Below are positions 1 to 64,000 of a stretch of DNA of 64,000 bases, piece after piece. The stretch's first letter is position 1; each line of letters opens with the position of its first letter. Source of the stretch: Comamonas odontotermitis (GTDB lineage: Bacteria > Pseudomonadota > Gammaproteobacteria > Burkholderiales > Burkholderiaceae_C); contig NZ_CP083452.1 of NCBI RefSeq assembly GCF_020080045.1, positions 129,001 through 193,000 on the forward strand, given 5' to 3'. The notes under the pieces were generated by a model. That model was not told the DNA's origin and ran no database searches. It was given only the letters and a program-made list of their open reading frames with translations. The position numbers were made by a program, and so were the translations under genes.

Positions 1-636
1 GACGAGGGGTGGCTCACCGATGGCGTGATGATCGAATGGCTCTCATCGCACACCAATGTCATTTACCAGCCGCCTGCCGGACACCGCGCCTACAGCGGCA
101 TCAACCCCTATGCGCTGGGCTTTGCAATGTACCGCGACATCCAGCGCATCTGCGAACACCCGACCGACGAAGACCGGCGCTGGTTCCCTGATCTGGCGGG
201 CACGCCGTGGCTGCCTGCGTTGCACCACGCCATGCAGAACTACAAGGACGAGAGCTTCATCGGCCAGTACCTGAGCCCGAAGCTGATGCGCGACATGCGT
301 CTGTTCGCCATCCACGACGACGCCAGCGAGCGGGAGCTGCTTGTGAGCGCCATCCACAACGAAGACGGTTACCGCACGCTGCGCCAGACGCTGTCGCAGC
401 AGTACGACCTGGGCGCGCGCGAGCCCAATATCCAGGTGTGGAACGTGAATCTTCGCGGCGACCGTTGCCTGACCCTGCGCCACACCCAGTACCAGGGCCG
501 TCCGCTGGCCGACGATGTGCAGGAGGTGCTCAAGCATGCGGCGCGCCTGTGGGGCTTTGGCGTGCAGCTCGAAAGCGTCAATGGAGACGGAGAGGCACCC
601 GTGCTGCTGCACTCCGTGGCGCCTCCGCCTTCGTGA
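1..636 (+). CDS. SpoVR family protein, C-terminal part (cut by window start)
   Basis: The reading frame is open from base 1, so the N-terminus lies outside the window. About 211 residues remain and end at a TGA. They carry the conserved SpoVR/YcgB tail: a stretch reading NPYALGFAMYRDI, then EPNIQVWNVNLRGDRCLTL followed by a histidine. SpoVR proteins are cytoplasmic and of uncertain biochemical role; in proteobacteria they usually sit beside a PrkA-type kinase and a YeaH-type protein, which would be upstream of the window. The gene converges on the MreB-like gene, with a perfect hairpin between them. The family call is secure; the function is not known. Confidence 0.9.
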   Translation, partial: DEGWLTDGVMIEWLSSHTNVIYQPPAGHRAYSGINPYALGFAMYRDIQRICEHPTDEDRRWFPDLAGTPWLPALHHAMQNYKDESFIGQYLSPKLMRDMRLFAIHDDASERELLVSAIHNEDGYRTLRQTLSQQYDLGAREPNIQVWNVNLRGDRCLTLRHTQYQGRPLADDVQEVLKHAARLWGFGVQLESVNGDGEAPVLLHSVAPPPS

Positions 637-640
637 AGAG

Positions 641-662
641 GTTCGTGGCGCTAGCCACGAAC
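641..662. other. Perfect hairpin between convergent genes
   Basis: GTTCGTGGC and GCCACGAAC form a perfect 9-bp stem around the loop GCTA. The loop contains the complement of the TAG stop of the minus-strand gene. There is no T-run on either side, so this is not a classical intrinsic terminator, but it may block or pause transcription between the two converging genes. Confidence 0.4.
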
Positions 663-1160
663 AGGCCCCCGTTGCATCAGTGCCTGAATCTGTGCCTCGC
701 TCAAGGCCGTGGATGCAATCAACTCCACACTGCGGGCCCCGCAGCGTTGGCCCAGCTCTCGCAAGGCGCGGTGCTCTACCCCGGTCAGAGCCCCAATTGC
801 CTGGGCGGGCGCAGGGCAAGGATGCAGCAGCATGTGTGGCGATGGCATCAACCAGCGATTGACGCGCTTGAGCTTCAGATAGGACAGCAGTGCATGTTTC
901 AGAAACGCTTCCGCTGCTGTGTAATCGCTGATCAGACAGCGCGGGTGGCCAAAAGGCTCGCACAGGATGGCCCCCGGGGTTTGCGCCACTGCCAGCCGCG
1001 CGGCGGCACCAGCGGCCAAAACGCTGGGTTGGGGGCCTGCACGCAAGGCAAGCAACGCCTCATCGCTCCATACGACGTCGCTGTTGCTGCTGCGGATCAG
1101 GACCGCATTGGGTGCAATGCGCACATACAGCGTGGGCGTCAGCAAGTTCCCAAAAGCCAT
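651..1160 (-). CDS. Truncated MreB-like (actin-fold) protein
   Basis: 169 residues. Residues about 45-150 align by eye with the first third of MreB: VLAAG..AR...QTPGAI matches the MreB VAAVG..AK...RTPGNI segment, then PFGHPRCLISDYTAAEAFL, then PSPHMLL and GVEHRALRELGQRCGARSVELI (MreB: QVERRAIRES.QGAGAREVFLIE). The N-terminal phosphate loop of MreB (DLGTANT) is not conserved (RIAPNAV here), and the protein stops before the second phosphate loop (DIGGGTTE). It should therefore neither bind ATP nor polymerise like MreB. Full MreB is about 350 residues. Its ATG overlaps the cca stop by one base (TAATG), which points to translational coupling. Homology to MreB is seen; any role is unknown. Confidence 0.7.
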   Translation of the reverse strand: MAFGNLLTPTLYVRIAPNAVLIRSSNSDVVWSDEALLALRAGPQPSVLAAGAAARLAVAQTPGAILCEPFGHPRCLISDYTAAEAFLKHALLSYLKLKRVNRWLMPSPHMLLHPCPAPAQAIGALTGVEHRALRELGQRCGARSVELIASTALSEAQIQALMQRGPVRG

Positions 1161-2404
1161 TACTGCTCGGCCTTCATCTCCTGCGCTACCGCGTGGCAGC
1201 GTGCCTCGTGCACCATCGCGCCAATCTCGGCGCCTTTTCGGCCCAGCTGGGCGGCGCGCTCCGCGACTTGCTTGGTGCTGACGGCTTGCGCCACTGCCAG
1301 CAGGCGCTGCAGCTGTTCGCGCTGCGGGTAGGGTTGGTCTTGCAGCCCGAGCCGCCCCTGGGCATCGCACTGGCAGGCAAGCAGCGCGTCGGCAAAGCGC
1401 GCGGGTTTGCGAAAGGCGTCACAGCGCTCCAGCAGCCGCACCACGGCAGCGGGGGCGATGCCCGGGCTGCGGTGGATGTTGCCGTGTTCGGCCGCCACCA
1501 GCAGGGCGAGCTCGGCGCACTCGCTGGGCACACGCAGGCGCTGCTGCACGGCACGGGCCAGCTCCACACTGCGCTCCTCGTGGCCGAGGTGGCGCGGCAA
1601 TATATCGGCCGGGGTCGTGCCCTTGCCCAGGTCGTGCGCAATGCAGGCCCAGCGCACGGCCAGCGGGGCATTCAGTTGGGCGGCGCGATCCAGCACCATC
1701 ATCACGTGTACGCCGGTGTCCACCTCGGGGTGGTAGTCGGCCCGCTGGGGCACGCCCCACAGGCGATCCAGCTCGGGCAGCAGGCGGGCGAGGGCGCCGC
1801 ATTGGCGCAGCACCTCGAACATGCGCGAAGGCTGCGCTTCCATCAGGCCGCGCGCCAGCTCCTGCCAGACGCGCTCGGGCACCAGTGCGTCCACTTCGCC
1901 CTCTGCCACCATTTCGCGCATCAGCGCCAGGGTTTCGGGGGCGACGGAGAAATCATGAAAACGTGCGGCAAAGCGCGCCAGCCGCAGAATGCGCACCGGG
2001 TCTTCGCGAAAAGCTTGGGTCACATGGCGCAGCACCTTGGCCTGCAGGTCCTGCTGGCCGTGGTAGGGATCAAACACGGCTTCGCTGCCCGTCCAGTCTG
2101 CGGGGGCTGCCATGGCGTTGATCGTGAGGTCGCGCCGCGCCAGGTCTTCTTCCAGCGTCACGTCGGGCGATGCGGCAATCGAAAAGCCGTGGTAGCCACG
2201 GCCCCATTTGCGTTCGGTGCGCGCCAGCGCGTATTCCTCGTGGGTCTGCGGATGCAGAAACACCGGAAAGTCCTTGCCCACGGGCACATAGCCCTGGGCC
2301 TGCATTGCCTCGGGCGTCGAGCCCACCACCACCCAGTCGTGGTCATTCACGGGCAGGCCCAGCAAACGGTCGCGCACAGCGCCACCCACCATGTAGATTT
2401 TCAT
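1160..2404 (-). CDS. cca: Multifunctional CCA-adding tRNA nucleotidyltransferase with HD domain
   Basis: 414 residues. It adds or repairs the 3'-CCA end of tRNAs. The N-terminus MKIYMVGGAVRDRLLGL and the following NDHDWVVVG are the class II nucleotidyltransferase head with its metal-binding aspartates; RRDLTINAMA and the RLARFAARFHDF region follow. The C-terminal half contains the HD phosphohydrolase motif AHDLGKG, which in proteobacterial Cca gives 2',3'-cyclic phosphodiesterase and phosphatase activities. The start at MKIY fits the family; 11 further upstream codons are open but non-conserved. It lies 10 bases after the RpiR gene and overlaps the MreB-like gene, suggesting a single minus-strand unit. 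Confidence 0.95.
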   Translation of the reverse strand: MKIYMVGGAVRDRLLGLPVNDHDWVVVGSTPEAMQAQGYVPVGKDFPVFLHPQTHEEYALARTERKWGRGYHGFSIAASPDVTLEEDLARRDLTINAMAAPADWTGSEAVFDPYHGQQDLQAKVLRHVTQAFREDPVRILRLARFAARFHDFSVAPETLALMREMVAEGEVDALVPERVWQELARGLMEAQPSRMFEVLRQCGALARLLPELDRLWGVPQRADYHPEVDTGVHVMMVLDRAAQLNAPLAVRWACIAHDLGKGTTPADILPRHLGHEERSVELARAVQQRLRVPSECAELALLVAAEHGNIHRSPGIAPAAVVRLLERCDAFRKPARFADALLACQCDAQGRLGLQDQPYPQREQLQRLLAVAQAVSTKQVAERAAQLGRKGAEIGAMVHEARCHAVAQEMKAEQ

Positions 2405-2414
2405 CCGGGCAAGT

Positions 2415-3281
2415 TTACCTGCGGGGCGCCTGCACATACACGCCGCTGTCGTGCAGCTCGCCCTCGGCGGCTTCGATGCGGGCGACGGCCTCCGGCCCGG
2501 CGCGGCTCACCAGCACTTCCAGCAGCGACTCGGCCAGGGCCTGTGCAGCGGTGACCGAGGGGAAGAACGATGGGCTGTTGACGGCAAACAAGAGGGTTTC
2601 GTCGGCGGCCAGCGACAGGGGCGATGCCAGGCTGTCGGTCAGCGCCAGCACCTTGCAGCCGCGCGCGCGGGCCAGCTCCACGGCCTGCACGGTTTCCTGC
2701 GAGTACGGCGCAAAGCTGATGGCCACCAGCACATCGCCCTTGTCCACGGCACGCAGCTGCATTTCACGAACGCCGCCCATGCCTTCGAGCAGATGCACCG
2801 ACTGGCGGAACAGGCGGTACACATAGACCAGGGAGAACGCGACCGGAAAGCAGGCACGCATGCCCATCACATGCACCTGGGCGGTTTTTTCCAGCAGGCG
2901 GGCGGCGTTTGCGAGGCGCGGCGCGCTGTGCTGCTCGGTGGTGTCCAGGTTGCTGCGCTGCATGGCAAACATCTCGGCGGTGAGCTGCTTGTCGCGTGCG
3001 CGGCCGATCAGGCTGCGCGCCTTGTCGCCGTATTGGTTGGCAGCGTCGCTGCTCAGGCCCATGTCACCCGTCAAGGCCTGCTTGAACTCGTTCCAGCCCG
3101 CGAATCCGCAGGTCTGGGCAAAGCGCACCAGCGTGGTGGGCGGCACCTGGGCGTGCTGGCCCACGGTGCGCATCGATTGGGTGACGACATCGCCCGGGTG
3201 GTCGAGCACATAGCGGGCCACTTGCTGCAGCGAGGGGCTCAGGGATGCAAAACGGTCGCGCAGCTGGTCGATCACGCCCAT
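2415..3281 (-). CDS. MurR/RpiR family transcriptional regulator
   Basis: 288 residues from the chosen ATG (MGVIDQLRDRF). An N-terminal RpiR helix-turn-helix (about residues 1-75; PPTTLVRFAQTCGFAGWNEFKQAL is typical of the recognition region) is followed by a SIS sugar-phosphate-binding domain (about 110-250; VHVMGMRACFPVAF, KGDVLVAISFAPYSQETV). Such proteins sense phosphosugars or related metabolites. In-frame codons continue upstream to an ATG ending at 3344 and a TTG ending at 3353; none of the candidate starts has a good Shine-Dalgarno, so the N-terminus is uncertain. It is divergent from the amino-acid binding protein gene, which is a plausible target (inference). Confidence 0.88.
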   Translation of the reverse strand: MGVIDQLRDRFASLSPSLQQVARYVLDHPGDVVTQSMRTVGQHAQVPPTTLVRFAQTCGFAGWNEFKQALTGDMGLSSDAANQYGDKARSLIGRARDKQLTAEMFAMQRSNLDTTEQHSAPRLANAARLLEKTAQVHVMGMRACFPVAFSLVYVYRLFRQSVHLLEGMGGVREMQLRAVDKGDVLVAISFAPYSQETVQAVELARARGCKVLALTDSLASPLSLAADETLLFAVNSPSFFPSVTAAQALAESLLEVLVSRAGPEAVARIEAAEGELHDSGVYVQAPRR

Positions 3282-3432
3282 GGTGGATTGGCTTTGTTGG
3301 GGGTTGAGGGAAATCACGGGTAGCCATTGTCGTTCATGGAGCATATGATCCAATTTATAAAAAATAGGAACATTAGTTCTGTTGCAACGCCATAGGGCAT
3401 TGAGGCGCTAAGAGGGCGCGAAAGGAAAGTCG

Positions 3433-4335
3433 ATGACGCAAATCAATTACACCGTGGCACGCCTGGCGATGGCTGCCGCGATGACGTGCGCCGCTGCCGG
3501 TGCCATGGCGCAGAGCGCGCCCACGCTGGACAAGATCAAGAGCACCGGAGCCATCACCCTGGGGTACCGCGAGTCGTCGTTCGGCTTTTCGTACCTGGAC
3601 GCGAATTTGAAGCCCGTGGGCTACAGCATGGACATCTGCTACAAGATTCTGGACGCGGTCAAGGCCAAGCTGGGCTTGACCGACCTCAAGGTGGGTTACC
3701 AGGCTGTGACCTCGGGCAACCGCATTCCGCTGGTGCAGAACGGCACGGTCGATCTGGAATGCGGCTCCACCACCAATCTGGTGGAGCGCCAGAAGCTGGT
3801 GGCGTTTTCGCCGGATATCTTCCGCTACAACGTGCGCATGCTGGTGAAGAAGGATTCGGGCATCAAGGGCATTGCCGATCTGCAGGGCAAGGCGGTGGCC
3901 ACCACCACGGGCACGACCTCGTTCCGCTTGTTGCGCCAGGCCGACAAGGCCAGCAACCTGGAGATCACCAATGTGCCGGGCAAGGACCATACCGATTCCT
4001 TCCTGCTGGTGCAGGGCGGCAAGGCCCAGGCCTTTGTGCTGGACGATATTCTGCTGGCAGGCCAGATTGCCAACGCACGCGATCCGCAGAACTACGAGAT
4101 CGTCGGCGAGAGCCTGCGCACCGAAAACCAGGCGCTGATGCTGCGCAACGACGACCCGGCCTTCAAGAAGCTGGTGGACGATACCGTGGCGGGCATGATG
4201 AAGTCCGGCGAGATGGAAAAGCTCTACAACAAGTGGTTCATGTCGCCCATTGCGCCCAAGGGCATCAACATCAACTACCCGCTGAATGCGGAGACGCGCG
4301 ATGCGTTCGAGCATCCAACGTCTAAAGGCATCTGA
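3433..4335 (+). CDS. Glutamate/aspartate-type ABC transporter periplasmic binding protein
   Basis: 300 residues. A cleavable signal peptide (hydrophobic run LAMAAAMTCAAAGAMA ending near AQS) precedes a family-3 solute-binding fold. ITLGYRESSFGFSYLD and GYSMDICYKILDAVK are the usual N-terminal motifs of the GltI/GlnH group; GTVDLECGSTTNLVERQ and the GKAVATTTGTTS hinge region follow. The start has an upstream AAAGGAAAG ribosome-binding site. No permease or ATPase gene follows, so it is an orphan here and must work with components encoded elsewhere. Substrate glutamate/aspartate is inferred from family resemblance only. Confidence 0.9.
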   Translation: MTQINYTVARLAMAAAMTCAAAGAMAQSAPTLDKIKSTGAITLGYRESSFGFSYLDANLKPVGYSMDICYKILDAVKAKLGLTDLKVGYQAVTSGNRIPLVQNGTVDLECGSTTNLVERQKLVAFSPDIFRYNVRMLVKKDSGIKGIADLQGKAVATTTGTTSFRLLRQADKASNLEITNVPGKDHTDSFLLVQGGKAQAFVLDDILLAGQIANARDPQNYEIVGESLRTENQALMLRNDDPAFKKLVDDTVAGMMKSGEMEKLYNKWFMSPIAPKGININYPLNAETRDAFEHPTSKGI

Positions 4336-4434
4336 GCGCGCAGTCAGAATCTGAGGCGTTCTGCACCGTTGCTCTTTTCCTGCATGTCTCGCGGCAAGGA
4401 AAGGGCTGCGCTCAACGGTTACTTTAATTTTGAT

Positions 4435-4475
4435 AGCTGTCAGCGCTTTGCGGATAAGCGCTGACAGCTGTTTTT
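4435..4475 (+). terminator. Intrinsic terminator; member of dispersed repeat family A
   Basis: AGCTGTCAGCGCTT and AAGCGCTGACAGCT form a perfect 14-bp stem around TGCGGAT, followed by GTTTTT. It lies downstream of the binding-protein gene and before the convergent GST gene. The GCGCTT/AAGCGC core and the preceding TTTTGATAGC mark it as a copy of the dispersed repeat seen at many other sites in the window. Confidence 0.85.
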
Positions 4476-4486
4476 ATTGAAAATTT

Positions 4487-5170
4487 TCAACGCTCGGCGC
4501 GGTAGGGCTCGTCCATCGGCACGAAATCCTTTTCTGCCAGGGCACCGTCGATCCATGCCTTGACGCCGGGCAATTGGTGCACGCGTTCGACGTAGGCGGC
4601 GATCTCCCCGGGCACGGGCAGCTGGTAGGTTTTCAGGCGCATGCAGACGGGCGCGAAATAGGCGTCGGCAACACTGAACTGGTCAAACAACAGGGGGCCG
4701 CCATGCTGGGCCAGCAGGTGGCTCCACATGCTGCACAGGCGTTCCACGTTCTTGCGCACGCCAGCGTTGTCGCGCCAGACGATCTTGCCCACTTCGGCCA
4801 GATCGGCTTCGATGTTCATCGGGCAGGCGCCGCGCAGGGCGGTGAAGCCGCCGTGCATTTCGGCGCAGATGCTGCGGGCAGCGGCGCGGGCGGCCTTGTC
4901 CTTGGGCCACAGTGCCTTGTCTGGAAACTGCTCGGCCACGTATTCGGCGATGGCCAGACTGTCCCAGACGGTGACGTCACCATCGCGCAGCAGCGGCACG
5001 GTGCCCGTGGGGCTGACGGTGGCCATGGTGCGCTTGAACTCGGACTGGCTGTCGAAACTGTCGAAGCGCACGTATTGCTCGTCGAAGGGAATGCCCGCCT
5101 GGCGCAGCAGCACCCAGGCGCGCATGGACCAGGAGGAGTAGTTTTTGTTGCCGATGTAGAGCTGCAGCAT
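4487..5170 (-). CDS. Glutathione S-transferase family protein
   Basis: 227 residues, the usual length. The N-terminal thioredoxin-fold domain starts LYIGNKNYSSWSMRAWVLLR; SSWSMRAW holds the candidate catalytic serine, and TGTVPLL is the conserved cis-proline strand. The glutathione gamma-glutamyl contact region VWDSLAIAEYVAE is present. The C-terminal helical domain follows (FSVADAYFAP). A cytoplasmic glutathione-conjugating or -reducing enzyme is expected; the substrate cannot be told. Downstream lies the family-A terminator repeat; upstream, 51 bases away, is the MFS gene on the same strand. Confidence 0.92.
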   Translation of the reverse strand: MLQLYIGNKNYSSWSMRAWVLLRQAGIPFDEQYVRFDSFDSQSEFKRTMATVSPTGTVPLLRDGDVTVWDSLAIAEYVAEQFPDKALWPKDKAARAAARSICAEMHGGFTALRGACPMNIEADLAEVGKIVWRDNAGVRKNVERLCSMWSHLLAQHGGPLLFDQFSVADAYFAPVCMRLKTYQLPVPGEIAAYVERVHQLPGVKAWIDGALAEKDFVPMDEPYRAER

Positions 5171-5221
5171 GGTCTGGGCGCAAAGAAGTGAGGGGAACCC
5201 GATTTATACCGCAGCCGCCCT

Positions 5222-6793
5222 TCAACGCAACTTCCGCTGCACCACGACAATAACCGCCGTGACGGCAGCGACCGCTGCCAGCCACTGGTACAGCTGCTGG
5301 CAGGCCATGAAGAAGGCCTGGTGGTCCACCATCTGGGCCAGCATCTCCAGCGCCGCGTGCCGGGCCTGCTGGGCAACCATGCCGTGGTGCTGCAGGGTGT
5401 TGGCCGTGGTGTCGAGCCACTGCACCGCCGTGCTGTTGCCTGGGGTGAGGCGGCTGGCAAGGTCGGAATACTGGGCGAACTTGCTGTCCTGCAGCGCAAC
5501 GGCGGCCACGGCCGATGCCAGCGAGGCGGTCATCTGGCGCAGGATGTTCTTGCTCTGGTAGCCCTTGGCAAAATGCCGGGCGTCGAGCGCCCGCCAGGTG
5601 AGCGCCGCCACGGGCAGCACCATCAGCACGCCAAAGCAGCCCTTGATGGCGAGGGCGCCGTACAGCGCGGCGGCGGGCGCGTCTGGCGGCAGGCGGCTCA
5701 TCCACCACGCGGCGGCGGCCATGGTCAGGCACCCGGCCATCATCAGCGCGCGCTTGTTGGCAATGGCGGCGCTGTAGCGGATGTAGACCACCGCCACCAC
5801 CAGGCTGGTGAGCGCCGAGAAGCTGTTGAGCCAGCCGGTGGTGATCAGCGGAATGCCCAGGCCCCGCTCGGCATACTGGGGAAACAGGTAGTTGCTGAAG
5901 TTGACGACAAAGTAGTACACCGCGTAGAGCGTGAGGCCCGCCAGAAAGCCGGGGCTGGTGAGGTCGCGCAGGTGCAAAAGCGGCTCGTCGTGCCGCCACT
6001 GGTGCAGGCCGAACAGGCCCAGCAGCAGCACGCCGGCGAGTACCAGCAGCGCCAGATGCTCGGGGCGGTCGAACAGGGCATAGCGCGCCTCCGAAAAGCT
6101 CCACTGCACACAGCCGATGGCCAGCACAAAGAGCAGGAGCGGCGTGATGCTCCAGCGCACGGGCTGCTCGCTTTTTCCCAGGGCGGCAGGCAGCAGGCTG
6201 TAAACGCCCAGCGCCATCAACGTGGACAGCGGCAGCACGCTCCAGAACACCCAGCGCCAGCCCCAGTTCTCCACCAGCCAGGCGGCGCCCAGCGGTGCTA
6301 TGGCACCCACGGCAAAGATCATCAGCATGTAGATGCGCGTGGCCTGCGGGCGTTGCTGCACGCCGAACATCATCGGAATCAGCACCCGCGTGCTGATGAA
6401 GAAGGCGCCGCCACCCATGCCCTGCACCAGGCGCGCGGTGGTGATCTGCGCCAGCGAATTGGCGCTGGCCGAGGCCACATCGCCCAGGCCGAACAGCAAC
6501 AGCGCCAGCAGCAGGTAGTTGCGGTAGCCAAAGTGGCGCGAGAGCCATTGCTGCAGCGCAATCATCAGCATGCTGCCGACGGCGTAGGCGGCCTGTACCT
6601 GGGCAAACTCGCGCGGCGCGGCGCCGATGCCGCCCAGAATGTGGCTGGAGCCGAAGACGAACATGCCGTTTTCGAGAAACTCCATGCCCACCAGGCCGCC
6701 AAGCAGGAGCATCAGCAGCCGCTGCTTTTCCCAATGCTTCCAATGCGCCAAGTGAACGCTGCGCGCCCAGCCGTGCTGGCGGGCGGCGGTCAT
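5222..6793 (-). CDS. MFS transporter, DHA2-like drug efflux type
   Basis: 523 residues, an inner-membrane protein with 12-14 predicted hydrophobic segments. Features include GGIGAAPREFAQVQAAYAVGSMLMIALQQWLSRHFGYRN (the loop between early helices) and the motif-C-like LVQGMGGGAFFIS. The length and C-terminal tail fit the 14-helix DHA2 family (EmrB-like), but no EmrA-type membrane fusion protein or outer membrane factor is adjacent. Its start overlaps the MarR gene stop by four bases (ATGA), so the two are co-transcribed and the MarR protein very probably controls it. Confidence 0.88.
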   Translation of the reverse strand: MTAARQHGWARSVHLAHWKHWEKQRLLMLLLGGLVGMEFLENGMFVFGSSHILGGIGAAPREFAQVQAAYAVGSMLMIALQQWLSRHFGYRNYLLLALLLFGLGDVASASANSLAQITTARLVQGMGGGAFFISTRVLIPMMFGVQQRPQATRIYMLMIFAVGAIAPLGAAWLVENWGWRWVFWSVLPLSTLMALGVYSLLPAALGKSEQPVRWSITPLLLFVLAIGCVQWSFSEARYALFDRPEHLALLVLAGVLLLGLFGLHQWRHDEPLLHLRDLTSPGFLAGLTLYAVYYFVVNFSNYLFPQYAERGLGIPLITTGWLNSFSALTSLVVAVVYIRYSAAIANKRALMMAGCLTMAAAAWWMSRLPPDAPAAALYGALAIKGCFGVLMVLPVAALTWRALDARHFAKGYQSKNILRQMTASLASAVAAVALQDSKFAQYSDLASRLTPGNSTAVQWLDTTANTLQHHGMVAQQARHAALEMLAQMVDHQAFFMACQQLYQWLAAVAAVTAVIVVVQRKLR

Positions 6794-7371
6794 GGCGCTG
6801 CCGGATCGTCGGTGCGTGCTATGTTTTTTGATGTGCTGGCGCGCGCAGAGCGGGCGCTGGCGGCCTTTTTCTTATGGGCATCATCGGCAATGCCGGTTTC
6901 CAGGCCAGCGAGCACCTTGCGCAATTGCTGGCGCATGGCGCCCGTACCGTCCTCGCCCAGCACGGCCCAGGTCTGCAGATGCACGGCTTGTACCAGCGGA
7001 ATGGCCTGCTCCAGCAGGTGGGTGCCGCGTTCGGTCAGCGCCAGCTGCAGTGCGCGGCGGTCCTGCACGTCTGCGGTGCGCACGGCCAGCGCCTTGGTTT
7101 CCAGGCTGTCGAGCAGGCGGGTGACCTGGGTGCGCGTGGCGTCCAGCGATATGCTGAGGGTGGAGGGGCTGATGGGTTCGTGCGCGCTGTCCGAGAGCAG
7201 GTACAGCGCCAGATACTCGCGCATGTGCAGGCCCAGCGGCGCCAGCGCGGTATCCATGCGCTGCTCCAGCAGGGCGGCGGTGTGCTTCAGGAGCCGGGTG
7301 GATGCAACCGCGTCCACCAGGGACTGCGGCTTGCCAGCCAGAATGCGCTCAAGTCGGGAATCGAAGCTCAT
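6790..7371 (-). CDS. MarR family transcriptional regulator
   Basis: 193 residues. The winged helix is clear: ISPSTLSISLDATRTQVTRLLDSLETKALAVRT followed by the wing DVQDRRALQLALTERG. A basic, low-complexity C-terminal tail (about residues 165-193, AHKKKAASARSARAST) is unusual for MarR. Downstream and overlapping is the MFS efflux gene. Autoregulation and repression of efflux relieved by a small ligand is the standard model and is inferred. An 11-bp inverted repeat directly upstream of the start is the candidate operator. Confidence 0.92.
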   Translation of the reverse strand: MSFDSRLERILAGKPQSLVDAVASTRLLKHTAALLEQRMDTALAPLGLHMREYLALYLLSDSAHEPISPSTLSISLDATRTQVTRLLDSLETKALAVRTADVQDRRALQLALTERGTHLLEQAIPLVQAVHLQTWAVLGEDGTGAMRQQLRKVLAGLETGIADDAHKKKAASARSARASTSKNIARTDDPAAP

Positions 7372-7384
7372 GGGGTGTTGGTGT

Positions 7385-7423
7385 ATTTAATTTCATTCGT
7401 AATTATATTGTTTGAAATTAAAT
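7385..7423 (-). promoter_or_regulatory. Candidate MarR operator / promoter
   Basis: ATTTAATTTCA and TGAAATTAAAT form a perfect 11-bp inverted repeat separated by 17 AT-rich bases, immediately upstream of the marR-type gene. The region is far richer in AT than its surroundings. A palindromic operator overlapping the promoter is the usual MarR arrangement; binding itself is inferred. Confidence 0.55.
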
Positions 7424-7435
7424 TTGCAAGCACCC

Positions 7436-7457
7436 GCAGGAGCAGCTAGGCTCCTGC
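7436..7457. terminator. Weak hairpin, possible terminator of the cyclo-ligase gene
   Basis: GCAGGAGC and GCTCCTGC pair around AGCTAG. On the plus strand a run of six T follows 11 bases later; on the minus strand only an AT-rich stretch follows. It lies between the cyclo-ligase stop and the marR promoter, but the spacing to the T-run is poor. Confidence 0.3.
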
Positions 7458-7546
7458 ACGTATGGTTTTTTGCCCAAGGCAGCCCTGGCGCACAGAGGAT
7501 GGGCGCGGGCTGCTATGGTTTTGTTTTCAAGGCGCGGCGCAGAAAG

Positions 7547-8119
7547 TCACACCGGCCAGACGACGCCATTGTCGTTCAGGATCGCGTCGAGCGGCAGATC
7601 ATGCGGCTCGGGCTCGAAGTCGTCGACAAAGCCGTCGGTAAAGCCCAGGCCCACGGTGAACGGCCGAGGCTCCAGCGCAGCCAGGGTGCGGTCGTAAAAA
7701 CCGCCGCCGTAACCCAGGCGGTAGCCGCCCGGCCCATAGCCCACGCAGGGTACGAACAGCAAGGTCGGCACCACCAGTTCGGTGTTCTGTGGCTTGGGAA
7801 TGTCGTAGGCGTCCAGCTCCATCGGGCAGCCGGGGTACCAGGCATGGAAGGTGAGGGTCTTGTGCTGCTTGTTGACCACGGGCAGGCCGATGCGGCGCAG
7901 CAGCGGCTCGTCCATCAGCGCACCGTCTTCCTTCCAGCGGTGCAGGGCGGGCAGCGGGTCGAACTCGCCCTTGATCGGCCAGTACGCACCAATGACGGTA
8001 TCTTCTCGCTCGGTGAGCCAGAAACGCAGCACCTGCTGCAGTTGCTCGGCGCGCTCCAGGCGGTTGGGCATATTCAGGCGTTTTTCGATCAGCGCCTGAC
8101 GCACGGCTTTTTTATCCAT
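7547..8119 (-). CDS. ygfA: 5-formyltetrahydrofolate cyclo-ligase
   Basis: 190 residues, typical length. It converts 5-formyl-THF to 5,10-methenyl-THF with ATP. The start MDKKAVRQALIEKRLNM fits the family, with a GGAGG about 12 bases upstream. The folate/ATP motifs are visible: AYWPIKGEFDP in the middle and GYRLGYGGGFYDRTLA near residue 140. The open frame continues more than 200 codons upstream, but that part is non-conserved and GC-biased, so it is left out. In many proteobacteria 6S RNA precedes this gene; I could not recognise it here. Confidence 0.94.
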   Translation of the reverse strand: MDKKAVRQALIEKRLNMPNRLERAEQLQQVLRFWLTEREDTVIGAYWPIKGEFDPLPALHRWKEDGALMDEPLLRRIGLPVVNKQHKTLTFHAWYPGCPMELDAYDIPKPQNTELVVPTLLFVPCVGYGPGGYRLGYGGGFYDRTLAALEPRPFTVGLGFTDGFVDDFEPEPHDLPLDAILNDNGVVWPV

Positions 8120-8573
8120 CGCGGGGAACCCTCCAAAAACTCTCGCGGTCGTTCCATTCTGACACCTGGCAGCCCCCCGCCAGGAAAAACGAGCTAGTAA
8201 AAACACCAGTCTGCTTGATGCATGTTGCCTATCAAAGTAAGCGCTTGTAAGAGCCGCCAATACAACCCTTGATACGTCGTTGCTTGGCCGGGGGCGCCCA
8301 GCCGGGGGCGCCGAGCCTTGTCGTACGTCTGTACTGCCTGCGGCCCGGCCTGACGCGGCCCGGCCTGGCGCGGCCCGGCTCCTCGTCTCAACCGCAAATC
8401 TACGATTTGCTGGGTTGTGGTGGCGGCTCTGAATGCCTGCAAGCCCCCAAAACTGTGGCCCCTGCGCTTTTGCGGGCCTGCCCGGATGTGTATGATTTTG
8501 TGATTCTTTCGCGGCGTCCGCTTTCCATCGTCCGGCCAGTGCTGGCGCCGCCTTCTTGCGAGAGTTCGAGCCC
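8120..8573. other. Long intergenic region, divergent promoters
   Basis: This 454-base gap separates the minus-strand cyclo-ligase from the plus-strand transglycosylase. It holds CCTGGC...GCCAGG (a 6-bp hairpin around 8165-8184), a degenerate family-A repeat fragment near 8213-8253 (TTGATGCATG..CCTATCAAAGTAAGCGCTTG), two copies of GCCGGGGGCGCC around 8287-8312 and three tandem 15-bp GC-rich repeats. No conserved coding frame or RNA gene was recognised. Confidence 0.5.
8340..8384 (+). repeat. Three tandem copies of a 15-bp GC-rich repeat
   Basis: Units GCGGCCCGGCCTGAC, GCGGCCCGGCCTGGC and GCGGCCCGGCTCCTC follow each other with period 15. The first two differ at one base and the third is degenerate at its end. 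The unit is rich in CGGCC palindromes. It lies outside any recognised gene. Confidence 0.8.
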
Positions 8574-10631
8574 ATGCGTTGGAAAGTTCTGTTCACGCCG
8601 CTGATGGCGGCCCTGTTGGCAGCCGGTGCGCTGCCGTTGTCCGCCCAGACCATCTTGCAGGGCGCCGTCCAGGTGCAGCCGCCCGTGCAGGCATCGGCCG
8701 CTGCGGTGCCGCAGACGGCTTCGCAGATGGCGAGCGACGATGTCATCGTGGACATGCAGCAGGCCTTCCGCAAGCGCGACAAGACCAAGCTGAGCCAGCT
8801 GCTGCCATCGACACGCGGCCATGTGCTGGAGCCGTGGGCGGCCTATTGGGAGCTGCGCGCGCGCCTGCAGGAAGCCACGCAGGATGAGGTGCAGGCCTTT
8901 CTCGCCCGCTGGGCTGGCACTTACCAGGAAGACCGCCTGCGCAACGACTGGCTGCGCCTGCTGGGCCAGCGTCGCGACTGGGGCAATTTCGATGCCCTGT
9001 ACCCGGCCTTCCGCATGGGCGACGACCGCGAGCTGCGCTGCTATGCGGCGGTGATCGATCTGGCCAAGGGCAAAAAGACCGAGCAACTGGGCCAGACCGT
9101 CAAGGCCAACTGGTACGCGCAGCGTGATTCCGAAGACGGCTGCAATCTGGCCGCCTCCGAGATGTATTCGGCAGGCAAGCTGCAGGCCGACGACATCTGG
9201 CGCCGCGCGCGCCTGACCATGGAGACCGGGCGCACCCGCGCCGCGCGCGCTGCGGTGGAGATTGCCGCGCCCGTGCAGCTGCAGGCCTTCTCCACCATGC
9301 TGCAGTCGCCCGCCAAATACCTGGCCACCAAGGCCAAGCTGCAGACCAAGGAGCAGCAGGAGCTGGCCACCTTGGCGCTCATCAAGATGGCAGCAGACAA
9401 CCCCGAGGGCGCTGCCAACCTGATGGACAGCCGCTGGGGCGAACTGTTGAGCCAGGACAAGCGCGATTGGATCTGGGGCGTGATCGGCAAGACCCAGGCA
9501 ACGCGCCTGTCACCCGATGCGCTGGCCAGCTTCGCCAAGGTGGGCAAGGACAGCCATCTGAACGATGACATGCTCAACTGGAAGGCCCGCGCCGCGCTGC
9601 GTGCCGGCCAGTGGCAGCAGGTGCGCAAGAGCATCGAAGCCATGAGCGAGGAAGAGCGGCGTGACCCGACCTGGGTGTACTGGCGCGCCAAGGCCCTGCA
9701 GGCCGGCAAGGTGAGCGATACGCAGTCGGCCGAGGCGCGCGAACTGCTGCAGACCATTGCCGGCCCGCAAGGCTTTTACGAACAGCTGGCGCAGGAAGAC
9801 CTGGGCCAGAAGATCAGCGTGACTGCCGCACCGGTGGCGATTGACGAGCCCGCCCGCCAGGCGGTGCGCAGCAACCCGGGGCTGGCACGCGCGCTGTACG
9901 CCATTCAGCTGGGCTTGCGCAGCGAAGGCGTGCGCGAATGGAACTACACCACCAACCTGCACGAAAACGGCGGCATGGGCGACAAGGAGTTGCTCGCCGC
10001 CGCCGAGCTGGCCTGCCAGCGCCAGATCTGGGACCGCTGCATCAACACCAGCGAACGCACCAAGTCGGTGGTTGACGTGGGCCAGCGCTTTCCCATGCCT
10101 TTCAAGGATGCGGTCGTCAGCCGTTCGCGCGAGATCGGGCTCGATCCCGCCTATGTCTACGGCCTGATCCGGCAGGAGAGCCGCTTCATCATGGATGCGC
10201 GCTCGGGCGTGGGTGCCTCCGGCTTGATGCAGATCATGCCTGCCACGGCGCGCTGGACGGCACGCAAGATCGGCATGACCGATTTCACCCCTGGCAGCAT
10301 CAACGACCGCGACACCAACATCACCCTGGGCACCGCGTACCTGAAGCTGGCGCTCGATGATTTCGACGGCTCCATGGCCATGGCTGCCGCAGGCTACAAC
10401 GCAGGCCCCGGCCGGCCGCGCAACTGGCGCAACGGCCCGGTGCTGGACGGCGCAATCTGGGCCGAGAACGTGCCCTTTGCCGAGACGCGCGACTACGTGA
10501 AGAAAGTGCTCTCCAACACCACCAGCTACGCGGCCATCCTTACCGGCCAGCCGCAGTCGTTGCGCGCGCGCCTGGGCACCGTGGGGCCGCGCGCGGAAGG
10601 CGAGCCCGATCCATCCAAGGATCTGCCGTAG
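8574..10631 (+). CDS. slt: Slt-type soluble lytic murein transglycosylase
   Basis: 685 residues, close to the Slt70 family size. It cleaves peptidoglycan between MurNAc and GlcNAc in the periplasm, forming 1,6-anhydro-MurNAc. A signal peptide (LFTPLMAALLAAGALPLSAQ) is followed by a long alpha-helical superhelical domain (about 60-480) and the C-terminal lysozyme-like domain: GLIRQESRF with catalytic Glu at about 535, GVGASGLMQIMPATA, and AAGYNAGPGRPRNW. The ATG used is preceded by GAGAG at modest distance; a TTG six codons upstream is possible. It ends at a strong family-A terminator. Confidence 0.93.
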   Translation: MRWKVLFTPLMAALLAAGALPLSAQTILQGAVQVQPPVQASAAAVPQTASQMASDDVIVDMQQAFRKRDKTKLSQLLPSTRGHVLEPWAAYWELRARLQEATQDEVQAFLARWAGTYQEDRLRNDWLRLLGQRRDWGNFDALYPAFRMGDDRELRCYAAVIDLAKGKKTEQLGQTVKANWYAQRDSEDGCNLAASEMYSAGKLQADDIWRRARLTMETGRTRAARAAVEIAAPVQLQAFSTMLQSPAKYLATKAKLQTKEQQELATLALIKMAADNPEGAANLMDSRWGELLSQDKRDWIWGVIGKTQATRLSPDALASFAKVGKDSHLNDDMLNWKARAALRAGQWQQVRKSIEAMSEEERRDPTWVYWRAKALQAGKVSDTQSAEARELLQTIAGPQGFYEQLAQEDLGQKISVTAAPVAIDEPARQAVRSNPGLARALYAIQLGLRSEGVREWNYTTNLHENGGMGDKELLAAAELACQRQIWDRCINTSERTKSVVDVGQRFPMPFKDAVVSRSREIGLDPAYVYGLIRQESRFIMDARSGVGASGLMQIMPATARWTARKIGMTDFTPGSINDRDTNITLGTAYLKLALDDFDGSMAMAAAGYNAGPGRPRNWRNGPVLDGAIWAENVPFAETRDYVKKVLSNTTSYAAILTGQPQSLRARLGTVGPRAEGEPDPSKDLP

Positions 10632-10652
10632 GCTGTATTTGCCCTGTTTCTG

Positions 10653-10695
10653 ATAGCTGCTGGCGCTTTTCTATAAAGCGCCATCAGCTATTTTT
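10653..10695 (+). terminator. Intrinsic terminator; dispersed repeat family A
   Basis: ATAGCTG-C-TGGCGCTTT pairs with AAAGCGCCA-T-CAGCTAT (one mismatch pair) around TCTAT and is followed by TTTTTG. It terminates the transglycosylase gene and sits before a convergent SDR gene. It shares the GATAGCTG...GCGCTT...AAGCGC pattern with the copy at 4435. Confidence 0.85.
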
Positions 10696-10705
10696 GTATA
10701 GGCGG

Positions 10706-11515
10706 CTACGCTTCGGCGCGCGGCACGTAGGAGGCGCGCATGTCGCGCCCGCCGCGCAGCGCGGCGCCGCCGTCCACAGGAATGATCGCCCCCGTCACGT
10801 AGCTGGCGAGCGGCGACGAGAGGAACAGCGCCATGTGGGCCACGTCATCCAGGCTGCCCATGCGCTGCAGCGGCACGGTGTCCGTGGCGCGCTGGAGGGC
10901 TTCGGGTGAGGGCGCAAGGCGCCGCATGCCCTCGGTATCGGCAATCGGACCGGGCGAGATGGCGTTGACGCGCACGCCCACCTCACCCCATTCCAGCGCC
11001 AGCACGCGGGTCATCATGTCGATACCCGCCTTGGCGGCGCAGGCGTGCACCTGGTACATGGTGGGGTTGACGCCCTGGGGCGCCGAAATGCTGATGACGC
11101 TGGCGCCGGGCTTGCGCAGCAGCGGGTAGGCCATGCGCAGCACGTGAAAAGTGCCGTTCAGGTCGATATCGACCACCGTCTTGAAGCCGTTGGCCGACAG
11201 GTCCTTGGCCGGGGCAATGAAGTTGCCCGCTGCGCCCGATACCAGCACATCGATGGGCCCGAACTGTGCATGCGCCTGGGTGAGCGCGGCCTGCACGGCG
11301 GCGGCGTCGCGCACATCGGCGCTGATGCCCAGGGCCTGCGCGCCCAGCGTCTGCAGGCTGGCTTCGGCCTGCTGCACCTTGTCGGGGGAGCGGCTCATCA
11401 CGCTGACGCGGGCGCCCGCGCGGGCAAAGGCCTGCGCAATGCCCAGGTTGATGCCGCTGGTGCCGCCTGCGACGAAAACATGCTGCCCGGAGAAGGAGAA
11501 GGGTGGATTTGTCAT
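10706..11515 (-). CDS. SDR family oxidoreductase, 2,4-dienoyl-CoA reductase (DECR2)-like
   Basis: 269 residues. The Rossmann motif VAGGTSGINLGIA and the structural GNF/AAGNF segment are visible. The C-terminal half closely resembles peroxisomal 2,4-dienoyl-CoA reductase: QVHACAAKAGIDMMTR, ISPGPIADTEGMRRL, PLQRMGSLDDVAHMALFLSSPLASYVTGA. The tyrosine of the classical YxxxK motif is replaced by alanine (ACAAK), as in DECR-type enzymes, which place their tyrosine elsewhere. It probably reduces unsaturated acyl-CoA with NADPH. It heads the downstream end of the minus-strand acyl-CoA gene set. Confidence 0.8.
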   Translation of the reverse strand: MTNPPFSFSGQHVFVAGGTSGINLGIAQAFARAGARVSVMSRSPDKVQQAEASLQTLGAQALGISADVRDAAAVQAALTQAHAQFGPIDVLVSGAAGNFIAPAKDLSANGFKTVVDIDLNGTFHVLRMAYPLLRKPGASVISISAPQGVNPTMYQVHACAAKAGIDMMTRVLALEWGEVGVRVNAISPGPIADTEGMRRLAPSPEALQRATDTVPLQRMGSLDDVAHMALFLSSPLASYVTGAIIPVDGGAALRGGRDMRASYVPRAEA

Positions 11516-11578
11516 GTGAGGTGGTTCCATTGCGCTGCGCCATCGTTCGAGTGCGCGACGGATGATGGAGAAATGAGG

Positions 11579-12580
11579 TCAGTCGAGCTGCAGTTTCTGG
11601 CTCAGGATCAGCTCGCCCCAGGTCTTCTGGTCATCTGCCACCTGCCTGGCAAACGCGGCCTGCGGCTTGCCGCCGGGGTTGCCGCCCAGGTCGCGGTAGC
11701 GCTTCTGGATGTCGGGGTCGTGCAGCACGGCCTGCAGGTTGTCGGTGAGCTTCTTGACGACGTCGGGCGGCGTCTTGGCGGGCACGAAAAAGCCCATCCA
11801 GCCGACCTTGTTGAAATCCTTCATGCCCAGCTCGGTCATGGTCGGCACCGTGGGCAGCTCGGGCTCGCGCTGGTCGCCGGTCACGGCCAGCGGGCGCAGC
11901 TTGCCATCCTTGATGTGGGCGAGCGAGGCGGTCATGTTGTCGAACATGAACTGGGTCTCGCCCGTCACGATGGCCATGGTGCCGGGGGCCGAGCCCTTGT
12001 AGGGCACATGCACCACATCGGTGGCGGTGCGTTCCTTGAACAACTCGCCCATCAGGTGCGTGGTCTGGCCCATGCCGGCAGACGAGAACGACAGCTTGCC
12101 GGGCTCCTTCTTCGCTGCCGCAATCAGATCGGGCAGGCTTTGGATGGGCGATTTGGCGGGCACGACCAGCACGTTCGAGAAATAGATCATGTCCGTCAGC
12201 GCCACAAAATCGCCGGGTTTGTAGCTGAGCTTCTTGTACGCCGTGTAGTTGATGGCGTTGCTGCCCGTATTGCCCACCAGCACGGTATAGCCATCGGGCT
12301 GGGCGCGTGCCACGAGGCCCGTGCCCAGGCTGCCGCCGGCGCCGGGTTTGTTGTCCACGATCACCGGCTGGCCCAGCCGCTCGCCCAGCTTCTGCGCCAG
12401 CATGCGCGCAGGTATGTCGGTGGAGCCACCCGCAGCGCCGGGAATGACAAGGGTGATGGGGCGCGAGGGCCAGTTGCCATCTGCCAGGGCGGGCAGGCTG
12501 AAGGCCGCGGTGCCCAGGGCCAGCGCGCTGGCCGCCAGGGTGGCAAGCGCGCTGCGGCGGGGAATAGAGGCGCGGGTCAT
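11579..12580 (-). CDS. Tripartite tricarboxylate transporter (Bug) periplasmic binding protein
   Basis: 333 residues with a signal peptide; RRSALATLAASALALGTAAF ends at LPALADGN. WPSRPITLVIPGAAGGSTDIPARMLAQKLG and VIVDNKPGAGGSLGT are the signature strands of Bug proteins, which bind small carboxylic acids. A good AAGGAGA ribosome-binding site precedes the ATG; the open frame upstream is non-conserved. No TctA/TctB membrane partners are in the window. Location inside the acyl-CoA degradation set suggests it captures the acid or a related compound (inference). Confidence 0.93.
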   Translation of the reverse strand: MTRASIPRRSALATLAASALALGTAAFSLPALADGNWPSRPITLVIPGAAGGSTDIPARMLAQKLGERLGQPVIVDNKPGAGGSLGTGLVARAQPDGYTVLVGNTGSNAINYTAYKKLSYKPGDFVALTDMIYFSNVLVVPAKSPIQSLPDLIAAAKKEPGKLSFSSAGMGQTTHLMGELFKERTATDVVHVPYKGSAPGTMAIVTGETQFMFDNMTASLAHIKDGKLRPLAVTGDQREPELPTVPTMTELGMKDFNKVGWMGFFVPAKTPPDVVKKLTDNLQAVLHDPDIQKRYRDLGGNPGGKPQAAFARQVADDQKTWGELILSQKLQLD

Positions 12581-12677
12581 GCGGTTGTCTCCTTGGGGTT
12601 TTGTGCCGGGCTTGCTCTTCTTTTGAGAGTTGATGCGCAAGCTGGTATTGCGCTGGCGGCCCATTTGGTTGAAATGT

Positions 12678-13442
12678 CTACTGGCCTCTCCACACCGGTT
12701 TGCGCTTTTCGGCAAACGCTGCGGCGCCTTCGCGCGCGTCCTGCGATTCAAAGACGGGCGTGGTGATGACGGCCTGCCGCTCCCACATCTCATCGCGGCG
12801 CCATTCGGCCGATTCGCTCGCCACCTGCTTGCTGGCGATCAAGGACAGCGGCCCGTTGGCCGCCACGGCGGCGGCCAGCTGCAGCGCGGCATCGAGCGCG
12901 CCGCCCACATCCGCGAGCCGGTTGACGAGGCCGAGCTGCGCCGCGCGCTCGGCGCCGAGCATGTCGCCGGTCAAAATGCATTCCATCGCCACGTGGTAGG
13001 GCAGGCGTTTGGGCAGCCGCATGAGGCCGCCAGCCGTGGCAGCCAGACCGCGCTTGACCTCGGGCAAGCCGAACTGGGCGTTGCGCGCCGCAACGATCAG
13101 GTCGCAGGCAAGCACCACCTCAAAGCCGCCAGCGAGCGCGTAGCCTTCGACGGCGGCGATCAGGGGTTTTCTGGGCGGGCGCATGGTGATGCCGCAAAAG
13201 CCGCGCCCCGGCACGCTGGGGCGCTTGCCCTGCAGAAAGCCCTTGAGGTCCATGCCTGCGCAAAAGCTGCCCCCGGCGCCGGTGATGATGCCGACCGACA
13301 GGGCCGGGTCGGCGTCGAGCGCATCCAGCGCCGCCACCATGGCCTCGGACATTTCCAGCGTGGCGGCGTTGCGCGCCTCGGGGCGGTTCAGGGTCATGAT
13401 CTGCACGTTGCCGCGCACTTCAACCAGCAGGGGAGATGTCAT
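12678..13442 (-). CDS. Enoyl-CoA hydratase/isomerase family protein
   Basis: 254 residues, a crotonase fold. TLNRPEARNAATLEMSEAM opens the family signature; the oxyanion-hole strands are GAGGSFCAGMDLKGF and AVEGYALAGG. Both glutamates used for water addition in enoyl-CoA hydratase have counterparts: GGFEVVLACD and FGLPEVKRGL. Hydratase activity (hydration of trans-2-enoyl-CoA) is therefore likelier than a pure isomerase. It is the second step after acyl-CoA dehydrogenation in the pathway encoded around it. The start is MTSPLLVEV, with AAAGGC upstream. Confidence 0.9.
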   Translation of the reverse strand: MTSPLLVEVRGNVQIMTLNRPEARNAATLEMSEAMVAALDALDADPALSVGIITGAGGSFCAGMDLKGFLQGKRPSVPGRGFCGITMRPPRKPLIAAVEGYALAGGFEVVLACDLIVAARNAQFGLPEVKRGLAATAGGLMRLPKRLPYHVAMECILTGDMLGAERAAQLGLVNRLADVGGALDAALQLAAAVAANGPLSLIASKQVASESAEWRRDEMWERQAVITTPVFESQDAREGAAAFAEKRKPVWRGQ

Positions 13443-13517
13443 GGAATGCCTTTCGAAATTCGACGGAGAGCCGGACGGAGCCTGGCGCGGCCCCGTCGGC
13501 GGAGGCGGCGCTGGCAA

Positions 13518-14285
13518 TCAGCGCGGCTGCATGCGGATGGCGCCATCGAGGCGAATGGTTTCGCCGTTGAGCATGGGGTTCTCCAGAATGTGCAGCGCCG
13601 TGAGCGCGTACTCGTTCGGGCGGCCCAGGCGCGCCGGGTTGGGCACCGATGCTGCGAGCGACTGGCGTACGTTCTCGGGCAGCTTGGCGAGGATGGGCGT
13701 ATCGAACAGGCCGGGCGCAATGGTGCAGACGCGGATCATCTTGGAGGCCAGGTCGCGTGCGGCCACAATGGTCATGCCGATCACGCCCGCCTTGGACGAT
13801 GCGTACGGTATCTGGCCGATCTGGCCTTCGTAGCCCGCCACCGATGCCGTCAGCACGCAGGCACCGCGCTCGCCCTCGATGGGCTCGTTCTTGGCCATGG
13901 CCACGGCCGACAGGCGCAGGGTGTTGAAGGTGCCGATCTGGTTGATACGGATGATGTTGGTGTATTTTTCCAGCGATCCGGCGCTGCCATCTTTCTCGAT
14001 CAGGCGCACGGGGCCACCAATGCCAGCGCAGTGCACCAGCGCACGAAACTCGCCGAACGCCTCGGCAGCCGCCACGGCTTGCTGCATCTGCTCGCCATCG
14101 GCCACGTCGGCCTTGACGAACCGGAGCTGGCCGCCGTACTGCTTTTGCATCGCGGCACCGCGCTCCTCGTTCAAATCCACGGCCACCACATTCAGCCCGC
14201 GCGCCAGCAGCGCCACCGCGCTGGCCTCGCCCAGGCCCGACACGCCGCCGGTCACCAGGGCCGTCATTCCTTTTTGCAGTTGCAT
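13518..14285 (-). CDS. SDR family 3-hydroxyacyl-CoA dehydrogenase (HSD10-type)
   Basis: 255 residues. It has the NAD-binding motif VTGGVSGLGEA, the acidic VAVDLN after beta-2 (NAD preference), CAGIGGPVR, and the catalytic set S / YASSK (ASVAGYEGQIGQIPYASSKAGV). Overall similarity, including IRVCTIAPGLFDTP and LGRPNEYA, is to 17-beta-HSD type 10 / short-chain 3-hydroxyacyl-CoA dehydrogenases. It oxidises the hydroxyacyl-CoA made by the hydratase encoded next to it. The ATG start (MQLQKG) has AAGGAC upstream; a TTG two codons earlier is unlikely. Confidence 0.9.
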   Translation of the reverse strand: MQLQKGMTALVTGGVSGLGEASAVALLARGLNVVAVDLNEERGAAMQKQYGGQLRFVKADVADGEQMQQAVAAAEAFGEFRALVHCAGIGGPVRLIEKDGSAGSLEKYTNIIRINQIGTFNTLRLSAVAMAKNEPIEGERGACVLTASVAGYEGQIGQIPYASSKAGVIGMTIVAARDLASKMIRVCTIAPGLFDTPILAKLPENVRQSLAASVPNPARLGRPNEYALTALHILENPMLNGETIRLDGAIRMQPR

Positions 14286-14351
14286 CTCCAAAGTCCTTTT
14301 TTCAGTGTTCAGTACGCAGCCTTAATTCGCGCACGGCCCAGATGCGGACAC

Positions 14352-14447
14352 CGAGGAAGGGCCGCCCCGCACCGAGGGTGTCGTCCCCCTCCCGTAGCGC
14401 GCAGCGCGTAGAGAGAGGGGGAAGGCGCGCAGCGCCTCAGGGGGTGA
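14352..14447 (-). repeat. Dispersed repeat family B, copy 1
   Basis: Read on the minus strand it runs CACCCCCTGAGGCGCTGCG, then CGCCTTCCCC, then GGAGGGGGACGACACCCTCG and a GCGGGGCGGC tail. It matches, with a different middle, the sequence at 33563-33665 on the plus strand. It overlaps the thiolase gene: its ACCCCCTGA provides the last two codons and the stop. Internal palindromes (GCGCTGCGCGC) could form RNA stems. Confidence 0.8.
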
Positions 14448-15621
14448 TTTCCAAAATAGTTGCGTTGGCCATCCCGCCTGCTTCGCACATCGACTGCAGG
14501 CCGTAACGCTGGCCGCTGTCTTCCAGCGCGTGCAGCATCGTTGTCATGAGGCGGATGCCCGAAGCGCCCAGCGGGTGGCCCAGTGCGATCGCGCCGCCGC
14601 GTGGGTTGAGGCGTTCGCCGTCGGCGCCCAGCTCCTTCTGCCAGGCCAGGGGCACCGAGGCAAAGGCCTCGTTGATTTCGTAGTGGTGAATGTCTTGCAG
14701 CTTCATTCCGGCCTTGGCCAGCACGCGCTGCGTGGCGGGAATGGGGGCGGTCAGCATCAGCAGCGGGTCGTCGCCCACCACGTCAAAGGCGACAAAGCGG
14801 GCGCGGGGCTTCAAGCCCAGTTGCAGGGCACGCTGCTCGCTCATGATGAGCATGGCGCTGGCGCCGTCGGTCATCTGTGAGGCATTGCCTGCCGTGGTGG
14901 ACCACTGGATTTGCGGAAAGCGTGCCGAGAGCTCTTCGTTCTCGAACACCGCCTTGAGCCCGGCGAGCTTTTCCGCCGTCGTGCTGGCGCGGATGGTTTC
15001 GTCGGCAGTCACCAGGCCTGCGGGTGTATTGATGCCGACGATCTCCCGCGCGAAGCCGCCGCCGGTTTGCGCCGCGTGGGCACGCTGGTGCGAGCGCGCG
15101 GCGTAGGTGTCCAGATCGGCGCGGGAGAGGCCCCATTTGGCCGCCACCAGATCGGCAGACACGCCCTGGCCAACCAGACCGGGGGCATAACGTGCGTCAA
15201 ACCGCGCGCCGGTCGTGTTCTTGCCCATGCGCGAGCTGCCCATGGGCACGCGGCTCATCGATTCCACGCCGCAGGCGATCACGATGTCCTGCGTGCCCGA
15301 CATGATGGCCTGCGCCGCAAAGTGCACCGCCTGCTGGCTGGAGCCGCACTTGCGGTCAATGGTGGTGGAGGGCACATGTGTGGGCAGGCCCGCCGCCAGC
15401 CAGGCCAGGCGCCCGGGCGTGCCAGCCTGCTCGCCCGCCTGGCTCACGCAGCCGCAGATCACGTCATCGACCTGGCCGGGGTCCAGCGCGGCATTGCGGC
15501 CCATGAGCTGCTGCAGCACCTGCGAGAGCAGATCGACCGGGTGCAACTCGGCCAGTGCGCCGTCGGGTTTGGCCCTTGCCATGGGGCTGCGGATGGCATC
15601 AACGATGACTGGAATGTTCAT
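14437..15621 (-). CDS. Acetyl-CoA acetyltransferase family thiolase
   Basis: 394 residues, the usual thiolase length. It cleaves 3-ketoacyl-CoA with CoA. The active-site cysteine lies in IDRKCGSSQQAVHFAAQ (about residue 92), the histidine in NEAFASVPLAW plus GGAIALGHPLGASG, and the second cysteine in MCEAGGMANATI. QVDDVICGCVSQAGEQ and VESMSRVPMG are typical of degradative thiolases. It is the first gene of a minus-strand set (thiolase, dehydrogenase, hydratase, Bug, DECR-like) and is divergent from the CoA ligase gene, with which it shares a 210-base control region. Confidence 0.93.
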   Translation of the reverse strand: MNIPVIVDAIRSPMARAKPDGALAELHPVDLLSQVLQQLMGRNAALDPGQVDDVICGCVSQAGEQAGTPGRLAWLAAGLPTHVPSTTIDRKCGSSQQAVHFAAQAIMSGTQDIVIACGVESMSRVPMGSSRMGKNTTGARFDARYAPGLVGQGVSADLVAAKWGLSRADLDTYAARSHQRAHAAQTGGGFAREIVGINTPAGLVTADETIRASTTAEKLAGLKAVFENEELSARFPQIQWSTTAGNASQMTDGASAMLIMSEQRALQLGLKPRARFVAFDVVGDDPLLMLTAPIPATQRVLAKAGMKLQDIHHYEINEAFASVPLAWQKELGADGERLNPRGGAIALGHPLGASGIRLMTTMLHALEDSGQRYGLQSMCEAGGMANATILEITP

Positions 15622-15831
15622 TGGATTAATGAGACTTGAGGATCATTATTTAAATAATAGGTTTCAAAAAAGTGAAGATGTACTGGTGTTTACCCGCGAT
15701 GTATTTGGTGAATTCTGCTGAATACTGCTTTCTGAAACAAATAATGTGAGACAACGGATTCGAAATAAATTCGATCTGTAACGCAGGTGATTGCGCATTC
15801 CGATCGCTTGTGAAATGCGGAGACCAGGGAT
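15622..15831. promoter_or_regulatory. Divergent promoter region with two palindromes
   Basis: This AT-rich region lies between the divergent thiolase and CoA-ligase genes. It contains ATTATTTAAATAAT (perfect 14-bp palindrome, 15645-15658) close to the thiolase start and TCGAAATAAATTCGA (15760-15774) nearer the ligase. Either could be an operator for a regulator of the acyl-CoA island; no dedicated regulator gene is adjacent. The base composition contrasts sharply with the GC-rich flanks. Confidence 0.5.
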
Positions 15832-17406
<1,575 letters not shown>

Positions 17407-17469
17407 CAATCAGCGCTTGCTGGACGTGCGCTGGCAAGCATTTTTAATCAAAAATATTCATTTACCACC

Positions 17470-18612
17470 ATGCAAGACCTGATCCAGCGCACCGTGTTCC
17501 GCGAAGACCACGAGCAATTCCGCGACGCGGTTCACCACTTCTTCGAGAAGGAGATCGTCCCTTTCCATGCGCAGTGGGAGCGCGACGGCCTCGTTCCCAA
17601 GGACGTGTGGCGCAAGGCGGGCCGTGAAGGCCTGCTCAACACCATGCTGCCAGAGCCTTATGGCAGCGGCGGCGATTTCGGCCACGCGGCCGTGCTGATT
17701 GAGGAGATTGCGCGTACCGGCGCCAGCGGCCTGGGCTTTCCGCTGCACTCGGACATTGTTGCGCCCTACATCAATGCCTATGGCAGCAAGGTGCAGAAAG
17801 ACCGCTGGCTGCCCAAGATGGCGGCGGGCGAGCTGATCGGCGCCATTGCCATGACCGAGCCGGGCGCGGGCAGCGACCTGAAATCGGTGCGCACCACGGC
17901 CAAGCGGGAAGGCGACCACTACGTCATCAACGGCGCCAAGACCTTCATCACCAACGGCATCAATTCCGAGATAGTCATCGTCGTCTGCAAGACGGCGCCG
18001 GAGCTGGGCGCCAAGGGTGTGTCGCTGATCGTCGTCGAAGAAGGCACGCCCGGTTTCAGCAAGGGCCGCAAGCTCGAGAAGATCGGCCTGATGGCGCAGG
18101 ACACCTCCGAGCTGTTCTTCGACAATGTGCGCGTGCCGGTGGACCACCTGCTGGGCGAGGAGAACCAGGGCTTCAAGTACCTGATGCACGAGCTGGCGCA
18201 GGAGCGGCTGGTGGTGGCCGTGCGCGCGGCCATGTCCATCGAGGCCTTTCTGCAAAAAACCATTGACTACACCCGCGAGCGCAAGGCCTTCGGTCAGGCG
18301 GTGTTCGAGTTCCAGAACACCCGCTTCAAGCTCGCCGAGGCCAAGGCGCAGGCGACGATGCTGCGCGTCTTTGTTGACGACTGCATCACGCTGCACCTGG
18401 AGCGCAAGCTCACGCCCGAGCGCGCCGCCATGGTCAAGCTCAACGCAACGGCGCTGCAGAACCGGTTGCTGGACGAATTTCTGCAGCTGCACGGCGGCTA
18501 CGGCTACATGACAGAGTACCAGGTGGGCCGCGCCTGGACAGATGCGCGCATCGGCCGCATCTACGGCGGCAGCGATGAAATCATGAAGGAAATCATCGCC
18601 AGGGGGTTGTAG
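17470..18612 (+). CDS. Acyl-CoA dehydrogenase, long-chain (LCAD)-like
   Basis: 380 residues. Flavin- and substrate-binding motifs are present: AIAMTEPGAGSDLKSVRT, GAKTFITNG, and the C-terminal LHGGYGYMTEY...RIYGGSDEIMKEIIAR. The tail residue that is glutamate in medium- and short-chain enzymes (YEG) is glycine here (YGG). The glutamate in AQERLVVAVR matches the catalytic base of LCAD/isovaleryl-type enzymes. It therefore performs the first oxidation of beta-oxidation and passes electrons to ETF. It follows the ligase gene by 63 bases, with a hairpin-bearing family-A-like repeat (ATAGCAATCAGCGCTTG...ATTTTTAATC) in the gap. Confidence 0.92.
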   Translation: MQDLIQRTVFREDHEQFRDAVHHFFEKEIVPFHAQWERDGLVPKDVWRKAGREGLLNTMLPEPYGSGGDFGHAAVLIEEIARTGASGLGFPLHSDIVAPYINAYGSKVQKDRWLPKMAAGELIGAIAMTEPGAGSDLKSVRTTAKREGDHYVINGAKTFITNGINSEIVIVVCKTAPELGAKGVSLIVVEEGTPGFSKGRKLEKIGLMAQDTSELFFDNVRVPVDHLLGEENQGFKYLMHELAQERLVVAVRAAMSIEAFLQKTIDYTRERKAFGQAVFEFQNTRFKLAEAKAQATMLRVFVDDCITLHLERKLTPERAAMVKLNATALQNRLLDEFLQLHGGYGYMTEYQVGRAWTDARIGRIYGGSDEIMKEIIARGL

Positions 18613-18676
18613 CCCCTTCAGGCGTTGCGCGCCTGGGTTGGCCCGTTATCAAGAAAAAATGATCAGGAGACTAGAC

Positions 18677-19684
18677 ATGCACCACCGTCGTTCGGCCCCG
18701 GGCCGTATTCTGAACCGTATTGCCAGCCTCGTGGGCGCTGCCGCGCTGGCGGCGCTGGCCGCCGGGGGCACCACGGCCTACGCGGCCGATGCCTATCCGA
18801 GCAAACCGATCCGGCTGGTGGTGCCCTACCCGGCAGGGGGCGGCACGGACATCATTGCCCGCCTGATGGGCACGCAGCTGAGCCAGCGCTGGGGCCAGCC
18901 GGTGATTGTGGACAACAAGCCCGGTGCGAGCGGCATGCTGGGCAACGACATCGTGGCCAAGGCGCCGGGGGACGGCTACACTGTTCTGCTGGGCATCACG
19001 GCGCTGGTGCAGATACCATCGCTGTACAAGAAGGTGCCCTACAAGCTGAGCGACCTGACGCCGGTCTCGCAAACCGCCAAATCGGCCGATCTGGTGTTTG
19101 TGCCGCGCAGCTCCGGCATCACCAGCCTGCAGCAGTTCGTGGCCAAGGCCAAGGCAGAGCCGGGCCAGCTCAACTACGGCTCGTACGGCAACGCCACCTC
19201 GTCGCACCTGCATGGCGAGCAGCTCAAGCTCAAGGCCGGTATCGACATGGTGCATGTGCCCTACCAGGGCTCGGGCCCGGAGACTGCGGCCATGCTGGGC
19301 GGCCAGCTCGCGTCGGCCTTCATCGACGCCACTGCGGCCTACCCGCACATCAAGTCCGACAAGGTCAACATCATTGCCGTCACCGGCGCACAGCGCCACC
19401 CCGCCTTGCCCCAGGTGCCCACCATGGGCGAATCCGGCTATCCCGGCTTTGAGGCCAATGGCTGGTTTGGCTATTTTTTGCCCGCCAGCACGCCGCAGCC
19501 GATTGTGGACAAGCTGGGCAATGAACTGGCTGCGATCGTGAAATTGCCCGAGGTCAACAAACGCCTGGTGGACATGGGCTTGATCCCGGTCGGCTCCACG
19601 CCTGCGGAGTTCAAGCCGGTGCTCGAACGCGACGCCGCGCACTGGAAATCCATCGTCGACGCGGCCAGGATATCGCTGGATTGA
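18677..19684 (+). CDS. Tripartite tricarboxylate transporter (Bug) periplasmic binding protein
   Basis: 335 residues. The signal peptide IASLVGAAALAALAAGGTTAYA is followed by YPSKPIRLVVPYPAGGGTDIIARLMGTQLS and VIVDNKPGASGMLGN, the Bug family signature. CAGGAGA precedes the chosen ATG (MHHRRSA). It is the last gene of the plus-strand set ligase / acyl-CoA dehydrogenase / Bug, mirroring the Bug gene in the minus-strand half of the same island. No membrane components are nearby, as is usual for the many orphan Bugs of Comamonadaceae and Bordetella. Confidence 0.93.
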   Translation: MHHRRSAPGRILNRIASLVGAAALAALAAGGTTAYAADAYPSKPIRLVVPYPAGGGTDIIARLMGTQLSQRWGQPVIVDNKPGASGMLGNDIVAKAPGDGYTVLLGITALVQIPSLYKKVPYKLSDLTPVSQTAKSADLVFVPRSSGITSLQQFVAKAKAEPGQLNYGSYGNATSSHLHGEQLKLKAGIDMVHVPYQGSGPETAAMLGGQLASAFIDATAAYPHIKSDKVNIIAVTGAQRHPALPQVPTMGESGYPGFEANGWFGYFLPASTPQPIVDKLGNELAAIVKLPEVNKRLVDMGLIPVGSTPAEFKPVLERDAAHWKSIVDAARISLD

Positions 19685-19723
19685 CGAGGCGGGTTGAGCG
19701 GGGCGGGCCAGCCGTGGCAGACT

Positions 19724-20368
19724 ATGCACATGCCCCAGCCCGCCTTGCTTGTTGCCGACGACCATCCCCTGCTGCGCGCTGCCGTTGTGCAGGTGATCCG
19801 CAGCCGCTTTCCGTCGTTCGAGGTTCTGGAAGCCTCCAGCGCCAGCACGCTGAGCGCCGCGCTGGCCGAGCACCCGCAGATCGAGCTGGTGCTGCTGGAT
19901 CTGACCATGCCGGGCACCCACGGCTTCTCGGCGCTGTTGCATGTGCGTGGTGAGCATCCGCAACTGCCCGTGGTGGTCATCTCGTCGAATGACCACCCGC
20001 GCGTGATTCGCCGTGCGCAGCAATTCGGGGCCTCGGGCTTCATCTCCAAATCGGCGTCGGCCGATGCGCTCACCCAGGCCTTGAGCGCGGTGCTGGACGG
20101 GGACACGGCGTTTCCCTCGATCCACGCCGAGCGCTCCGAGGCCGATGCCGAGCTGGCCATGCGGCTGGCCCAGCTCACGCCGCACCAGTTCAAGACGCTG
20201 CTCTATGTGGCTGACGGCCTGCTCAACAAGCAGATTGCGCAGGAGATGGGCGTGACCGAGCACACCGTCAAGGTGCATGTGACGGCCATCCTGAAAAAGC
20301 TGGAATGCCACAGCCGCACCCAGGCGGCCGTGCTCGTCAAGAGCCTGGAGCCTGAAAGCCTGGGGTAG
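19724..20368 (+). CDS. LuxR/NarL-family response regulator
   Basis: 214 residues. The N-terminal receiver has VADDHP acidic residues, the phospho-acceptor Asp in LVLLDLTMPG and the conserved lysine in GFISKSAS. The C-terminal GerE helix-turn-helix is LTPHQFKTLLYVADGLLNKQIAQEMGVTEHTVKVHVTAILKKL. Two ATGs lie six bases apart (MHMPQP); either may be used. The hybrid kinase encoded at 21255-23969 on the other strand is the obvious partner, with dctA as a likely target. The gene order (regulator, isomerase, kinase) is unusual because the isomerase gene separates the pair. Confidence 0.9.
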   Translation: MHMPQPALLVADDHPLLRAAVVQVIRSRFPSFEVLEASSASTLSAALAEHPQIELVLLDLTMPGTHGFSALLHVRGEHPQLPVVVISSNDHPRVIRRAQQFGASGFISKSASADALTQALSAVLDGDTAFPSIHAERSEADAELAMRLAQLTPHQFKTLLYVADGLLNKQIAQEMGVTEHTVKVHVTAILKKLECHSRTQAAVLVKSLEPESLG

Positions 20369-20380
20369 CAGGCGGCTGAT

Positions 20381-21193
20381 TCAGTCTGCGCAGGCTTGCA
20401 GCCATGGCTTTAGCCAGCCCAGGCCATCGCTGGTTGCATGCGGCACGTTGCCGCGCGCAGGGCGGTATTCGCAGCCAATCCAGCCGTCCCAGCCCAGGCT
20501 GTCCAGCAGCTGGAACAGGTAGCCGTAGTTGAGCTCCCCCACATCGGGCTCATGCCGCTCGGGGACGCCCGCGATCTGGAAGTGGGCGATATTGCCGGTG
20601 GGCAGGTACTGGCGAATCTTTGTTGCCAGGTCGCCTTCGACGATCTGGCAGTGGTACAGATCCATCTGCACCTTGGCGTTGGGCTCGGCAATTTCGGCCA
20701 GCAGCGCGTGGGCCTGGTCCTGGCGGTTCAGAAAGAAGCCGGGCATGTCGCGGCCATTGATAGGCTCCAGCAGGATATGGATGCCGTGCGGCGCGGCCAA
20801 CCTGGCGGCGTATCGCACATTGGCGATGTAGGTGCTGCGCACCGTGGCTGCATCGGCGCCCTGCGGCACGAGGCCGGCCATCACATGGATGCGGGGGCAG
20901 CCCAGGGCGAGAGCGTATTCCACGGCCTGGGCCAAGCCGTCACGAAACTCCGCTTCGCGCCCCGCCATGCATGCGATGCCGCGCTCGCCCGCGTCCCAGT
21001 TGCCGGGCGGCGCGTTGAACAGCACCTGCTGCAGGCCATGCGCCTGCAGCAGCGCAGCCAGCTGCGCAGGCGCGTAGGCATACGGAAAGAGAAACTCCAC
21101 AGCCCGGAATCCATCGCGGGCGGCGGCGGCAAAGCGGTCCAGAAAGTCCACATCGTTGTAGAGCATGGACAGGTTGGCGGCAAAGCGGGGCAT
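20381..21193 (-). CDS. Hydroxypyruvate isomerase / 2-oxo-tetronate isomerase family protein
   Basis: 270 residues, a TIM-barrel sugar isomerase. [29 protein letters not shown] is the typical start of Hyi/OtnI proteins; metal and substrate ligands lie in [35 protein letters not shown] and IGCEYRP. It probably interconverts hydroxypyruvate and tartronate semialdehyde or a related 2-oxo acid. It follows the hybrid kinase gene on the same strand after 61 bases and converges on the response-regulator gene. Its link to C4-dicarboxylate sensing is not obvious; glyoxylate metabolism is possible. Confidence 0.88.
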
Positions 21194-21254
21194 GGTGTAT
21201 GTCTTGGTGTGTTACAGGCATTGGCGGGTGCAAACTGCCAACGTATTTTCAGTG

Positions 21255-23969
21255 TTATTGCGCAGGCGCTTCGCTCTCGCCGCTCTCGCTGGTATGGGAA
21301 GCATCGCCCCGCCGCAGCAGCATCTGGCTGGCCAGTGCGCGCAGTGCCGCTGGCCGCACGGGGGTGCGCAGAAACCCCCAGCCGCGGTCGGCTGCCAGGC
21401 GGCGCAGCGCGGCATCGTGTTCGTCGCCCACCAGAATGGCCTGCGGCCGCTGGCCCCAGGCCTGGCACAGCTGCTGGTACAGATCCTGCACGGGGGCGGC
21501 TGTAGCGTGCGCACCCAGCAGGAGCAACTGTGGCGCTTGTTGCGGTGCAGCAATTGCCAAGGCTGCCAGCGCAGCCTGTGCATTGCCCGCCAGCGGAACG
21601 CTGCAGCCCCAGCGCTGCAGCAGCGCGGCCAGGGCTGCGCTGGCTTCGGCGCTTTCGTCAATGCACCAGGCGCTGGCGCCCTGCAGTGGTGCGTCATGCT
21701 GCGGCGCGTTTTGCGGTGGTATTTGCAGCGGAGGAGCCATGCTGGGGGCGGCTTGGGCGAGCGGAACGCTGACCCAGAAGACGCTGCCGCGCCCCAGTTC
21801 CGAGCGCAGGCCGATCTCATGCCCCAGCAGCCGGCCCAGCCGCTGCACGATGGACAGGCCCAGGCCCGCGCCACGGTCGTGCTGGTGGCCGGTTTCCAGG
21901 CGGCGGAATTCCTCGAAGATCTCGGTCTGCAGGCTCTCGGGTATGCCCGGCCCCTGGTCATGCACTTCGATGCGCACGTGGGCGCCGCTGCGGCGGCAGC
22001 CCAGCACGATCTTGCCGCGCCGGGTGTAGCGGATGGCGTTGGAGACGAAGTTCTGCACAATGCGGCGCAGCAGCACCGGGTCGCTGTGCACGGTGGCCTG
22101 AGAGGCCACCACATGCAGCTCAAGGCCATGCTCCTGCGCAATCACGCCCAGGTTGTTGCCCAACTGCTGCAGCAGGGGCTGCAGGGCGAAATCGGCCCAG
22201 TGCACCTCCATCTGGCCCGATTCCATGCGCGAGAGATCGAGCAGGCTGCCCAGGATATCGTCCTGCGCGGCCAGCGCGCCTTCGACCTGGCTGGCAATCT
22301 TGAGCGCTGGGCCATCCGGCACATGCTGGCGCAGCAGGGACACGAACACGCGCGCGGCGTTCAGTGGCTGGAGCAGGTCGTGCACCGCTGCGGCGACGAA
22401 CTTCGATTTGGAGCGGTTAGCCTGCTCGGCCTCGCGCTTGGCCTCGGCCAGGTCCTGCGTGCGGTCGGCAATGCGCTTTTCCAGGGCGTCGGCCAGCGAG
22501 CGCAGCTCGCGCGCGGCGTTCTTGTAGCTGGTGATATCGGCGTAGCTGGTGACAAAGCCGCCACCCGGCAGGGGGTTGCCGCGTATCTCCAGCACGGTGC
22601 CGTCGGCCTTTTCGCTTTCGCGCGCGTGCGGCTGGCCGCTGCGCAGGTATTGCATGCGCCGCTCGATGGCGCCGTCCAGCTCGCTGCCGCTTTGCTGGCC
22701 CCGGCCCAGCAAGCCGCGCCGGGCGTTGAAGCGGTACAGCTCTTCCACTGGCATGCCCACCTTCAGCATGCCGGCAGGCAGGCGGAACAGCTCGCGGTAG
22801 CGTGAGTTCCAGGCCACCAGATTCAGTGCGGCGTCGACCACGATCACCCCCTGGGGGAGGTGCTCCAGGCTCTGGCTTTTGCCGGCATCGGCCTGCTTGG
22901 CGGCAGCCACGATGCCGTCCTGCGCGGTGCGCAGCTCCTGCGCATGCTGCTGCAGCAGGGCTTCGAGCTCTTCCCGGCTGCGCTGGCGCAGGGCAGACAG
23001 GCGTTGGCGCTGGCGCACATACAGCACCAGCAGCGCCAGGGCCAGCCACGCGCCGCCCGCTGCCGAGGCGGCCCACCAGGCCGCTGCGTGGCTGCTGTTC
23101 ACATCGTGGATGATGTGCAGCTGCCACCGGGTTTCGGGCAGATCCACCGCCTGCAGCAGCTTGTCGCCCAGCGCAGGGGTTTGCCAATGCACCAGCTCGC
23201 CGCCCTGGTCCAGGCTCTGCAGAATGCGCATCTGCAGCGGGTGCAGGGTTTCGTTGCCGTATTGCTGGGTGCGTTCGATGGCCTGCTGGGCACTGGGGCT
23301 GAGCGGGTGCAGCAGCCGGTACCGCCAGGCCGGATCACTGGCAAGAAACACGACACCGTTGGCATCGGTGGCAAACACGGTGTCGGGCGTCTGTATCCAT
23401 TCGCGCTCCAGCTCCTGCAGGGCAATCTTGATGACGATCAAACCCACGATGCGGTCCCCGGCATCGTGGATGCCGCGCGAGAGAAAGTAGCCCGCCTCGC
23501 CCGTGGTGACGCCAATGCCGTAGAAACTGCCTTTGTCCTGCTGCAGCGCCTCTTGCACATAGGGGCGGAAGCTGTAGTTTTCGCCGACGTTGCTGTGTGG
23601 GGTCTGCCAGTTGCTGGCGGCCACCGCGATGCCGGTCTGGTTGATGAGGGTGAGCGTGGAGGCCTGGCTGGCACCGTTGGCGCGTTCGAGTTTCTGGTTG
23701 AGCTGTCGCACTGCCGACGCCGCAGGGGGCGAGACCAGGGCGGCGCGCAGTTCAGGGTCCAGCGCCAGCACGTCGGGCAGGGCGCGGTAGCGGTCGATGC
23801 GCTGGGCGAGCGCCTGGGCATAGAGGCTCACCTGGCGGTGGGCCAGCAGGTTTTCTTCGGCCAGGCTGTGCTGGAGCATCCAACGCCCGGCCAGCGTGGC
23901 AGCCCCTGCCGTGGTCAGCAGCACGGCGCACAAGGTCCAGGCGGGGTGGAAGGGTCGGTGCAAAGGCAT
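21255..23969 (-). CDS. Hybrid sensor histidine kinase, DctB-like sensor, PAS, degenerate receiver
   Basis: 904 residues from the chosen ATG (MPLHRPF). Layout: membrane helix about 10-30; periplasmic double-Cache-like sensor about 35-290 (QVSLYAQALAQRIDRYRALPDVLALDPEL resembles DctB); second helix about 295-318; coiled linker; PAS about 366-480; H-box FVAAAVHDLLQPLNAAR with His about 530; N-box QNFVSNAIRYT; G-boxes DQGPGIP and GAGLGLSIVQRLG; receiver-like domain about 764-890. In the receiver the usual phospho-acceptor Asp is Gly (LLLLGAHA). It is divergent from dctA, supporting C4-dicarboxylate sensing. No strong Shine-Dalgarno marks the start. Confidence 0.9.
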   Translation of the reverse strand: MPLHRPFHPAWTLCAVLLTTAGAATLAGRWMLQHSLAEENLLAHRQVSLYAQALAQRIDRYRALPDVLALDPELRAALVSPPAASAVRQLNQKLERANGASQASTLTLINQTGIAVAASNWQTPHSNVGENYSFRPYVQEALQQDKGSFYGIGVTTGEAGYFLSRGIHDAGDRIVGLIVIKIALQELEREWIQTPDTVFATDANGVVFLASDPAWRYRLLHPLSPSAQQAIERTQQYGNETLHPLQMRILQSLDQGGELVHWQTPALGDKLLQAVDLPETRWQLHIIHDVNSSHAAAWWAASAAGGAWLALALLVLYVRQRQRLSALRQRSREELEALLQQHAQELRTAQDGIVAAAKQADAGKSQSLEHLPQGVIVVDAALNLVAWNSRYRELFRLPAGMLKVGMPVEELYRFNARRGLLGRGQQSGSELDGAIERRMQYLRSGQPHARESEKADGTVLEIRGNPLPGGGFVTSYADITSYKNAARELRSLADALEKRIADRTQDLAEAKREAEQANRSKSKFVAAAVHDLLQPLNAARVFVSLLRQHVPDGPALKIASQVEGALAAQDDILGSLLDLSRMESGQMEVHWADFALQPLLQQLGNNLGVIAQEHGLELHVVASQATVHSDPVLLRRIVQNFVSNAIRYTRRGKIVLGCRRSGAHVRIEVHDQGPGIPESLQTEIFEEFRRLETGHQHDRGAGLGLSIVQRLGRLLGHEIGLRSELGRGSVFWVSVPLAQAAPSMAPPLQIPPQNAPQHDAPLQGASAWCIDESAEASAALAALLQRWGCSVPLAGNAQAALAALAIAAPQQAPQLLLLGAHATAAPVQDLYQQLCQAWGQRPQAILVGDEHDAALRRLAADRGWGFLRTPVRPAALRALASQMLLRRGDASHTSESGESEAPAQ

Positions 23970-24150
23970 GGGCGCGGAAGGCAAAACGCAAAATGGCAGC
24001 CGCCAAAGTTTAGGTGTTTTCCCTTGATTGGATTTTTCAATAGCTCGGGAGCGGCGCAGCCTAATACTAATGTGTAATGGGCATCTGGCATGGGCTGCGA
24101 TACAAACCCGCCTCAGCGCACCGCTCAGGTGCAGCTTCCCTGGAGACACC

Positions 24151-25482
24151 ATGCAGATCCCATCCACGCCTGCCGCACCTGTGGCGCACCCGCCGTTCTA
24201 CCGCAGCCTGTACTTTCAGGTGATCGTCGCCATTGTCCTGGGCGTGCTGCTCGGGTACCTAGAGCCCCAGTATGGGGCAGCGCTCAAGCCACTGGGCGAC
24301 GCCTTCATCAAGCTGGTCAAGATGATCATCGCGCCGGTGATCTTTCTGACCATCGTCACCGGCATCGCCAACATGACGCACCTCAGTGCCGTGGGCCGCG
24401 TGTTCGGCAAGGCGATGGCGTATTTCCTGTTCTTCTCCACGCTGGCGCTGATCGTGGGTCTGGTGGTGGCCAACACCATGCAGCCGGGCTCGGGCATGCA
24501 CATCAATGTGGCTGATCTGGATCAGAAGGAGGTCAACTCCTATGTGGCCAAGACGCATGACATGACGGTCACCGGTTTCTTGATGGACGTCATCCCCAAG
24601 ACCCTGGCCAGCCCCTTTGTTGGCGACAACATTCTGCAGGTGCTGTTTGTGGCGGTGCTGTTCGGCATTGGCCTCGCTATGGCGGGCGACCGTGGCAAGC
24701 CGGTGCTGCAGTTCTTCGAGGCGCTGACCACGCCCGTGTTCAAGATCGTGCATATCGTGATGAAGGCTGCTCCCATCGGCGCGTTTGGCGCCATGGCTTT
24801 CACCATCGGCAAGTTCGGGCTGGGCTCGCTGCTCAACTTGGCAGAGCTGGTGGCTACGTTCTACATCACCTCGCTGCTGTTCGTGCTGGTCATTCTGGGC
24901 GCGGTGGCGCGCCTGTGCGGTTTTTCGGTGCTCAAGCTGATCCGCTACCTGAAGGCCGAGCTGCTGCTGGTGCTGGGTACTTCGTCTTCTGAATCAGCAC
25001 TGCCTGCGCTGATGGAAAAGATGGAGCGGGCCGGTTGCAGCAAATCGGTGGTGGGTCTGGTGGTGCCTACCGGCTACTCGTTCAATCTGGACGGCACCAA
25101 CATCTATATGACCCTGGCCGCGCTCTTCATCGCCCAGGCCACCGATACGCACCTCACCCTGGGGCACCAGCTGGCACTGCTTCTGGTGGCGATGCTCTCG
25201 TCCAAGGGGGCCGCAGGGGTAACGGGTGCGGGCTTCATCACGCTGGCGGCAACTCTGGCCGTGGTGCCCGAAGTGCCGGTGGCCGGCATGGCGCTGATCC
25301 TGGGTGTGGACCGCTTCATGTCCGAATGCCGCTCGCTCACCAACTTCATCGGCAACGCCGTGGCTACCGTGGTGGTGTCGCGCTGGGAAAACGCACTGGA
25401 TTACAACAAGCTCAACGCTGCGCTGAATGATCCCAATGCAGTGGATCCGGACGACGAACCCATTCGCGCCGCGACACACTGA
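24151..25482 (+). CDS. dctA: C4-dicarboxylate/cation symporter DctA
   Basis: 443 residues, DAACS family inner-membrane symporter for succinate, fumarate and malate. After [21 protein letters not shown] come [20 protein letters not shown], the serine-rich re-entrant motif [40 protein letters not shown] and [13 protein letters not shown], all hallmarks of DctA. A TGGAGAC ribosome-binding site precedes the ATG. It is divergent from the hybrid kinase, with 181 bases between starts, and ends at a strong terminator. Confidence 0.96.
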
Positions 25483-25530
25483 TACCGAGAAGGGTGCATG
25501 AGGGGCAGAACTCTGGCCCGCTACCCATGA

Positions 25531-25573
25531 AACAGCAAGGCCCGCCGTTCAAATGGCGGGCCTTGCTGTTTTT
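25531..25573 (+). terminator. Strong intrinsic terminator of dctA
   Basis: AACAGCAAGGCCCGCC and GGCGGGCCTTGCTGTT form a perfect 16-bp stem around GTTCAAAT, and the T-run continues the 3' arm (GTTTTT). It lies 49 bases after the dctA stop. Confidence 0.92.
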
Positions 25574-25585
25574 GCCGGGTTGGAG

Positions 25586-25620
25586 ATAAAAAGGCTTTCA
25601 GCGCACATCCATCAAGCGCT
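25586..25620 (-). terminator. Terminator of the kinase-like gene; dispersed repeat family A
   Basis: On the minus strand, directly after the TGA of the kinase-like gene, AGCGC and GCGCT pair around TTGATGGATGT and are followed by GAAAGCC and TTTTT. The repeat extends into the gene: its CTACAAAAATGA supplies the last residues LQK and the stop. The match to family A is GCATATAGCGCTTGATG. Confidence 0.65.
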
Positions 25621-25628
25621 ATATGCTC

Positions 25629-26477
25629 TCATTTTTGTAGCAAGCCGTGCATGGCGCGTAGCCGCAGCACGTCGCGCCCCAGCTTGCGGCTGTCGGGCAG
25701 CCGGGCCACCCAGCGCATCTGCTGCAGGGTGCGCTCCATGGCGCTTTGCACGGCAGGGTCGGATTGCGCGAGCCAGCTGTGCCACTGCGTGCGCGCAGCG
25801 TCCAGCGTGCCCGCGTTGCGCAGGAACAAAGCGGTGGAGTGCGCGTAGCACAGCGCGTCCTTGACGATGCACAGCGCGGGCGGCAGGGTGGCCAGCGGGT
25901 CGTCCTCGAAGTCGATGTAGCCAATCACCCCGTCGGGGCAGCGCACCATGTTGCGGGCAAAGGCCTGGCTCAGGCAGGTGCCGCTGGCGTGCACCAGCTG
26001 CATGGCGGCAAAGCCCTGTTGCCACAGGAGAAGGGTTTCCTGCGGCGCTTCGCGGGCCGCCGCTTCGATCTCGTCGCTGAGCGACGGGCTGGGCAGGCCC
26101 GGCATACCCAGGTGGCGCATCAGAAAACCGTCCGGGCTGCTGGCCAGCACCTGCGGCACGCGCAGGCCACGGGCATGCAGGTCGCGCAGGCGCCGCACTT
26201 CGGTGGCCAGGGCTTCGCGCCCACCGGGGTTGACGACGGGTTGCAGCACCGGCACATCAAGCACGCGCGCAGCAATGGCAAGCGCCCGGTAGCGCCAGGC
26301 GGCAATCGGTGGGCCAGCTTTCTTGAGCCAGACCGATTCGCCCGGCAGCTCATACCGCACCACATTGAAGCTTTGCTGCGAAAGGTGCTGCTGCAGAAAC
26401 TGCGCGTAGTCCACGCGGCTAGCGGTGCTGGCAAGGGCGGGCGGTGCAGCCTGTGGCAAAGGGGTGGAGTCAGTCAT
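25629..26477 (-). CDS. Protein-kinase/aminoglycoside-phosphotransferase-fold protein, possibly inactive
   Basis: 282 residues. The middle and C-terminal parts resemble small bacterial kinase-like proteins: VWLKKA could be the ATP-binding lysine strand, PDGFLMRHLGMPGLPS the hinge, and VIGYIDFEDDP matches the metal-binding DFED motif of this fold. The catalytic-loop region, HASGTCLSQAFARNMV, has the asparagine but lacks the usual aspartate of HGDxxxxN. It may be a pseudokinase or a divergent enzyme such as a lipopolysaccharide or small-molecule kinase. It stands alone on the minus strand, 103 bases downstream of the FMN protein gene. The function is unknown. Confidence 0.6.
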   Translation of the reverse strand: MTDSTPLPQAAPPALASTASRVDYAQFLQQHLSQQSFNVVRYELPGESVWLKKAGPPIAAWRYRALAIAARVLDVPVLQPVVNPGGREALATEVRRLRDLHARGLRVPQVLASSPDGFLMRHLGMPGLPSPSLSDEIEAAAREAPQETLLLWQQGFAAMQLVHASGTCLSQAFARNMVRCPDGVIGYIDFEDDPLATLPPALCIVKDALCYAHSTALFLRNAGTLDAARTQWHSWLAQSDPAVQSAMERTLQQMRWVARLPDSRKLGRDVLRLRAMHGLLQK

Positions 26478-26580
26478 GCGCAGCGGAATGGCTGGCGCCC
26501 GGAAAACCCTCCCGGGCGCCGCAAACAGAATACAAACCGCGCATTATCACCAAGTTGGCCGCATTGCCTTCCATGGGCTG

Positions 26581-28302
26581 TCAGAGCGTGCCCGCCGCTT
26601 GCGGTGCCATGGCCTGGTGGTCGCGCGGCGCAGAGGGCTTGACCTGGGGCGCCGTCACGGGCTGGAAGCTCTCGGCGCTGGCCAGCGGCCAGTAGGTGCG
26701 GAAGACGTCATGCTGGTGCGCCAGGTCTTCCAGCAGGGCGCCGGGGCGCACCTGCAGCAGCAGGTTGGACAGCAGGCGCACCTCGGTATCACTGATGCGG
26801 CGCACGATGTGGTGGGCGTTCAGCTCGCTGGGGTGGTGCAGCCCGGCGGCCTGCACCAGCTCCTGCAGGGCATGCAGCGTGCTCTTGTGGAACTGGGCCA
26901 CGCGGGTGGCCTTGTCGGGCACCACCAGCGCCTGTTGGCGCACGGCGTCCTGCGTGGTCACGCCGGTCGGGCAGTTGCCGGTGTGGCAGGTCTGGGCCTG
27001 GATGCAGCCCAGCGCCATCATGAAGCCCCGGCCCGCGTTGCACCAGTCGGCGCCCAGCGCCATCATGCGGGTGATGTCGAACGCGGTGATCACCTTGCCT
27101 GCGGCGCCCAGCTTGATGCGGTCGCGTAAATTGACGCCAATCAAGGTGTTGTGCACCAGCAGCAGGCCTTCCTGCAGCGGCACGCCGACGTGGTCGGTGA
27201 ATTCCACCGGCGCCGCGCCGGTGCCACCCTCGGCGCCGTCGACCACGATGAAATCGGGCGTGATGCCGGTCTTGAGCATGGCCTTGACGATGCCGAACCA
27301 TTCCCAGGGGTGGCCCAGGCAGAACTTGAAGCCTGTGGGCTTGCCGCCCGAGAGGGTGCGCAGCCGGGCGATGAAGTGCATCATCTCCTCGGGCGTGCTG
27401 AATGCGCTGTGCTTGGCGGGCGAGATGCAATCCACGCCCACGGGAACGCCGCGCGCCGCCGCGATTTCGGGCGTGACTTTGGCGCCGGGCAGCACACCGC
27501 CGTGGCCAGGCTTGGCGCCCTGGCTCAGCTTGAGCTCAATCATCTTGACCTGCGGCTGTGTGGCATTGGCGATGAATTTCTCTTCGCTGAACGTGCCATC
27601 GTCGTTGCGGCAGCCAAAGTAACCCGAGGCCACCTCCCAGATCAGGTCGCCGCCATGCACACGGTGGTGCTGGCTGATCGAGCCTTCGCCCGTGTCATGG
27701 GCAAAGCCGCCCACCTTGGCGCCCTTGTTCAGCGCCAGAATGGCATTGGCCGACAGCGCGCCAAAGCTCATGGCCGAGATATTGAACACGCTGGCATGGT
27801 AGGGCTGGGTGCAGGGCGATACCGATGGCGATGGCGCATCGGGCGAGCCTCCGATCCAGACGCGGAAGTCATGGCCATCCAGCCGGGTAGGCGACATCGA
27901 GTGGTTGACCCACTCATAGCCGCGTGCACCCACATCCATCAGGGTGCCAAAGGGGCGGTTGTCGGGGTCACCCTTGGCGCGCTGGTACACCAGCGAGCGC
28001 TGTGCGCGCGAAAACGGCAGGGCCTCGGTGTCGCTTTCGATGAAGTACTGGCGCATTTCCGGGCGGATGAACTCCAGGAAGAAGCGCATATGGCCGATGA
28101 CCGGGTAGTTGCGCAAAATGGCATGGCGCGTCTGCTGCAGGTCGTAGACGCCCAGCAGGGTCAGCGCGGTGCCGGCGGCCACCGCCAGCCACCACCAGGG
28201 GCTGCCGTCCGCCACCAGGGCAGCAACGCCCAGCAGCAGCAAAAACATGCACAGCACCATGACGGTGTAACGAACGGGGAAAATCTTGTTGAGCTGGTTC
28301 AT
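26581..28302 (-). CDS. Membrane-anchored FMN-binding glutamate-synthase-like protein
   Basis: 573 residues. Two N-terminal membrane helices (YTVMVLCMFLLLLGVAALVA and WWWLAVAAGTALTLLGV) are followed by a complete GltS FMN/Fe-S central domain: NISAMSFGALSANAILALNKGA, GEGSISQHH, MIELKLSQGAKPGHGGVLP, DGAEGGTGAAPVEF and a cysteine cluster GCIQAQTCHTGNCPTGVTTQ that would ligate an iron-sulfur cluster. It lacks the glutaminase domain of GltB, so it is not a normal glutamate synthase. Such 'FMN-binding glutamate synthase family' proteins are widespread and of unproven function. Confidence 0.88.
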   Translation of the reverse strand: MNQLNKIFPVRYTVMVLCMFLLLLGVAALVADGSPWWWLAVAAGTALTLLGVYDLQQTRHAILRNYPVIGHMRFFLEFIRPEMRQYFIESDTEALPFSRAQRSLVYQRAKGDPDNRPFGTLMDVGARGYEWVNHSMSPTRLDGHDFRVWIGGSPDAPSPSVSPCTQPYHASVFNISAMSFGALSANAILALNKGAKVGGFAHDTGEGSISQHHRVHGGDLIWEVASGYFGCRNDDGTFSEEKFIANATQPQVKMIELKLSQGAKPGHGGVLPGAKVTPEIAAARGVPVGVDCISPAKHSAFSTPEEMMHFIARLRTLSGGKPTGFKFCLGHPWEWFGIVKAMLKTGITPDFIVVDGAEGGTGAAPVEFTDHVGVPLQEGLLLVHNTLIGVNLRDRIKLGAAGKVITAFDITRMMALGADWCNAGRGFMMALGCIQAQTCHTGNCPTGVTTQDAVRQQALVVPDKATRVAQFHKSTLHALQELVQAAGLHHPSELNAHHIVRRISDTEVRLLSNLLLQVRPGALLEDLAHQHDVFRTYWPLASAESFQPVTAPQVKPSAPRDHQAMAPQAAGTL

Positions 28303-28492
28303 GGGGGCGTGTCGCGCGCCGAGCCATGGTGCCGCCTGTCAAAACCCGGGCTGCAGCAAAGTGCCGGTAGCGGCGCTACACTGCATGCCCTTCCTTGCCC
28401 GGCGGCCATCTGCCATTGCGCTGTTGTTACGAATCCAGGCCCCATCATAGGGGCTGTGCGCTCGGGCGGTACCCGTATTGGAGAGAACCACC

Positions 28493-29302
28493 ATGACCAA
28501 GCCCCAGATTCCCGCCGGACTGAACGACGACCAATTGGCCGAGATCGACCAGATGCTCGACGACATGCGCGAGCGCGCCGAAGAGATTCCGCAGTGGGAA
28601 TTTGTCGATGGCGTGCTGACGGCGCTGGTCTGCACCCGCCGCGCCGTGCCCGAAGAAGAGTTTTTGCCCATGCTGGTGGGCGATGGCGAAATGCTGGAGC
28701 GCAGCGCCGACGGCAGCCTGCCCGTGCTGCCCGCCTTTGCCGACCGCGCCCAGCAGGACCGTTTTCTGGCGCTGTGGAACATTCGCTGGGCCGAAGTGGT
28801 GGCCCAGCTCGATACCGATGTGAAGAGCCTGGAAGAGGACGACACCTTCCAGCCCGATGCCATGGACATGCGCGGCGCCGTTGCCAGCCTGCCCGAGGAA
28901 GAGCGCAAGGAGATGGAAGGCCAGGACATTCCGTCGTTCGGCCAGGTCTGGGCGCTGGGCTTCATGTTTGTGGTGGAAAACTGGGCCGAGGAATGGGCCG
29001 CGCCACGCGACAAGGACGCCGCGCGCTGGCTCAACGATGCGCTCGACTCCGTGGTGGCACTGACCGAGGATGACACCGGCACCCCCACCGTCTGCATGTA
29101 CGACGAAAACGGCCCCGCCAGCACCAGCCAGGAGCGGGTGGAAACCTTTGGCGAAGCCATCTGGGCGGTGTACGACCTGCGCCAGATCTGGAAAAGCATG
29201 GGCCCGCGCCAGGCCACCGTCATCAAAGGCGATGTGCCCGGCCGCAACGACCCCTGCAGCTGCGGCAGCGGAAAGAAGTATAAAAAGTGCTGTGGCGCTT
29301 GA
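28493..29302 (+). CDS. UPF0149/YecA-like protein with C-terminal SEC-C zinc motif
   Basis: 269 residues. The N-terminal three quarters are acidic and alpha-helical ([28 protein letters not shown], the UPF0149 'EFVDG' signature). The C-terminus is the SEC-C metal-binding motif [16 protein letters not shown], with the usual Cys-x-Cys...Cys-Cys (or His) zinc ligands, as at the end of SecA. Proteins of this group may act near SecA or the ribosome, but the role here is not known. GGAGAGAA precedes the ATG. It ends in a bidirectional terminator. Confidence 0.88.
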
Positions 29303-29330
29303 TAGGTAAGCGCTTGGTGCTATGAAAAAA

Positions 29331-29359
29331 GAGGCATTGCGCACGCAATGCCTCTTTTT
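29331..29359. terminator. Bidirectional intrinsic terminator
   Basis: GAGGCATTGCG and CGCAATGCCTC pair almost loop to loop, flanked by AAAAAA on the left and TTTTT on the right, so both converging transcripts (SEC-C gene and RidA-like gene) end in a U-run. Just before it is a fragment of repeat family A (GGTAAGCGCTTGGTGCTATG). Confidence 0.9.
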
Positions 29360-29401
29360 GTATGTGCCAACGTTTGCCTGGGGCTTGCAGTGACCCGGTG
29401 C

Positions 29402-29968
29402 CTACTTGGGCATGCGCACTGCGGTCACCTCGATCTCCACATACCAGGCCGGGTTGGCCAGTGCGGCAATCTGGAAGGCGGAGCGCGAGGGCAGGTTGGG
29501 CTGCTCGGCCGTGCCAAAGAACTGGGTGTAGCCCTGCATGAAGCCGGCAAAGTCCATCTTGTTGCCCTTGGCCGGGTCGGCCACCAGGAAGACCTGCATC
29601 TTCACTACATCCTTCATGGTCAGGCCCATGGCCTTGAGCTGCTTGTCGATGGTGGTCAGCACGCCAATGGTCTGGGCGCGTGTGTCGCCGCCATAGGCGG
29701 CAGGGTCATTGGCAGGCTTGGAGGCATCCACCACCGGCGGCACCTGGCCGGAGAGGTACACCGTTGTTGCGCCAGGCGGTATTTCCACGGCATTCGAGAT
29801 GGGGAAGTTGGAGCCCGGAATGCCGTGGCGCACCACGGACTGCGAGCGGCCGTCGCCCATTGAAGAGCTAGCGCAGCCCGCCAGGGTGCTGATGGCGGCC
29901 GCGGCGGCTGCCAGGGTCATCCAGGTGCGCAAGGCGGTGCGGGAAGAGGTGCGATGGGAAGGGGGCAT
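29402..29968 (-). CDS. RidA-family lipoprotein (exported imine/enamine deaminase)
   Basis: 188 residues. The signal peptide ends in a lipobox (STLAGC, Cys32), so a lipid-anchored periplasmic protein is expected, unlike ordinary cytoplasmic RidA of about 130 residues. The RidA/YjgF fold follows, with YLSGQVPPV, QTIGVLTTIDKQLKAMGLTMKDVVK and PSRSAFQIAAL. The catalytic arginine (Arg162) and the glutamate of VEIEV (Glu180) are kept, so hydrolysis of reactive imines or enamines is likely. It is the third gene of a tight minus-strand operon with cytochrome c (42-base gap) and flavin amine oxidase. It may hydrolyse the oxidase's imine product in the periplasm (inference). Confidence 0.88.
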   Translation of the reverse strand: MPPSHRTSSRTALRTWMTLAAAAAAISTLAGCASSSMGDGRSQSVVRHGIPGSNFPISNAVEIPPGATTVYLSGQVPPVVDASKPANDPAAYGGDTRAQTIGVLTTIDKQLKAMGLTMKDVVKMQVFLVADPAKGNKMDFAGFMQGYTQFFGTAEQPNLPSRSAFQIAALANPAWYVEIEVTAVRMPK

Positions 29969-30010
29969 GGGTAGGGGTCTCCTTGGGTTGGGATGGTTGC
30001 AACAGGGGGA

Positions 30011-30487
30011 TCAACCCCATGAATCCTTGAAGGATGCGGCGTCCGGACGCATCGGCTTCACATCTTCGGGCTTGACGGCGTCCTTGTAGTCATTGCCAAA
30101 ATGGGTGCGTACGTAGTTGACCACATCGGCAATCTGCTCGTCGGTCAGCCGGTTGGCAAACGATGGCATACCATGCAGGCCGCGCGATACGACGATCACC
30201 GGATAAGCGCCTGCGGCGAGCTTGGGGTTCTTGGCCAGCGCAGGGTAGAAGCCCGCGCCCTGCGCACCCTGGCCGTTGACCATATGGCAGCCCTGGCACA
30301 GCGATTGGTAGATCTTCTCGCCGCCCTGCTGCGAAAACGTGATCTTGTTGTCGGAGAAGCCACCAAACGGGCCGGTGGGAGACGATTGCGCCTTCACTTC
30401 CTCGGCTGTGGGAGCGTGGTTGCTTTGGGCGTAGGCGAGGCCACAGGCTGCAGCGCCTGCGGCAAGAAGGAATGTAAGGGTTTTCAT
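30011..30487 (-). CDS. Periplasmic class I cytochrome c
   Basis: 158 residues. Signal peptide MKTLTFLLAAGAAACGLAYAQ; one heme-attachment site CQGCH (64-68); the likely axial methionine is Met107 in GLHGMPSFANRLTDEQIADVVNYVR, a typical class I cytochrome end. GAGGA precedes the ATG. It lies 43 bases after the flavin amine oxidase gene and 42 before the RidA-like gene. In nicotine oxidoreductase NicA2 and relatives an adjacent cytochrome c is the electron acceptor; the same role is the natural inference here. Confidence 0.93.
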   Translation of the reverse strand: MKTLTFLLAAGAAACGLAYAQSNHAPTAEEVKAQSSPTGPFGGFSDNKITFSQQGGEKIYQSLCQGCHMVNGQGAQGAGFYPALAKNPKLAAGAYPVIVVSRGLHGMPSFANRLTDEQIADVVNYVRTHFGNDYKDAVKPEDVKPMRPDAASFKDSWG

Positions 30488-30530
30488 GGTGAAATCCTCG
30501 TGGGTGTCATCGGTGCTGGGTCGGGGCAGA

Positions 30531-32129
30531 TCAGGCGGTGGCCTGGGCTTTGTCATGCAGGCGCTTGACGGCGTCGAGCGAAGAGAGAATCGCACCCTCT
30601 TGCCAGGCCGGGATGTACGAGCAGTGCTCGCCCGCCAGCACGATGCGGCCATCGATCTCGCACAGATTCTTGTAGTGCTGCTCGCGCAGGGCATCGGTCC
30701 ACAGGCCAAAGCAACCGTTGATCCAGGGCACGCGGTGCCAGCCCACGGAAAAACCGCTCAGGAACTCCTTGGGGTACTGCGCATGCAGTTTGGCGCCTTG
30801 CTCCACCGCTGCCTGTATGCGCTGGGCCGGCGACATGGCGGTGTAAGCATAGGCATGGGCGTTTTCGTACTGGTAGCCCCCCAGCAGCACGGCAGGCCCC
30901 TTGCTGAAGAAGTTGGTCGAGGGGTAGGAGATCTGGCCAATGGGCAGATCGGTGTAGCTGATGCCGCCGTAGATGCGCTCGTCTTCTTCCCAGAAGCGGC
31001 GCTTGAACTCCAGCCCCACCTTGAACGAGGCGCCATAGGGCAGCGACTGGATGGCCTGCTTCATCGCATCGCCCACCTGGATATCGATCTGCGCCAGGAT
31101 GGACGCTGGAATCGTGCACACGCACCAATCGGCCTTGACCTGCTGCGCGGCACCTCCCTTTTTTGTGTCGCTGAAGGTCACGGTCACGCCTTTGTCGTTC
31201 TGCTCGATGCGGGTGACCTTGCAGTTGTGGCGCACGAGGCTGCCCACCTCCTTCTCGAAACCCTTGGCAATGGCATCCATGCCGCCCACCGGCTCGAAGA
31301 TCGCCGTCTGGAACTCCATCAGATGGCCGTCGTTGATCTTATTCCACAGGCCCGATTGGAGCAGGCTGCTCATCTCGATGGGCGTCGAATACTGCGCTAC
31401 CGGCATCAGCCCGCCGGCGGGCTCGATCTGGAAGCCCCGGTGGTTGCTCACTGAATGGCTTGCCACGTAGCGGAAATCCTTGTCGAGCGCGCCCCAGCCG
31501 CGCAGGCTCTCAAGCAGCTTTTCCTTGTCTTCCTTGGTCACGCCCTGGTCCAGCGCGCCCTGGTTGGTGGCCTTGGCCAGCAACTCGGCCACATAACCGT
31601 AGGCATCGGCCTGCACCTCGCGGAACTTCTGCGGCTTGCCGCCAAAGGCCTTGCTGTTGTGCACCAGAGCGTTGTAGTTCACCTGCATGAAGGGTTCGAG
31701 CTTGACACCGAATTTCTTGCAGTAATCCAGCACGGCATAGTGGTGGTAGGGCACGCGCCAGGGGCCGGGGTTGATGTAGTTGCCCTTGGCAAAGCTGCAG
31801 GTCTGTTTGGCGCCGCCCAGTTCGGTAAAGCTGTCGCCGCCGCGAACCGTCCAGCAGCGGCCGCCCGATCGCTCCTGAAACTCCAGCACCTGCACCCGGT
31901 AGCCTGCAGCACGCAGCTCATAGGCGGCCGTCATACCTGCCAGGCCTGCGCCAAGGATGACCACCGACCCGCCACGCTTGGCCTTGGACAGCTCCAGCGG
32001 GCCGCGGTAATTGGATTCCTGCGCGTAGCCCAGCGACGACATGGCCTGGTACATGACACTGCCGCCAGCAGCCTTTCCAATCATGGACAGCCAGTGGCGG
32101 CGACTCAAAGTGGGGATCGATGTAGACAT
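30531..32129 (-). CDS. Tat-exported flavin monoamine oxidase family dehydrogenase
   Basis: 532 residues. A twin-arginine signal (SRRHWLSMIG, Arg10-Arg11) precedes the FAD-binding motif VVILGAGLAGMTAAYEL (Gly60, Gly62, Gly65) and the ERSGGRCWTVRGG motif of monoamine oxidases. The C-terminal flavin contact is GRIVLAGEHCSYIPAWQEGAI, with WTDAL before it. An AAGGAGAG ribosome-binding site fixes the ATG; open codons upstream are non-conserved. It oxidises an amine to an imine. With a cytochrome c and a RidA-like lipoprotein directly downstream, it is probably a dehydrogenase passing electrons to the respiratory chain rather than to oxygen. The substrate is unknown. Confidence 0.92.
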   Translation of the reverse strand: MSTSIPTLSRRHWLSMIGKAAGGSVMYQAMSSLGYAQESNYRGPLELSKAKRGGSVVILGAGLAGMTAAYELRAAGYRVQVLEFQERSGGRCWTVRGGDSFTELGGAKQTCSFAKGNYINPGPWRVPYHHYAVLDYCKKFGVKLEPFMQVNYNALVHNSKAFGGKPQKFREVQADAYGYVAELLAKATNQGALDQGVTKEDKEKLLESLRGWGALDKDFRYVASHSVSNHRGFQIEPAGGLMPVAQYSTPIEMSSLLQSGLWNKINDGHLMEFQTAIFEPVGGMDAIAKGFEKEVGSLVRHNCKVTRIEQNDKGVTVTFSDTKKGGAAQQVKADWCVCTIPASILAQIDIQVGDAMKQAIQSLPYGASFKVGLEFKRRFWEEDERIYGGISYTDLPIGQISYPSTNFFSKGPAVLLGGYQYENAHAYAYTAMSPAQRIQAAVEQGAKLHAQYPKEFLSGFSVGWHRVPWINGCFGLWTDALREQHYKNLCEIDGRIVLAGEHCSYIPAWQEGAILSSLDAVKRLHDKAQATA

Positions 32130-32457
32130 GCTCTCTCCTTCAGGCGCAGAGCGATGTGCAGGCAAGAGCGGGAAAGCCGGCACATGTGTTATGGGTTGTG
32201 GGGGGAGGGCCCCGTGCTTTCTCTGCCAATTGATGATAGAAGTTAACAAATGTGGCAGCCTGTAGGCCAGGCCTCGGCGCCTCGGTAGGATCGGTCTGAC
32301 CCCCATTGCCGCGCGGCCGTTGCAGCCCGCCGGGCGAGAGGCCGGAAAGCGAGCCCTCCGGAGCGCGCACGGGTTGGTCTGCGATGTGGTGGTGAGGGAT
32401 GCCAAACACGTTCTAAAATGGGCCGGTTTTCTCCTTTTCACAGAGCAAGGATCATCC
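32130..32457. other. Divergent intergenic region
   Basis: This 328-base gap lies between the amine oxidase operon and the SPFH gene. It includes an AT-richer patch (CCAATTGATGATAGAAGTTAAC near 32227-32246) that is a plausible promoter for the amine oxidase operon. GC-rich sequence follows, with no conserved coding frame. Nothing further was recognised. Confidence 0.4.
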
Positions 32458-33558
32458 ATGAACCTCATGAATATCATCACCAAGCAACTGATCGAGATCA
32501 TCGAGTGGACCGATGATTCGCGCGACACCTTGTCGTATCGCTGGCCTGATGAAGACAAGGAAATCAAGAATGGCGCACAGCTGATCGTGCGCGAGTCGCA
32601 GCAGGTGCAGTTTGTCTCCGAAGGCCAGTTTGCCGACCTGTTCGGCCCCGGCCGCCACCAGCTGACGACGCAGAACATCCCGATCCTGTCCACGCTGCGG
32701 GGCTGGAAGTACGGCTTCAACTCGCCCTTCAAGTGCGATGTCTATTACATCAACACCCGCCTTTTCACCGGCAACAAATGGGGTACCTCCAACCCCGTGA
32801 TGATGCGCGACAAGGATTTCGGTGTGGTGCGCATGCGCGCCTTCGGCACCTATGATTTCCGCATCGTGAATCCGGCGAAGTTCCTCAAGGAAGTGGCAGG
32901 TACCGACCAGAACTTCCGCATCGACGAATTTGCCGACACCATGCGCTCGCGCATCGTCAGCATCTTCAGCGAAGCCCTGGCCAAGGCCCAGGTGCCGGTG
33001 CTCGATGTCGCGCAGCGCTATTCCGAACTGGGCGATGCGCTGCTGCAGCTGATCAACCCCGCCGTCACCGAAAAATATGGCCTGGAGATCACCAGCTTCC
33101 TGCTGGAAAACGTGTCGGTGCCGCCTGAAGTGGAAGAGGCCATCGACAAGCGCTCGTCGATGAGCGCCATCGGCAACTTGAACGACTACGTGAAGTACCA
33201 GATGGGCCAGGCCATGGCCAATGGCGGCGAAGGTGCGGCTGCGGCCACCATTCCCGCCACCATGGCCATGGGCTTTGGCATGGCGCAGGAGATGATGAAG
33301 GGTATGCAGCAACCCGCAGGCGGCGCTGCCACCGATCCCTTCTCGCCCGCTGCAGCGCAGGCTGCCCAGGCGGCGCAAGCCCCTGCTGTGGGTGGCGGCG
33401 TGCAGGTGCTCACCCCCGAGCAGGCCGCGCAGGTGCTGGGGGTGACGGTGCAGGATGTGGTGGCCGAGCTGGAATCGGGCGCGCTCAAGGGCCGCAAGAT
33501 CGGCAGCGCCTGGCGTATCTCGCAGGAGTCGTTGAACGAATTCCTGCGCGGTGGGTAA
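32458..33558 (+). CDS. SPFH-domain protein (YdjI-like) with C-terminal helix-turn-helix
   Basis: 366 residues. Residues about 1-270 match the 'virion core protein'/YdjI branch of SPFH proteins: FADLFGPGRHQLTTQNIPIL, GWKYGFNSPFKCDVYYINTR, DKDFGVVRMRAFGTYDFRIVNPAKFL and GLEITSFLLENVSVPPEVEEAIDKRSSM. After an Ala/Gln linker (about 285-315) the last 45 residues (TPEQAAQVLGVTVQDVVAELESGALKGRKIGSAWRIS) are an excisionase-type helix-turn-helix usually found in DNA-binding proteins. AAGGATC precedes the ATG. The next gene is its usual zinc-ribbon partner. YdjI-type proteins work at the membrane with PspA-like proteins in envelope stress; the DNA-binding tail is unusual. Confidence 0.88.
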   Translation: MNLMNIITKQLIEIIEWTDDSRDTLSYRWPDEDKEIKNGAQLIVRESQQVQFVSEGQFADLFGPGRHQLTTQNIPILSTLRGWKYGFNSPFKCDVYYINTRLFTGNKWGTSNPVMMRDKDFGVVRMRAFGTYDFRIVNPAKFLKEVAGTDQNFRIDEFADTMRSRIVSIFSEALAKAQVPVLDVAQRYSELGDALLQLINPAVTEKYGLEITSFLLENVSVPPEVEEAIDKRSSMSAIGNLNDYVKYQMGQAMANGGEGAAAATIPATMAMGFGMAQEMMKGMQQPAGGAATDPFSPAAAQAAQAAQAPAVGGGVQVLTPEQAAQVLGVTVQDVVAELESGALKGRKIGSAWRISQESLNEFLRGG

Positions 33559-33562
33559 ACGC

Positions 33563-33665
33563 CACCCCCTGTGGCGCTGCGCGCCTTCCCCTGGCCGGGC
33601 GCCCCCTCTCTGTAGTGGAGGGGGACGACACCCTCGCTGGGGCAGCCCATGCTGCGGGGCGGCGC
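33563..33665 (+). repeat. Dispersed repeat family B, copy 2
   Basis: The plus strand reads CACCCCCTGTGGCGCTGCG, CGCCTTCCCC, a variable middle, GGAGGGGGACGACACCCTCG, then GCTGCGGGGCGGCGCGG. It is the inverted counterpart of 14352-14447 and lies immediately after the SPFH stop codon. The conserved blocks are internally palindromic. Confidence 0.8.
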
Positions 33666-33798
33666 GGCCGGCGTAGGCCCTTGCTTGGTGTCTGCACCTG
33701 CGCTGTGATAGTGCAGGCGCATTGCCCATTTGTGTTGTATTGCTATGATTTTGATGGCTATTGGCGTAGACTGGTTGTGCGCTAGAGCCTGATTAGCT

Positions 33799-34938
33799 GT
33801 GAATTCATCTACCCCCGTCCCCGATCCATTTGCGCCGCCCTCGACCACGATGGTGGCCAAGCATGTCTGCCCCGAGTGCGGCGGCAATCTGGAATGGGAT
33901 GCCAAGGCGCAATCGCTCAAGTGTCCCTACTGCGGCACTGTGGTGCCCTGGAGCGAGGAGCAGCAAAAGCAGCTGGGTGGCGACATCGTCGAGCAAGACC
34001 TGGCTGCGGCGCTGGCAAACCCCGCCACTGGGCGCGGCTGGGGAGACGCGCGACGCGAGTACCAGTGCCAGAACTGCCGGGCGATTTCGGTTTTTGTTGA
34101 TGGCCGGGTGGCTGCGCGCTGTGACTTCTGCGGCTCTCCCGCGATCCAGGCGCATGAAGAGCGCAACGACGCCATCACGCCGCAAAGCCTGCTGCCATTC
34201 AAGATCAGCGACGGCCAGGTGCGCGATTTGATCCGCAAGTGGTATGGCAGCCGCTGGTTTGCGCCGAACAAGCTCAAGAATGCGGCGCTGACCGATACGC
34301 TCAAGGGCATCTACCTGCCGTACTGGACGTTCGACGCCCGTGTGCAGGCCCAGTGGCGTGCAGATGCCGGTTACTACTATTACATGACCGAGCAGTACCG
34401 CGACAGCAATGGCAACATCAGCACCCGCCAGGTGCAGCATGTGCGCTGGGAGCCAGCGGCAGGCAGCCTGCAGCATTTCTTCGATGACGAATTGGTGGCA
34501 GGCACGGTGGGCGTACACCCTGCGCTGCTGCACAAGGTGGAGCCTTTTCCCACCACCACCGATCTGAAGCCGTATTCGCCCGAGTTCGTGCGTGGCTGGA
34601 CGGTGGAGCGTTACCAGGTGGATCTGCGCCGGGCTGCCGATGTGAACGAAGGCGATATGGACCAGCAGGTGCAGTCGCTGTGCGCGCAGCAGGTGCCGGG
34701 CGATACGTACCGCAATCTGCAGGTGCAGCGCGCCTACCAGGGCCGTACCTTCAAGCACGTGCTGGTGCCGGTGTGGCTGGTCAGCTATACCTATGGCGCC
34801 AAAAGCTACCAGATCGTGGCCAATGGCTACACCGGCCAGATTGCGGGCGAGCAGCCGTACAGCTGGGTGAAGATTGCGTTTGCGGTGCTGTGCGCAATCA
34901 TCCTGATCGGAATTTTTCTGTCTTTGTCACAAAACTGA
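33799..34938 (+). CDS. Zinc-ribbon membrane protein (YdjG-like) partner of SPFH protein
   Basis: 379 residues. Two N-terminal zinc ribbons are visible: CPECGG...CPYCG (about residues 24-46) and CQNC...CDFCG (about 90-113). The central domain is rich in aromatic residues (GIYLPYWTFDARVQAQWRADAGYYYYM), and one C-terminal membrane helix follows (KIAFAVLCAIILIGIFLSL). In Bacillus the ydjFGHI operon couples PspA, a zinc-ribbon YdjG and an SPFH YdjI; the pairing here fits. The start is a GTG; an in-frame ATG 17 codons later also precedes the first ribbon. A 240-base gap holding repeat B separates it from the SPFH gene, so it may have its own promoter. Confidence 0.85.
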   Translation: MNSSTPVPDPFAPPSTTMVAKHVCPECGGNLEWDAKAQSLKCPYCGTVVPWSEEQQKQLGGDIVEQDLAAALANPATGRGWGDARREYQCQNCRAISVFVDGRVAARCDFCGSPAIQAHEERNDAITPQSLLPFKISDGQVRDLIRKWYGSRWFAPNKLKNAALTDTLKGIYLPYWTFDARVQAQWRADAGYYYYMTEQYRDSNGNISTRQVQHVRWEPAAGSLQHFFDDELVAGTVGVHPALLHKVEPFPTTTDLKPYSPEFVRGWTVERYQVDLRRAADVNEGDMDQQVQSLCAQQVPGDTYRNLQVQRAYQGRTFKHVLVPVWLVSYTYGAKSYQIVANGYTGQIAGEQPYSWVKIAFAVLCAIILIGIFLSLSQN

Positions 34939-34970
34939 TGCGCGGCCCCGGGGCGGGCAGCGCGGAAAAA

Positions 34971-35002
34971 ACAACAAAGCCGGGCAAGCCCGGCTTTGTT
35001 GT
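34971..35002. terminator. Bidirectional intrinsic terminator
   Basis: ACAACAAAGCCGGGC and GCCCGGCTTTGTTGT pair perfectly over 15 bp with only AA between them, so the effective loop is a few bases larger. On the minus strand the stem is followed by six T (CGCGGAAAAAA on the plus strand), ending the small lipoprotein gene; on the plus strand only a weak T tract follows. Confidence 0.85.
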
Positions 35003-35017
35003 CTGTGCATGGTGTGT

Positions 35018-35251
35018 TTAGCGGCGGCGTTTGCCGTCCATGTTGTCACCCACCTGGTTGCCGAAATAGGCACCTGCTGCGGCGCCACCAATGGTGCCCA
35101 GGGTGGAGCCAAATACCGCGTCACCCAGCACACCGCCAGCCACGGCGCCGATGCCGGTACCGAGTTGTGCATTGGTAGGGTTGCTGGAGCAGGCGCTCAG
35201 CCCCGATACGGCCAGAACAACAGATGCAATGGTGATAGCAAATTTTTTCAT
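35018..35251 (-). CDS. Small glycine-zipper lipoprotein (OsmB-like)
   Basis: 77 residues. Signal peptide MKKFAITIASVVLAVSG with lipobox LSAC, then a glycine-zipper hairpin (GTGIGAVAGGVLGDAVFG and TIGGAAAGAYFGNQVG) and a short basic tail, DGKRRR. This is the pattern of OsmB and other 2TM glycine-zipper lipoproteins, which often respond to osmotic or envelope stress. GAGGAG precedes the start. It stands as a single gene with a strong terminator. The family call is good; the role is not known. Confidence 0.88.
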   Translation of the reverse strand: MKKFAITIASVVLAVSGLSACSSNPTNAQLGTGIGAVAGGVLGDAVFGSTLGTIGGAAAGAYFGNQVGDNMDGKRRR

Positions 35252-35384
35252 GCGGAACTCCTCGTAAGCGCTGCGAGCAATCATGCCGGATGGCATTGTT
35301 GCACACATGCGGTCATGCTTTAGTGTCGCGCGGCGACGGCATTGTTTCCATCGGTCAAGACTCAACCGTGGTGTGGGACAAGAC

Positions 35385-35918
35385 TTACCCGGCGTGCGCG
35401 TCCGCTGCTTCCACCAGGGCCAGCAGGCGGCGCAAGGCGTGCTGCACGGTCTGCTGGCGGATGCTGTGGCGATCGCCCTCAAAATGCATGGCTTCGCTGT
35501 GCAGCCTGCCGGCCACCTGCCAGCCAAACCACACGGTGCCCACGGGTTTGGCGGCGGATCCGCCATCGGGCCCCGCAACCCCGGTCACGGCCACACTCAC
35601 CTGGGCCTGCGATTGCACCACCGCGCCCTGGGCCATGGCGCGTGCCACAGGCTCGCTCACGGCGCCGTGGGTGGCAATCAGGGCGGCGGGCACATCCAGC
35701 ATGGCCGATTTGGCGCGGTTGGAATAGGTGACAAAGCCGCAATCGAGCCACTGGCTGGAGCCGGGCCGCTCGGTGCAGGCACCGGAGATCAGGCCTCCGG
35801 TGCAGCTCTCGGCGGTCGCCATCAGCCAGCCCCTGTGCGTCAGGGCATGGGCCAGTTGCGCAACGTATTCGCGCGTTGGCAGCGCATCTTTGGATAGCAA
35901 GGCAGCGGTGGTACTCAT
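35385..35918 (-). CDS. pncC: Nicotinamide-nucleotide amidohydrolase PncC (CinA C-terminal family)
   Basis: 177 residues. It deamidates NMN to nicotinic acid mononucleotide in the pyridine nucleotide cycle. The catalytic motif TAESCTGGLISGACTERPGSS, FVTYSNRAK, HGAVSEPVARAMA and AVTGVAGPDGGSAAKPVGTVWFGW are all as in PncC/CinA. It is the single-domain form without the N-terminal MoeA-like domain. The ATG overlaps the pgpA stop by four bases (ATGA), so the two are translationally coupled, a common pairing in betaproteobacteria. Confidence 0.94.
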   Translation of the reverse strand: MSTTAALLSKDALPTREYVAQLAHALTHRGWLMATAESCTGGLISGACTERPGSSQWLDCGFVTYSNRAKSAMLDVPAALIATHGAVSEPVARAMAQGAVVQSQAQVSVAVTGVAGPDGGSAAKPVGTVWFGWQVAGRLHSEAMHFEGDRHSIRQQTVQHALRRLLALVEAADAHAG

Positions 35919-36478
35919 ACAAAATGCCTCCACAGTGCAATCACCAGCAGCGTACAGAACGCGGCTACCAGATCATCCCACATGATGCCCCAGCCGCCTC
36001 CCCAGCCAAAGCCCTTGAAGCAGCGGTCGGCCCAGCGCACGGGCTGGGGCTTGGCGGCATCAAAGTAGCGGAACAGCGCAAATGCGATGAACTGGCCCCA
36101 GAAGCCCACCGGCATCACCAGCCACAGGATGATCCAGAAGGCGACTACTTCATCCCAGACGATGCTGCCCGGATCGGCAATGCCCATGTTTCTGGCCGTA
36201 GCCGTGCAGGCCCACCAGCCCAGTGGAATGGACACCGCAATCAGAATGCCGATGGCCTGCGGTGTCAGCCACAGCTGTAGCACCAGATAAGCCACCCAGG
36301 CCCACAGGGTGCCCACCGTACCAGGCGCCTTGGGGCTGAGGCCGGAGCCAAAGCCCATGGCGATCCAATGCAATGGATTCTGCAGCATGAACGCCCAGCC
36401 GGCTTTGCGCGGGGCCTGCATGGGGCTGGCAGATTCCGTCGGGGCGGCATGCGGCGTGGATATTGGCGTATCGCTCAT
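35915..36478 (-). CDS. pgpA: Phosphatidylglycerophosphatase A
   Basis: 187 residues, inner membrane. It dephosphorylates phosphatidylglycerol phosphate. GFGSGLSPKAPGTVGTLWAW is the PgpA signature; acidic residues follow in DPGSIVWDEVVAFW and the FRYFDAAKPQPVRWAD motif; the C-terminal GWGIMWDDLVAAF holds the last conserved aspartates. A roughly 25-residue N-terminal extension (TPHAAPTESASPMQAP) precedes the conserved part. It overlaps pncC. In this family pgpA usually follows thiL; here a DUF4139 protein gene lies between them. Confidence 0.94.
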   Translation of the reverse strand: MSDTPISTPHAAPTESASPMQAPRKAGWAFMLQNPLHWIAMGFGSGLSPKAPGTVGTLWAWVAYLVLQLWLTPQAIGILIAVSIPLGWWACTATARNMGIADPGSIVWDEVVAFWIILWLVMPVGFWGQFIAFALFRYFDAAKPQPVRWADRCFKGFGWGGGWGIMWDDLVAAFCTLLVIALWRHFV

Positions 36479-36510
36479 GGCGCCAATGATAAGCCTGCAT
36501 GCACCGGCGA

Positions 36511-38151
36511 CTATTGAATCTCTTCGACGGTCACATCCTGCGGATAACGGATGTCATGCTGCGCGCTGAACTCTGCCGTGTCGCCAGCGGCCAGCGGCTG
36601 CCACCACTCCACCATGCCGGCCTGGTCCTGCCAGCGTTGGCTGCGCGGCTCGGGCCGGTAGGTGGAGGCCACGGCGATCCTGTCATTGCGCGATACCGGT
36701 GCAGCTTCCAGAACCTGCAATTGCACGGTGCTGTCATGCCGGTTGGTAATGGCGTAGCGGTGCAGCACCTTGCGTGCAGTCTTGTTGGCCAGAAAGCCGC
36801 CGCTGCCCGTGTCCTGCTCGGAAGGCAGCTGGCGCACGCTGATCCTGTCATCGCGGCCAAACGACAAGCCGTGCGCCAGTGCTGTGGCATTGCCAAAATC
36901 CAGCTGGCCATTGCCGACAAAGGCTGCGTCGCGGAACAGCGCCACCGGGCCCGCAGGCCATACGCCGGGGGGCGCTGCCAAGGTGGCAACCAGGTAGGCC
37001 GCTTCTTCCACCGCCGGTGTGCTGCGCGTGATCAGGCTCACCGGCTGATTCACGGAGCCCAGAGACAGGGTGATGCGTTCGCTGCTGGCGGGCACGGTGA
37101 TCTTGTAGGGCACCATAAACTGGGTGCTGTAGGCGGTGTTGATGCTGGAGACATCCAGCTCCGGTAGCGGCGCGCTGGTTTTGGCATCTACTGCTTCAAA
37201 CAGGGGCGCTGAGCTTGGGGCGGGTGCTGGAGGTGGGGCTGCAGCGGCAATGACACGCGGCCTGCTTACATCCAGTGTCCAGGGCCGGGGCAGGCGGGCC
37301 TGCGTGTTGCGCCCAGGCTGGCCGGTGGACAGCGTCAGTTGCACATTGCTCCAGTCTTCGCCGCTGGCCTGCACTACCAGGGCCTGGCGCTCCAGCTGCA
37401 CCTGGTTTTTGGCGGTATCTAGCTGCGCCCGATAGCTGGGCTGCCAACTGGGGCCGCGCACCTGGTAATTCAGGCGCACGGTGGCGTCGGCATTGGTGGC
37501 CAGTTGCACCGTTACGCGCATCACCTGGGCGCGTTGTGCGCCAGTGCGGTCGCGTTCCAGGCGCAGTGGTTTGAGCTGTTCCTCGATCAGCTCTTTCTGG
37601 CGCAGCAATTGATGGGCGCGCAGCGCGTTGTCGCGGCTGGTGGTGCGCAGGGCGTCGCTGGTTGCACCAATCTGGCTGGGCGGTGTGGGCTTGCTGCCTT
37701 CGCTGCCGGGCTGGGTGAGGCCCTGCAGATAGCTGGCCACCAGGGTTGATGCGCCGGTGTCGGCATTGATCGCGGCAAGCTGGTCTTCCAGCGCGCGGAT
37801 CTGCGTATCGAGCGGGCTGGCACAACTTTTTCCGGCTACATCGCGCGGCTGGAGCAGGGTTTTGTAGTCTCCGATGCGAACCTGGGCATCGGCGCTGACC
37901 TGCAGGCTGGTCACATCGATGGCGGCAGGCAGGCATTCGAATGTGAGCTGGCGCGTGCCTGCATGGATGCGGGCCGTGCGCTCGACTGCGGCCACGCCGG
38001 GGTAGAGCACCACCTGGCTGATGGGCGCCTGGGCGCCCGCCAGCACCTGCGCGCCCGGGTCAGCCGCGAATGCAGGGGCGCATGCTGCAACCAGAGCTGC
38101 GGCCAGGGTGATGGGGGTGGCGTGGGTGAATTGCCGGGGCTTGCGTTGCAT
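36511..38151 (-). CDS. DUF4139 / mucoidy-inhibitor-A family secreted protein
   Basis: 546 residues with a signal peptide (TLAAALVAACAPAFA). It has an N-terminal beta-sandwich (QVVLYPGVAAVERTARIHAG), a coiled-coil middle (about 120-230, DTQIRALEDQLAAINA and LRQKELIEEQLKPLRLERD) and the DUF4139 C-terminal half (LNYQVRGPSWQPSYRAQLDT, VQLTLSTGQP, NRHDSTVQLQVLEAAPVS). The overall layout matches MuiA-like proteins, whose function is unproven. AGGAGA precedes the start. It lies between thiL and pgpA on the same strand. Confidence 0.85.
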   Translation of the reverse strand: MQRKPRQFTHATPITLAAALVAACAPAFAADPGAQVLAGAQAPISQVVLYPGVAAVERTARIHAGTRQLTFECLPAAIDVTSLQVSADAQVRIGDYKTLLQPRDVAGKSCASPLDTQIRALEDQLAAINADTGASTLVASYLQGLTQPGSEGSKPTPPSQIGATSDALRTTSRDNALRAHQLLRQKELIEEQLKPLRLERDRTGAQRAQVMRVTVQLATNADATVRLNYQVRGPSWQPSYRAQLDTAKNQVQLERQALVVQASGEDWSNVQLTLSTGQPGRNTQARLPRPWTLDVSRPRVIAAAAPPPAPAPSSAPLFEAVDAKTSAPLPELDVSSINTAYSTQFMVPYKITVPASSERITLSLGSVNQPVSLITRSTPAVEEAAYLVATLAAPPGVWPAGPVALFRDAAFVGNGQLDFGNATALAHGLSFGRDDRISVRQLPSEQDTGSGGFLANKTARKVLHRYAITNRHDSTVQLQVLEAAPVSRNDRIAVASTYRPEPRSQRWQDQAGMVEWWQPLAAGDTAEFSAQHDIRYPQDVTVEEIQ

Positions 38152-38229
38152 GAAATCTCCTGTACCGTCGCACGATAGCAGGCTTGGCGCCTGCCGTGGT
38201 TGCTGGCGCGCCGCAGGCAAGCGGCCCCT

Positions 38230-39213
38230 TCAGAACTTGAAGTGATCGAACGACCGCCAGTGCTGTGCGACAGGCTGGCCTTGCGCATCCAGCACGCGCA
38301 AGCCGGGCGTGGCAGTGATGCGGCCGATGCGGTGGACAGGTGTCTGCGCGGTGGCACTTGCGGCCTGCACGGCAGCGCGCTTGCTCACGGCAGCGGTAAA
38401 GCACAGTTCGTAGTCATCGCCGCCGGCCAGGGTGCATTGCTGCAGAAGATTTTGGTCAAAACCGGATACGGCGCTTTCCCATAAAGCGCTTGATGCTATC
38501 AATTTGGTAGCATCTTCCAGATGAATCTCGGCCCCCACCTGGCTCGCCTGCAGGATGTGCGACAGATCGCCCAGCAGGCCGTCGCTCACATCCAGCGCGC
38601 TGTTGGCAATGCCGCGCAATGCTGTACCCAGCGCCACGCGTGGCGTGGGGCGCTCCAGCCTTTCGCGGGCGGCAGCCAATGCTTGCGCGGGCAGGGTGAT
38701 GTAGCCGAGCAGGGCTTCCAGTGCGAGCCGTGCGTCGCCCAGGTTGCCGCTCACGTAGATGTCATCGCCTGCCTGTGCACCGCTGCGCAGCAGTGCCTGC
38801 CCGGCGGGGACATCGCCGAACACCGTGATGCAGATATTGAGCGGGCCTTGCGTGGTGTCGCCGCCGATCAGTTCGCAGCCGTGGGCATCGGCCAGTGCAA
38901 ACAGGCCTTGGGCAAAGCCCTGCAGCCAGGCCTCCTCGACCTGCGGCAGGGCCAGCGCCAAGGTGAAGGCGCGCGGCGCGGCACCGCTGGCGGCCAGGTC
39001 GCTCAGGTTGACGGCCAGCGCCTTGTGGCCCAGGGCGTGCGGATCCACATCGGCGAAAAAGTGGCGGCCCTGCACCAGCATGTCGCAAGAGATGGCCAGC
39101 TGCATGCCGGGAACGGGGGCGAGCAGGGCGCAGTCGTCGCCAACACCCAGCGCGGCGCGGCGCACCGGTCGCTTGAAGTATTTGGCAATCAGATCGAATT
39201 CGCCCAGCGCCAT
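38230..39213 (-). CDS. thiL: Thiamine-monophosphate kinase
   Basis: 327 residues. It phosphorylates thiamine phosphate to thiamine diphosphate. GEFDLIAKYFKRP, GVGDDCALL (metal-binding aspartates), SCDMLVQGRHF, LSDLAASGAAPR, LIGGDTTQG, ALDVSDGLLGDL and LAGGDDYELCFTA are the AIR-synthase-fold motifs of ThiL. The segment LEDATKLIASSALWESA is encoded by a family-A repeat lying in frame, so it is probably an insertion in a surface loop. GGAGG precedes the ATG. The gene begins one base after the stop of the preceding membrane protein gene. Confidence 0.95.
   Translation of the reverse strand: MALGEFDLIAKYFKRPVRRAALGVGDDCALLAPVPGMQLAISCDMLVQGRHFFADVDPHALGHKALAVNLSDLAASGAAPRAFTLALALPQVEEAWLQGFAQGLFALADAHGCELIGGDTTQGPLNICITVFGDVPAGQALLRSGAQAGDDIYVSGNLGDARLALEALLGYITLPAQALAAARERLERPTPRVALGTALRGIANSALDVSDGLLGDLSHILQASQVGAEIHLEDATKLIASSALWESAVSGFDQNLLQQCTLAGGDDYELCFTAAVSKRAAVQAASATAQTPVHRIGRITATPGLRVLDAQGQPVAQHWRSFDHFKF
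38480..38515 (-). repeat. Dispersed repeat family A inside thiL
   Basis: AAAGCGCTTGATGCTATCAA followed by TTTGGTAGCAT on the plus strand is the classic family-A unit. It sits in frame within thiL and encodes about 12 residues (DATKLIASSALW). TAGCAT/ATGCTA allows a small hairpin. Confidence 0.75.
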
Positions 39214-39214
39214 G

Positions 39215-41320
39215 TCAGCGGCCTCCAACGGGCTCTGCCGTTGCGCCCTTGTTCAGCCGCAGCGGCAGCAAGAAGCTCATCGGGCGTGAGAAAAAGCGCT
39301 TGGTCAGCGCCTTGTAGATGTGTGAGCGCTCGACGTTGCTGACGTTCTGCGCGCGCAGCGCCAGGCGGAAGGCGAGGTAAAAGCTCACCAGAATGTTGAA
39401 GCCCCCCATGAAGGGCAACGCGGCAATCGCCAGCCAGAAACCGGGGTAGTGCAGGGCTTGCAGGCCCATGCTCGCCGCTGCAGCCGCTGCCTGGCCCGAC
39501 GCCAGGGTGACGTGGCGGATGTCGATGGGCAGGCCGAAGAACTGCGCCGTTACGGGAATCAGCCCGAGCATGAAGCCCAGCGAGATGTTGGAGGCAAACC
39601 CCGAGACATTGCGCCGCATGAAGCGGGCCCAGCGCGCGGCGCGTGCCTTGCCCAGAAAGCCGGTGATGCGCGGGTTGTAGCGGATGGCCGAATCCATATG
39701 GTGCAGCACGAACCAGTTTTCCGTCCAGCCGGCAATGATGCTCGACGAGAACAGCAGCACGCCAGTGAAGGCGGCATACAGCACCGACGGCCCCAGCAAG
39801 CTGATGGAGTGCAGCGTCTGCGCGGCATAGATCTTGTCGATGAACGGCGTGCCTTTGGCGTAGGCCCAAGCCAGGGCCAGAACCAGCACCGTAGGGAACA
39901 CCACCAGCACATTGCCCAGTACCGCAGCCACCTGCGAGCGCACCAGATAGCTCACCTCATCGACAAACGACGCAATGCCAGCATCGGTGTTGCCCGATTC
40001 CTTGAGCTTGGCCGCCATGGCGGGTGCAGTCATGGCCGGTTGCTTGGTGGCAACAGTGAAATGCAGCAGCTGGATCAGCACGAAGCTGATCGCGTAGTTG
40101 ATGCCTGCAATGAAGCCGCCCCAGAAGGCCGAAAGCGCCACCGCATGCAGTGCAAACTTGATGAGCGTGGTGAACGCCATCACGAAACCGCCGCCTGCGG
40201 CCTTGCGCACCATGTGCGCGTACTCGCGGCTGTCGCGGGTGATGTAGTGCTCGCCCGTCTCGGCGCTGCGCTCGGCCACCTTGGAGGCCAGCAGTGAGGA
40301 GTTGGACGAGATCAGCGCGCGCACGCTCTGGCGCTCCAGCCCCACCACGACCAAGTGGGCCAGCAGCTTGGCGGTGATGGTATTGGGGTTGGCGGACAGC
40401 AGGCAGTCGAGCAGTTCACGCACCCGCAGGATACGCATGCGCAGCTGGCGCAGGCGAAAGACGACACCGACCGACACGCCGTTGTCCTCGAAATGCCCAT
40501 AGATCGATGCGACGGCGGCACGGCACTCGTCCAGGCTGCTGCGCACGCTCACCTCGGCCTCCAGAACATCGGTGGCCTTGGGGCTGTGGTGCAGCATGGC
40601 CTTGCGCAGCTCTTCCACATGGCTGATCAAGGTGTAGAACGGTTGGGTGTTCTGCGCGCTGCCGCTCATGCGCAGGCGCAGCTCGGGTGTGAAGCCGGAG
40701 GCCAGGATCTGCCCGGCGCAGTAGGTGACGGCATTGAGTACCAGCATCTGCCAGGGCGAGAGCCGGTTGCCGTAGTGCTCCTGCCCGGCGATAACACCTT
40801 CATGCACATCGCTCTGTGCGATCTGGGTGGGCACCACCACGGGCGTTTCAATCGCCGCAAAGCCGGGCGAGAGCAGGGCGGCAATGCGCTCCAGTGTCTT
40901 GGCATCCAGTGCCTTGAGCCACTGCGCGTCAAACGGCGTGTGCAGCGCCATCGAGAACAGCACGGTGGCGTCGATTGTCTCGGGCGTCGAGGGCAGCAGC
41001 TTCCAGCGCAGCCGCTCGGCCAACTCATTGAAGAAGGCAGTGCGCGGTGCAAAACCGAAATCGGCCAGCAGTGCCGTCAGATCTACCGTCTGCAGCAGGC
41101 ATGCCCACCAGGCCTGCAGCTTGCGGCGCAGCTCGGGGTTGGCCTCCATGGCATCCAGCAGCAGGCCCACGCGGGCGACGGCCGCATCCACCGACACCTG
41201 CTCGCCACGGATCCAGTCGGCCACCTCGATGATCCACAGGTTGCGCTCGGCCAGCGGTGCATTGGGGTTCAGGCTGGCCAGCAGGGCAGGCAGCCGCTCT
41301 TGCTTTTTTTTGCCAAACAT
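39215..41320 (-). CDS. Gcr-type membrane protein ('site-specific recombinase' by annotation, COG4389-like)
   Basis: 701 residues. The N-terminal 350 residues are soluble and helical (ERNLWIIEVADWIRGEQVSVDAAVARV, LDCLLSANPNTITAKLLAHLV). The C-terminal half has several membrane segments (ALHAVALSAFWGGFIAGINYAISFVLIQ, VLGNVLVVFPTVLVLALAWAY, VLYAAFTGVLLFSSSIIAGW). This matches the family labelled 'site-specific recombinase Gcr'. I see no serine- or tyrosine-recombinase catalytic motif, so the label is doubtful; it reads as a large inner-membrane protein. It overlaps apaG by one base (TGATG) and is followed one base later by thiL. Confidence 0.82.
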   Translation of the reverse strand: MFGKKKQERLPALLASLNPNAPLAERNLWIIEVADWIRGEQVSVDAAVARVGLLLDAMEANPELRRKLQAWWACLLQTVDLTALLADFGFAPRTAFFNELAERLRWKLLPSTPETIDATVLFSMALHTPFDAQWLKALDAKTLERIAALLSPGFAAIETPVVVPTQIAQSDVHEGVIAGQEHYGNRLSPWQMLVLNAVTYCAGQILASGFTPELRLRMSGSAQNTQPFYTLISHVEELRKAMLHHSPKATDVLEAEVSVRSSLDECRAAVASIYGHFEDNGVSVGVVFRLRQLRMRILRVRELLDCLLSANPNTITAKLLAHLVVVGLERQSVRALISSNSSLLASKVAERSAETGEHYITRDSREYAHMVRKAAGGGFVMAFTTLIKFALHAVALSAFWGGFIAGINYAISFVLIQLLHFTVATKQPAMTAPAMAAKLKESGNTDAGIASFVDEVSYLVRSQVAAVLGNVLVVFPTVLVLALAWAYAKGTPFIDKIYAAQTLHSISLLGPSVLYAAFTGVLLFSSSIIAGWTENWFVLHHMDSAIRYNPRITGFLGKARAARWARFMRRNVSGFASNISLGFMLGLIPVTAQFFGLPIDIRHVTLASGQAAAAAASMGLQALHYPGFWLAIAALPFMGGFNILVSFYLAFRLALRAQNVSNVERSHIYKALTKRFFSRPMSFLLPLRLNKGATAEPVGGR

Positions 41321-41730
41321 CAGTGCAGAACCCGTCCTTGGGCCAGATCGTCATCCTGCTCGGGGTACTGCGTGGCATCCAGCACAAAGCGGGGAATCGG
41401 GCAGTCAAAGGTGTCGGCATCTTCGGTGATGCAGAAATACGTGCCCTCCATGCTGCCCTGCGGCGTCGCCAGGCGGCATTGGCTCTGGTACTGGAAGGAT
41501 TCACCAGGCTGCAGCAGCGGCTGGTGACCGACTACGCCCAGGCCATGCACTTCCTGCAGCTTGCCGCTGGCATCCTTGATGATCCAGTGGCGCGCGATCA
41601 GCTGCGCAGCGGTGGCGCCGCTGTTGCGGATGGTGATGGTATAGGCGAACTGGTAGACCCCGGCTTCGGGTGCCGAGTGCTCGGGCATGTATTGCGGTGT
41701 CACTGAGACATCAAACTGGTGCTTTGGCAT
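41320..41730 (-). CDS. apaG: ApaG protein
   Basis: 136 residues, a single fibronectin-III-like beta-sandwich domain. [63 protein letters not shown] and [10 protein letters not shown] are the conserved strands. ApaG is linked to divalent-cation (Co/Mg) resistance and ApaH in enterobacteria; its biochemical role is open. It is divergent from rpe with only 29 bases between starts, so their promoters must overlap one another or the coding regions. Confidence 0.95.
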
Positions 41731-41759
41731 ATGGAAATACTAAATGCGACAATAACGGG

Positions 41760-42443
41760 ATGAGCTCCCCTTACCGAATTGCCCCCTCGATCCTGTCCGC
41801 AGACTTTGCCCGCCTGGGTGAAGAGGTGCGCTCCGTGCTGGCTGCCGGCGCCGACTGGATTCACTTTGACGTGATGGACAACCATTACGTTCCCAATCTG
41901 ACATTTGGCCCCATGGTATGCGCGGCCCTGAAGCCGCACGCGGTGCTGCCCAATGGACAGCCTGCGCCCATCGATGTGCACCTGATGGTGCAGCCCGTCG
42001 ATGCGCTGGCAGCCGCCTTTGCCGAGGCGGGTGCTGACTATATCAGCTTCCACCCCGACGCCTCGACCCACGTCCACCGCAGCATACAGGCCATCAAGTC
42101 ACAGGGCTGTAAGGCGGGTCTGGTATTCAATCCGGCAGCGCCGCTGGATGTTCTGGACTGGGTGATCGAGGACATCGACCTGATCCTGCTGATGAGCGTG
42201 AACCCCGGTTTCGGCGGCCAGAGCTTCATCGACAGTACCTTCCGCAAGATCGAGGCGGCCCGTAAGCGCATCGAGGCGAGCGGCAAGGACATTCGCCTGG
42301 AAGTGGATGGCGGCATCAAGGAAAGCAATATCCGCAAGGTGGCGGATGCGGGCGCAGACACCTTTGTGGCCGGCAGCGCCATTTTCGGCAAACCGGACTA
42401 CAAGGCGGTGATCGACCAGATGCGCACGGCCTTGGGGGCTTAA
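41760..42443 (+). CDS. rpe: Ribulose-phosphate 3-epimerase
   Basis: 227 residues, a TIM barrel. It interconverts ribulose-5-phosphate and xylulose-5-phosphate. Signature pieces: [34 protein letters not shown] (metal and catalytic Asp), [17 protein letters not shown] and LEVDGGI (second catalytic Asp). In relatives rpe is followed by gph and trpE. Here an insertion sequence and a broken reductase gene separate rpe from gph, so co-transcription with gph is probably lost. Confidence 0.97.
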
Positions 42444-42445
42444 GA

Positions 42446-42492
42446 ACGTATTTACGCGTCTCCAACGCGGCGCGAGGAGATCGTAAACACGT
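42446..42492. repeat. Large imperfect hairpin next to the IS element
   Basis: ACGTATTTACGCGTCTCC and GGAGATCGTAAACACGT pair over about 17 bp (one G-T/A-C type mismatch and one bulge) around AACGCGGCGCGA. It begins two bases after the rpe stop and ends just before the IS target sequence. No T-run follows. It may be a transcription stop or a repeated palindrome that preceded the IS. Confidence 0.6.
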
Positions 42493-42493
42493 G

Positions 42494-43459
42494 CTAGGTG
42501 TTCAGTCCCGGCATTTGATGGATCGGATCTATCTTGAACCGTTCAGGTTCGGATGTCCACTGTTTGCAGATGAATTCGTAGGGTGTCAGGCCTTTGAGGG
42601 TCTTGAGCCTGCGGCCGAAGTTGTATGCATCGATGAAGTTGGCGAGGTGCTGCCGCAACTGCGCGTGATCGTCATAGTGGAAGCGCTTGACGGTGGCTTC
42701 CTTGATGGTCCGGTTCATTCGCTCGACCTGCCCATTGGTCCACGGATGCTTGACCTTTGTGAGGCGATGTTCGATACCGTGTTCCTCGCAGACTCGACCA
42801 AAGATGTGCTGGAAGGCGTACCGGTCTGAACTGCGGTTGGCAAACTGAATGCCGTTATCGGTGAGCACCGTATGGAGGGTGTACGGCACCGCTGCGATCA
42901 CATTGCGCAAGAACTGCGCCGCAGTCATCTTGTCAGCCGAGGGATGGAGTTCGGTGAGTGCGAACTTGGACGTCCTGTCGATGGCCACGAAGAGATAGAG
43001 CTTGCCCTCGACTGTCTGCACTTCGGCGATGTCGACATGGAAGTAGCCAATGGGGTAGCTCTTGAACCGCTTCTTGGCTGGCTTATCGCCCTGCACCTCG
43101 GGCAGCCGCGAGATACCGTGCCGCTGCAAGCAGCGGTGCAGAGACGAGCGCGTCAGATGCGGGATAGTCGGCTGCAGCGCGTAGAGACAGTCATCCAGCG
43201 GCAGCATGGTATGCCTGCGAAAGGCGACGATCGCTGCCTCATCCTCAACGGACAAAACGGTGGAGCGCGGCTGCCTGGGCCCTGTCGGCAGATCGGTGAC
43301 CGAAGGCCGATTCTTCCACTTCGCCACCGTCTTCTGATTGATGCCATAGCGTGCAGAAAGCGCTCTCAGGCTCTCTTGACTATGTTGTATCGCTCGACGG
43401 ATCGCCTCCGTCGTTGTGGCGCTGCCGTGCAGAACCTGGCCCATAGTGCTTCCTTCCAT
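42494..43459 (-). CDS. IS481-family DDE transposase
   Basis: 321 residues. An N-terminal helix-turn-helix (AIQHSQESLRALSARYGINQKTVAKWKNR) precedes the integrase core: Asp in GYFHVDIAEVQTVEGK, Asp in TVLTDNGIQFAN, Glu in TNGQVERMNRTIKE. The stop codon TAG lies just beyond the left inverted repeat, inside the CTAG target, so the host target completes the reading frame. A second in-frame ATG five codons in is also possible. The frame is intact, so the element may be active. Confidence 0.93.
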   Translation of the reverse strand: MEGSTMGQVLHGSATTTEAIRRAIQHSQESLRALSARYGINQKTVAKWKNRPSVTDLPTGPRQPRSTVLSVEDEAAIVAFRRHTMLPLDDCLYALQPTIPHLTRSSLHRCLQRHGISRLPEVQGDKPAKKRFKSYPIGYFHVDIAEVQTVEGKLYLFVAIDRTSKFALTELHPSADKMTAAQFLRNVIAAVPYTLHTVLTDNGIQFANRSSDRYAFQHIFGRVCEEHGIEHRLTKVKHPWTNGQVERMNRTIKEATVKRFHYDDHAQLRQHLANFIDAYNFGRRLKTLKGLTPYEFICKQWTSEPERFKIDPIHQMPGLNT

Positions 43460-43500
43460 TCATGAGAGAAGATTGCACCATTAAAATCTGGGACCATACA
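42499..43500 (-). mobile_element. IS481-family insertion sequence
   Basis: 1002 bp. The terminal inverted repeats match at about 16 of 23 positions: the left end starts TGTTCAGTCCCGGCATTTG and the right end, read inward, TGTATGGTCCCAGATTTTA. The left flank is GCTAGG, the NCTAGN target known for IS481 elements. The right flank is TGGCTG, so no target duplication remains. One DDE transposase fills the element. The missing duplication indicates a deletion or rearrangement next to the right end after insertion. Confidence 0.8.
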
Positions 43501-44280
43501 TGGCTGCAATCCCACAATTTCGATCCGCAGGTGCCAGTGACTTGCCGTGGGCAGCGCCACACGCTGGCCGAAGCCCTTGCTGTGAGCCTGCTGCCCGATA
43601 CCGTGCACGCGGGAAGCTCTGCGCAATCGATTGCAGACAGGCTGCAAGCTTTGCACGGGCGCAGATACTCTGTGGCATCGCTGCCGGAGGACAGGGGTAT
43701 CGAGCTGTGGGTGCGGCAGGCCATTGCGCCCGCCGAAGCCGGTGGGGAGCCGCGCCTGGGCCTAGCTTCTGGCTGGCTCACACAGCACGCGGAGATTGGC
43801 GCAAGTCTGGTGCTGCGGGTTCTCGCCAATCCAGGCTTCTCGCCAGTGGAGGAGCCGGGGCTGCCTGCGATTTTCATTGGCAACGGTTCGGGCTACGCGG
43901 GCCTGCGGTCGCATCTGCTGGCTCGCATGCGCGCGGGAAACCACGACAACTGGTTCATTTTTGGAGAGCGGCAGCAGGCATTCGACCACAGCGTGGAGAA
44001 GGAAGTCCGCGCATGGCTGGCCGGTGGCCGGTTGCAGCGGGTTGATTTCACCTACTCGCGTGACGCCGGTGCGGAACCTTCGCTGCGCTACGTGCAGGAT
44101 GTGCTGCGCCAGAACGCCGCAACCCTGAAAGAGTGGATCGCTCGTGACGCCACCCTCTTTGTCTGCGGCAGCCATGCAGGAATGGGCAGCGATGTCGAAA
44201 GGGCTCTGGCCGACATTCTGGGAGAGGATGGGGTGCAGGCGCTAAGGGCGCGCAGGCGCTACCGGCGTGACGTATATTGA
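43501..44280 (+). pseudogene. C-terminal remnant of CysJ/P450-reductase-like flavoprotein, truncated by the IS
   Basis: About 259 residues of the FAD/NADPH half of a diflavin-type reductase remain: the FAD-domain part (VPVTCRGQRHTLAEALAVSL), the NADPH-binding loop in IFIGNGSGYAGLRSHLLAR, NWFIFGERQQAFD, the C-terminal YVQDVLRQNA, FVCGSHAGMGSDVERALADIL and the terminal RYRRDVY. The FMN domain and the start of the FAD domain are missing upstream, exactly where the IS right end lies. An ATG inside the IS end (43462) runs in frame into the remnant and could give a chimeric protein, but function is unlikely. Full-length relatives include sulfite reductase alpha subunits and PepSY-linked reductases. 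Confidence 0.85.
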
Positions 44281-44391
44281 GATACGCACAGGCAGGCTGC
44301 TCTGCCGTGGGTGGTCTGGCTCTTGGGCGGTGCGCAAACTTTATACTTCGGGTCGTACGATCGGTACGGCACACATGGCAGAGCGCATTCA

Positions 44392-45096
44392 GTGATTCGA
44401 AACTCCTCTTTATTGGCCCAGCTCCGCTGCGAAGCCGTGATCGTCGACCTGGACGGCACCATGGTCGACACCATGGGTGATTTTGCCGAGGCCCTCAACC
44501 GCATGCTGGCGGATCTGCAACTGCCCGCGATCGACGCGCAAGCCATCGAGCCCATGGTGGGCAAGGGCTCGGAGAATCTGCTGCGGTCGGTGCTCCAGCA
44601 CGTGCTGTCGCAGCAGGGTCACGCGCCTGCTGCTACCGAGATCGACAACTACTACGCCCGCGCCTGGGAGCAATACCAACACCACTACCTGGCGATCAAC
44701 GGCCGGTTCTCCAGGGTGTATGACGGCGTCGAACAAGGCTTGCGCCAGATGCGCAACCTGGGTCTGAAGATGGCCTGCCTGACCAACAAGCCGCTGTCTT
44801 TTGCCGAGCCGCTGCTCAAGGCCAAGGGCCTGCGTGATTATTTCGACTGCGTCTTTGGCGGTGACTCGTTCGAGCGGAAAAAGCCCGACCCGTTGCCGCT
44901 CATCAAGACCTGCCAGGCCCTGGGCAGCCAGCCCGCCACCACGCTGATGGTGGGCGACAGCAGCAACGACGCAGAGGCGGCGCACAACGCTGGCTGCCCC
45001 GTGGTGCTGGTGAGCTACGGCTACAACCACGGCCAGCCGATCCGGCAGGTGCAGGCAGCTGGCTACGTAGATTCGCTGGCTGAACTGGTGCGGTGA
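44392..45096 (+). CDS. gph: Phosphoglycolate phosphatase (HAD family)
   Basis: 234 residues from a GTG start (VIRNSSLLAQL). It hydrolyses 2-phosphoglycolate. HAD motif I is VIVDLDGTMVDT (nucleophile Asp), motif II MACLTNKP, motif III lysine in FERKKPDPLPL, and motif IV MVGDSSNDAEAAHNAG. The capping helices (IEPMVGKGSENLLRSVL) fit Gph. No ATG fits the start, so the GTG is an inference. In relatives gph follows rpe directly; here the IS and reductase remnant intervene, with a 111-base gap before the start. Confidence 0.93.
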   Translation: MIRNSSLLAQLRCEAVIVDLDGTMVDTMGDFAEALNRMLADLQLPAIDAQAIEPMVGKGSENLLRSVLQHVLSQQGHAPAATEIDNYYARAWEQYQHHYLAINGRFSRVYDGVEQGLRQMRNLGLKMACLTNKPLSFAEPLLKAKGLRDYFDCVFGGDSFERKKPDPLPLIKTCQALGSQPATTLMVGDSSNDAEAAHNAGCPVVLVSYGYNHGQPIRQVQAAGYVDSLAELVR

Positions 45097-45267
45097 TTGC
45101 TATTGATTTAGGAGTTGTTGTGCGCATAGGCAAACCGCTGGCAGTCGATTTCATCTGCACAGCCGCTGTGCCGCACAAGCCTCTGCCGCTATGATGGCGC
45201 TATTGCCAACCGCCTGCATGGCGGCCTTGGGCGCATCTTCACCCTTGCCAAACTACACTCTTGCCCC

Positions 45268-45690
45268 ATGGATGGATTGCATCTGACCGCCGATTTGTAC
45301 CAATGCCAGTGCGCGCCGTCGCTGCTGACCGAGCAGGTGCAGCTGGCGCAGCTGTGCGTGGGGCAAACCATGCGCTCGGGCCTGACCGTGGTGGCGCAGC
45401 GCTGGCACAGTTTTGCGCCGGTCAACGACCAGCCGGCAGGGGTGACTGGCACGGTGTTGCTGGCCGAGTCGCACCTGGCGATCCATACCTGGCCTGAGAG
45501 CGGCAGCGTGTCGCTGGATCTGTACGTCTGCAACTTCTCTGAAGACAACACCGTCAAGGCCCACGCGCTCATGCAAAGCCTGCTCAAAGCACTGGCACCC
45601 ACCCGCGTGCACCAGCAGCAATTGCGGCGGGGGGACGCCAGCGCGGCAGTTGCCTTTGGCGCCGGCAGTGGCAGCAATGGTGACCGCTGA
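45268..45690 (+). CDS. speD: S-adenosylmethionine decarboxylase proenzyme, class 1B-like
   Basis: 140 residues. It makes decarboxylated SAM for spermidine synthesis after self-cleavage to a pyruvoyl enzyme. The processing site serine lies in AESHLAIHTWPESG (family ESHLxIHTxPE), the catalytic cysteine in LDLYVCNF, and the His in the same ESH motif. It is a little longer than the typical 120 residues because of the N-terminus. TACACT eight bases before the ATG may be a -10 box, giving a nearly leaderless mRNA. It lies between gph and the trp leader. Confidence 0.9.
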   Translation: MDGLHLTADLYQCQCAPSLLTEQVQLAQLCVGQTMRSGLTVVAQRWHSFAPVNDQPAGVTGTVLLAESHLAIHTWPESGSVSLDLYVCNFSEDNTVKAHALMQSLLKALAPTRVHQQQLRRGDASAAVAFGAGSGSNGDR

Positions 45691-45787
45691 TTGGCATATC
45701 TGCAACGCTGCCTGACAGCACGATCACACCGCTTTAGGGGCCAATACCCGGCATTTGCGGGAATTGGCACTGGTGCCTCCAATCGTT

Positions 45788-45796
45788 TGCTACACT
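45788..45796 (+). promoter_or_regulatory. Candidate extended -10 promoter of the trp leader
   Basis: TGCTACACT looks like an extended -10 element (TGN plus TACACT). The leader ATG starts 8 bases downstream, so transcription would begin almost at the start codon. TTGGCA lies 21 bases upstream, too far for a standard -35, which suits an extended -10 promoter. The same TACACT-8 bp-ATG arrangement precedes speD. Confidence 0.45.
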
Positions 45797-45803
45797 AAAG
45801 CCC

Positions 45804-45887
45804 ATGTTCATCCATCACGCAGTCATTGCAGGTCTCGCAGGCCGGGGAGCTTGGCCCTGGCGTAAGCCTGCGACCATGTCTGTTTGA
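45804..45887 (+). CDS. trpL: Candidate trp operon leader peptide
   Basis: 27 codons, MFIHHAVIAGLAGRGAWPWRK then PATMSV and TGA, lying 128 bases upstream of trpE. Two tryptophan codons occur as Trp-Pro-Trp at positions 17-19, far above chance for so short a peptide, which is the hallmark of trp leader peptides that sense charged tRNA-Trp. It is followed by self-complementary segments that could switch structure. It is too short for routine gene calling. Evidence is position plus the Trp codons; translation is inferred. Confidence 0.65.
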   Translation: MFIHHAVIAGLAGRGAWPWRKPATMSV

Positions 45888-45891
45888 TTGC

Positions 45892-46005
45892 CGCTGGGTG
45901 ACACGCCCCAGCGTGCGCCCGAGGCCATGCCGACCGGTATGGCCGCCAAGATGAACTGCAGCGCACGATACGCACACATCCAGCGTGCGCTGCCAAAGCT
46001 GGGGA
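45892..46005 (+). promoter_or_regulatory. Candidate trp attenuator structures, trpE ribosome-site sequestration
   Basis: Segment CGCTGGG (45892-45898) pairs with CCCAGCG (45907-45913). The same CCCCAGC (45906-45912) can instead pair with GCTGGGG (45998-46004), which covers the GGGGA ribosome-binding site of trpE. A third stem, GCAGCGCACG with CGTGCGCTGC (45958-45967 / 45984-45993), lies between. There is no T-run, so a translational or Rho-linked switch is more likely than a classical terminator. The alternative pairings are seen; the mechanism is inferred. Confidence 0.5.
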
Positions 46006-46014
46006 CGATTCTTC

Positions 46015-47526
46015 GTGATCACCGAACTCGAATTCAAAAGTCTGGCCAACCAAGGCTACAACCGCATTCCTCTCGTCGCTGATGCGTTTGCGGATCTCGA
46101 AACACCTCTATCGCTGTATTTGAAGCTCTGCCACGCGCATGACGATGGCAAAAACAGCTTTCTGCTGGAATCCGTCGTGGGCGGTGAGCGCTTTGGCCGC
46201 TACAGCTTTATCGGCCTGCCCGCGCGCACTCTGCTGCGTGCCACCGGTTTTGGTGCTGCTGCCAAGACCGAAGTAGTGACCGACGGCCAGGTGGTGGAGA
46301 CGCACCAGGGCAACCCGCTTGACTTCATCGCTGCGTACCAGCAGCGCTTCAAGGTGGCGCTGGGCGCGGGCCTGCCGCGCTTTTGCGGCGGCCTGGCGGG
46401 TTACTTTGGCTACGACGCCGTGCGCTACATCGAGAAAAAGCTCGAAAACAGCTGCCCGCCCGATACCCTGGGCACGCCTGACATCATGCTGCTGCAGTGC
46501 GAAGAGGTCGCTGTCATCGACAACCTCTCGGGCAAGCTCTACCTGATCGTCTACGCCAACCCCGGCGAGGCAGAGGCCTACAGCAAGGCCAAGAAGCGCG
46601 TGCGCCAGCTCAAGGAGCAACTGCGCTATTCGGTCAGCGTGCCACGCATCCGTGCGGGCGAAAGCTACCCGGCCGAGCGTAGCTTTGCCAAGGCGGATTA
46701 TCTGCGTGCCGTTGAAGAGGCCAAGGAGATGATTGCTGCAGGCGACTTCATGCAGGTGCAGGTGGGCCAGCGCATCCACAAGCGCTACACCGAAAGCCCG
46801 CTTTCGCTGTACCGGGCGCTGCGCTCGCTCAATCCCAGCCCTTACATGTATTACTACCACTTTGGTGACTTCCAGGTGGTGGGGGCCAGCCCCGAGATCC
46901 TGGTGCGGCAGGAGCAGGTCGAGCACGAAGGTGGCGTGGCCAAGAAGATCACCATTCGCCCGCTGGCTGGCACGCGCCCGCGCGCATCCACGCCAGAAAA
47001 GGACAAGGCAACCGAGCACGAGCTGGTGAACGATCCCAAGGAGCGTGCCGAGCATGTGATGCTGATCGATCTGGCGCGCAACGACATCGGCCGCATCGCC
47101 AAGACTGGCAGCGTCAAGGTGACCGAGGCCTTTGCGGTGGAGCGCTACAGCCATGTGATGCACATCGTGAGCAATGTCGAAGGCATTCTGAAAGTCGGCA
47201 TGACGAGCATGGATGTGCTCAAGGCCACCTTCCCGGCGGGCACGCTGTCGGGCGCCCCCAAGGTGCATGCGATGGAGGTGATCGACCAGCTCGAACCCGT
47301 CAAGCGTGGCATCTATGGCGGCGCCTGCGGCTACCTGAGCTATGCCGGTGACATGGACCTGGCCATTGCCATCCGCACCGGCGTGATCAAGGACGGCATG
47401 CTGTATGTGCAGGCCGCAGCCGGTGTGGTGGCCGATTCGGTGCCCGAGCTGGAATGGAAAGAGACTGAACACAAGGCGCGCGCATTGCTGCGCGCGGCCG
47501 AACTCGTAGAGGAAGGATTGGAATGA
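46015..47526 (+). CDS. trpE: Anthranilate synthase component I
   Basis: 503 residues from a GTG start (VITELEFKSLANQGYNRIPL), with GGGGA ten bases upstream. It converts chorismate plus ammonia to anthranilate with TrpG. The tryptophan feedback site motif LLES is kept (NSFLLESVVGG). The chorismate-binding core includes DFMQVQVGQRIHKRY, SPYMYYYHFGDFQVVGASPE, IRPLAGTRPRA, LARNDIGRIAKTGSV, and ATFPAGTLSGAPKVHAMEVID. Its TGA overlaps the chorismate mutase ATG. First structural gene of the trp operon. Confidence 0.97.
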   Translation: MITELEFKSLANQGYNRIPLVADAFADLETPLSLYLKLCHAHDDGKNSFLLESVVGGERFGRYSFIGLPARTLLRATGFGAAAKTEVVTDGQVVETHQGNPLDFIAAYQQRFKVALGAGLPRFCGGLAGYFGYDAVRYIEKKLENSCPPDTLGTPDIMLLQCEEVAVIDNLSGKLYLIVYANPGEAEAYSKAKKRVRQLKEQLRYSVSVPRIRAGESYPAERSFAKADYLRAVEEAKEMIAAGDFMQVQVGQRIHKRYTESPLSLYRALRSLNPSPYMYYYHFGDFQVVGASPEILVRQEQVEHEGGVAKKITIRPLAGTRPRASTPEKDKATEHELVNDPKERAEHVMLIDLARNDIGRIAKTGSVKVTEAFAVERYSHVMHIVSNVEGILKVGMTSMDVLKATFPAGTLSGAPKVHAMEVIDQLEPVKRGIYGGACGYLSYAGDMDLAIAIRTGVIKDGMLYVQAAAGVVADSVPELEWKETEHKARALLRAAELVEEGLE

Positions 47527-47852
47527 CCCGCGCTATCGACAAAGTGCAAGACTGCAACACCATGACCGACGTGCGCTGCCATGTGAATGCGCTCGACGAC
47601 ATCCTGGTGCCGCTCTTGGTGGAGCGCGGCGGCTACATGACCCAGGCTGCCAAGGTCAAGAACAACCCCGATCTGGTGCGCGACGAAGAGCGTATCGAAA
47701 CCATCGTTGCCCGCGTGCGTGAGCGCGCCGCACTGGAAGGGGGCCAGCCCGACGTGATCGAGGCCATCTACCGCGCGATGATGGAAGCCTACATCGCCTA
47801 TGAACACCGTGAACTGGCGCGCCTGCAGGCAGGCGGCACACCGAGGGAGTGA
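47523..47852 (+). CDS. AroQ-class chorismate mutase within the trp operon
   Basis: 109 residues, all-helical. It has the short AroQ pattern R...[25 protein letters not shown]...[18 protein letters not shown] and a C-terminal helix with [17 protein letters not shown] chorismate mutase would draw chorismate to prephenate, in competition with TrpE, so its place between trpE and trpG, overlapping trpE by four bases (ATGA), is notable. An alternative is a lyase-type relative of PchB. The catalytic arginine and lysine positions look conserved. Confidence 0.85.
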
Positions 47853-47854
47853 CG

Positions 47855-48427
47855 ATGAAAAAACTGTTGATGGTCGATAACTACGACAGCTTCACCTACA
47901 ACATCGTCCAGTACTTTGGCGAATTGGGTGTCGATGTGGTCGTGGTGCGCAATGACGAAACCTCGCTCGACGAGATTGCCGCCCACCAACCGGACTGGCT
48001 GGTGATATCCCCCGGGCCCTGCAGCCCGGCGGAGGCGGGAATTTCGGTGCAAGCCATCCAGCACTTTGCTGGCAAACTGCCCATTCTTGGCGTGTGTCTT
48101 GGTCACCAGGCCATTGGCGCAGCCTTTGGCGGCAATATCATCCGCGCGGTCCAGCAGATGCACGGCAAGACCAGTGTCATCCACACCACGGAGCAAGGCG
48201 TGTTTGCCGATCTGCCAGAGGAATTTACCGTCAACCGCTACCACTCGCTGGTGATCGAGCGCAGCACCTGTCCCGATTGTCTGGAAGTGACGGCGACCAG
48301 TGAAGACGGCGAAATCCAGGGTGTGCGCCACAAAACACTGCCGATCCAGGGCGTGCAGTTCCACCCCGAGAGCATTCTGACCGAGCACGGCCACGCCATG
48401 CTGAAGAACTTTCTGGAGCAGCGCTGA
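47855..48427 (+). CDS. trpG: Anthranilate synthase component II (glutamine amidotransferase)
   Basis: 190 residues, a class I glutamine amidotransferase that feeds ammonia to TrpE. It starts [36 protein letters not shown] binds glutamine; the nucleophile Cys lies in [11 protein letters not shown], the His/Glu pair in [15 protein letters not shown] is also typical. The single-domain form lacks TrpD fusion. GAGGGAG precedes the ATG; an in-frame GTG two codons earlier overlaps the upstream stop. Its TGA overlaps the next ATG by one base. Confidence 0.96.
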
Positions 48428-48936
48428 TGACTGGCGCCGCCGTCCTGGCTTCGCAATTTGCGTACAAGCGCTGGGCCAACGAGGAATTGGTGCAACTGGG
48501 GTTGGCGTCGCAGCATCTGCTCTCCGCCGATGAACTGCGCCTCTTCACCCGCATCCTCAACCACACCTGGGTGGTCGATCAGATTTTTGCTGCGCACATG
48601 CAGGGTGCCGTGCACCAATTCGGCTCGACCAATACCGAGGACACGCCAACGCTGGCCGATCTGCAGGCACGTCTGGCCCGTTCCGACGCACAGCTGGAAC
48701 AGTACGTACAAGACCTGCAGGATGCGCAACTGGGCGAGCTGATCCGGTTCCGCTTTACCGATGGGGATACCGGCAGCATGACGCGTAGCGAAATGCTGCA
48801 CCACCTGATCGTGCATGGCACCTACCACCGAGGGGCGGCCGGACGTGTTCTGGCGCCTCATGGCGTGGCCTTGCCACGTGATTCACTCACCACCTTCTTG
48901 CACCGGCTGGAGCCGGAGCGCCGATGGCAGGCCTAG
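48427..48936 (+). CDS. DinB-family metal-binding protein in the trp operon
   Basis: 169 residues. The four-helix DinB/YfiT fold shows its three metal-binding histidines in ILNHTWVVDQIFAAH and LHHLIVHGTYHRG. DinB-type proteins are often thiol-transferases or unknown hydrolases. It begins with a TGATG overlap on trpG and lies before trpD, so it is co-transcribed with the trp genes. No enzymatic step of tryptophan synthesis needs it; a detoxifying or thiol role is only a guess. Confidence 0.87.
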   Translation: MTGAAVLASQFAYKRWANEELVQLGLASQHLLSADELRLFTRILNHTWVVDQIFAAHMQGAVHQFGSTNTEDTPTLADLQARLARSDAQLEQYVQDLQDAQLGELIRFRFTDGDTGSMTRSEMLHHLIVHGTYHRGAAGRVLAPHGVALPRDSLTTFLHRLEPERRWQA

Positions 48937-48978
48937 CTTCCATTTGCCTCACTCCACTTGAATGTTCTAGGAATCTCC

Positions 48979-50013
48979 ATGTCGATTACCCCCCAGGAAG
49001 CGCTGCAGCGCACCATCGAGCACCGCGAAATCTTCCACGATGAAATGCTGCATCTGATGCGCATGATCATGAAGGGCGAGCTCTCGCCGGTGATGACGGC
49101 ATCCATCCTCACCGGCCTGCGCGTCAAGAAGGAAACCATTGGCGAGATCAGCGCGGCTGCCGAGGTGATGCGCGAGTTTTCCAACAAGGTGCATGTGAAC
49201 GACCGCAGCAACCTGGTCGACATCGTCGGCACGGGGGGCGACGGCGCCAACACCTTCAACATCTCCACCTGCTCCATCTTCGTGATCGCGGCTGCTGGCG
49301 GCAAGGTCAGCAAGCATGGCGGGCGCAGCGTATCGAGCAAATCCGGCAGTGCCGATGCGATGGAGGCGCTGGGCGTCAACATCAACCTCGCTCCCGAACA
49401 GATTGCGCAGAGCATTGCGCAGGTGGGCATCGGCTTCATGTTCGCGCCCAACCACCACCCGGCGATGAAGAACGTGGCGCCCGTGCGCAAGGAGCTGGGC
49501 GTGCGCACCATCTTCAACATCCTGGGCCCCCTCACCAATCCGGCGGGCGCGCCCAACATCCTGATGGGTGTGTTCCACGAAGACCTGGTCGGCATCCAGG
49601 TGCGCGCGCTGCAGCGCCTGGGCGCCGAGCACGCACTGGTGGTGTACGGCCGCGACGGGCTCGACGAGATCAGCCTGGGCGCTGGCACCCTGGTGGGCGA
49701 GCTGAAGGACGGTGTGGTGCGCGAGTACGAAATCCACCCCGAAGACTTCGGTATCCAGATGGTTGGCACCCGTGCTTTCCGCGTGGACAACCCTGAGGAG
49801 TCCAAAGCCATGCTGCTGGGCATTCTGCAGGGCGAAAAAGGCCCGGCGCGCGACATCGTCTGCCTGAACGCAGGCGCGGCGCTCTATGCGGCCAATGTGG
49901 CGGAATCCATCGAAGACGGCCTGCGGCGCGCGCGCGAGGCAATCGACACCGGCGCTGCACTGGCCAAGCTCAAAGCGCTGGTGGCATTCACTCAGCAGTA
50001 CGCCAACGCCTGA
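48979..50013 (+). CDS. trpD: Anthranilate phosphoribosyltransferase
   Basis: 344 residues. It joins anthranilate with PRPP. Motifs: [18 protein letters not shown] (PRPP pyrophosphate loop), [58 protein letters not shown], and [10 protein letters not shown]. All are as in standard TrpD. The start MSITPQEAL has AGGAATC upstream. It follows the dinB gene by 42 bases and precedes trpC by 14. Confidence 0.97.
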
Positions 50014-50027
50014 AGAAAGTAATACCT

Positions 50028-50870
50028 ATGTCCGATATCCTGAAAAAAATCTGCGACGTCAAAGTCGAAGAAGTCGCTGAAGCGAAAAAGCGCTTGTCGT
50101 TTGAAGGCATGCGCCGCGATGCGGAAAGCCGCGTTGTGACGCGCGATTTTGTAGGGGCCTTGCGCGCCAAAATTGCAGCCGGTGAGGCGGGGGTGATTGC
50201 CGAGATCAAAAAGGCGAGTCCGAGCAAGGGAGTGATTCGTGCAGACTTTGACCCTGCCGACATTGCACAAAGCTACATGGTGGGCAATAGCAACAACAAG
50301 GCCAAAATTCACGGTAACGCGACGGCGGCTTGCCTGTCGGTGCTGACGGACCGCCAGTTCTTCCAGGGAGAGCCCGACTTTCTGAAGCAGGCGCGTGCCA
50401 GCACTTTGCTGCCGGTGCTGCGCAAGGATTTCATGGTCGATCCCTATCAGATATATGAATCGCGGGCGATGGGCGCCGACTGCGTGCTGCTGATCGCTGC
50501 CTGCCTGGATGATGCGCAGATGGCCGAGATGGAGCAGATCGCACGCAGCCTGGACATGGCCGTGCTGGTGGAAGTGCACGACGGGGCTGAGCTGGAGCGT
50601 GCCCTCAAGCTCAAGACGCCGCTGGTGGGCATCAACAACCGCAACCTGCGCACGTTCGAGGTGGATATCCAGACGACGCTCGATCTGCAAAAGCGCGTGC
50701 CTGCCGACCGCCTGCTGGTGACGGAATCGGGCATCATGACCCGCGACGATGTGAAGACCATGCGCGATGCCGGTATCAACGCCTTCCTGGTGGGGGAGGC
50801 GTTCATGCGTGCGGATGAGCCGGGCGAAGCGCTGGCTGCCTTGTTTGCCCATCCGGTCGAACGCGCTTAA
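50028..50870 (+). CDS. trpC: Indole-3-glycerol-phosphate synthase
   Basis: 280 residues. It converts CdRP to indole-glycerol phosphate. [15 protein letters not shown] (catalytic Lys), [70 protein letters not shown] and LVTESGI are all present. Between AQSY and ACLSVLTD there are about 12 extra residues ([16 protein letters not shown] region) compared with E. coli TrpC; the barrel loop is longer and polar. Last gene of the trp unit; trpF, trpB and trpA are not here. It ends at a very strong terminator. Confidence 0.96.
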
Positions 50871-50880
50871 TTTACTATCA

Positions 50881-50929
50881 AAAAAAGAGCTGCTGGCGCG
50901 CTACCCTGGTGCGCCAGCAGCTCTTTTTT
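50881..50929. terminator. Very strong bidirectional terminator after trpC
   Basis: AAAAAAGAGCTGCTGGCGC and GCGCCAGCAGCTCTTTTTT pair perfectly over 19 bp around GCTACCCTGGT. A and T runs at both ends allow use by trpC and by the convergent DUF5329-like gene. The preceding TTACTATCAAAA and the CTGGCGC core relate it to repeat family A. Confidence 0.93.
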
Positions 50930-50944
50930 GTGGAAAGACCGGTG

Positions 50945-51325
50945 CTATTTTCGGGCGCGGATCTGCTCCAGTTGCTCGGTAAACCACTGCTTGCTGTCGA
51001 TCTCGGGCTGGCCGGGGCAGCGCACCCGGTAGGGTTTGCTAGACATGCTGCTTTGGCTGGCGGCGTGGTCGATGAAGGCTTCGCTCGTGGGCACCAGCTT
51101 TTTCTTGAGCAGGTAGTCGTACTTGCCCTGCAGATGCTGGCTGGCCTGTTTGGCGTTGTACCAGCTGCCGTTGCGGTTGAACTCACAGCCGGATGTGAGC
51201 AGGGCCGAAAACAGGCCGTCAATTTCGATGGCCGTGGCGGCTTGCGTTGTGGCATGCACCGAGGCAGCTGACAGGCAGGCGGCGGCCAATGCAGCCTTGG
51301 CGAAGGTGAGAATGGAAGATGGCAT
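50945..51325 (-). CDS. Secreted DUF5329-like protein
   Basis: 126 residues. A signal peptide (FAKAALAAACLSAASVHA) is followed by a small domain with FSALLTSGCEFNRNGSWYNAKQASQHLQGKYDYL, FIDHAASQSSMSSKPYRVRCPGQPEIDSKQWF. The two cysteines (SGCEF and VRCPG) may form a disulfide. The pattern CxF.RNG...A..HL..KY..........FI...A..SS.....Y.VRCPG fits my memory of DUF5329. The function is unknown. Its start is 57 bases from the Fur box of the divergent receptor gene. Confidence 0.75.
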   Translation of the reverse strand: MPSSILTFAKAALAAACLSAASVHATTQAATAIEIDGLFSALLTSGCEFNRNGSWYNAKQASQHLQGKYDYLLKKKLVPTSEAFIDHAASQSSMSSKPYRVRCPGQPEIDSKQWFTEQLEQIRARK

Positions 51326-51381
51326 GCGCAGATATTGCCGTGAACTGCTCCTTTACGCTGTAAACCTGTGTTAACATTTTA

Positions 51382-51400
51382 TTGAGAATTATTCGCATTC
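51382..51400 (+). promoter_or_regulatory. Candidate Fur box upstream of TonB receptor
   Basis: TTGAGAATTATTCGCATTC resembles the Fur consensus (GATAATGATAATCATTATC-type; GAGAAT.ATTCGCAT is the usual proteobacterial variant). The preceding GTGTTAACATTTTA is shared with the site at 62510, so both belong to one promoter type. Iron-dependent repression of the receptor is inferred. Confidence 0.75.
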
Positions 51401-51610
51401 ATTGGTGCGAATCGCCACAGCATGCCATTCTGCTGCTCTGCAGGGGGCCCTTGATGGCGACTCGCACGCTCGCCTCAGCCAAGCAGACTTCTGCCGTGCC
51501 CAGCCAGCAGGCCTGATCCATCTCCCCACCCAGCGATTGCTCTGACGACCTGCCAGCCGTACCGGGTAGGGCTGTGTCGTCTTCGCGCGCCGGGTGGGTG
51601 GATAGATGGA

Positions 51611-53800
51611 ATGACACCATCGCCGAGGTCTATCTTGAAAACCAAACTCCTGAGCGCGCGCAAGGCGCGTCGTCTGCATGGCGTGGCTGCCGCCATGCTT
51701 GCCATCTCTCCTGCCGCATGGGCGCAATCCGCACCCCTGGCCTCCTCTTCTGCGCAAAATGTGCCGGAGTCCACCTTGAGCGAAGTCAAGGTGCAGGCCG
51801 CGCAAGACAAGAGTCAGCTGCCGCGCCTTGCGCCCGGTGGCCAGGTGGGCAAGGCTGCAGGCCTGGGCCTGCTGGGCAATGTCGACACCATCGATGCGCC
51901 CTTCAACATCACCGCCTACAGCAGCGAACTGATGCAGGACCAAAATGTATCCACCGTGGCCGCCGTGCTGGAGAACGACCCGTCGGTGCGCTTTACCACC
52001 AACACCGGTCACATCAACGAGAACTACCTGATCCGCGGCTTTGACATCAATGCCAGCGAGGTGGCCATGAATGGCCTCTATGGCATTGCGCCGGACAGCA
52101 ACATCCCTACGGAGTTCATTGAACGCGTCGAGCTGCTCAAGGGGCCGGGCGCATTGCTGAGTGGCATGTCTCCGGCAGGCGGCGTGGGCGGCGTGGTCAA
52201 CATCGTCACCAAGCGGCCCACTGCCCAGCCGCTCACACGGGTGACAACCTCCTTCACTTCGGGCTCGCAATGGCAGGCGCATGCCGATGTGTCGCGCCGC
52301 TTCGGGCCCGAAAACCGCCTGGGCATCCGCTTCAACGGCCTGCTGGGCAATGGCGAGACCTCGGTGGACGACCAGAAACGCCGCCGCAACCTGGGCGCGC
52401 TGGCGCTCGATTACCAGGGCGACCGCTTCAGCCTGGGGCTGGACGCCTACCGCTACCGCGCACACATGAACAATGGCAGCCCGGTGATGGTGAGCTTTGC
52501 CAAGATGGACCACCTGATCGCCGCACCCGATGGCCGCAACAACCTGTTCCGGGGCGTCAATTCGGTGGTCGAGAACGAAGGCGTGGTGCTGCGTGGCAGC
52601 GTTGACCTGAATGACCGCTGGCAGTTGTACGGCAGCGCGGGCCGCGCGCTGCACCACTACGAAGGCCAGCCCACGGGCACGCGCGTGGTGCTCAATGCGG
52701 TGGGCGATGGCTCGGCCATCGGCCAGACCTACAACCTCGAAGGCTTCACCAACACCACTGCCTGGGAGACCGGCGTGCGAGGCAGCTTCGAGACCGGGGC
52801 GGTCAAGCACCAGGTGGTGGTGGCCTACAACTTCATGAACCAGAAAAGCGGCCGTGCACTGCCGATCACTGTCAGCCCCAACTACACCACCAACATCTAC
52901 GATCCGGTCGACCCCATCCTGGCACCGGCGCGCCAGGGCATGCGGCGCGAGAACGACAACGACATCAGCAGCCTGGCGCTGGCCGATACGCTTTCGTTCG
53001 CGCAGGACAAGGTGCTGCTGACGCTGGGCCTGCGCCACCAGCGCGTGCACCAGAAGATGAAGGGCTACGACGAATCAGCCGTGACACCCGCTGTGGGCCT
53101 CGTCGTCAAGCCGTGGGGAGACGACGTATCGCTGTACGCCAACTACATCCAGGGCCTGAGCCCAGGCGTGGAAGTGGGCTCCACCTACGCCAACGCGGGC
53201 GAGGTATTTCCGCCCTACAAGACCAAGCAGATGGAGATGGGCGTGAAGTGGCGTGCTGGTGCGTTCACCAATACGCTGGCGCTGTTCCAGATCGAAAAAC
53301 CATCGACCGTGATCGACAGCGCAACCAACACGCTGCAGCTGGGCGGCGAGCAGCGCAACCGGGGCGTGGAATGGAACACCTCGGGCGAGGCGCTGCGTGG
53401 CTTGCGTGTGCTGGGCGGCATCGCCTACCTGCAGCCTCGGCTGACGGGCACGCAAGGTGGCAAGAACGACGGCAACGATGCCTTTGGCGCGGCGCGCTGG
53501 ACGGCCAACCTGGGTGGCGACTGGGACATTCCGGGCCTGCCCGGCGCCGCGCTGAGCGGCCGCGTGGTGCACACCGGCAAGCAGTGGGTCAACGCCGCCA
53601 ACACCTTGCGCGCCCCAAGCTGGACGCGGGTGGACCTGGGCGCGCGCTATGCCACCACGGTTGCAGGCAAGAAAACCGTGTTCCGCGCCAATGTGGACAA
53701 CGCCTTTGACCGCAAGTACTGGGCGGGCGCCTTTGCCGACAACTTCCTGACCGTGGGCGCACCGCGCACCTACCGTGTCAGCGCCTCTGTGGATTTTTAA
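51611..53800 (+). CDS. TonB-dependent siderophore receptor
   Basis: 729 residues, outer membrane. A signal peptide (HGVAAAMLAISPAAWAQ) is followed by a plug domain (VDTIDAPFNITAYSSELMQDQNVSTVAAVLENDPSVRF, NYLIRGFDINASEVAMNGLYG, VELLKGPGALLSGMSPAGGVGGVVNIVTKRP) and a 22-strand barrel ending VSASVDF with the terminal aromatic residue. ESTLSEVKVQA near residue 55 may be the TonB box. The siderophore is not predictable. A Fur box lies about 210 bases upstream; the Fes-like esterase gene begins two bases after the stop. Confidence 0.94.
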   Translation: MTPSPRSILKTKLLSARKARRLHGVAAAMLAISPAAWAQSAPLASSSAQNVPESTLSEVKVQAAQDKSQLPRLAPGGQVGKAAGLGLLGNVDTIDAPFNITAYSSELMQDQNVSTVAAVLENDPSVRFTTNTGHINENYLIRGFDINASEVAMNGLYGIAPDSNIPTEFIERVELLKGPGALLSGMSPAGGVGGVVNIVTKRPTAQPLTRVTTSFTSGSQWQAHADVSRRFGPENRLGIRFNGLLGNGETSVDDQKRRRNLGALALDYQGDRFSLGLDAYRYRAHMNNGSPVMVSFAKMDHLIAAPDGRNNLFRGVNSVVENEGVVLRGSVDLNDRWQLYGSAGRALHHYEGQPTGTRVVLNAVGDGSAIGQTYNLEGFTNTTAWETGVRGSFETGAVKHQVVVAYNFMNQKSGRALPITVSPNYTTNIYDPVDPILAPARQGMRRENDNDISSLALADTLSFAQDKVLLTLGLRHQRVHQKMKGYDESAVTPAVGLVVKPWGDDVSLYANYIQGLSPGVEVGSTYANAGEVFPPYKTKQMEMGVKWRAGAFTNTLALFQIEKPSTVIDSATNTLQLGGEQRNRGVEWNTSGEALRGLRVLGGIAYLQPRLTGTQGGKNDGNDAFGAARWTANLGGDWDIPGLPGAALSGRVVHTGKQWVNAANTLRAPSWTRVDLGARYATTVAGKKTVFRANVDNAFDRKYWAGAFADNFLTVGAPRTYRVSASVDF

Positions 53801-53802
53801 GA

Positions 53803-55638
53803 ATGATAGCTACGAGCGCTTTACTGATGTGCGCCGACACCTTGTCTTATCCGAAGTCATGGCGCAAATCCGCGTGCCGCATCGCCGCCGTACTGGCTGC
53901 TGCCAACCTGCTGGCGGCTTGCACTCCGAGCCACCGCATGAATACTGAAACCGCACCATCGACCACCCAGGCCTCTGCGTCCTTTTCCGTATTGGCAGTC
54001 GGCACGGCCGTGCAAGGAAGGCTTGCACCGGGCACGCAGCAGCGCTGGCAGCTCGACACCCGCGCGCTGCCCGCAGGCAGCGTGGTGCGCGGCGAGATCG
54101 ATGCCACCGGTCTGCAGCTGGATGTGCAGGATGCGCAGGGCCGCCACGTGCGGCGCCTGCTGGGCAAGGATGCCAGGGGCGAGGGCTTTACCTGGCAGGT
54201 ACAGGCGGGCGAGCAATTGGTGCTGCATGCCAGCGATGCCGCGCATGTGGAGTATGTTGCTTCGAAAAAGATAGCTGATGACGCTCTGCCTGTGGGTGAA
54301 ACGCCAAGAATCGGCCAATACCGCCTGCTGCTGGAGCAGGCCTGGCAGCCTGCCGCAGACCAGCAGGTGAAACTGCCTGAGAGCCCGTTGCGAAGCCCAC
54401 GTCTGCAGGCGCTGGCCCAGCAGTTACAGTCTGGAGGCAATACCGATGCCTTCTGGCGCGAAGTGGCGCAACAGGGCGCGCCGTTGGTCGAGCCATGGGG
54501 CGAGCGCGAGCGCCTTGTCACCTTTGTGTGGCGCGGCGCGCAGCACAGTGTGCGGCTGTTCGGGTCGCCCAGCGGCAACCATGAGTCACTCCAGCGCATG
54601 GGCGCGTCCGACGTGTGGTGGGCCAGCTTTGTGATGCCCAGCGATGTGCGGCTGAGCTACGGCTTTGCGCCCGATGTACCCAATATCGATGCCCCGGCGC
54701 TGGAGCAGCGGCGCAGCATTCTCGCCACCTTGCAGCGCGACCCCTTCAATGCCCGCACCTGGGGCGCAGGAGCAGACGGCGCGCCGCCAGTGGATCGCTA
54801 CCAGGGCCGCTCCGTGCTGCAACTGGCCGATGCGCCGGCCCAGCCGTGGGGCCAGAAGCGCGCAGGCGTGCCGCGCGGCGATCTGCAGCGCCACTGGTTT
54901 ACCTCGCAAGCCCTGGGCAACGGGCGCGATGTATGGATCTACCGCCCGAAGGGCTGGTCGCAGGCGCCAGCGGCGCAGCGCAGCGTGCTGGTGCTGTTTG
55001 ACGCGCACGCCTACCTGTACGACGTGCCCACGCCGCAGATCGTGGACAACCTGGTTGCCGACCAACTGGTCCCCAGCACCGCCGTGGTACTGGTAGCCAA
55101 TGCCAGCAGCGCGCTGCGCGGCAAGGAACTGCCGCCCAACCCTGACTTTGCCCGCATGATGGGCGAGGAGCTGATGCCCTGGCTTGTTGCGCAAGGCATC
55201 GAGGTGCCTGCGGCGCGCACGGTGCTGGCCGGGTCCAGCTATGGCGGCCTGGCCTCCGGCTATGTGGCGCTGCAATACCCCGGGCGCTTTGGCAAGGTGT
55301 TGAGCCTGTCGGGCTCGTACTGGTGGGCCCCCCAGGGCGAAGCGCCCAATGCACTGGCCCGTTGGTGGGAGGCCGCGCCCCGCCTGCCGGTGGCGTTCTA
55401 CTTTGACGCGGGCCGGTATGAAAGCGCACGCGGCGGCCAGGCGGGCATTCTGGAGACCAGCCGCACCCTGGGCGATGTGCTGCGCGCCAAAGGCTACCGC
55501 GTGACGCAGGTAGAGCACAGCACGGGTCACGACTATGTGCACTGGCAGGGCTCGCTTGCCTGCGGACTGGTGGCGCTGTTGCAGCCTGCCAGCTGGAGCC
55601 GGGCGCAGGGGGCATGTGCGTCTGCAGGCGCACACTGA
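53803..55638 (+). CDS. Enterochelin-esterase (Fes)-like siderophore hydrolase, predicted lipoprotein
   Basis: 611 residues. The N-terminal hydrophobic stretch ends in a lipobox (NLLAACTPS). A Fes-type N-terminal domain (WWASFVMPSDVRLSYGF...DPFNARTW) is followed by an alpha/beta hydrolase: RDVWIYRPKGW, LFDAHAYLYDVPTPQIVDNLV, nucleophile Ser in LAGSSYGGLASGYVALQYPG, and His in EHSTGHDYVHW. It would cleave an ester siderophore to release iron. The first ATG lies in a family-A repeat (ATGATAGCTACGAGCGCTTTA); ATG at 53827 is an alternative. A second repeat-like piece (AAAAAGATAGCTGATGACGC) occurs in frame near residue 155. It is translated with the receptor. Confidence 0.9.
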   Translation: MIATSALLMCADTLSYPKSWRKSACRIAAVLAAANLLAACTPSHRMNTETAPSTTQASASFSVLAVGTAVQGRLAPGTQQRWQLDTRALPAGSVVRGEIDATGLQLDVQDAQGRHVRRLLGKDARGEGFTWQVQAGEQLVLHASDAAHVEYVASKKIADDALPVGETPRIGQYRLLLEQAWQPAADQQVKLPESPLRSPRLQALAQQLQSGGNTDAFWREVAQQGAPLVEPWGERERLVTFVWRGAQHSVRLFGSPSGNHESLQRMGASDVWWASFVMPSDVRLSYGFAPDVPNIDAPALEQRRSILATLQRDPFNARTWGAGADGAPPVDRYQGRSVLQLADAPAQPWGQKRAGVPRGDLQRHWFTSQALGNGRDVWIYRPKGWSQAPAAQRSVLVLFDAHAYLYDVPTPQIVDNLVADQLVPSTAVVLVANASSALRGKELPPNPDFARMMGEELMPWLVAQGIEVPAARTVLAGSSYGGLASGYVALQYPGRFGKVLSLSGSYWWAPQGEAPNALARWWEAAPRLPVAFYFDAGRYESARGGQAGILETSRTLGDVLRAKGYRVTQVEHSTGHDYVHWQGSLACGLVALLQPASWSRAQGACASAGAH

Positions 55639-55703
55639 GCATTGCGTTTATCCCGACCGCCCTGTACCTTGTATCAGACTGGCAAGTGCGCACAAAGTGC
55701 ACA

Positions 55704-56408
55704 ATGCGGCCCATGCAATTGACAACCGAAGCCTTTCACAACCACCAGGTCGCCCCGGGCTGGCAGCCCGTGGTGGACGCCTTCTTTGCAAGCCCCAAGG
55801 GCCAGCAGCTCACGCAGTTTGTGCAGCAGCGCCTGGATGCGGGCGCGGTGATTTTCCCGCCGCAACCGTTGCGAGCGCTTGAACTGACGCCGCCCGAGGA
55901 GGTGCGCGTGGTCATTCTGGGGCAGGATCCGTACCATGGCCGGGGGCAGGCCGAGGGGCTGGCCTTTTCGGTGGCGCCCGGCGTGCGCATGCCGCCGTCG
56001 CTGCAGAACATCTTCAAGGAAATGCAGCGCGACCTGGGCGTGCCGTTTCCGCCATTTCCCGAGCCCGGCGGCAGCCTGGTCAAGTGGGCGACGCATGGGG
56101 TGCTGCTGCTCAACACCTGTCTCACGGTGGAAGAAGGTCAGGCTGCCAGCCACAGTGGCAAAGGCTGGGAGCAACTGACCGATGCCGTCATCCAGCAGGT
56201 GGCAGAGGGCGACAGGCCAGTGGTCTTCATGCTGTGGGGCAGCCATGCGCAGAGCAAACGCGCCTTCATTCCGCAAGACCGGGGCCATCTGGTACTGACC
56301 AGCAACCACCCGTCTCCGCTGTCCGCGCTGCGGCCGCCGGTGCCATTTATCGGCAACGGCCACTTTGGCAAGGCCAAGGCGTTTCGCGAGGCGCAGCAGG
56401 CCGGTTAG
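55704..56408 (+). CDS. ung: Uracil-DNA glycosylase, family 1
   Basis: 234 residues. It removes uracil from DNA. The catalytic water-activating motif is VVILGQDPYHGRGQAEGLAFSV, followed by PPSLQNIFKEMQRDLG, GVLLLNTCLTVEEGQAASHSGKGWEQLTD, and HPSPLSA with the catalytic His. It is standard in length. Two ATGs three codons apart (MRPMQL) are both possible starts. It stands apart from the iron genes upstream, with 65 bases between. Confidence 0.96.
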   Translation: MRPMQLTTEAFHNHQVAPGWQPVVDAFFASPKGQQLTQFVQQRLDAGAVIFPPQPLRALELTPPEEVRVVILGQDPYHGRGQAEGLAFSVAPGVRMPPSLQNIFKEMQRDLGVPFPPFPEPGGSLVKWATHGVLLLNTCLTVEEGQAASHSGKGWEQLTDAVIQQVAEGDRPVVFMLWGSHAQSKRAFIPQDRGHLVLTSNHPSPLSALRPPVPFIGNGHFGKAKAFREAQQAG

Positions 56409-56488
56409 TTTTGCAAAATTCCGAAGAAATTGGCTGATTGCGTATGTTGGATAGGTGCCAGTAGCTAATAAAAAAGGAGCGTCTGGCG

Positions 56489-57403
56489 TCAAGGCGCCAG
56501 TTGCGCCACCAGCAACTCCAGAAACGCCTTGGCCGCCACCGGCAGCTGGCGTCCGGCCAGCGTCTGCACTTCGATGTCGCGCAAATCCATGCCCGCATCG
56601 GAAAGCGGTCTGGCGACCAACAGGCCCGCTTCCAGCATGTGCCGCGCGCCCACCTCGCTCGATACGGTGACGCCGCCGCTGTGCAGCACAAAGTTCAGCA
56701 AGGTCTTGGCGTGGTTGGTGGTGAGCACGGCATCGAGCTGCAGGCCCTGGCGGCTGCAGGCGAGGTCGATCATCTGGCGGATGGTGGTTTCGGCTGGAGG
56801 CAGCGCCAGTGGATGGCGGGCCAGATCGGCCAGTGTGAGCGTGGCTTCCCGGGCCAGTGCATGGTCGGGCCGCAGCACAGCCAGCACGGGGGCGCTCTGG
56901 CGGTAGACCACGGCAATGTTCTGCACCGGCGACATGCTGAAACGCAGGCCGATGTCGGCATCGCCCGCCAGCACCCGGGCCGAGACCTGCAAGGTCGGCA
57001 CCATGGTCACCTCAAATCGCACGCCGGGATGCTGGCGTTGGAAGGCGGCACAGGCCTGCGGCACCAGCTCGTTGGCAAAGGCGTCGGAGGTGGCTATGCG
57101 CACCGTGCCCGCGCGCAGGCTGTCGAGCGCGTTGATGGCATCAATGGCCTGCTCTGCGTCGAGGCTGATGCGGCGCGCCAGTTGCGCCACGATGAGCCCG
57201 GCCTCCGTGGGTACCATGCCACGCGCATGGCGCTCGAACAGGGGCGTACCCAGCTGCGCCTCCAGCCCGCTGATCTGGCGGCTGATGGCCGAGCTGGCGA
57301 CATGCAGGTTGGCTGAAGCTGCACTGACCGTGCCGCACTGCACCACCTCAAAAAAATAGCGCAGGGCGGTGTCTTGCAGGTGCGAAGGATGGCGCGTGGG
57401 CAT
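56489..57403 (-). CDS. LysR-family transcriptional regulator
   Basis: 304 residues. The N-terminal winged helix is LRYFFEVVQCGTVSAASANLHVASSAISRQISGLEAQLGTPLFERHARGMVPTEAG; the effector-binding domain runs from about residue 90 (VRIATSDAFANELVPQACAAFQRQHPGVRFEV). The ATG chosen (MPTRHP) keeps the DNA-binding palindromes outside the gene; an open frame runs 18 codons further up. It is divergent from a Bug binding protein and a gamma-glutamyltransferase-like gene, which are the likely targets. A weak hairpin plus TTTTTT follows its stop. Confidence 0.93.
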   Translation of the reverse strand: MPTRHPSHLQDTALRYFFEVVQCGTVSAASANLHVASSAISRQISGLEAQLGTPLFERHARGMVPTEAGLIVAQLARRISLDAEQAIDAINALDSLRAGTVRIATSDAFANELVPQACAAFQRQHPGVRFEVTMVPTLQVSARVLAGDADIGLRFSMSPVQNIAVVYRQSAPVLAVLRPDHALAREATLTLADLARHPLALPPAETTIRQMIDLACSRQGLQLDAVLTTNHAKTLLNFVLHSGGVTVSSEVGARHMLEAGLLVARPLSDAGMDLRDIEVQTLAGRQLPVAAKAFLELLVAQLAP

Positions 57404-57429
57404 GGCGGTGTTGCTGAAAATATGCTGAT

Positions 57430-57457
57430 TGCAATTATTGCATTGCCGAATCGGCAA
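57430..57457. promoter_or_regulatory. Two adjacent palindromes, candidate LysR operators
   Basis: TGCAATTATTGCA and TTGCCGAATCGGCAA, each a perfect odd-length palindrome, lie within 28 bases, 26 bases before the lysR-type start. Paired dyads in the divergent gap are the usual LysR layout. The remaining 300 bases up to the Bug gene contain a repeat-like TTTTACTATCAATGCCTTG near 57501 and no conserved coding frame. Confidence 0.6.
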
Positions 57458-57765
57458 ACACCCCTTGCCAAATCAGTGATGGCGCCTTGCAGCCGCTGCT
57501 TTTACTATCAATGCCTTGAATTGATTCAGAAGCACCACACCGCAGCGCACACAAACACCCAGGTAGGCGCGATGGCTGGCGTTAAGCACGCAGGGCCAAT
57601 GGCGGGGCAGGGCTTTTTGGTATCCGGTACTTGCGCGGTACGCCTTCAGCGCCCCGCAGTGCCTCGTCGTCAGCCACGCTTTTCCCGCTTTTCTGCTTTT
57701 TCAGCCTTCTCATGCCACGCACTACCACTCCATCTCTCTGCTCCTTCCATAGCCCTCAGCCGCAC

Positions 57766-58773
57766 ATGCAGCGCTCTCCATCGCGCCGGGGCGCAGTTGC
57801 CGCTTTGCTTAGTCTCATGGGTCTGGCCGCCTTCGCGGCGCTGCCGCAAGCTGCGCTGGCGCAAGGGGGTGGCTGGCCCGACCATGCCATCCGCGTGATC
57901 GTGCCCTTCCCGGCGAGCGGCGCCACCGATCTGGTGGCGCGCGTCGTGGCCCAGAAGGTAGCGCACGAGCTGGGCCAGTCGCTGGTGATCGACAACCGCC
58001 CGGGCGCAGGCGGCACCATTGGCACTGCAGAAGCGGCCAAGGCGCCCAACGATGGCTATACGCTGCTCTTTACCACCAGCAGCACGCATGCGATCTCTCC
58101 GCACCTGATGCCCAAGCTGGCCTACAAGGCAGACAAGGATTTCACCCCCATCGCCCATGTGGCTGATGCCGCCAGCGTGTTGCTGGTCACGCCGTCGCTG
58201 CCCGTCAAGAATGTGCAGGAGCTGATTGCCTACGCCAAGGCCAACCCTGGCAAGCTCAACTACGCCACCAGCGGCAACGGCACGATCGTGCACCTGAACA
58301 CCGCTGCCTTTGCGGCGCAGGCGGGCGTGCAACTGACGCATGTGCCTTACAAGGGCACGGCGCAGTCCATCAGCGATCTGGCCACCGGCCAGGTGCATAT
58401 GCTGTTTGACTCCATCCCCACGGGCATGCCGCACGTGGCCAGCGGTCGCCTGCGTGCGCTGGCGGTGACGAGCGAGCAGCGCACCAAGCTGGCGCCTGAC
58501 CTGCCCACGATTGCGGAATCCGGCCTGCCGGGCTATTCGTCCGTCACCTGGTTTGGCGTGTATGGCCCCGCAGGCATGAAGCCCGAGCTGGTGGCCAAGG
58601 TGAATGCCGCATTCAACAAGGCGATCCAGACGCCGGAGGTGGCCGCCAATCTGGCCAAGCTGGGCGCCGATGTGGCCAAGCCTGGCACGCCTGCGCAGTT
58701 TGCCGATATGGTGAAGGCTGACAGCGCGCGCTGGGCCAAGGTCATCAAGGACAACCACATTACTTTGGAATAA
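57766..58773 (+). CDS. Tripartite tricarboxylate transporter (Bug) periplasmic binding protein
   Basis: 335 residues from MQRSPSRRG. The signal peptide LLSLMGLAAFAALPQAALAQ is followed by WPDHAIRVIVPFPASGATDLVARVVAQKVA and VIDNRPGAGGTIGTAEAAKA, then GYSSVTWFGVYGPAGM; all are Bug motifs. A further in-frame ATG lies 18 codons upstream, and no clear ribosome-binding site was seen. It is followed 12 bases later by the gamma-glutamyltransferase-like gene and is divergent from the LysR gene, so it probably binds a substrate or precursor for that enzyme. Confidence 0.92.
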   Translation: MQRSPSRRGAVAALLSLMGLAAFAALPQAALAQGGGWPDHAIRVIVPFPASGATDLVARVVAQKVAHELGQSLVIDNRPGAGGTIGTAEAAKAPNDGYTLLFTTSSTHAISPHLMPKLAYKADKDFTPIAHVADAASVLLVTPSLPVKNVQELIAYAKANPGKLNYATSGNGTIVHLNTAAFAAQAGVQLTHVPYKGTAQSISDLATGQVHMLFDSIPTGMPHVASGRLRALAVTSEQRTKLAPDLPTIAESGLPGYSSVTWFGVYGPAGMKPELVAKVNAAFNKAIQTPEVAANLAKLGADVAKPGTPAQFADMVKADSARWAKVIKDNHITLE

Positions 58774-58785
58774 GAAGGCAAAGAC

Positions 58786-60387
58786 ATGACAACCATCCGT
58801 GATTGGGCGCTGCCCTATGCATCGCACCGCTCGTCGGTGCTGGGCCGCAATGTGGTCAGCACCTCGCAGCCGCTGGCGGCGCAAGCCGGCCTGCGCATGC
58901 TGCTGGCCGGTGGCAATGCGGTGGATGCCGCGCTGGCAGCCGCCATGGCCCTGACGGTGGTGGAGCCTACCGGCTGCGGCATTGGCAGCGATGGCTTTGC
59001 CATCGTATGGGACGGCAAGGAGCTGCATGGCCTGAACGCCTCGGGCCGCGCGCCCGCAGGCTGGACGCCCGGGTACTTCGACAAGCTGGGCGGCATTCCC
59101 GAGAAGGGCTGGAACGCCGTGACCGTGCCGGGCGCGGTGTCGGCCTGGGTCGAGCTGTCCCGCCGCTTCGGCAAGCTGCCCTTTGCGCAGGTGGCGCAAC
59201 CGGCCATCGATTACGCGCGCCATGGGTTTGCCGTCTCGCCCACCATCGCCAGGCTGTGGGAGCTGGGGCTGGCCAAGCTGGGCGATCAGCCCGGCTTCCA
59301 GGAATGCTTTGCTCCAGGCGGCAGCGCGCCCAAGGCGGGCGAGGTGTTCAAGAGCGAAGCCCATGCACAGACCCTGGAAGAGATTGCCGCCACCATGGGC
59401 GAATCCTTCTACCGGGGCGCGCTTGCCAAGAAGATGGCCGCGCACAGCCAGGCCAACGGCGGCGTGATGACCGTCGAAGACCTGGCCGCGCACCGCTGCG
59501 ACTGGGTGGGCACGGTCTCCCAGTCGTTTGGCGATTCGGTGATCCACGAAATTCCTCCCAACGGCCAGGGCATCGCCGCGCTGATGGCGCTGGGCATGCT
59601 CGATAGCCTGGACATCGGCAGCGACCCGCTGGACAGCGCGGAAACCGTGCACCTGCAGATCGAGGCGATGAAGTTGGCGCTGGCCGATCTGGCGCAATAC
59701 AACGCCGACATCGACCACATGCGCGTCAAGCCGCAGCAGGAGCTGCTGAACCCCGCCTATCTGGCCGAACGTGCGCAGCTGATCGACCGCAGCAAGGCCC
59801 GTGTGGCCAGCTATGGCGCACCCCGTCCCGGCGGCACGGTGTACCTGTGCGCGTGTGACGAGAGCGGCATGATGGTGTCCTTCATCCAGTCCAACTACAT
59901 GGGTTTTGGCTCGGGCGTGGTGGTGCCGGGCACTGGCATCAGCCTGCAGAACCGTGGCGCGGGCTTTACCACCGAGGCAGGGCACGCCAACCAGGTGGCG
60001 CCGGGCAAACGGCCTTCGCACACCATCATTCCTGCGTTTGCGATGAATGCCGACGGCACGCCGCAGATGGCCTTTGGCGTGATGGGCGGGCCGATGCAAT
60101 CGCAAGGCCATGTACAGATGGCGGTGCGCGTGCTGCGCTACGGCCAGAACCCGCAGGCTGCTGCCGACGCTCCGCGCTGGCGCGTGACCGGGGGCAACAA
60201 GGTCTCGGTCGAGCCCGGGTTTGATCCGCAGGTGGTGGAGGCGCTGCGTGCGCGCGGCCATGAGATCACGGTCGAAGAAGGCAATGGCGTGTTTGCCTTT
60301 GGCGGCGCGCAGCTGATTCTGCGAGAGGGCGGCCACTACATCGCGGGCTCCGACCCGCGCAAGGACGGGCAGGCGGTTGCCTACTGA
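58786..60387 (+). CDS. Gamma-glutamyltransferase family protein, no signal peptide
   Basis: 533 residues, an Ntn-hydrolase that normally self-cleaves. N-terminal SVLGRNVVSTSQPLAAQAGLRMLLAGGNAVDAALAAAMALTVVEPTGCGIGSDGFA is the family signature. The cleavage threonine is in PGGTVYLCACDESGMMVSFIQSN, where ordinary enzymes have GTTHxS. The C-terminal part includes FAMNADGTPQMAFGVMGGPMQSQGHVQ. No export signal is seen, so it is probably cytoplasmic. AAGAAGG precedes the ATG. Pairing with a Bug protein and LysR suggests catabolism of a gamma-glutamyl or amide compound (inference). Confidence 0.92.
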   Translation: MTTIRDWALPYASHRSSVLGRNVVSTSQPLAAQAGLRMLLAGGNAVDAALAAAMALTVVEPTGCGIGSDGFAIVWDGKELHGLNASGRAPAGWTPGYFDKLGGIPEKGWNAVTVPGAVSAWVELSRRFGKLPFAQVAQPAIDYARHGFAVSPTIARLWELGLAKLGDQPGFQECFAPGGSAPKAGEVFKSEAHAQTLEEIAATMGESFYRGALAKKMAAHSQANGGVMTVEDLAAHRCDWVGTVSQSFGDSVIHEIPPNGQGIAALMALGMLDSLDIGSDPLDSAETVHLQIEAMKLALADLAQYNADIDHMRVKPQQELLNPAYLAERAQLIDRSKARVASYGAPRPGGTVYLCACDESGMMVSFIQSNYMGFGSGVVVPGTGISLQNRGAGFTTEAGHANQVAPGKRPSHTIIPAFAMNADGTPQMAFGVMGGPMQSQGHVQMAVRVLRYGQNPQAAADAPRWRVTGGNKVSVEPGFDPQVVEALRARGHEITVEEGNGVFAFGGAQLILREGGHYIAGSDPRKDGQAVAY

Positions 60388-60573
60388 CCAGGAGAACACG
60401 CCCAGCCAGCGCCGCAGTGCCATTGCCTGCGGCGTTTTTTTGCCCCGGCAGCAGCCATATGTAGCGGGCAGGCCACGGCACAACCCCTGGCAGGGCAGGT
60501 CGCGGCATTGGACGACGCGCCGCCCGCGCAGGCCTTTGGATAATCGGATGGTTTTATCCACAAGGAGTGAACC

Positions 60574-61137
60574 ATGGCTACCAATCTTCCACTGTCTGAT
60601 TCATTGCGGCACACCGTCGGCCGCAGCTGGTGGGTGATCTTGCTGTTCGGCATCGTCTCTGCGCTGTTTGGGGTGATGGCGCTGGTCAACCCACTGTCGA
60701 TGGGCGCGAGCATGACCTGGGCCATCGGCATTCTGGCGGTGGCAGAAGGCGTAGTGGGTCTGATTGGCGCATTTGGCAAGAACGCCGGGGTTTCGCGCGG
60801 CTGGATGATTCTCTACGCGCTGATTTCGCTCGCCTTTGGCGTGATGGCGATCGCCAACCCGGTCTCGATGGCGGCCAGCATTGTCATGGTGATGGCGGTG
60901 TGGTTCATCGTCTCGGGCGTGATGCGCATCGTATTTGCCATCCGCGTGCGCGAGGAGATCGACAACGAGTGGATGCTGATTCTGGGCGGTGTGCTGGGCG
61001 TCATCCTGGGCGGCCTGATGCTGGCCGCGCCGCTGGCCGGTTTGATCGTCGGCGTGATCTGGATTGGCGTGGGGGCGCTGGTGTACGGCCTCTTGCAGAT
61101 TTTTGCAGCCTTCAAGGTGCGCAAGCTGGCGTCTTGA
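60574..61137 (+). CDS. HdeD-like membrane protein (DUF308)
   Basis: 187 residues with six membrane helices: WWVILLFGIVSALFGVMALVNP, WAIGILAVAEGVVGLIGAF, GWMILYALISLAFGVMAIANP, IVMVMAVWFIVSGVMRIVFAI, MLILGGVLGVILGGLMLAAP, IWIGVGALVYGLLQIF. The repeated 'G..m...P' pairs are typical of the HdeD family, linked to acid stress in E. coli. AAGGAG precedes the ATG. It is a single gene ending in an intrinsic terminator. The gap before it (186 bases) holds no recognised gene. Confidence 0.9.
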   Translation: MATNLPLSDSLRHTVGRSWWVILLFGIVSALFGVMALVNPLSMGASMTWAIGILAVAEGVVGLIGAFGKNAGVSRGWMILYALISLAFGVMAIANPVSMAASIVMVMAVWFIVSGVMRIVFAIRVREEIDNEWMLILGGVLGVILGGLMLAAPLAGLIVGVIWIGVGALVYGLLQIFAAFKVRKLAS

Positions 61138-61163
61138 TGCGCACTGCGCTGTGAACGTTTCTG

Positions 61164-61186
61164 GCCCCGCCTTGGCGGGGCTTTTT
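61164..61186 (+). terminator. Intrinsic terminator of the HdeD-like gene
   Basis: GCCCCGCC and GGCGGGGC pair perfectly around TT (the effective loop is larger), followed by TTTTTG, 26 bases after the stop. Confidence 0.9.
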
Positions 61187-61206
61187 GCTGGCCGCAATCA
61201 GGGGCC

Positions 61207-61283
61207 AGCAAAACAATGAATAAAAGCGTCTCTGGCGCTTATCTGTAAAGCGCAAGATGCTATCAAATAAATAGCTATCGCGA
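61207..61283 (-). repeat. Dispersed repeat family A, full-length copy
   Basis: On the minus strand it reads CGATAGCTATTTATTTGATA, GCATCTTGCGCTTTACAGAT, AAGCGCCAGAGACGCTTTTA. The GCGCTT...AAGCGC core forms a hairpin ending in TTTTA, and the first TAG is the stop codon of the DMT exporter gene. This is the most complete copy in the window and serves as reference for the others. Confidence 0.85.
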
Positions 61284-62354
61284 TTCCCGTACCGACAGCC
61301 ACGCGCTCAGCGCGCCGCCCACGGCAATGGCCACCATCCCCAGCACCGCCCAATGGTCTGGCATGTGGCCGTACAGCAGCCAGCCGGAGAACACGGCGAA
61401 CGGGATCTGGCTGTAGAGGAAGGGCGATATGGTTGCCGGCTTGGCGTGTTCGTAAGCCTTGAGCAGCATCAAGTGGCCAATGGTGCTGCCCACGCCCATG
61501 GCGAGTGAGCCCAGCCACAGGGCCGCAGTATCGGGCATCTGCCAGAACCAGGGCAGGCTCGCGGTGGTCAGCACCAGGGCGAGCAGGCTGGTGTAGATCT
61601 GCGTGGTCAGCGGCCGTTCCTTGCCGGCCATCTGGCTGCTGACGATCTGGTAGGCCGTATTGGCGGCCAGTTGCAGCAGGGGCCAGACGAGGGCGCCGCC
61701 GCTGAAATTGGCGCCGCCGGGGCGGATGATGACCACCGTGCCGATAAACCCCATGGCCACCAGCACCCAGCGCAGAGGACTCACCGGCTGGCGCAGCCAC
61801 AGTGCGGCCACCAGGGTCATGGCGAGCGGCGTCATCGCCACCACGGCGGTGAACTCGGCCAGCGGCAGGTAGCGCAGGCTCATCATGGCGCAGGCATTGC
61901 TGCTGCAAAACAGTGCGGCGCGCATCACCTGAAAGCGCGGGTGCGTGGTGCGGAAGATATCCATACCGCTCTGTGCCAGCCCCCAGCTCACTGTGAAGAT
62001 CGATTGCAGCACGTAGCGCAGCCATAGCGCCATGAGCAGGGGCAAAATGGCGCCCACGTACTTGGAGCCGGTGTCCAGCAGGCAGAAAAAGGCGCAGGCC
62101 GTAACCGTCATGGCAATGCCGGTGAGGGCCGATCCCTTGCCCGGACGGGGAGCGCCTGGCGATGGCAAGGTCGCGGGTGCTGCGGCGGCCGGGGCTGTAG
62201 GCAGCGCTGACGCGGAGGGTGGGGTCACGGTCAAATCGCCTGGGCGCAGGGCCACAGGCGCGGGGGAGGCGGTCGGGGAGGTCACGCGGGCTGGTGCAAG
62301 GCGCGGCAGCCGGTCTCCTGCGGAGTCGAAGGGCTGGCGCAATGACTTGTCCAT
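61275..62354 (-). CDS. EamA/DMT-family transporter
   Basis: 359 residues. After a roughly 75-residue Pro/Ala-rich N-terminal tail (ALPTAPAAAAPATLPSPGAP) there are ten membrane segments in two EamA repeats: GIAMTVTACAFFCLLDTGSKYVGAILPLLMALWLRYVLQ...YLPLAEFTAVVAMTPLAMTLVAAL, then ANTAYQIVSSQMAG...SPFLYSQIPFAVFSGWLLYGHMPDHWAVLGMVAIAVGG. Such exporters move amino acids or metabolites across the inner membrane; the substrate is unknown. The long disordered N-terminus is unusual. Its stop codon lies within repeat A. It is divergent from the siderophore importer genes. Confidence 0.88.
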   Translation of the reverse strand: MDKSLRQPFDSAGDRLPRLAPARVTSPTASPAPVALRPGDLTVTPPSASALPTAPAAAAPATLPSPGAPRPGKGSALTGIAMTVTACAFFCLLDTGSKYVGAILPLLMALWLRYVLQSIFTVSWGLAQSGMDIFRTTHPRFQVMRAALFCSSNACAMMSLRYLPLAEFTAVVAMTPLAMTLVAALWLRQPVSPLRWVLVAMGFIGTVVIIRPGGANFSGGALVWPLLQLAANTAYQIVSSQMAGKERPLTTQIYTSLLALVLTTASLPWFWQMPDTAALWLGSLAMGVGSTIGHLMLLKAYEHAKPATISPFLYSQIPFAVFSGWLLYGHMPDHWAVLGMVAIAVGGALSAWLSVRESR

Positions 62355-62509
62355 TGTAAAAAGCCTGCCGCCGTTGGCGAGCCTGCCGTGGCTCCCGGCA
62401 GGCGATTTCGTGGCGCTGTTGTCCGGCCTGCGACACCTGCAAAGCCGCACGCGCCATGCAGGAATAAAGGCCTTGCGTTTGGTTGAGGTGGCAACAGCGT
62501 GTTACCATT

Positions 62510-62528
62510 AAATGAGAATGATTCGCAT
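62510..62528 (+). promoter_or_regulatory. Candidate Fur box upstream of siderophore ABC importer
   Basis: AATGAGAATGATTCGCATA, preceded by GTGTTACCATTA, matches the Fur box at 51382 over more than 25 positions. The 374-base gap around it also holds a repeat-like fragment (AAGCTATGAATTGGAG...AATCAATAGCATC near 62632-62661) and no conserved coding frame. Confidence 0.8.
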
Positions 62529-62728
62529 ACGTGTTAATTTGCGTAAAGCTCGTGCAGCGGTGCCCTTTTTCGCGGGGTTTGCGGTCATTCCAGTAAATCA
62601 ACCGCTGGAGCATATGTGGCGGGCGCAAGAAGCTATGAATTGGAGAGCAATCAATAGCATCACGTAGCGATACGGGCTTGGGTCGGATGCATGCATGGGC
62701 TGCCAGCTCACCGACCAAAGGATGTTCC

Positions 62729-63700
62729 ATGTCGCGCTTTGCCTTGTCTTCTTCGGGGACTTCGACGTTTTCCGTCAACCGCCGCCAGTCGCTCCTGCAG
62801 CTGGGTGCGTTGGTGACCCTGCCCTGGGCGGCGGGCTCGGCCCTGGCACAGCAAAGCTTCACGGTGCAGCAATCCAATGGTGCGGTGCAGATTCCCGTCA
62901 AGCCGAAAACCATTCTGGTGTTCGACATGGCGGCGCTCGACTGCCTGCGGGCGCTGGGCGCGCAGGTCAAGGGCGTGCCCGAGGTGGTCAAGTTTCCCCA
63001 GGTGCTGGAGCAGTACGCCAGCAAGGACTACACCCGTATCGGCAGCCTGTTCGAGCCCAACTACGAAGTGGTCAAGGGCCTCAATCCCGATGTGATCGTG
63101 GCCGGTGGCCGTTCGGCAGCGAAGGTGCCCGAGCTGTCAAAGATTGCCCCAACGCTTGATCTGACGGTGAACAACGCCAAGCCGGTGGAAAGCGCTTTCA
63201 AGCACCTGAAGATTCTGGGCCAGATGGTGGGCGCCGAGGCCAAGGCGGATGAACTCATCGCCGCCATGCAGGCCGATATCGACAAGCTCAAGGGCTTGAC
63301 GGCGGGCAAGGGCACGGGCCTGATGGTGATGACCAATGGCGGCAAGCTCAGCGCCTACGGCCCTGGCTCGCGCTTTGGCATGCTGCACGATGTGTACGGC
63401 ATTGCGCCTGCCAACAAGGACATCCAGGTGGCGGGCCACGGCCAGGCGATCTCGTTTGAATTCATCCTCAAGACCAATCCCGACTGGCTGTTCGTGCTGG
63501 ACCGCGATGCCGCCATTGGCCGCGAAGGCGCATCGGCGTCCAAGCTGCTGGACAACCCGCTGGTCAACGCCACCAAGGCGGCCAGGAAAAAGCAGATCGT
63601 CTATCTGAACTCGGCCAACTGGTACCTGCTGGGCAACGCCAGCCCCGGCTCGCTGCACGACGATGTGACGCAGCTGATCAACGCATTCTCCCAAGCCTGA
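62729..63700 (+). CDS. Siderophore ABC transporter periplasmic binding protein (FatB/YclQ-like)
   Basis: 323 residues. A Tat-like or Sec signal (NRRQSLLQLGALVTLPWAAGSALA) is followed by a class III binding fold: PVKPKTILVFDMAALDCLRALGAQVKGVPEVV, YTRIGSLFEPNYEVVKGLNPDVIVAGGRSA, NPDWLFVLDRDAAIG, and KKQIVYLNSANWYLLG. This resembles FatB/YclQ proteins that bind catecholate or carboxylate siderophores and their ferric complexes. AAAGGATG precedes the ATG. The permease gene follows after 37 bases. Fur control is likely. Confidence 0.92.
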   Translation: MSRFALSSSGTSTFSVNRRQSLLQLGALVTLPWAAGSALAQQSFTVQQSNGAVQIPVKPKTILVFDMAALDCLRALGAQVKGVPEVVKFPQVLEQYASKDYTRIGSLFEPNYEVVKGLNPDVIVAGGRSAAKVPELSKIAPTLDLTVNNAKPVESAFKHLKILGQMVGAEAKADELIAAMQADIDKLKGLTAGKGTGLMVMTNGGKLSAYGPGSRFGMLHDVYGIAPANKDIQVAGHGQAISFEFILKTNPDWLFVLDRDAAIGREGASASKLLDNPLVNATKAARKKQIVYLNSANWYLLGNASPGSLHDDVTQLINAFSQA

Positions 63701-63737
63701 TGGCTGGGCTGCAGCCAGCCTTGCCGCGAGCCACAGC

Positions 63738-64000
63738 ATGACAGACATGGTTTTGAAAGCGCCACGCAGCGAGCGCAGCCCGGTGCTGCGCCCGCTGGCT
63801 TTCGCGCTGCCCGCCGTGGCAGCCCTGGCCGTTCTGGCCTTCATCAGCCTGCTGGTGGGGGTGAGCGATGTGTCGGTCGCCACCATCGTGCGCCTTTTCT
63901 CGCACAACGAAGACGACCTGGCCACGCAGGTGCTGGTTGCCAGCCGCGTGCCGCGCACGCTGGCGCTGCTGCTGGCGGGCAGCGCCATGGCCGTGGCGGG
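63738..64000 (+). CDS. FecCD-family siderophore permease, N-terminal part (cut by window end)
   Basis: The frame opens MTDMVLKAPRSERSPV and stays open to the window edge (about 87 residues). The first membrane helix is LPAVAALAVLAFISLLVGV, then VSVATIVRLFSHNEDDLATQVLVASRVPRTLALLLAGSAMAVAG, where 'SRVPRTLALLLAGSAMAVAG' is the BtuC/FecCD signature. It works with the binding protein encoded just upstream; an ATPase and a second permease are expected beyond the window. Confidence 0.9.
   Translation, partial: MTDMVLKAPRSERSPVLRPLAFALPAVAALAVLAFISLLVGVSDVSVATIVRLFSHNEDDLATQVLVASRVPRTLALLLAGSAMAVA

What the first reader, a model, noticed from the sequence alone, without database searches (positions are those of the whole stretch)
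29402..32129. Three-gene exported amine-oxidation cassette: Tat flavin oxidase, cytochrome c and a RidA-type lipoprotein
Seen: a tight same-strand run (gaps 43 and 42 bases) of a twin-arginine-exported flavin amine oxidase, a single-heme periplasmic cytochrome c, and a RidA-fold protein with a lipobox that keeps the catalytic arginine. Known: flavin amine oxidases yield imines; RidA hydrolyses reactive imines or enamines; NicA2-type enzymes pass electrons to a cytochrome c. Inference: a self-contained periplasmic amine dehydrogenase whose product is hydrolysed on the spot by a membrane-tethered RidA, sparing the cytoplasm from reactive intermediates. RidA outside the cytoplasm is unusual.
Basis: partly seen in the sequence, partly recalled or inferred. 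Interest (0 to 1): 0.72.

Follow-up and report, generated by a model that had tools for sequence, protein, structure and literature searches.

The report
Exported amino-acid oxidase, cytochrome, imine-hydrolase operon
Three neighbouring bacterial genes encode an exported enzyme that probably strips electrons from amino acids outside the cell's main compartment, a cytochrome to take those electrons, and a helper that breaks down the reactive by-product; the same three-gene set was described in another bacterium in 2016, so this is a further example rather than a new system.

Summary
Two corrections. The flavoenzyme belongs with L-amino-acid oxidases, not NicA2-type amine oxidases. And the set is in print as lao-cccA-ridA in Gluconacetobacter diazotrophicus, where lao insertions abolish detectable auxin made from tryptophan (PMC5053998); a periplasmic LAAO/RidA pair is also proposed in Chlamydomonas (PMC10805672). 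Of 80 related loci the cytochrome gene follows the oxidase in 79 and a Rid gene in 49. A signal-like N-terminus is flagged in 48 of those 49 Rids by a crude script that flags 34 of 400 control blocks; the catalytic arginine is kept in 49 of 49. Lipidation is a local variant found in two groups; most cassette Rids look soluble and periplasmic. Likely mechanism: a periplasmic L-amino-acid dehydrogenase feeding cytochrome c, with an exported Rid3 protein hydrolysing the imino acid. Preference for cytochrome over oxygen and Rid activity are not shown. New member of a known kind.

The parts
30531..32129 (-). Exported flavin L-amino-acid oxidase/dehydrogenase-like protein (lao), 532 aa
   Evidence: PF01593 4.3e-58; best solved-structure match 2jae L-amino acid oxidase 3e-92
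32088..32105 (-). Twin-arginine motif SRRHWL (residues 9-14)
   Evidence: sequence; second Arg in at least 90% of 25 homologues
31755..31757 (-). Arg125 of the oxidase, aligned with an Arg of LAAO that I recall as substrate-carboxylate ligand
   Evidence: invariant in 25 sequences; aligned with Arg at position 83 of the 2jae chain
30873..30875 (-). Tyr419 of the oxidase, aligned with a Tyr of LAAO that I recall as carboxylate ligand
   Evidence: invariant in 25 sequences; aligned with Tyr at position 369 of the 2jae chain, next to a one-residue gap
30011..30487 (-). Single-heme c-type cytochrome (cccA-like), 158 aa, Sec-like signal MKTLTFLLAAGAAACGLAYAQ
   Evidence: PF13442 4e-12, PF00034 4.8e-12; best solved match is a fructose dehydrogenase cytochrome subunit, 2.8e-9
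30284..30298 (-). Heme-binding motif CQGCH (residues 64-68)
   Evidence: sequence
29402..29968 (-). Exported Rid3-type imine-hydrolase-like protein, 188 aa
   Evidence: PF01042 64.6 bits; best solved matches PSPTO3006 1e-32 and PFL1385 6.2e-26, both assigned to Rid3 in PMC5619798
29873..29884 (-). Lipobox LAGC (residues 29-32); Ala at +2
   Evidence: sequence; lipobox by eye in 18 of 19 Comamonas cassette copies, this one included
29483..29485 (-). Catalytic Arg162 of the Rid protein
   Evidence: Arg in 49 of 49 cassette Rids
29325..29359 (.). Hairpin with flanking A and T runs between the convergent genes, likely bidirectional terminator
   Evidence: read from sequence; not listed by the scan, possibly because the A/T runs pair into the stem

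Best explanation
The operon encodes a periplasmic respiratory L-amino-acid dehydrogenase of the LAAO family. The Tat-exported FAD enzyme oxidises an L-amino acid to the imino acid and hands electrons to the Sec-exported single-heme cytochrome c made by the next gene, which would pass them to the respiratory chain. The third protein, an exported Rid3-subfamily imine hydrolase (here a lipoprotein, in most relatives apparently a soluble periplasmic protein), speeds hydrolysis of the imino acid to the 2-oxo acid and ammonia. Shown from sequence: gene content, order, export signals by motif, active-site residues, conserved linkage. Inferred: the reaction, the electron route, and the Rid's role.
For: Oxidase: best match to LAAO, with the LAAO Arg and Tyr kept. 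Cytochrome directly downstream in 79 of 80 related loci, from alpha-, beta- and gammaproteobacteria and Campylobacteraceae by their titles, although Rid follows in only 49 of 80, so the cytochrome is the tighter partner. In two Psychrobacter loci (L084, L090) and one Aeromonadales bin (L097) a gene with three CXXCH motifs sits directly upstream of the oxidase. Rid: signal-like N-terminus in 48 of 49 cassette Rids on an ATG-only count, against 34 of 400 control blocks inside oxidase frames and 1 of 6 other Rid genes of this genome; Arg and both Glu in 49 of 49. An M20 peptidase/deacylase follows the cassette in 13 of 57 downstream neighbours scanned, 9 of them signal-like by eye, which fits amino-acid substrates. 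Published: lao insertions leave no detectable IAA from Trp in G. diazotrophicus, and cytochrome-c-maturation mutants are cited as making 5% of it (PMC5053998). Rid3 proteins hydrolyse amino-acid-oxidase imines in vitro (PMC5619798).
Against: No biochemical evidence for these proteins. The lysine that I recall as promoting oxygen reactivity in this superfamily is kept (Lys370, invariant in 25), so oxygen use is not excluded. Chlamydomonas LAO1 makes hydrogen peroxide (PMC10805672). Two distant relatives (L018, L019) have the exported Rid but no cytochrome in the stretch held, a third (L020) has neither, and one Comamonas copy (L138) has the Rid without the cytochrome. Rid presence needs at least 15 changes on the oxidase tree, so it is dispensable. 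Of 30 genomes lacking the Rid gene at this locus, 14 have no match elsewhere and 1 only a weak one.
Confidence: 0.62

Rival explanations
1. A true oxygen-using L-amino-acid oxidase in the periplasm that makes hydrogen peroxide; the cytochrome serves another role, such as peroxide handling or ordinary respiration, and Rid hydrolyses the imine.
For: Closest solved relatives are named oxidases; the superfamily lysine is kept; the algal periplasmic LAAO makes peroxide (PMC10805672).
Against: Cytochrome gene kept in 79 of 80 loci, joined by a three-motif cytochrome gene in L084, L090 and L097; cytochrome-c-maturation mutants lose most of the product in G. diazotrophicus (cited in PMC5053998).
Confidence: 0.22
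2. The Rid protein is a non-catalytic subunit or stabiliser of the oxidase, like the M-beta subunit cited for the algal enzyme, rather than a free imine hydrolase.
For: PMC5053998 cites an algal periplasmic LAAO complex with a RidA non-catalytic subunit.
Against: Catalytic Arg and both Glu kept in 49 of 49; Rid comes and goes while the oxidase stays.
Confidence: 0.08
3. An amine (not amino-acid) dehydrogenase of NicA2 type.
For: PF01593 covers both; a cytochrome neighbour resembles the NicA2 electron route, which I recall.
Against: Best match is LAAO at 3e-92 with the carboxylate-type residues kept; entries named monoamine or putrescine oxidase score far lower, 4e-12 at best.
Confidence: 0.05

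Closest known systems
lao-cccA-ridA operon of Gluconacetobacter diazotrophicus PAL5 (GDI2456-2455-2454; PMC5053998)
   Same: Same three families; cluster of lao with cccA and ridA; Tat-signal LAAO relative of R. opacus LAAO; joint fall in expression by RT-qPCR; organisation reported as conserved in Caulobacter crescentus and Xanthomonas
   Different: Its main text mentions signal peptides twice, once in the methods and once for the LAAO, and lipoproteins never, so export of the Rid is not stated; here the Rid has a lipobox. The GDI proteins themselves were not compared here
Chlamydomonas periplasmic LAO1 with LAO2/RIDA (PMC10805672)
   Same: Extracytoplasmic LAAO paired with a Rid protein acting on L-amino acids
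   Different: Eukaryote; no cytochrome c partner of the algal enzyme in the passages read; makes hydrogen peroxide
Rid3 subfamily proteins PSPTO_3006 and PFL_1385 (PMC5619798; PDB 9bka and 9bkc)
   Same: Closest solved Rid sequences; catalytic Arg kept
   Different: The solved PSPTO3006 chain has only 10 residues before the matched part, so no export region; PFL1385 has 27, nature not examined. The paper's text has no 'periplasm' or 'signal'
Rhodococcus opacus LAAO (PDB 2jae)
   Same: Sequence family; the aligned Arg and Tyr
   Different: Named as an oxidase; its gene neighbourhood was not examined
NicA2-type flavin amine dehydrogenases using cytochrome c (recalled)
   Same: Proposed electron transfer to cytochrome c
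   Different: Different substrate class; not the closest sequence family

Membership tests
L-amino-acid oxidase family (PF01593, R. opacus type) | Sequence match over the FAD and substrate domains | tested here: met
   2jae 3e-92 over residues 48-528
L-amino-acid oxidase family (PF01593, R. opacus type) | Carboxylate-binding Arg and Tyr | tested here: met
   Arg125 and Tyr419 aligned with 2jae Arg and Tyr, invariant in 25 homologues; their role in LAAO is recalled
L-amino-acid oxidase family (PF01593, R. opacus type) | Oxidation of L-amino acids | not testable with these tools
   needs an assay
Rid3 subfamily | Catalytic arginine kept (PMC4433059) | tested here: met
   Arg162; Arg in 49 of 49 cassette Rids
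Rid3 subfamily | RidA tyrosine replaced by isoleucine (PMC4433059) | tested here: met
   Ile57 in the window, position taken from the FPIS motif by eye; Ile in 47 of 49, Val in 1 (L039), gap in 1 (L100)
Rid3 subfamily | Imine hydrolysis | not testable with these tools
   shown for other Rid3 proteins only (PMC5619798)
lao-cccA-ridA cassette | Oxidase, cytochrome c and Rid genes adjacent on one strand | tested here: met
   also 49 of 80 related loci
lao-cccA-ridA cassette | Tat signal on the oxidase | tested here: met
   SRRHWL; by motif reading, no SignalP
lao-cccA-ridA cassette | Direct homology to GDI2456-2454 | not tested
   those sequences were not fetched
NicA2-type amine dehydrogenase | Closest sequence relationship to NicA2 | tested here: not met
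   top rows are L-amino acid oxidases (one is labelled only 'Amine oxidase'); 60 of 105 matches were shown; that NicA2 is in the PDB is recalled, and it was not compared directly

The most novel reading that the evidence does not exclude
A widespread proteobacterial respiratory module in which an extracytoplasmic L-amino-acid dehydrogenase of the LAAO family uses its own c-type cytochrome instead of oxygen, and carries a dedicated exported branch of Rid3 imine hydrolases, so that imine damage control is a periplasmic function as well as a cytoplasmic one. In Bradyrhizobium and kin it is extended by an exported M20 hydrolase that frees the amino acids, and in some Psychrobacter by a three-heme cytochrome.
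Probability: 0.45. Interest if true: 0.55.

Novelty: new member of a known kind. Interest (0 to 1): 0.38.

Why it matters
Rid proteins are usually explained as guards of cytoplasmic PLP enzymes against reactive imines. A group of Rid proteins that is consistently exported beside a periplasmic amino-acid oxidase needs another explanation, such as faster ammonia and keto-acid release or protection of envelope targets. It also gives a clean genetic system to test what Rid does where no PLP enzyme is expected. The operon class is already tied to bacterial auxin production from tryptophan, so its electron route and the Rid's location matter for plant-associated bacteria.

Tried and rejected
NicA2-type amine oxidase: rejected on sequence. 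Oxidase-cytochrome gene fusion: a 685-residue frame in L066 looked like a fusion but is another reading frame that runs into the cytochrome gene; rejected. Lipid anchoring as the general rule: rejected, most cassette Rids lack a lipobox. Two loci flagged as lipobox by the script (L057, L066) were taken as ordinary signals and one that it missed (L036) as a lipobox, by eye, before the tree count. L081 was flagged only on a wrong start, and is the one of 49 not flagged in the ATG-only recount, although MKRLVLIPFFFAILVAPAFS is seen on its ATG start. L100's Rid is split between two frames; it is counted among the 49 and only described. L022 is cut by the contig end 768 bases after the oxidase; it counts as no Rid in the 49 of 80 and was left out of the tree count. 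The signal script is crude: it flags 34 of 400 control blocks and one doubtful start among the 6 other Rid genes of this genome. Promoter scan: 0 found, 0.7 expected. Structure prediction was not run, because sequence already placed the families. Paper searches bearing on exported Rid proteins or the cassette: (L-arginine oxidase, RidA) 0 papers, 2 papers, both opened, 4 papers, of which PMC5053998 and PMC10805672 were opened; (Rid3, RidA, signal peptide) 0, 154 papers hold two of three terms, 20 listed, only PMC9537276 opened (its RidA acts in a cytoplasmic pathway, passages), 2 papers, 1 paper, listing only, 2 cable-bacteria papers, one opened, where the phrase is 'periplasmic ridges'. The library holds only open-licence PMC papers, so absence there is weak.
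Full report
OBSERVATION. On the minus strand: oxidase 32129-30531, cytochrome 30487-30011, Rid 29968-29402, with gaps of 43 and 42 bases. Pfam places them in PF01593, PF13442/PF00034 and PF01042. The oxidase begins with a Tat-like motif (SRRHWL), the cytochrome has a Sec-like signal and a single CQGCH, and the Rid has a lipobox LAGC with Ala after the Cys; by the +2 rule known from E. coli (recalled) this would send it to the outer membrane. A hairpin flanked by A and T runs separates the Rid gene from the convergent gene ending at 29302 (read by eye).

WHAT THE PROTEINS ARE. The oxidase's best solved relative is R. opacus L-amino acid oxidase (2jae, 3e-92; the species is recalled and also named in PMC5053998). 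Arg125 and Tyr419 align with an Arg and a Tyr that I recall as its carboxylate ligands, and both are invariant in 25 homologues. The Rid's closest solved relatives are PSPTO3006 (1e-32) and PFL1385 (6.2e-26), which PMC5619798 assigns to subfamily Rid3 and shows to hydrolyse imines made by an amino-acid oxidase, and iminoarginine (passages). The Rid3 hallmark given in PMC4433059 (passages), Ile for the RidA Tyr with the Arg kept, is met (Ile57, Arg162). The cytochrome's best solved matches are cytochrome subunits of sugar and alcohol dehydrogenases, weak but suggestive.

CONSERVATION. A cytochrome gene follows the oxidase in 79 of 80 and a Rid gene follows in 49 of 80 (earlier table). The one without a cytochrome is L099. 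By reading the titles, the triplet is in at least 14 named genera, plus unnamed bins including Campylobacteraceae. The sample is redundant, with many Bradyrhizobium. In the window's genus 17 of 53 genomes, the own included, have the oxidase, in 19 copies; 18 of 19 have the cytochrome and 18 of 19 Rids have a lipobox, while the exception for both (L138) has a Rid with a Sec-like signal. In an even draw from the class, 6 of 369 genomes, the own included, have the oxidase at 1e-60, so this is an accessory trait. The more distant relatives among those six differ: L017 has the triplet, L018 and L019 have the Rid without a cytochrome in the stretch held, and L020 has neither.

EXPORT OF THE RID. A script that looks for a basic start, a hydrophobic stretch and a cleavage motif behind any start codon flagged 49 of 49 cassette Rids in L021-L100, one of them (L081) on a wrong start. 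With ATG starts only it flags 48 of 49. The script is crude: it flags 34 of 400 blocks of the same length inside oxidase reading frames, and 1 of the 6 other Rid genes of this genome (L006, from an upstream ATG that is probably not the start). Four other weakly matching Rid genes in the loci were not flagged (second gene of L027, L033, L116, L122). Lipoboxes occur, by eye, in 9 of the 49 plus the window: three in Comamonadaceae (the window included) and seven in Alteromonadaceae or unnamed kin. On a quick oxidase tree of 85 rows, in which 30 of 82 inner branches have support under 80, lipobox presence takes at least 2 changes and Rid presence at least 15. So export is the rule, lipidation is a variant in two separate groups, and the Rid itself comes and goes.

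WHERE THE RID IS MISSING. Thirty genomes whose locus lacks the Rid directly downstream were searched: 15 have a strong Rid3-like gene (E at or below 1e-27), of which 14 have a signal-like N-terminus and 1 (L113) has not; 1 has only a weak match and 14 none at 1e-5. Some of these genomes are incomplete bins. Some of the other copies are themselves cassettes: L101 and L102 are oxidase-cytochrome-Rid, while L114 and L115 are Rid-cytochrome-oxidase; L103, L107, L109 and L112 have an oxidase relative without a cytochrome in the stretch held. L112 is the gene about 3 kb upstream of the L072 oxidase. A permuted order of the same three genes speaks for a functional link.

EXTENSIONS. Of 57 downstream neighbours scanned, 13 match M20 peptidase/deacylase families. 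Which 13 is inferred: 9 in Bradyrhizobium, Tardiphaga and kin have signal-like N-termini and 4 in Mesorhizobium and Aminobacter do not (by eye). In two Psychrobacter loci (L084, L090) and an Aeromonadales bin (L097) a gene with three CXXCH motifs lies directly upstream of the oxidase; the L084 protein ends in a membrane-like segment. Among 57 upstream neighbours, 3 match cytochrome c families. These fit amino-acid substrates and a respiratory electron route.

LITERATURE. PMC5053998 (abstract, passages and the first part of the Results) describes lao-cccA-ridA in G. diazotrophicus: Tat-signal LAAO, the three genes adjacent, reduced expression of all three in a lao insertion mutant, no detectable IAA in the mutants, and an organisation reported as conserved in Caulobacter and Xanthomonas. 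It cites cytochrome-c-maturation mutants with 5% IAA, proposes electron transfer and imine hydrolysis, and recalls an algal periplasmic LAAO with a RidA subunit. PMC10805672 (passages) shows LAO1-dependent IAA in Chlamydomonas and draws LAO2/RIDA in the periplasm. PMC4433059 reports clustering of RidA, and sometimes Rid3, with FAD amine oxidases. PMC7688666 (passages) proposes a Rid6 protein in a nicotine pathway, not exported in the passages seen. So the core idea is in print. I found no statement that the bacterial Rid proteins of this cassette are themselves exported (open-licence papers only, few opened).

VERDICT. Observation confirmed; interpretation right in outline, corrected on substrate class, tethering and novelty. 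Most likely a periplasmic cytochrome-linked L-amino-acid dehydrogenase with an exported Rid3 imine hydrolase; the electron acceptor and the Rid's benefit remain to be measured.

Noticed in passing
L084 3293-4777; L090 and L097 directly upstream of the oxidase: A cytochrome gene with three CXXCH motifs sits directly before the oxidase in two Psychrobacter loci and an Aeromonadales bin, where no Rid gene follows the cytochrome; L084's single-heme cytochrome has a lipobox-like LTGC.
   Followed up: partly
L047, L048, L051, L057, L066, L075, L080, L088, L094 downstream of the cassette: A gene for an M20-type peptidase/deacylase with a signal-like N-terminus follows the cassette in Bradyrhizobium and Tardiphaga loci.
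   Followed up: partly
L114, L115 (genomes of L082 and L086): Another cassette with permuted order Rid-cytochrome-oxidase.
   Followed up: partly
   Followed up: no
L099 (Bradyrhizobium tropiciagri): The only one of 80 loci without the cytochrome; a transporter-like gene follows the oxidase.
   Followed up: no
   Followed up: no
window 29325-29359: Strong hairpin with A and T runs between convergent genes that the terminator scan did not list.
   Followed up: no
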